A DNA stretch of 11,032 nt, taken from NCBI GenBank assembly GCA_030622125.1, contig JAUXGM010000076.1:1-11032 (forward strand), in the 5' to 3' direction. Each line of letters starts with the position of its first letter. Positions within the stretch are counted from its first letter, which is position 1. Position numbers and translations under genes: made by a program. This document shows, one piece after another, positions 1-11,032 of the stretch. The notes under the pieces were generated by a model, which saw only the letters and a list, made by a program, of their open reading frames with translations, was not told the DNA's origin and made no database searches. This DNA is from a bacterium (GTDB lineage: Bacteria; AUK180).

Positions 1-7
1 AAAAAAA

Positions 8-14
8 GGAGAGA
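8..14 (+). promoter_or_regulatory. Shine-Dalgarno for the small peptide gene
   Basis: AGGAGAG lies 3 bases before the ATG at 18 (GGAG-to-ATG distance about 5 bases). This is a strong ribosome binding site and the main evidence that the short reading frame after it is translated. The promoter must lie left of the window. Confidence 0.75.
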
Positions 15-17
15 AAA

Positions 18-173
18 ATGAAGAAAAAATGGTCAAAGCCTGAAATTATGATGATAAATATCAATGCAAAACCACCACCACCGTGTAATCCGGCTAAACC
101 CCAAACTGAAAGATGCGATGCAACAAATCCTCAATATCTTGCACCCTGTAAAGGCGGTATTCCGTTATCTTAG
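18..173 (+). CDS. Putative RiPP precursor peptide, 51 aa, C-terminal Ser
   Basis: A 51-residue peptide of the ribosomally synthesised, modified type. It starts MKKKWSKPEI: the W-x-x-P-E-I pattern at residues 5-10 resembles the Y/W-x-x-P-x-L/I leader motif bound by PqqD-like recognition domains in lasso and related RiPPs. Residues 17-22 are AKPPPP, followed by Cys23, Cys33 and Cys44 spaced 10 and 11 residues apart, and the chain ends GGIPLS with a C-terminal serine. There is no hydrophobic signal peptide. A strong Shine-Dalgarno precedes the ATG, and TAGTAG gives two stops in a row. On the opposite strand, facing it, are an HPr-kinase-like gene and a nucleotidyltransferase, both known accessory types in lasso clusters. 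The assignment rests on the leader motif, size and neighbours. No cyclase, radical SAM, PqqD or transporter gene is visible, so the chemistry is unknown. It could instead be an unrelated small Cys/Pro peptide. Confidence 0.7.
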   Translation: MKKKWSKPEIMMININAKPPPPCNPAKPQTERCDATNPQYLAPCKGGIPLS

Positions 174-1073
174 TAGTTCCCTTCCAATAAATCTTTTGAA
201 ATATTTTTTGTTCCTTTTTAATTCTTTCTCAATAAAAAACCAGAAATAAAACCTTTCAAAAATTCCCGGCCTCTTGCAAGCTTTGATAAAACGGTTAAAG
301 GGATAGGGAAAATTTCTCACATTATAAAAGTCTTCCTTCAATTTTAACAATTTTTTATAATCATTAAAAAGTCCAATTTCTTTTAATTCATTTAAGACCG
401 TTTTTTTATCCATTTCCATATCATCAATATAGCACCACTCGGTAAAATGATAGAGCCTATCGGTAAAGTAATGAAAGACGGAATGGATCGTTGATACAAA
501 GAACTTATTATATATCATTTTTTTATTGAATTTTAATGGGATCTCAAACGGCTGCCAGTGGGGTTCAAAATTGATTTGAAAATTTTTATAATCTCCCCAT
601 ACCGTAATATGTGAACGAAATCTTATGCAATGTTCAATCTCGGATCTATCGGGAAGATGAAAATCCAATTCCCTCAGATAATCCAATATCTCATAGATAT
701 TATATCCATCAATAAAGATATCGATATCGGACATAAATCTTATACCGTAATTCTCGCGGTAAATATTTTGCAATAGATAAATTCCCTTTAATGGGATAAT
801 ATCGGGGAATCTTTTTTTCAGGTTCAGATAAAAATCATAAAAGATGGTATTTCGTACCATATTTTTATTATAAAATCTCATTAAAAATTTCATAAACCCA
901 TCCGAAAATGGATTTTTATTGTAATCTATAAGATTCTTATAGGCAATACCTCCTGTTTTATGAAAATTGAAAAGTTTTCTCATTCTATTTTCATCAAAAT
1001 TTTTCCTCAATCTTGAAAGATCGGGCTTCATTGAAGATAAAATAAGAAAATTCAGCTCAGAATCCGTCCACAA
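165..1073 (-). CDS. Nucleotidyltransferase family protein (NTP_transf_5-like)
   Basis: A 302-residue protein with the signature of the uncharacterised nucleotidyltransferase family (PF14907 type). It shows P-L-K-G at residues 94-97, then G-I-R-F-M-S-D-I-D at 110-118 with the paired aspartates D116 and D118 expected to bind metal. A later N-F-E-P-H-W segment (E170) sits where the family often has D-x-H-W. In RiPP clusters such proteins accompany HPr-kinase-like enzymes and modify the peptide, probably after phosphorylation. It overlaps the kinase gene by 17 bp, so the two are co-translated. The start used is TTG at 1073: an in-frame stop lies just upstream, and the segment S-E-L-N-F-L-I-L before Met15 fits the family N-terminus. 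ATG at 1031 is the alternative. Its last three codons and stop overlap the end of the precursor gene on the other strand. Substrate and donor nucleotide are unknown. Confidence 0.75.
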   Translation of the reverse strand: MWTDSELNFLILSSMKPDLSRLRKNFDENRMRKLFNFHKTGGIAYKNLIDYNKNPFSDGFMKFLMRFYNKNMVRNTIFYDFYLNLKKRFPDIIPLKGIYLLQNIYRENYGIRFMSDIDIFIDGYNIYEILDYLRELDFHLPDRSEIEHCIRFRSHITVWGDYKNFQINFEPHWQPFEIPLKFNKKMIYNKFFVSTIHSVFHYFTDRLYHFTEWCYIDDMEMDKKTVLNELKEIGLFNDYKKLLKLKEDFYNVRNFPYPFNRFIKACKRPGIFERFYFWFFIEKELKRNKKYFKRFIGRELLR

Positions 1074-1860
1074 AATCTTTTAATTCCCCTATCTTTTTCC
1101 ATACGAAAACATCTGATTTTTTTTCATAAAGATCCCACAAATAAAATCCTCTTTTAAAGTAATCCTTACTATAAAAACCAAAATTATGTATTGAATTTAA
1201 AAATGCCTCTGTCCTTAGCCTTTTTCTTTTGCATAAGAAAAATATCTCTACATTATTATCCAATACCTCCATTTTTTTTATAGAATCTATCTTAAAAACC
1301 TTTTCTCCGATAATATTTGAATAAAATGATGCCTCTTTTTTATCCCATCTTGAATTTACAAAAAGCGGTCTTGGAATAAAGGAAACCTCATTTTCATTCA
1401 TTAAAACATATTCATCGGTATAAACCCTTGCTCCCTTTTTATGGAAAAGATAGGCGATTGATGTTTTTCCGCTTTTACTTTCACCGACAAATATGTATTT
1501 TTTCCCCTTATATTCAACCAATGCAGCATGAATATTTATAAATCTTTTACTTAGGGAATAGGATATGTTGTATCTTATCCAGGTTGTCAAGGTAAGCTCA
1601 TAATCAATATTGCTCTTATCCTTTAAGTAAAAGTAATTATTCTTATGGTTCTGAAAAAGATAGAGATCTTTGTATGAAAAAAATCTGCCTGTAAAATTTG
1701 TCGGCATTGCTTCAATAAAATTCATAGAACTTTCAAAGGGAAAGAGCGAATCCGATACAAAGTTTTTTTCTATGATTCCTCCCAAATTATCACATTTAAA
1801 ATTAAAACTCTTTCCTAAAAAATTAAACTTTTTAATTTTTAAATGCCTTATCCCATTCAA
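1057..1860 (-). CDS. HPr kinase-like P-loop kinase, probable peptide-tailoring enzyme
   Basis: A 267-residue protein whose middle matches the HPr kinase/phosphorylase C-terminal fold. It has I-H-A-A-L-V at residues 110-115 with His111, a Walker A loop GESKSGKT at 126-133, and Y-T-D-E at 147-150 where HprK-type kinases carry S-D-D. It lacks the long N-terminal domain of true HprK and has no HPr gene nearby. It resembles instead the stand-alone kinases of RiPP clusters that phosphorylate a C-terminal serine, as known for paeninodin. The small peptide encoded opposite does end in serine. The likely start is TTG at 1860, overlapping the upstream CreD-like gene by 29 bp. No Shine-Dalgarno is seen, so translation is probably coupled, and the exact start is uncertain by a few codons. 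Its 3' end overlaps the nucleotidyltransferase gene by 17 bp. Confidence 0.78.
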   Translation of the reverse strand: MNGIRHLKIKKFNFLGKSFNFKCDNLGGIIEKNFVSDSLFPFESSMNFIEAMPTNFTGRFFSYKDLYLFQNHKNNYFYLKDKSNIDYELTLTTWIRYNISYSLSKRFINIHAALVEYKGKKYIFVGESKSGKTSIAYLFHKKGARVYTDEYVLMNENEVSFIPRPLFVNSRWDKKEASFYSNIIGEKVFKIDSIKKMEVLDNNVEIFFLCKRKRLRTEAFLNSIHNFGFYSKDYFKRGFYLWDLYEKKSDVFVWKKIGELKDFVDGF

Positions 1861-3037
1861 TTTTTGCAGTTTTCTGCATGATCAAAAAGAGCGTTAATAT
1901 AGACATAATTGTAACCATCAATCCGGTATACCCTTTAAAAAAATGAACGAAAGTAAATACAATAAGGTAAACAAATTGAGCAATACCTGCTTCAAAAAAT
2001 GCAAATTTGGTTCCTACAACGATCCTTAAATAACTTACTACAAGAAAGATCGAAACAACAGATGATATTATAAAACCAAGAAATAACGGTATATGATCAA
2101 CAAGATATGCCATCAAAAGATGAAAGGAAAAGAAAGATGCGGCAAGAAATATGTAGTGCATCGGATGGAATTTCATATTTTTTAATATTGAAAGGATGAA
2201 TATCATTAAAAAGAAAAAGAATAAAGAAATAGGTGCAAAATATGTAACCTTCGCAACCCATGGTCCCGGATTGAGTTTTTCCGGAACAGCTATTCCTATA
2301 TTAAATCCCGTAAGCAAGCTTGTAAATTTCCATGTCAATGTAGCACTATCTTCACTCTCTTTTTTCATTGTTGGTGATAGGCTGGTTTCCGGAAAATCAT
2401 ATCTTAAAAAATTTGTTTTCAAGATCAGAGAGAAATTTTTTACCCTGCCGACATTGCCATTATTTGATATGTTGTAAATCCAATTATTTGCACCTCTTGA
2501 CACATATTCAATTGAGAAATCAATTTCTTCGTTTGGTTTTAATATGAGTTCTTTTGAAATATCTTTTGAAAATACATTTATTTCTACCTCTTTTCCATTT
2601 ACAATGAAATGAAAATTATCATAGACCGCTCTTGTTTGTGGAAATGAAAATACTATCTTTCCCGATTTTCCCTGACTGCCTTTATATATAAAGGAATAGT
2701 CTGCCTTAAAATGTACACCGTAGAGATTATACCAGAGTAATCCTTTTTTTCTCGGGGTATATTTTATATCAACATTGATATCATTCTTTTCAAGCGGAAT
2801 ATTTATCCATTGAGTTTCATAATATTTTTTACCCTTACTGTTTGTTCTTAGAACTTTCTTATGCCAGTAAACATTAGGTTGCAATTGAATCTGATTCGTA
2901 CCCCATAAATTGTAAACCTTTTTTCTCAATTCACCGTAACTCATGTTTGATCTTGAACCGGTAATTCCACCGAGTACTAACCATGCTATCCAAGAGATAA
3001 CAAAAATAATAACAATGGGAAAAATTTTCTTAAACAT
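1832..3037 (-). CDS. CreD-like inner membrane protein
   Basis: A 401-residue membrane protein with the CreD (Cet) layout. There is an N-terminal membrane segment (about 5-24), a long soluble part predicted to lie outside the cytoplasm (25-264), then about five membrane segments (265-390). CreD-like marks are L-R-K-K-V-x-N-L-W-G-x-N-Q at 37-49, F-H-P-M-H-Y at 290-295, L-V-D-H-I at 312-316, and a basic tail K-I-E-W after the last helix, where CreD has R-R-V-D-W. CreD affects envelope stress and beta-lactam or colicin tolerance in enterobacteria, but its biochemical role is unknown. The start at 3037 is chosen over ATG 3058 because AGGAGGT precedes it and the upstream ATG lies inside the promoter -10 box. 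It is the first gene of the operon with the kinase and nucleotidyltransferase genes. The match is distant, so no symbol is given. Confidence 0.72.
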   Translation of the reverse strand: MFKKIFPIVIIFVISWIAWLVLGGITGSRSNMSYGELRKKVYNLWGTNQIQLQPNVYWHKKVLRTNSKGKKYYETQWINIPLEKNDINVDIKYTPRKKGLLWYNLYGVHFKADYSFIYKGSQGKSGKIVFSFPQTRAVYDNFHFIVNGKEVEINVFSKDISKELILKPNEEIDFSIEYVSRGANNWIYNISNNGNVGRVKNFSLILKTNFLRYDFPETSLSPTMKKESEDSATLTWKFTSLLTGFNIGIAVPEKLNPGPWVAKVTYFAPISLFFFFLMIFILSILKNMKFHPMHYIFLAASFFSFHLLMAYLVDHIPLFLGFIISSVVSIFLVVSYLRIVVGTKFAFFEAGIAQFVYLIVFTFVHFFKGYTGLMVTIMSILTLFLIMQKTAKIEWDKAFKN

Positions 3038-3040
3038 AAA

Positions 3041-3047
3041 ACCTCCT
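3041..3047 (-). promoter_or_regulatory. Shine-Dalgarno deciding the CreD-like start
   Basis: On the minus strand AGGAGGT is followed by TTT and the ATG at 3037. The perfect anti-16S match selects this ATG rather than the in-frame ATG at 3058. Confidence 0.8.
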
Positions 3048-3056
3048 GTTAATGAC

Positions 3057-3085
3057 ATTATATCTTTTTTTTATACTTTTTTCAA
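3057..3085 (-). promoter_or_regulatory. Sigma-70-type promoter of the CreD-like/kinase/nucleotidyltransferase operon
   Basis: On the minus strand TTGAAA (3085-3080), a 17-bp spacer and TATAAT (3062-3057) form a near-consensus promoter. Transcription would start near 3050, giving a leader of only about 13 bases that holds the Shine-Dalgarno. The -35 box overlaps the stop codon of the CPBP remnant. Confidence 0.75.
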
Positions 3086-3348
3086 TTTTTGTTGAATTTC
3101 ATTCCAATTGATAACATTGCTAATGTCCCACCTATATTAAAAAGTATATGTACGATAATTGCTGGGATGATACTTCCCGATCTTTCCCGATAATATCCTG
3201 CAAATAATCCCAAAATAAATCCGAAGAAGACAATATTGAAAACCGTCAATTTGTCTATGCTTATACCTAAATTGTGCGATTTGTATTTGCCTGTCTGCGT
3301 AAGGAACGCACAGGCAGAACAGAAATCACAAAATATGCTGCAATTCAT
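3082..3348 (-). pseudogene. C-terminal remnant of a CPBP (Abi) intramembrane protease
   Basis: The last 60 or so residues match the C-terminal motifs of CPBP/CAAX-like intramembrane metalloproteases. There is a helix F-F-G-F-I-L-G-L-F-A-G-Y-Y-R-E-R-S-G-S-I, then P-A-I-I-V-H-I-L-F-N-I, with the histidine and asparagine of the last conserved motif. The E-E-x-x-x-R motif and the earlier F-x-x-x-H motif, both needed for activity, are missing. The first ~25 residues of the reading frame come from a palindromic repeat (3288-3318) and noncoding sequence and show no homology. Only about 80 bp separate the frame from the divergent nitrilase gene, so no intact N-terminal half fits here. I read it as a broken gene, truncated where the repeat sits. 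It ends just before the CreD-like gene on the same strand and has no evident promoter of its own. Confidence 0.7.
3288..3318. repeat. Imperfect palindrome at the CPBP break
   Basis: Left arm TGCCTGTCTGCGT (3288-3300) and right arm ACGCACAGGCAGA (3306-3318) pair as TGCCTG plus TGCGT, with a two-base bulge and an AAGGA loop. Its GC content is clearly above the surroundings. It marks the point where the CPBP homology stops and looks like a short inserted hairpin element. No second copy is seen in the window. Confidence 0.55.
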
Positions 3349-3394
3349 TAAAATATACCGAATTTTTTGTAAAAAATCAAATAAACTCTCGAAT

Positions 3395-3423
3395 TTGAAA
3401 AAATCGAATAATTTTTGTATAAT
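3395..3423 (+). promoter_or_regulatory. Sigma-70-type promoter of the nitrilase operon, probably leaderless
   Basis: TTGAAA (3395-3400), a 17-bp spacer and TATAAT (3418-3423) match consensus closely. Only five bases separate the -10 box from the ATG at 3429, and no Shine-Dalgarno is present. Transcription would therefore begin at or next to the start codon, giving a leaderless mRNA. Confidence 0.72.
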
Positions 3424-3428
3424 AGATT

Positions 3429-4196
3429 ATGAAAATCGGGTATGTGCAATTTAATCCGAACTTATTGAAAATTGAAGAAAATTTAAAGCGGGTCGAATCA
3501 CTTTTAAAAAATATAGATGCCGATCTGATCGTTCTTCCCGAGCTTTTTAATACAGGATATACCTTTAAGAGTATGAATGAGGTAAAAAATGTATCGGAAA
3601 AAATACCGGGTGGAAGGACAACTCAATTCTTAATCGGAATTGCAAAAAAACATAATATCTTCATCTCCGGTGGTATTTCCGAGATTGACGGTGATGATCT
3701 CTACAATTCATCCGCTTTTGTCGGTCCGAATGGTTATATCGGAAAATACAGAAAGGTTCATCTTTATTATAAGGAAAAACTTTTTTTCAAAAGGGGCAAT
3801 CTCGGTTATCCGATATATGAGATAAAAGGTGTAAAGGTTGGAATGCTGATCTGTTTTGATTGGATCTTTCCCGAAGCAATGCGAAGCCTTGCACTTAACG
3901 GAGCGCAGATCATCTTGCATTCTACCAATCTTGTTCTACCGTTCTATCAAATGGCATCAAGGGTGCGTGCACTTGAGAATCGTGTTTTTATAATAATTTC
4001 AAATAGGTACGGAAAGGAAATAAACGGAATAGAAAAAAATTCATTTACAGGCGGTTCTCAGATCGTTGATCCTGCCGGGATTGTTCTGATAAGTTCGCCA
4101 AAGATCGGTGATGAAGTCAAGGTAATTGATATCAATCCGGATAACGCAAAAAATAAAGATATTAATGAATTTAATAATCTGATGGAAGATATCTGA
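3429..4196 (+). CDS. Nitrilase-superfamily carbon-nitrogen hydrolase (amidase)
   Basis: A 255-residue cytoplasmic hydrolase of the nitrilase superfamily, which cleaves non-peptide C-N bonds in amides, carbamoyl compounds or nitriles. The catalytic triad is visible: Glu38 in L-P-E-L-F-N-T-G-Y, Lys109 in Y-R-K-V-H-L, and Cys142 in L-I-C-F-D-W-I-F-P-E. The N-terminus M-K-I-G-Y-V-Q-F-N-P is the normal first strand of the family, which supports the ATG at 3429 despite the lack of a ribosome binding site. The length is typical of the omega-amidase, N-carbamoylputrescine amidase and beta-ureidopropionase branch. I cannot fix the substrate. It heads a three-gene plus-strand operon, and its TGA overlaps the ATG of the NUDIX gene by one base (TGATG), so translation is coupled. 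Confidence 0.9.
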   Translation: MKIGYVQFNPNLLKIEENLKRVESLLKNIDADLIVLPELFNTGYTFKSMNEVKNVSEKIPGGRTTQFLIGIAKKHNIFISGGISEIDGDDLYNSSAFVGPNGYIGKYRKVHLYYKEKLFFKRGNLGYPIYEIKGVKVGMLICFDWIFPEAMRSLALNGAQIILHSTNLVLPFYQMASRVRALENRVFIIISNRYGKEINGIEKNSFTGGSQIVDPAGIVLISSPKIGDEVKVIDINPDNAKNKDINEFNNLMEDI

Positions 4197-4615
4197 TGTT
4201 CAGAAAGGGAGCAGTTGCGATTATAACAAATGATAAAGGTAAAGTTCTGGCATTTCAAAGAAGGGATTATCAAACAACATATCAATTACCGCAAGGCGGC
4301 ATTGGAAAAAATGAGGATATAAAAGAGACATTATTACGAGAGCTGAATGAGGAAACCGGTATTGAAGATATAACGATCATCAAAAAATGTGACAAAGAAA
4401 TCTGTTATAAAAAGCCGTTCAAAAAAGATAATAACGAATATGAGGGACAATGTCATATTTATTTTTTATGTAAATTAAATAATGAGTGGAAATTTAAAAA
4501 AAACAACGAATTTATTTCCTTCAAATGGATGAGTTTTGATGAATTATTAAATAAATTGCCTCCATTTAAAAAAGATGCCGTGAAAAAAGCATTTATATAT
4601 TTCAATCTGATTTAG
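4196..4615 (+). CDS. NUDIX hydrolase, RppH/Ap4A-hydrolase-like
   Basis: A 139-residue NUDIX protein. The complete box G-x5-E-x7-R-E-L-x-E-E-x-G-I runs from residue 34 to 56 (G34, E40, R48, E49, E52, E53, G55), so the metal-binding glutamates are intact. The Q-L-P-Q-G-G-I sequence leading into the box is characteristic of RNA pyrophosphohydrolase (RppH) and dinucleoside polyphosphate hydrolases. The N-terminus F-R-K-G-A-V-A-I-I also fits that group. It probably hydrolyses a nucleoside polyphosphate or an mRNA 5' end, but the family is broad and the substrate cannot be read from sequence. It is translationally coupled to the nitrilase gene, and its TAG overlaps the Shine-Dalgarno of the next gene. 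Confidence 0.88.
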   Translation: MFRKGAVAIITNDKGKVLAFQRRDYQTTYQLPQGGIGKNEDIKETLLRELNEETGIEDITIIKKCDKEICYKKPFKKDNNEYEGQCHIYFLCKLNNEWKFKKNNEFISFKWMSFDELLNKLPPFKKDAVKKAFIYFNLI

Positions 4616-4625
4616 GAGAGATATT

Positions 4626-5333
4626 ATGTCGGTAATAACAATAATCTTACTTGTTCTGCTTGTTATTTCACTTGCTGGAATTATTTTTCTTTTGATTTTA
4701 CGAAAAGGAAATGGGATATGCGAGATCCATCCGGTAATAGAAAGGGTAAAAGAGATCGGGGAGCTTTCATTTTACCGATTATATTCAAAGGAGATAATAA
4801 TTGAATCAAGGGATATTTTGAAGGGTAATAGATTTGCTTTTCTGAAAAAATTCTTTATTTCCAAAAGAATGATAATTCTTATGATAGAATTTACGGCGGA
4901 TTTTAAGATCAATTTAAGGGATCCGAATTTTTTGATCATTGCCGATTATGAAGCAAGTGAGGTAACATTTTCGCTTCCGCCGATCCAATATTCTATGAAT
5001 GTAAAAGATATTAAATTTGTAGATGAGAAAGAAGCAAAGATACTCCCATTTATGTTGCCGGAAATTCTTTCATCTCAAGTAAAGAAATCGGTGGAAGAAC
5101 GAAATGAACTTATTGAAATGGGAAAGGAAAAGATTGAAAAAATTATAGCGGAATTCTTAACAATTCATAAAACCGAGATAGAGGAGGTCTTGAAAAAGAC
5201 ATTAAAGACACTTTCTCAAGGTTTTAATTATTATAACATCAAGATAATTTCATCCGAAGCGAATCCGATATTAACACAATTTGACACATCAAGAATCGCA
5301 TCGGGACACATCAAAAATCAGTCCCGATATTAA
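4626..5333 (+). CDS. DUF4230-like membrane-anchored protein
   Basis: A 235-residue protein with one N-terminal membrane segment (about 4-25) followed by a soluble domain. The order of elements resembles DUF4230: an R-V-K-E-I-G-E-L strand near 40-47, a run E-F-T-A-D-F-K-I-N-L at 88-97 like the family's internal 'G-x-D-L' strand, and F-S-L-P-P-I at 115-120 where the family has I-x-L-P-P/x. A charged helix (152-195), possibly a coiled coil, follows. DUF4230 proteins have no established function. AGGAGAG ends five bases before the ATG. The gene is last in the nitrilase operon, and its last 23 bases overlap, tail to tail, the 3' end of the peptidase/barrel gene, including a hairpin. The family call is by pattern only. 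Confidence 0.65.
   Translation: MSVITIILLVLLVISLAGIIFLLILRKGNGICEIHPVIERVKEIGELSFYRLYSKEIIIESRDILKGNRFAFLKKFFISKRMIILMIEFTADFKINLRDPNFLIIADYEASEVTFSLPPIQYSMNVKDIKFVDEKEAKILPFMLPEILSSQVKKSVEERNELIEMGKEKIEKIIAEFLTIHKTEIEEVLKKTLKTLSQGFNYYNIKIISSEANPILTQFDTSRIASGHIKNQSRY
5300..5328. terminator. Possible shared hairpin between convergent genes
   Basis: ATCGGGAC (5300-5307) and GTCCCGAT (5321-5328) form a perfect 8-bp stem with a 13-base loop. The hairpin lies inside the overlapping 3' ends of two convergent genes. There is no strong U-tract on either side, so it may be a weak bidirectional terminator or RNA-end protector. Its GGGAC/GTCCC stem also recalls the repeats at the right end of the window. 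Confidence 0.4.
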
Positions 5334-8067
5334 ATTGGAAAATTGTTTTTGGATAGACCTTATAAAAATTCCATTTTTTTGCAAAATCAAACATAAGATC
5401 AAAATATCCCCATCTAAACCTTATTCCAAAACCAACCGAGCCCTTTAAATCATCAAAACATAAGTTATTATCTACTTTTTTGAAAGCATGAAAATTATCA
5501 TCATTCCAGGCATCACCAACATCCATAAACAATAAGCCCCTTATGTAGTAAAGATCAAAAAGTCCTGCAAATCTTATTATATCAATAAATGGAATTCTCA
5601 TCTCAAGGCTTGAAAATGCTGCATTACTTCCATAAATGCTCATTGGAGAATATCCTCTTACCGAACCGATCCCACCAAGATAGATATAATCCTTGTCCCT
5701 TCCGAATGAAGAATACCCCAAAAGATGCCAGGCAAGTGTTCCTCTGAATGTAAGTTTCCAATACCTTCTATAATCAACCATTGCATTGTAAACATCATAG
5801 TAGGTATCGGTTAAGGGGTAACCTCTTGTAAGAGAAAGGATATATCTACTTCCATGGTTATAGGTAAAAAAGCCGGGCTTTGTGGTATCACTTACAAAAT
5901 TTAGTGTTGTGGAAAATACCCTTTTTTCCGAAGGAAATCCCATATTTCGAAAAAGACTTCCCCAATAAAGTTTTGCAAATTGGACCTCTAATTCAAACCG
6001 CCTATATTTACTTGTCGGATACAAAAATAACAAAGCCCCGCCGAAGTTGCCTTGTGAACTTGTTTTTCCTTCGTCCCAAAAATAGTAATCTTTTCTTTGA
6101 TTGTAAAATGCAAGACCGTAATTTAAACGATGAGTTTGATCGAAGGCATAAATATAAAAATTATTAAATTGTCTTATGGCATCAATATTTAGGGCAACTC
6201 TTACATTACCGAATATGTCCGAAAGTGTAATGTTAGAATAATTCTCAAGGACACCGTTTTCATAAGTAAGATATGATGAAACATTTGTAGCTCGTAGTTT
6301 TAATTTATATTTTTTAATATTTTTCAGGAATTTAATATTTGCATAATCTCTTTTTTCTATTGTAGTCGGCACCTTATTTTCTATTTCTTCCTTATATATC
6401 TTGAAATCTTTAACTTCTTTTATATAAGTTTTATATGAAGAATTATAGTACGAAGTAAAGGCGATCTCTTTTCCGTCAGGTGAAAATTTTGCCATAAAAT
6501 TTCCGCCAAGAGTTGAAGTTATTCGGCTGGTTGCTTTTTTCTCAATATCGTATATGTAAAGATTTGGGATATTTTGAAATCTATCGGATGTAAAGAGGAT
6601 CTTTTTTCCATCCGAAGAAAGAGAGATCTCTACATCATTACCGATCCTGTAAGTAAGTTGAACTTCTTCATTGGTATTTAAAGACAAAGAAAATATCTTA
6701 TCAAATCTATTTACTCTTTTCGTATAGTAAACAATATTTTTACTTCTATCGTAATTTACATAATTTATAAATGCTTTTTGAAATGTGATCTGTTGCGGTT
6801 TATCTTTGAAATCATATAAAAATATATTTCTGCCTCCACTTACTTCTCCGGTAAAAAATAAATCATTACCATTTTTCCAGCAAGGATGTCTCGGCTTTAA
6901 AATATCATTGAATCGGTATTTTTTGTATTTCCCATCAAAAATATTAAAAACGAGCAAGACATCCGATTTCCCATCCCTTGCAAATATTGCAAGTTTTCTT
7001 CCATCGGGTGAAATATCCATAGAATTCTCTTCTACAATCAGATACTCATATCGTTTGGGTGATAATGGGGTCAATCGTTTTATGATTTTATTCCCTTTAT
7101 TGTTATAAAAATAAATATCGAGGGTATTATTTTTGTTCGTAATTCCTGCTAATATCTCACCTGACGGAAAATACACAGGCTGAAGCCAGAGATCTCTTCC
7201 AAGTTTTTCACTTAAAATTGGTCTACCGTAATCTATGTTCGGTTCTTCTGAATCTTTGATCTTCGGCCAATACTTCTTTTTTAGGTAGTTATACCACCGA
7301 TCATTGATCTCCTTATAGGATTGATCGACCGTTTTTTTAAAGACCTGATTTAAATTGTATTGAGCCGGCCTTTTTAGATATCTTATCATCTTTCTTAATT
7401 TTTCAACACCATAGACATCCACAAACCAATCAATGAAACTTTGACTTTCTTTATAACATTGGTAAACATTCGGGGTATAATAAAAATTTTCCATTTCTGA
7501 AAGGGTGAAAAAATGACCATTCATTATGGTATCTCTCAAAACCATGATACCTTTCATATCCCAATGCTGACTTAAATGTTCTGCGGTTCCTTCCATAAAC
7601 CACATTGGCGGTTGTCGTGAAACAATTGACGATTTAAATATGTGATATTGAAATATATGCGTAAGTTCATGCCAGAGAAGCGGCTTTAACTCCTCATAAG
7701 GAGCATCTATGGGAACGACCAATCTATTCATAAGAACATCGGCAAAACCTCCGACTTGCGGTGGTAAAAAACCTGATAAAATATTTGTCTGCTCGAAATC
7801 TCGGTGGGTTCTATAGAGTATCACAGTCGTCTTATCCTTAAAATTAAAATGGAGGTAGCTTGAATGGTGATTATAGGCAGATTCCAATATTTCCACAATA
7901 CTCAAAAGCTGTTCATCATCCGTCTCATAATAATAGATATTAAAGTGCTCCGATTCCTTCATATACCATTTAAAAGTTTTGTAATGAACCTTATTTTTTC
8001 CAAAACCATATACAAAAAGCGGAATAACTAAAAAAAATAAGAGAAAAAAATATTTTTTACCTTGCAA
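5311..8067 (-). CDS. Secreted zinc peptidase + TolB-type propeller + Omp85-like barrel
   Basis: A 918-residue exported protein with three parts. Residues 1-22 form a signal peptide. Residues about 30-270 look like a peptidase MA-type metalloprotease, with zinc motif H-E-L-T-H at 133-137 and M-W-F-M-E-G-T-A-E at 155-163 supplying the third ligand. Residues about 280-550 hold PD40/TolB-type propeller repeats: D-I-S-P-D-G-R-K-L-A (351-360), S-L-S-S-D-G-K-K-I-L (482-491) and K-F-S-P-D-G-K-E-I-A (527-536). Residues about 590-918 are an outer-membrane barrel with the Omp85/BamA signature G-S-V-R-G-Y (801-806), M-D-V-G-D-A-W (848-854) and a terminal Phe. The likely place is the outer membrane with the peptidase and propeller attached; which side they face is unknown. 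The start is TTG at 8067, backed by GGAGGT at ideal distance and an in-frame stop just before it. It overlaps the upstream lipoprotein gene by 11 bp and is last in the glyA operon. Confidence 0.85.
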   Translation of the reverse strand: MQGKKYFFLLFFLVIPLFVYGFGKNKVHYKTFKWYMKESEHFNIYYYETDDEQLLSIVEILESAYNHHSSYLHFNFKDKTTVILYRTHRDFEQTNILSGFLPPQVGGFADVLMNRLVVPIDAPYEELKPLLWHELTHIFQYHIFKSSIVSRQPPMWFMEGTAEHLSQHWDMKGIMVLRDTIMNGHFFTLSEMENFYYTPNVYQCYKESQSFIDWFVDVYGVEKLRKMIRYLKRPAQYNLNQVFKKTVDQSYKEINDRWYNYLKKKYWPKIKDSEEPNIDYGRPILSEKLGRDLWLQPVYFPSGEILAGITNKNNTLDIYFYNNKGNKIIKRLTPLSPKRYEYLIVEENSMDISPDGRKLAIFARDGKSDVLLVFNIFDGKYKKYRFNDILKPRHPCWKNGNDLFFTGEVSGGRNIFLYDFKDKPQQITFQKAFINYVNYDRSKNIVYYTKRVNRFDKIFSLSLNTNEEVQLTYRIGNDVEISLSSDGKKILFTSDRFQNIPNLYIYDIEKKATSRITSTLGGNFMAKFSPDGKEIAFTSYYNSSYKTYIKEVKDFKIYKEEIENKVPTTIEKRDYANIKFLKNIKKYKLKLRATNVSSYLTYENGVLENYSNITLSDIFGNVRVALNIDAIRQFNNFYIYAFDQTHRLNYGLAFYNQRKDYYFWDEGKTSSQGNFGGALLFLYPTSKYRRFELEVQFAKLYWGSLFRNMGFPSEKRVFSTTLNFVSDTTKPGFFTYNHGSRYILSLTRGYPLTDTYYDVYNAMVDYRRYWKLTFRGTLAWHLLGYSSFGRDKDYIYLGGIGSVRGYSPMSIYGSNAAFSSLEMRIPFIDIIRFAGLFDLYYIRGLLFMDVGDAWNDDNFHAFKKVDNNLCFDDLKGSVGFGIRFRWGYFDLMFDFAKKWNFYKVYPKTIFQFNIGTDF

Positions 8068-8743
8068 TTAGATACCTCCGTACAATTTTCTTTTTTGGCA
8101 AATATTTTTTAAATAGATCTTTCAAATATGTTTCATAATTTTCATAAATGTATTCATCGTCAGCCGGATGATTTTTGACAAATTCATTAGAAGTAGAGAA
8201 CTTTTTATCAATAAGCAATTTCTTGATCTTAGTATCGTATAGAAAAAAATGGATCGTAAAATTGTAAACCACTTTTTTTTCGTAAACCTGTCTATAATAA
8301 TAAGAGTGGTATTGAGGATCCCAAACATTTTTATAAACAAATCCCTCAATATTGTCTGTGGTAAAATAGATATAAGAAAAAAGATACTTCCAATTTTTGT
8401 TATCATTTGTAAATTTAATGTTCTCAAAAATTATCTCTTTCTTTTTTTTATCCTTGAATTCAATCTTATAGTTAAATGTTTCATTTACGGTATATTTTAT
8501 AGGTATCTCATCAAATGTATCCTTTGTAATCCCTATTATATCGCCCTTGATCATAGTGGAAAAGTTTTCGTCATCTATATTGGTATTCAGATACACGGGA
8601 ATGATCGTAATTTCCCCCAATTGTTTTGTATCAACCTGTGGTTGAATTGATCTTTCAAAATCATATACGGCATAATGTAAGCAGGATGTAGTAAAAATAA
8701 TCGATAGTAAGAAAATAAATAAAAATTTAATCCGTGCCTTCAT
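8057..8743 (-). CDS. Lipoprotein of unknown function, 228 aa
   Basis: A basic N-terminus (M-K-A-R-I-K), a hydrophobic stretch and F-T-T-S-C with Cys21 give a type II signal peptide, so the product is probably a lipoprotein. I do not recognise the mature domain. After residue 40 it has L-G-E-I-T-I-I-P-V, a strand typical of small envelope lipoproteins. The middle is rich in Tyr, Phe and Lys, and the end K-K-Y-L-P-K-K-K-I-V-R-R-Y-L is strongly basic. It sits between a TPR lipoprotein and the peptidase/barrel protein with overlaps of 17 and 11 bp, so its translation is tied to both. It is plausibly a periplasmic or outer-membrane partner of the barrel protein, but that is inference from position only. 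Confidence 0.75.
   Translation of the reverse strand: MKARIKFLFIFLLSIIFTTSCLHYAVYDFERSIQPQVDTKQLGEITIIPVYLNTNIDDENFSTMIKGDIIGITKDTFDEIPIKYTVNETFNYKIEFKDKKKKEIIFENIKFTNDNKNWKYLFSYIYFTTDNIEGFVYKNVWDPQYHSYYYRQVYEKKVVYNFTIHFFLYDTKIKKLLIDKKFSTSNEFVKNHPADDEYIYENYETYLKDLFKKYLPKKKIVRRYLIAR
8074..8079 (-). promoter_or_regulatory. Shine-Dalgarno supporting a TTG start
   Basis: GGAGGT on the minus strand lies six bases before TTG at 8067, directly before the signal-peptide sequence. It fixes a non-ATG start for the barrel protein. Confidence 0.75.
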
Positions 8744-9059
8744 TTATTTTTTTAGATAACCTTTCATAATTTTTTTCAACACCTTTATTTTTTTTGACAA
8801 TAGAAAGGGCGGTTTCGTATTCCAATAACGCCTCATCATATTTACCTTGTTTTTCGAGACATACACCAAGATTATTATGTGCGATCCAATCTCGATCATT
8901 TTCTTTAATAAGCTGCTGCCATCTAAATTCCGCTTCTTTATCAAATGATAATCGCATCATTTTTATTGCATAATTATTTTCCTGTTTAATAATATTTGTT
9001 TTGCAAGAAGTAAAGACCAGTACAAGAACAGTAAGGAAGATAAATATTTTAATTTTCAT
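8727..9059 (-). CDS. Small TPR-repeat lipoprotein, 110 aa
   Basis: The start is taken at ATG 9059, giving M-K-I-K-I-F-I-F-L followed by V-F-T-S-C with Cys19 as the lipidation site. The longer in-frame frame to 9116 would bury this signal peptide and lies inside acpS, so it is rejected. Residues about 57-90 form one clear tetratricopeptide unit (W-I-A-H-N-N-L-G-V-C-L-E-K-Q-G-K-Y-D-E-A-L-L-E-Y), with a weaker helical unit before it (A-E-F-R-W-Q-Q-L-I). TPRs bind other proteins, so this is probably a periplasm-facing adaptor. It overlaps acpS by 11 bp and the next lipoprotein gene by 17 bp. No Shine-Dalgarno is visible, so translation is probably coupled. Confidence 0.82.
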   Translation of the reverse strand: MKIKIFIFLTVLVLVFTSCKTNIIKQENNYAIKMMRLSFDKEAEFRWQQLIKENDRDWIAHNNLGVCLEKQGKYDEALLEYETALSIVKKNKGVEKNYERLSKKINEGTD

Positions 9060-9417
9060 TGTAAACAACACAAAAAGCGGTGGCATATTCGCTTTCATGA
9101 GATATGGATATCTCAAGTTTATAATTCTCCAATTTATTCTTCAAGTCGCTCCTTTCAAAAGAAATATAAGGACCTCTTTTCTTATCGGTAATTATGGATA
9201 TTTCACTAAAATCAAATTTTATATTGAGTGGGGAGAGTGCTTTAAAGATCGCTTCTTTTGCAGCAAATCTACCGGCTATTACAGGGAACGGATCGCTGTG
9301 TTTGTCAATATAATTTATCTCATTATCAGTAAATAATCTACCTAATTTTTTTCTATCTGAAAAGACTTTTTTAATTCTTTCTACCGACACTATGTCCGTT
9401 CCTATCTTAATTTTCAT
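9049..9417 (-). CDS. acpS: Holo-[acyl-carrier-protein] synthase
   Basis: A 122-residue enzyme that moves 4'-phosphopantetheine from coenzyme A to the conserved serine of acyl carrier protein, activating it for fatty acid synthesis in the cytoplasm. The family signatures are intact: [10 protein letters not shown] at residues 6-15 with the metal ligand Asp8, and [11 protein letters not shown] at 50-60 with Glu55. A C-terminal [11 protein letters not shown] strand follows, also typical of AcpS. The length is normal for AcpS. The start ATG shares four bases with the glyA stop (ATGA), indicating translational coupling. Confidence 0.95.
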
Positions 9418-10670
9418 AAATGATTTTTATACAGTGGAAATTTTTTGCAAAATTCCTTAACTTCTTTTTTCACCTGTGCTCTGTTCTCTTCGTTTTTCCT
9501 GTCCTCAAGAACCCTATTTATAAAGTCAGCGATTATCTTCATTTCATTGGTTCCCATTCTTCTTGTAGTAACAGCGGGTGTTCCGAGTCTGATACCGCTT
9601 GCTATGAACGGACTTCTTTCATCAAACGGAATCGTGTTCTTATTTACCGTAATACCGGATTTTTCTAATGCATTTTCCGCTCTTTTTCCATTTAATCCTT
9701 TTATATTTTTTGAGTCGAGATCACAAAGCATAAGATGTGTATCGGTGCCGCCTGCAACAAGGCGAAATCCTTTTTCTTCAAGTGCCTTTGCAAGCGCCTG
9801 AGCATTTTCAAGTATCTTTTTTTGATATTCTTTGAATTCCGGTTTTAATGCTTCTTTAAAAGCAACCGCCTTTGCGGCAATAACATGCATTAACGGTCCG
9901 CCCTGGACACCGGGGAATACGATCTTATCCAATTTTTCCGCATACTCTTCTTTACACATTACCATTCCACCTCGGGGACCTCTTAATGTTTTATGAGTTG
10001 TCGTTGTAACGATATCCGCATAAGGTATAGGTGACGGATGGAGTTCCGTCGCAACAAGTCCTGCAATATGAGCAATATCAACAACAAGATAGGCATTTAC
10101 TTCATCGCATATCTCTCTGAACTTTTTAAAATCCAATGTTCGTGGATAAGCAGAAGCACCGGCAATTATAAGTTTAGGTTTTGCTTCAAATGCTTCTTTC
10201 AACAGTTGATCATAATCAATTACTTCTGTCTCCCTGGAAACACCGTAATGAACAATATTGAAATACTTACCGGAAAAACTTAGAGGATGACCATGGGAAA
10301 GGTGACCGCCATGAGAAAGATCAAGTCCCATTATTGTATCTCCAGGTTCCACTAATGTAAAATATGCTGCCATATTTGCTTGTGAACCGGAATGCGGCTG
10401 AACATTCACATGATCACATCCGAACAATTGCTTTGCTCTATCTCTCGCAAGGTCTTCCGCAACATCGACGAATTCACAACCGCCATAGTATCTTTTTGCC
10501 GGATACCCTTCTGCATACTTATTTGTCATAACAGAGCCGGCAGCTTGTAATACCGCCTCAGAAACGAAATTCTCAGAAGCAATGAGTTCAAGATTGTATG
10601 CTTGCCTTTTTGTTTCGTTATAGATTGCATCATAAATTTCAGGATCTTCTCTTTTTAGTTCTTCATTCAT
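9414..10670 (-). CDS. glyA: Serine hydroxymethyltransferase
   Basis: A 418-residue PLP enzyme that interconverts serine plus tetrahydrofolate with glycine plus 5,10-methylene-tetrahydrofolate, the main one-carbon source. Family motifs are complete: L-I-A-S-E-N-F near residue 29-35, [14 protein letters not shown] at 52-65, [10 protein letters not shown] at 196-205, and [13 protein letters not shown] with the PLP lysine Lys227. The end of the family domain ([10 protein letters not shown]) is also present. The start is ATG 10670: GGGAG lies six bases before it, and a promoter sits just upstream. The frame is open to 10943, but that extension crosses the promoter and repeats and is not coding. 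glyA is the first gene of a five-gene operon. Confidence 0.97.
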
Positions 10671-10676
10671 AGACAT

Positions 10677-10681
10677 CTCCC
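10677..10681 (-). promoter_or_regulatory. Shine-Dalgarno of glyA
   Basis: GGGAG on the minus strand is followed directly by an in-frame ATG (10676), which is too close to use, and then by the ATG at 10670 at the right six-base distance. It decides the start. Confidence 0.65.
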
Positions 10682-10695
10682 AAATAATATTATTT

Positions 10696-10724
10696 ATTAT
10701 AACATTATTTATTTTTTTTTGCAA
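10696..10724 (-). promoter_or_regulatory. Sigma-70-type promoter of the glyA operon
   Basis: On the minus strand TTGCAA (10724-10719), a 17-bp spacer and TATAAT (10701-10696) give a near-consensus promoter. It would yield a leader of about 20 bases before the glyA ATG, too short for a riboswitch. It is the only strong promoter seen for the five-gene operon. Confidence 0.75.
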
Positions 10725-10789
10725 ATAATAAAATGCCAATTGATAAGACAATAAGTAAAACAATATTAATCTCCGTTTCAAACAAAAGA

Positions 10790-10835
10790 GGGACATTACC
10801 TCAACAAACTGATTTTTTTTGTTGAGGTGTGTCCC
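10790..10835. repeat. Hairpin element 1 (GGGAC...GTCCC)
   Basis: The left arm (10790-10808) and right arm (10818-10835) pair over an 11-bp stretch ACCTCAACAAA/TTTGTTGAGGT, plus an outer GGGAC/GTCCC clamp interrupted by a small mismatch (ATT against GT). The loop is T-rich. It resembles REP or MITE-type palindromes spread between genes. Confidence 0.7.
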
Positions 10836-10850
10836 GGACTCTTCCTTAGA
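10821..10850. repeat. 30-bp direct repeat, copy 1
   Basis: It begins GTTGAGGTGTGTCCC, the right arm of hairpin element 1, and ends TTCCTTAGA. It matches the copy at 11003-11032 at 28 of 30 positions. Confidence 0.75.
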
Positions 10851-10945
10851 TAACGATAAACCTCCCGAGAACAATATAGCCAAGGTAATAAGAAAATAAG
10901 TTAATAAGGGAATAAGTGAAAAAATATTAAATTCAGAAAACAAGC

Positions 10946-10996
10946 GGGACGTACCTTCCCGTATCAGATACGGGATAAACTCCGAAGGTGCGTCCC
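10946..10996. repeat. Hairpin element 2 with nested hairpin
   Basis: The outer arms GGGACGTACCTTC (10946-10958) and GAAGGTGCGTCCC (10984-10996) pair at 12 of 13 positions. Inside lies a second stem, CCCGTATC (10958-10965) with GATACGGG (10967-10974) around a single-base loop. It shares the GGGAC...ACCT / AGGT...GTCCC plan with element 1, so both belong to one family. Confidence 0.7.
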
Positions 10997-11002
10997 AAGA
11001 AA

Positions 11003-11032
11003 GTTGAGGTGTGTCCCGAATTCTTCCTTAGA
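11003..11032. repeat. 30-bp direct repeat, copy 2 (reaches window edge)
   Basis: Same sequence as 10821-10850 with two mismatches, 182 bp further on. It contains a right arm with no left arm beside it; the only possible partner in the window is the left arm of element 1. It may extend beyond the last base. Confidence 0.75.

Follow-up and report, generated by a model that had tools for sequence, protein, structure and literature searches.

A short conserved gene at a contig edge as the probable precursor of a lineage-specific PqqD/radical SAM RiPP

The window, meaning the whole 11,032-nucleotide stretch analysed, is an entire contig (C56) of the host assembly, a 2.08-Mb draft in 192 contigs that is 96% complete. 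Its first base lies 17 bases before the ATG of a 51-codon open reading frame, which a sequence-only reading had singled out as a RiPP-like precursor gene preceded by a strong Shine-Dalgarno sequence and lying beside a kinase and a nucleotidyltransferase. The coordinates of the frame and its Shine-Dalgarno sequence were confirmed, and the features of the locus are as follows.

1..21, + strand: possible last codons of an upstream (maturase) gene, KKRREK*, at the contig edge
7..11, + strand: Shine-Dalgarno sequence AGGAG, read directly, six bases before the ATG
18..173, + strand: probable RiPP precursor gene, 51 amino acids, with a leader of about residues 1-17 and a core of about residues 18-51 (open reading frame list, homologs in 4 of 4 family relatives, alignment, purifying selection, profile search)
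30..41, + strand: WxxP motif W5-S-K-P8, predicted PqqD/RRE-binding leader sequence (PMC12710340, PMC13381572), with W5 and P8 unchanged in every family member
84..149, + strand: core with three invariant cysteines in the family alignment, C-x9-C-x10-C (Cys23 at 84-86, Cys33 at 114-116, Cys44 at 147-149)
168..170, + strand: invariant C-terminal Ser51 in the alignment, a possible kinase target by comparison with PadeK/PsmK (PMC9266682)
165..1073, - strand: NTP_transf_5 nucleotidyltransferase (PF14907; 47.1 bits against a cut-off of 31.2)
1057..1860, - strand: HPr-kinase-like P-loop kinase with His, GKT and TDE motif (motif alignment, structure model)

Translated from its ATG, the frame reads MKKKWSKPEIMMININAKPPPPCNPAKPQTERCDATNPQYLAPCKGGIPLS, with an N-terminal leader that contains KKKWSKPEI. 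A short frame is by itself no evidence of a gene, since 54 open reading frames of at least 40 amino acids are listed in the window. Codon usage in the frame of the peptide exceeds that of 1999 of 2000 shuffles. The KKRREK* frame (bases 1-21) stops as ATGA over the peptide start, an overlap that is weakly consistent with the 3′ end of an upstream gene, because ATGA is unavoidable once the second codon starts with A. At its other end the peptide gene converges with the nucleotidyltransferase gene, and the two 3′ ends share nine bases (165-173). A repeat or assembly artefact was rejected as the source of the peptide, whose start is found once in the host genome, and a degenerate DNA pattern for paralogous precursors was uninformative, matching as often as its reversed control did.

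Conservation in relatives identifies the peptide gene as real. Eight genomes, namely the host, four more from its family, two from its class and a distant one, were searched in six frames with E-values calculated per genome, and homologs came from all four family relatives: G001 (E = 3.3e-9), G003 (1.3e-8), G004 (5.2e-8) and G002 (1.3e-5). Each homolog is 48 amino acids long and 51-60% identical to the window peptide. Across the alignment of the five family peptides W5, P8, C23, C33, C44, L50 and S51 are invariant, the common pattern is MK.KW..P, CNP..PQ...C.A..PQ....C and a C-terminal LS, and the C-x9-C-x10-C spacing is kept throughout. The three cysteines and the terminal serine, at the positions given earlier from the sequence alone, are thus family-wide; the proline-rich segment noted with them is present in the window, but its PPPP belongs to a four-residue insertion unique to this genome. 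Synonymous sites are close to saturated in most of the ten pairs of peptide genes, all of which give pN/pS values of 0.20-0.50, and by this measure the gene is evolving under purifying selection.

The family is narrow. A peptide profile run against 386 genomes recovered the five family members at E-values of 1e-24 or better, and no convincing match among the 381 genomes outside the family. Matches from other lineages, none better than E = 3e-4, were partial, several with stop codons, and were put down to chance; G006, a neighbour from the class, gave a match (E = 0.14) that was rejected because, judged from its locus, it runs antisense to a sugar-transporter-like coding sequence. Searches of phage records and viral contigs gave no match to the peptide, and no curated peptide family in Pfam or NCBIfam matched it, in keeping with the earlier remark that the core was not recognised as a known lasso, lanthipeptide or sactipeptide type. 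The peptide family apparently spans one uncultivated bacterial family.

Each of the four relatives has the peptide gene at the end of a cassette of fixed order, PqqD - radical SAM/SPASM - peptide, in which PqqD has 85-86 and the radical SAM protein 325-331 amino acids, the 3′ end of the radical SAM gene overlaps the peptide start, and a gene for a 685-702-residue OmpA/TPR outer-membrane protein precedes PqqD. Genes at these fetched loci were called as greedy open reading frames, and the absence of a gene type at a locus was judged by reading the frame lists. The PqqD (PF05402) and Radical_SAM (PF04055) domains pass their Pfam cut-offs, while SPASM lies above its cut-off at one locus (L126) and slightly under at another (L124). 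Every maturase has CxxxCxxC and the SPASM-type cysteines C232, C253, C290, C293, C299 and C303 (L126 numbering). The modification genes that had been anticipated to the left are therefore found directly upstream in each relative, and the leader, likened beforehand to those read by PqqD-type domains, is accompanied by a PqqD encoded two genes upstream.

A short conserved gene co-encoded with a PqqD-type recognition element and a radical SAM/SPASM protein in four genomes, and carrying an invariant W5xxP8 with predicted binding to that element, argues that the frame at 18-173 is the precursor of a lineage-specific PqqD/radical SAM RiPP, a reading to which we assign a probability of about 0.8. The product and the binding of the leader are sequence-based predictions, and the peptide could in principle be a small cysteine-containing regulatory or structural protein that follows a radical SAM gene by chance. 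We consider this exceedingly improbable, as four genomes retain the gene order, with the genes overlapping, and the WxxP leader resembles those of precursors bound by recognition elements.

The maturases give some indication of the chemistry. By sequence, their closest solved structures are SkfB, a sactisynthase, and PqqE. No equivalog cut-off was reached in an NCBIfam scan, where the scores were 86.7 bits for PapB (cut-off 340), 72.1 for StsB (625) and 60.4 for AlbA (850). The core thus has the conserved cysteine donors of sacti- and ranthipeptides, and the maturases fall outside the curated families. Given the three invariant cysteines and the SPASM relatives, thioether formation on the core is the most likely chemistry, at slightly better than even odds; sequence cannot separate it from C-C or other radical SAM chemistry. 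PqqE and the mycofactocin maturase are among the best NCBIfam matches, all well below cut-off, and conservation inside the family is strong, so one alternative is that the peptide yields a small redox cofactor of the PQQ or mycofactocin kind in place of a secreted or surface peptide. The core, however, has three invariant cysteines and neither an invariant Tyr nor a Glu-Tyr pair, and no cofactor-processing genes are recognisable in the cassettes, which makes a cofactor very unlikely. The frame lists of the relatives' cassettes contained no recognisable protease or exporter.

For the host itself, nothing to the left of the peptide is readable because the contig begins so close to the ATG. No maturase ortholog was found in the host assembly, either among 28 PF04055 matches or by direct search, and a maturase on another contig end was rejected on the same evidence; a maturase to the left is thus placed there by synteny. 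The assembly likewise yielded no second PqqD, the sole one lying on contig C81. In G004 the cassette sits between the OmpA/TPR and rhomboid-like genes, whereas on host contig C34 the OmpA/TPR ortholog stands beside the rhomboid-like gene without the cassette, so the cassette has probably moved in the host genome, its remainder falling in an assembly gap. Comparison of the two loci (L134 on C34, L125 in G004) shows the cassette site empty in the host, with the two flanking genes adjacent. From the gene order in relatives we infer that a PqqD/radical SAM cassette very likely lies to the left of the contig; complete loss of the maturase from the host genome is conceivable.

Two further observations concern the state of the contig. 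Positions 10783-11032 are a dispersed repeat, pieces of which are 81-100% identical at many host loci, including the end of C34, and which probably causes contig breaks. At 3082-3348, an 88-residue frame aligns to the C-terminal end of the Rce1-like CAAX protease profile (PF02517, positions 59-92 of 93) and to no other part of it, and looks like a truncated gene.

The kinase and nucleotidyltransferase beside the peptide gene are real, as had been proposed. Pfam and NCBIfam matches of the kinase remain under cut-off. Its structure model has low overall confidence (mean pLDDT 59, with residues 1-89 unreliable) and the P-loop core alone was used; for that core HPr kinase/phosphatase is the top Foldseek match (E = 1.5e-4, probability 1.00), and as modelled the kinase has an HPr-kinase fold. 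Its motif is His-Lys-Asp-Glu, as against the published His-Lys-Asp-Asp (PMC9266682). The pair does not always accompany the peptide, a point that the sequence-only reading had put forward for checking. In G001, G003 and G004 the pair, 28-36% identical to that of the window, occurs at other loci beside other genes, with no such peptide adjoining. G002 keeps both peptide and maturase, but a search for the kinase there found none. The two enzymes were therefore rejected as obligate partners of the peptide. In G001 and G004 the kinase/NTP_transf_5 pair is preceded by a conserved run of genes for a P-II-like protein, a GAF-domain protein and a protein of 512-524 residues (L016, L018, L126), and in G002 the corresponding run comes after the peptide cassette; this shared run is a hint of a link between pair and cassette.

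The C-terminal Ser of pseudomycoidin receives a phosphate from PsmK, and hexoses are attached by PsmN (PMC9266682); an invariant C-terminal Ser beside the same enzyme pair is, by analogy, suggestive. Modification of Ser51 by the window pair is nevertheless a tentative proposal of low probability, weakened by the missing kinase in G002 and by the location of the pair elsewhere in three relatives. A stronger version would make the peptide the substrate of these two enzymes alone, a linear phosphorylated product of the LPP type for which radical SAM chemistry is merely ancestral here. The pair does adjoin the gene, with the nucleotidyltransferase overlapping it convergently, the terminal serine is invariant and the host assembly gave no maturase ortholog. 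The LPP core set, as given in the available text of PMC13381572, consists of SpI, RRE, HprK, NTP transferase and an MsbA transporter, yet the window showed no recognisable SpI gene, and the PqqD on C81 is the only one found in the host genome. The three cysteines and the surrounding core also stay conserved in the host, and the relatives couple the peptide to radical SAM and PqqD, not to a kinase, so that we judge this version very improbable.

The PqqD on C81 belongs to a second cluster (L004, positions 1547-4404; counterparts at L108-L112). This cluster encodes PqqD, a lasso-B2-like transglutaminase-fold protein (PF13471 barely above cut-off, NF033537 barely below), a radical SAM/SPASM protein, a 50-residue peptide, MSTNRYSKPILVKYEKVRDVTTASVMAEGTANAADCTLTRCTSEPPTIKG, and an HprK-like kinase. 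The same order recurs in three genomes of the family and two of the class, the G006 contig being without the kinase end, and in each of these the radical SAM gene is followed by a peptide of this type, with counterparts of 50-51 residues and a core of DCTLTRC, SCALGRC or DCALGRC. The C81 radical SAM protein shares 58-69% identity with its counterparts from three members of the family and 46-47% with those from two members of the class, compared with 29% over about 300 residues with the G002 maturase. On these comparisons C81 is a distinct RiPP cluster, conserved more widely than the window type.

The motif [W/Y]xxP is bound by PqqD-type recognition elements (available sections of PMC12710340), and its two forms divide the two clusters, with WxxP in 5 of 5 window-type leaders and YxxP in 6 of 6 C81-type leaders (WSKP versus YSKP in the host). 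In Bacillota, lasso (WxxP) and LPP (YxxP) pathways are kept apart by Asn33/Asp70 of LppB as against Gly42/Gln79 of PbaB1, according to the accessible parts of PMC13381572. We mapped these positions through PDB chains 9x8z_B and 9x90_B with a residue offset of 18. The equivalent of Asn33 is Asn in all six YxxP-type PqqDs and Glu in all four WxxP-type ones, a difference that counts as one evolutionary contrast because orthologs are not independent; Asp70 is kept in both types, and the PqqD of a Nitrospirae WxxP cluster keeps Asn at the Asn33 position. The position at which the two PqqDs diverge contributes to the W/Y choice of the Bacillota pair, so leader recognition probably insulates the two pathways from each other, which we would put at about an even chance.

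The same residues bear on whether the window peptide could be matured in trans by the C81 enzymes (PqqD, lasso-B2-like protease and radical SAM protein), its own maturase having been lost in the species. C81 does hold the sole PqqD and the sole RiPP-maturase-like radical SAM protein found in the assembly. The leaders differ, though, the C81 PqqD retains the Asn of YxxP-type recognition elements, and G002 keeps the peptide with its own radical SAM gene while the C81-type protein was not found there; maturation in trans is accordingly very improbable.

As a PqqD/radical SAM RiPP, the window peptide would be processed in the following way. The WxxP motif of the N-terminal leader would be bound by a discrete PqqD-type recognition protein, which would present the C-terminal core to the radical SAM/SPASM enzyme from the adjoining upstream gene. 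This maturase would then most likely link the three invariant cysteines to carbons of the backbone or of side chains, giving thioether bridges of the sacti- or ranthipeptide kind, and a protease encoded outside the cassette would free the core from its leader. The HprK-like kinase and NTP_transf_5 may phosphorylate Ser51 and then glycosylate or nucleotidylate it, as PsmK and PsmN act on pseudomycoidin.

The best maturase match outside the family, 31% identical, comes from a Nitrospirae MAG (L139), where NTP_transf_5, HprK-like, radical SAM, a 60-residue peptide and PqqD genes form one run, followed by a frame read as transglutaminase-like without a supporting Pfam match. The 60-residue peptide has a WEKP leader, C-x9-C-x12-C and a C-terminal Ser, and the cluster suggests that one peptide may receive both radical cross-linking and C-terminal Ser modification. 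At six loci of other lineages (L019, L020, L024, L113, L114, L116), short YxxP-leader peptides occur near PqqD, one or two radical SAM genes and HprK-like kinase homologs, with genes that by eye resemble S26 peptidases, an arrangement that recalls LPP clusters with radical SAM added. The combination of three-Cys radical cross-linking with C-terminal Ser phosphorylation or glycosylation on one peptide was not found in the available portions of the cited literature. The most far-reaching reading would have two radical SAM RiPP pathways in one uncultivated lineage, insulated by W/Y leader discrimination that works through a PqqD Asn/Glu difference and evolved separately from that of the Bacillota lasso and LPP pathways, and one product both radical-cross-linked at three cysteines and phosphorylated or glycosylated at its terminal serine; taken together, we regard this as doubtful.

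The locus adds a previously undescribed RiPP precursor family, overlooked by the curated libraries, in which the peptide has no Pfam or NCBIfam match. It is also a second natural case of WxxP and YxxP leaders occurring together, and offers ready-made pairs on which to test, outside Bacillota, the published model of insulation by recognition proteins.

Among known systems, the SynChlorMet cassette and HPr-rel-A (TIGR04248-04251, TIGR04352-04353) likewise place PqqD, radical SAM/SPASM and an HprK-related kinase near small peptides, but all matches here are below the curated cut-offs and there is a single radical SAM protein. LPP systems share the discrete RRE, the HprK-like kinase, the NTP transferase and, within a single genome, two pathways distinguished by W or Y in their leaders. 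They differ in that radical SAM is present here and the lineage is not Bacillota according to its records, and frame lists of the five genomes gave no recognised SpI peptidase or MsbA-like transporter beside the peptide. Paeninodin-like phosphorylated lasso peptides (PadeK; PsmK/PsmN) have in common with the window the WxxP leader, HprK-like kinase, NTP transferase and C-terminal Ser (available sections of PMC9266682, PMC13381572). For the kinase the resemblance is partial, with an invariant Ser and an HPr-kinase fold on one side and, on the other, an enzyme outside the peptide operon, as is the NTP transferase, and not found in G002. A radical SAM maturase sets our system apart from these, and frame lists of the window and the relatives' cassettes gave no recognised lasso protein C or B2, the B2-like gene occurring in the C81 cluster only.

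Sacti- and ranthipeptides (SkfB, StsB, PapB) have the short precursor, RRE-motif leader, SPASM radical SAM protein and core cysteines seen here, with SkfB the nearest solved maturase and KPxWxxP used by the StsA leader (available sections of PMC12710340). Against these, PqqD is discrete, the core sequence has no known match, the thioethers are predicted, and the maturases score far under the NCBIfam cut-offs of StsB, PapB and AlbA. RiPP pathways that combine PqqD with a SPASM radical SAM protein are well known. The earlier suggestion that the class may be new thus holds for the family, for which no NCBIfam equivalog cut-off was reached, and not for the kind: the peptide is new as a family and known as a kind, that of PqqD/radical SAM RiPP precursors.

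Follow-up and report, generated by a model that had tools for sequence, protein, structure and literature searches.

How does one protein come to carry a zinc peptidase, a β-propeller, and an Omp85-like barrel, and what might such a chain do in the cell envelope? The question is raised by an 11,032-nucleotide stretch of DNA (the whole of which we call the window) from contig JAUXGM010000076.1 of assembly GCA_030622125.1, a bacterium of the lineage AUK180. A preliminary description, made from the nucleotide sequence alone, placed all three parts in a single chain and suggested a self-anchored surface or periplasmic protease or a protein-processing porin.

Part of this architecture has a name. 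The WD40-Omp85 type was named in 2014 by Heinz and Lithgow for proteins that combine a propeller with an Omp85 barrel, and their main text likens it to a BamA-BamB fusion (PMC4104836). As described there, it shares with the protein studied here a TolB-like propeller N-terminal to an Omp85 barrel and the absence of a POTRA domain; the main text mentions neither a peptidase domain nor lipoprotein neighbors (PMC4104836). The patatin domain of PlpD, once regarded as exported, proved to remain periplasmic, and the 2024 paper on that protein called metalloprotease and WD40 Omp85 types intriguing targets (PMC11116518). In the literature outside subscription journals, only these two papers bear on the triple fusion, and neither they nor any other paper found there describes experiments on it.

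A further label in this literature could be mistaken for the same protein. We take the Pfam family PF00149 to be the metallophosphoesterase family. Because PF00149 is the basis on which the main text of Heinz and Lithgow defines the “Metallo” or “Omp85-metalloprotease” group (PMC4104836), that group is not the triple fusion; the protease label for it was repeated in a later paper (PMC11116518).

Results

The limits of the open reading frame are exactly those of the preliminary description, to which we add that the gene lies on the minus strand (Table 1). Its start codon recurs in three of three relatives checked, and the genome holds one copy. Pfam families matched along the chain are PD40 (9e-13), Omp85 (1.4e-10 over residues 655-918, with a PF01103 score above the family cut-off), and Peptidase_MA_2 (8e-7). 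The last scores 29.5 bits, against a curated Pfam cut-off of 32.4, and was matched by 45 of 47 homologues at E ≤ 0.01 (best, 3.8e-20). No POTRA domain was matched in Pfam; the peptidase and the propeller fill that region.

Table 1. Annotated features of the window, by position
Feature	Positions	Strand	Residues and basis
NTP_transf_5 nucleotidyltransferase overlapping a P-loop protein	165..1860	minus	weak HPr-kinase-like match (P-loop protein)
CreD-family inner-membrane protein	1832..3058	minus	PF06123
Peptidase-propeller-Omp85 fusion	5311..8067	minus	918 aa; TTG start
16-strand Omp85 barrel	5314..6294	minus	residues 592-918; strands in model, BamA match
SVRGY, loop 6 motif	5650..5664	minus	residues 802-806, between strands 11 and 12; position from strand order
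TolB-type β-propeller	6382..7200	minus	about residues 290-562; PD40, TolB structural match
Gluzincin-type peptidase domain	7213..8004	minus	about residues 22-285; Peptidase_MA_2, PDB profile matches
E159, third zinc ligand (EG motif)	7591..7593	minus	
HELTH zinc-binding motif	7657..7671	minus	residues 133-137
FGKNK motif	7990..8004	minus	residues 22-26; presumed mature N-terminus
Predicted signal peptide	8005..8067	minus	residues 1-21; hydrophobic N-terminus, low pLDDT in model
Lipoprotein of HpaA/PelC/CsgG/LptE/TolB-N fold	8057..8743	minus	228 aa; overlaps fusion start
Small TPR lipoprotein	8727..9068 (ORF open to 9116)	minus	TPR match; lipobox Cys
acpS, holo-ACP synthase	9049..9417	minus	PF01648; synteny; same overlapping gene string in phylum
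glyA, serine hydroxymethyltransferase	9414..10943	minus	sequence; gene order conserved in phylum

The full-chain structure prediction that the preliminary description had proposed was run with AlphaFold2 on 77 homologues, giving a model with pLDDT of 88.1 and pTM of 0.86. Sixteen long strands span residues 592 to 914, and VIA-align matched residues 592-918 to BamA (8xnb) with a Z of 26.6 (3.5 Å over 305 residues) and the barrel to TamA with a Z of 26. The modeled barrel thus has the BamA/TamA fold, from which we judge it to be closed, and by that fold the C-terminal part belongs, on the model, to the Omp85/TpsB superfamily. The VRGY motif lies in the loop between strands 11 and 12, a placement shared with BamA. 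The propeller (about residues 277-556) has TolB as its nearest structural relative in VIA-align (2w8b_B, Z of 25.8, 2.5 Å over 246 residues), so the chain combines the TolB-nearest N-terminal propeller and the Omp85 barrel by which the WD40-Omp85 type is recognized. When the profile of the peptidase part was compared with solved structures in the PDB, active gluzincins were matched, namely M9 collagenases at 9e-5 and, at 0.01, an M1-type aminopeptidase, and the modeled helices carry HExxH and E159 in gluzincin fashion. The fusion thereby shares, with a profile match, the HExxH motif and downstream Glu ligand of gluzincins such as Peptidase_MA_2, M9 collagenase, and M1; unlike in those enzymes, its peptidase would be tied to the outer membrane through the propeller and barrel.

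Homologous loci were found with two motifs of the N-terminal domain that lie away from the zinc site, so that zinc and barrel residues were not directly selected for and members lacking the N-terminal domain would be missed. In the 77 homologues compared, no substitution occurs at the zinc ligands (H133, H137, and E159), at the catalytic E134, or at E822, R824, and D849 of the barrel region; 75 retain the VRGY arginine, R804, and 68 end in F. The family therefore carries the gluzincin-clan signature (HExxH plus a downstream Glu ligand) in all 77 sequences, together with the Omp85/TpsB signature of a loop 6 VRGF/Y motif and a C-terminal aromatic residue. The preliminary description had named two observations that would refute it, a predicted structure with no closed barrel and a peptidase domain without the third zinc ligand across homologues. 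Both came out the other way: the barrel is closed as judged from its fold match, and the third ligand, E159, is kept throughout; the co-conservation of zinc site and barrel signature that it proposed to examine is likewise seen in these counts. A dead peptidase was rejected, as none of the 77 sequences lacked a zinc ligand. The FGKNK motif where the mature chain presumably begins is nearly invariant across phyla, with G23 and N25 in all 77 sequences and K26 in 73; this segment could be a docking or plug element. In a survey of 60 genomes, open frames with long propeller-barrel matches were also matched in the peptidase half, and the few short barrel-only matches in other frames resemble ordinary Omp85 proteins.

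Relatives of the fusion number at least 552 in one genome collection. The best 80 of these span more than a dozen phyla, including Poribacteria, Acidobacteriota, Aminicenantes, WOR-3, Zixibacteria, KSB1, Calditrichota, Ignavibacteriota, Bacteroidota, Eisenbacteria, Latescibacterota, and Neomarinimicrobiota. Most loci are from metagenome-assembled genomes; cultured carriers include the Acidobacteriota Acanthopleuribacter pedis and Sulfidibacter corallicola. Similar architectures in some candidate phyla, mentioned in the preliminary description, are indeed present, but the range is wider and takes in cultured Acidobacteriota, Bacteroidota, and Ignavibacteriota. Homologues of 900 to 1,200 amino acids in open frame, with the same domain order in many phyla, rule out a chance or assembly-artifact fusion. 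The triple-domain fusion is real, and the zinc peptidase, PD40 propeller, and Omp85 barrel first read from one chain are borne out by Pfam, the AlphaFold2 model, and conservation.

The fusion is found in all seven genomes examined from its own phylum, each of which has exactly one other Omp85-family protein. That protein is full length and of BamA size (865-874 amino acids) in six and a fragment in the seventh, a genome that is 80% complete. Some other phyla have several copies of the fusion per genome. An M48 peptidase is encoded about 10 kb from the BamA-type gene of the window's genome (contig C15, 14601-15263 and 25318-26529) and four relatives also have one, at up to about 11 kb from that gene; it is possibly of the BepA or HtpX type.

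Identity with known single systems was considered and rejected in four cases. BamA is excluded by a TIGR03303 score of 43 bits against a cut-off of 297 and by the missing POTRA match, and TolB by a TIGR02800 score of 68 bits against 343, with a peptidase instead of a TolB N-domain at residues 22-285. The fusion has no patatin or POTRA match in Pfam that would place it in the PlpD type, and no M48 match that would make it a BepA relative; the M48 protein of this genome is a separate one.

Upstream of the fusion, two families of the phylum share the gene order glyA, acpS, TPR lipoprotein, second lipoprotein, and then the fusion itself, in a string whose adjacent genes overlap. For glyA, the true start probably lies downstream of the listed TTG. 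Two relatives have an LptF/LptG gene downstream of the fusion. The two lipoprotein genes are directly upstream in six own-phylum genomes and in all testable Poribacteria (22), Acidobacteriota (3), and Aminicenantes (3), and a profile search found them there in 0 of 37 other loci. Fusions with this cassette form one clade (support of 100) in a tree built with FastTree only; for one Poribacterial row labeled as lacking the cassette, the TPR gene was found about 1 kb upstream. The TPR lipoprotein occurs once per genome in 39 of 39 Poribacterial genomes, and conservation of the lipobox Cys and the TPR motif extends over four phyla; PilW/Tgl-type model matches are under cut-offs where shown, and the TPR resemblance is at the level of fold.

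No Pfam family matched the second lipoprotein above cut-off. Its model (pLDDT of 85.7) has structural matches to HpaA (Z of 12.1), PelC (9.7), CsgG (9.0), LptE (8.7), and the TolB N-domain (8.0). Comparison of the window and Poribacterial proteins with hhalign was weak, the alignments being small; we regard the two as homologous because of profile-search matches (E of 1e-5 to 1e-11) and their shared position. Both LptE and PelC are lipoproteins that partner an outer-membrane barrel, and a fold in common with them does not show a common role. The association with two lipoproteins that had been suggested gains support at the gene level from the conserved cassette; an operon partnership falls short of proof of a complex.

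A different lipoprotein accompanies the fusion in the sister group, where 18 loci have a PQQ-propeller, BamB-like lipoprotein gene directly downstream, mostly overlapping the fusion or within a few bases of it. All of the 16 that were scanned match BamB models, which lead by member number; the score in the member shown is under the equivalog cut-off, and the BamB resemblance is one of fold. A PEGA-domain gene follows in 10 of the 18. In 22 Poribacteria, the gene directly after the fusion encodes a UPF0182 membrane protein (at 8973-12134 in locus L040, for example). At the other end of the window, the overlapping NTP_transf_5 and P-loop genes recall peptide-modification clusters. No consistent cargo gene adjoins the fusion across phyla.

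Discussion

An Omp85 barrel, a propeller, a TPR lipoprotein, and a zinc metalloprotease are also the working parts of BAM with BamB, BamD, and BepA, and BepA degrades stalled proteins on BAM. Since the fusion and its neighbors are made of the same kinds of parts, a second, protease-bearing complex is the simplest account. With moderate confidence, we propose an outer-membrane-anchored periplasmic protease, with BAM-like accessory lipoproteins, that acts in outer-membrane protein handling or quality control. The POTRA-less barrel would anchor the protein in the outer membrane, with the TolB-type propeller and zinc peptidase probably on the periplasmic side, in the position of the POTRA domains of BamA. 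Together with its lipoproteins (the TPR and LptE/PelC/TolB-N-fold proteins here, the BamB-like propeller protein in the sister group), the fusion may form an additional, BAM-like complex alongside the true BamA. Substrates, presumably exported proteins or those of the outer membrane, would be presented by the propeller and lipoproteins and then trimmed by the peptidase, or cleared if they stall, much as BepA acts on BAM.

The proposed complex differs from BAM in four ways: the fusion lacks POTRA domains, its barrel shares one chain with propeller and peptidase, the peptidase belongs to a family other than M48, and a separate BamA-sized Omp85 protein is present. POTRA domains bind substrate in BamA, and their absence counts against a protein-handling role. 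So does the M48 peptidase near bamA, which could do the job of BepA. We also raise, tentatively, a wider picture of a self-contained outer-membrane machine for protein handling. It would unite propeller, protease, and insertase-type barrel in one chain, work beside BAM in many phyla with lineage-specific lipoproteins, and cut substrates that enter or cross the barrel.

The alternative that survives best, although we think it unlikely, is a dedicated export pore, in which specific substrates would cross the barrel and be cut in transit by the peptidase, in the manner of TpsB-type secretion with a built-in processing enzyme. The fusion shares its VRGY loop with translocating Omp85 proteins, and PelC, CsgG, and LptE, fold relatives of the second lipoprotein, are partners of export pores. 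Against such a pore stand the lack of a consistent cargo gene and the conservation of one copy throughout whole phyla, which is more suggestive of housekeeping than of service to one cargo; several copies do occur in some other phyla.

Display of the protease at the surface, one of the two locations first suggested, fares worse. The barrel would have to move its own peptidase and propeller outward, as was first proposed for PlpD, a patatin-Omp85 protein (type Vd) whose enzyme domain is N-terminal to the barrel as in the fusion; PlpD differs in having a patatin lipase and one POTRA domain where the fusion has peptidase and propeller. Self-anchoring in one chain would suit display, yet about 570 folded residues would need passage through the barrel, and the partner lipoproteins presumably lie on the periplasmic face. 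In Omp85 proteins, whatever precedes the barrel in the chain is periplasmic. This placement and the precedent of PlpD, whose enzyme domain stays in the periplasm (PMC11116518), make the periplasmic half of the original suggestion the better bet and the surface half very unlikely.

We hold equally little belief in an envelope tether or cell wall factor with a Tol-Pal-like job, whose peptidase would act on peptidoglycan or envelope peptides. TolB has a six-bladed PD40 propeller like that of the fusion and an N-domain whose fold resembles the partner lipoprotein, and no TolB above the family cut-off was found in the phylum. Unlike in TolB, the propeller of the fusion shares its chain with a peptidase and a barrel. 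The TolB-N-like part stands apart as a lipoprotein of its own, which HpaA, PelC, CsgG, and LptE match better than the TolB N-domain does, a Z of 8 being weak; moreover, the barrel keeps a full Omp85 signature that a tether would not need. Finally, an Omp85 insertase whose peptidase domain binds substrate and no longer cuts would suit the BAM-like setting and the barrel but is highly improbable, given zinc ligands and a catalytic Glu kept in every homologue across more than a dozen phyla, in a sample drawn through N-terminal-domain motifs.

The outer-membrane-anchored periplasmic protease remains our preferred reading. The propeller-Omp85 part was already named in 2014 (PMC4104836); the gene context of the fusion is new here. 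Omp85 proteins in which enzyme or propeller domains replace POTRA domains have been named and are uncharacterized. In this family the active site is intact and strictly conserved, the phyletic spread is broad and reaches cultured species, and the lipoprotein partners are conserved as well. Together these features make its function directly testable, and the family bears on outer-membrane protein quality control outside the Proteobacteria.
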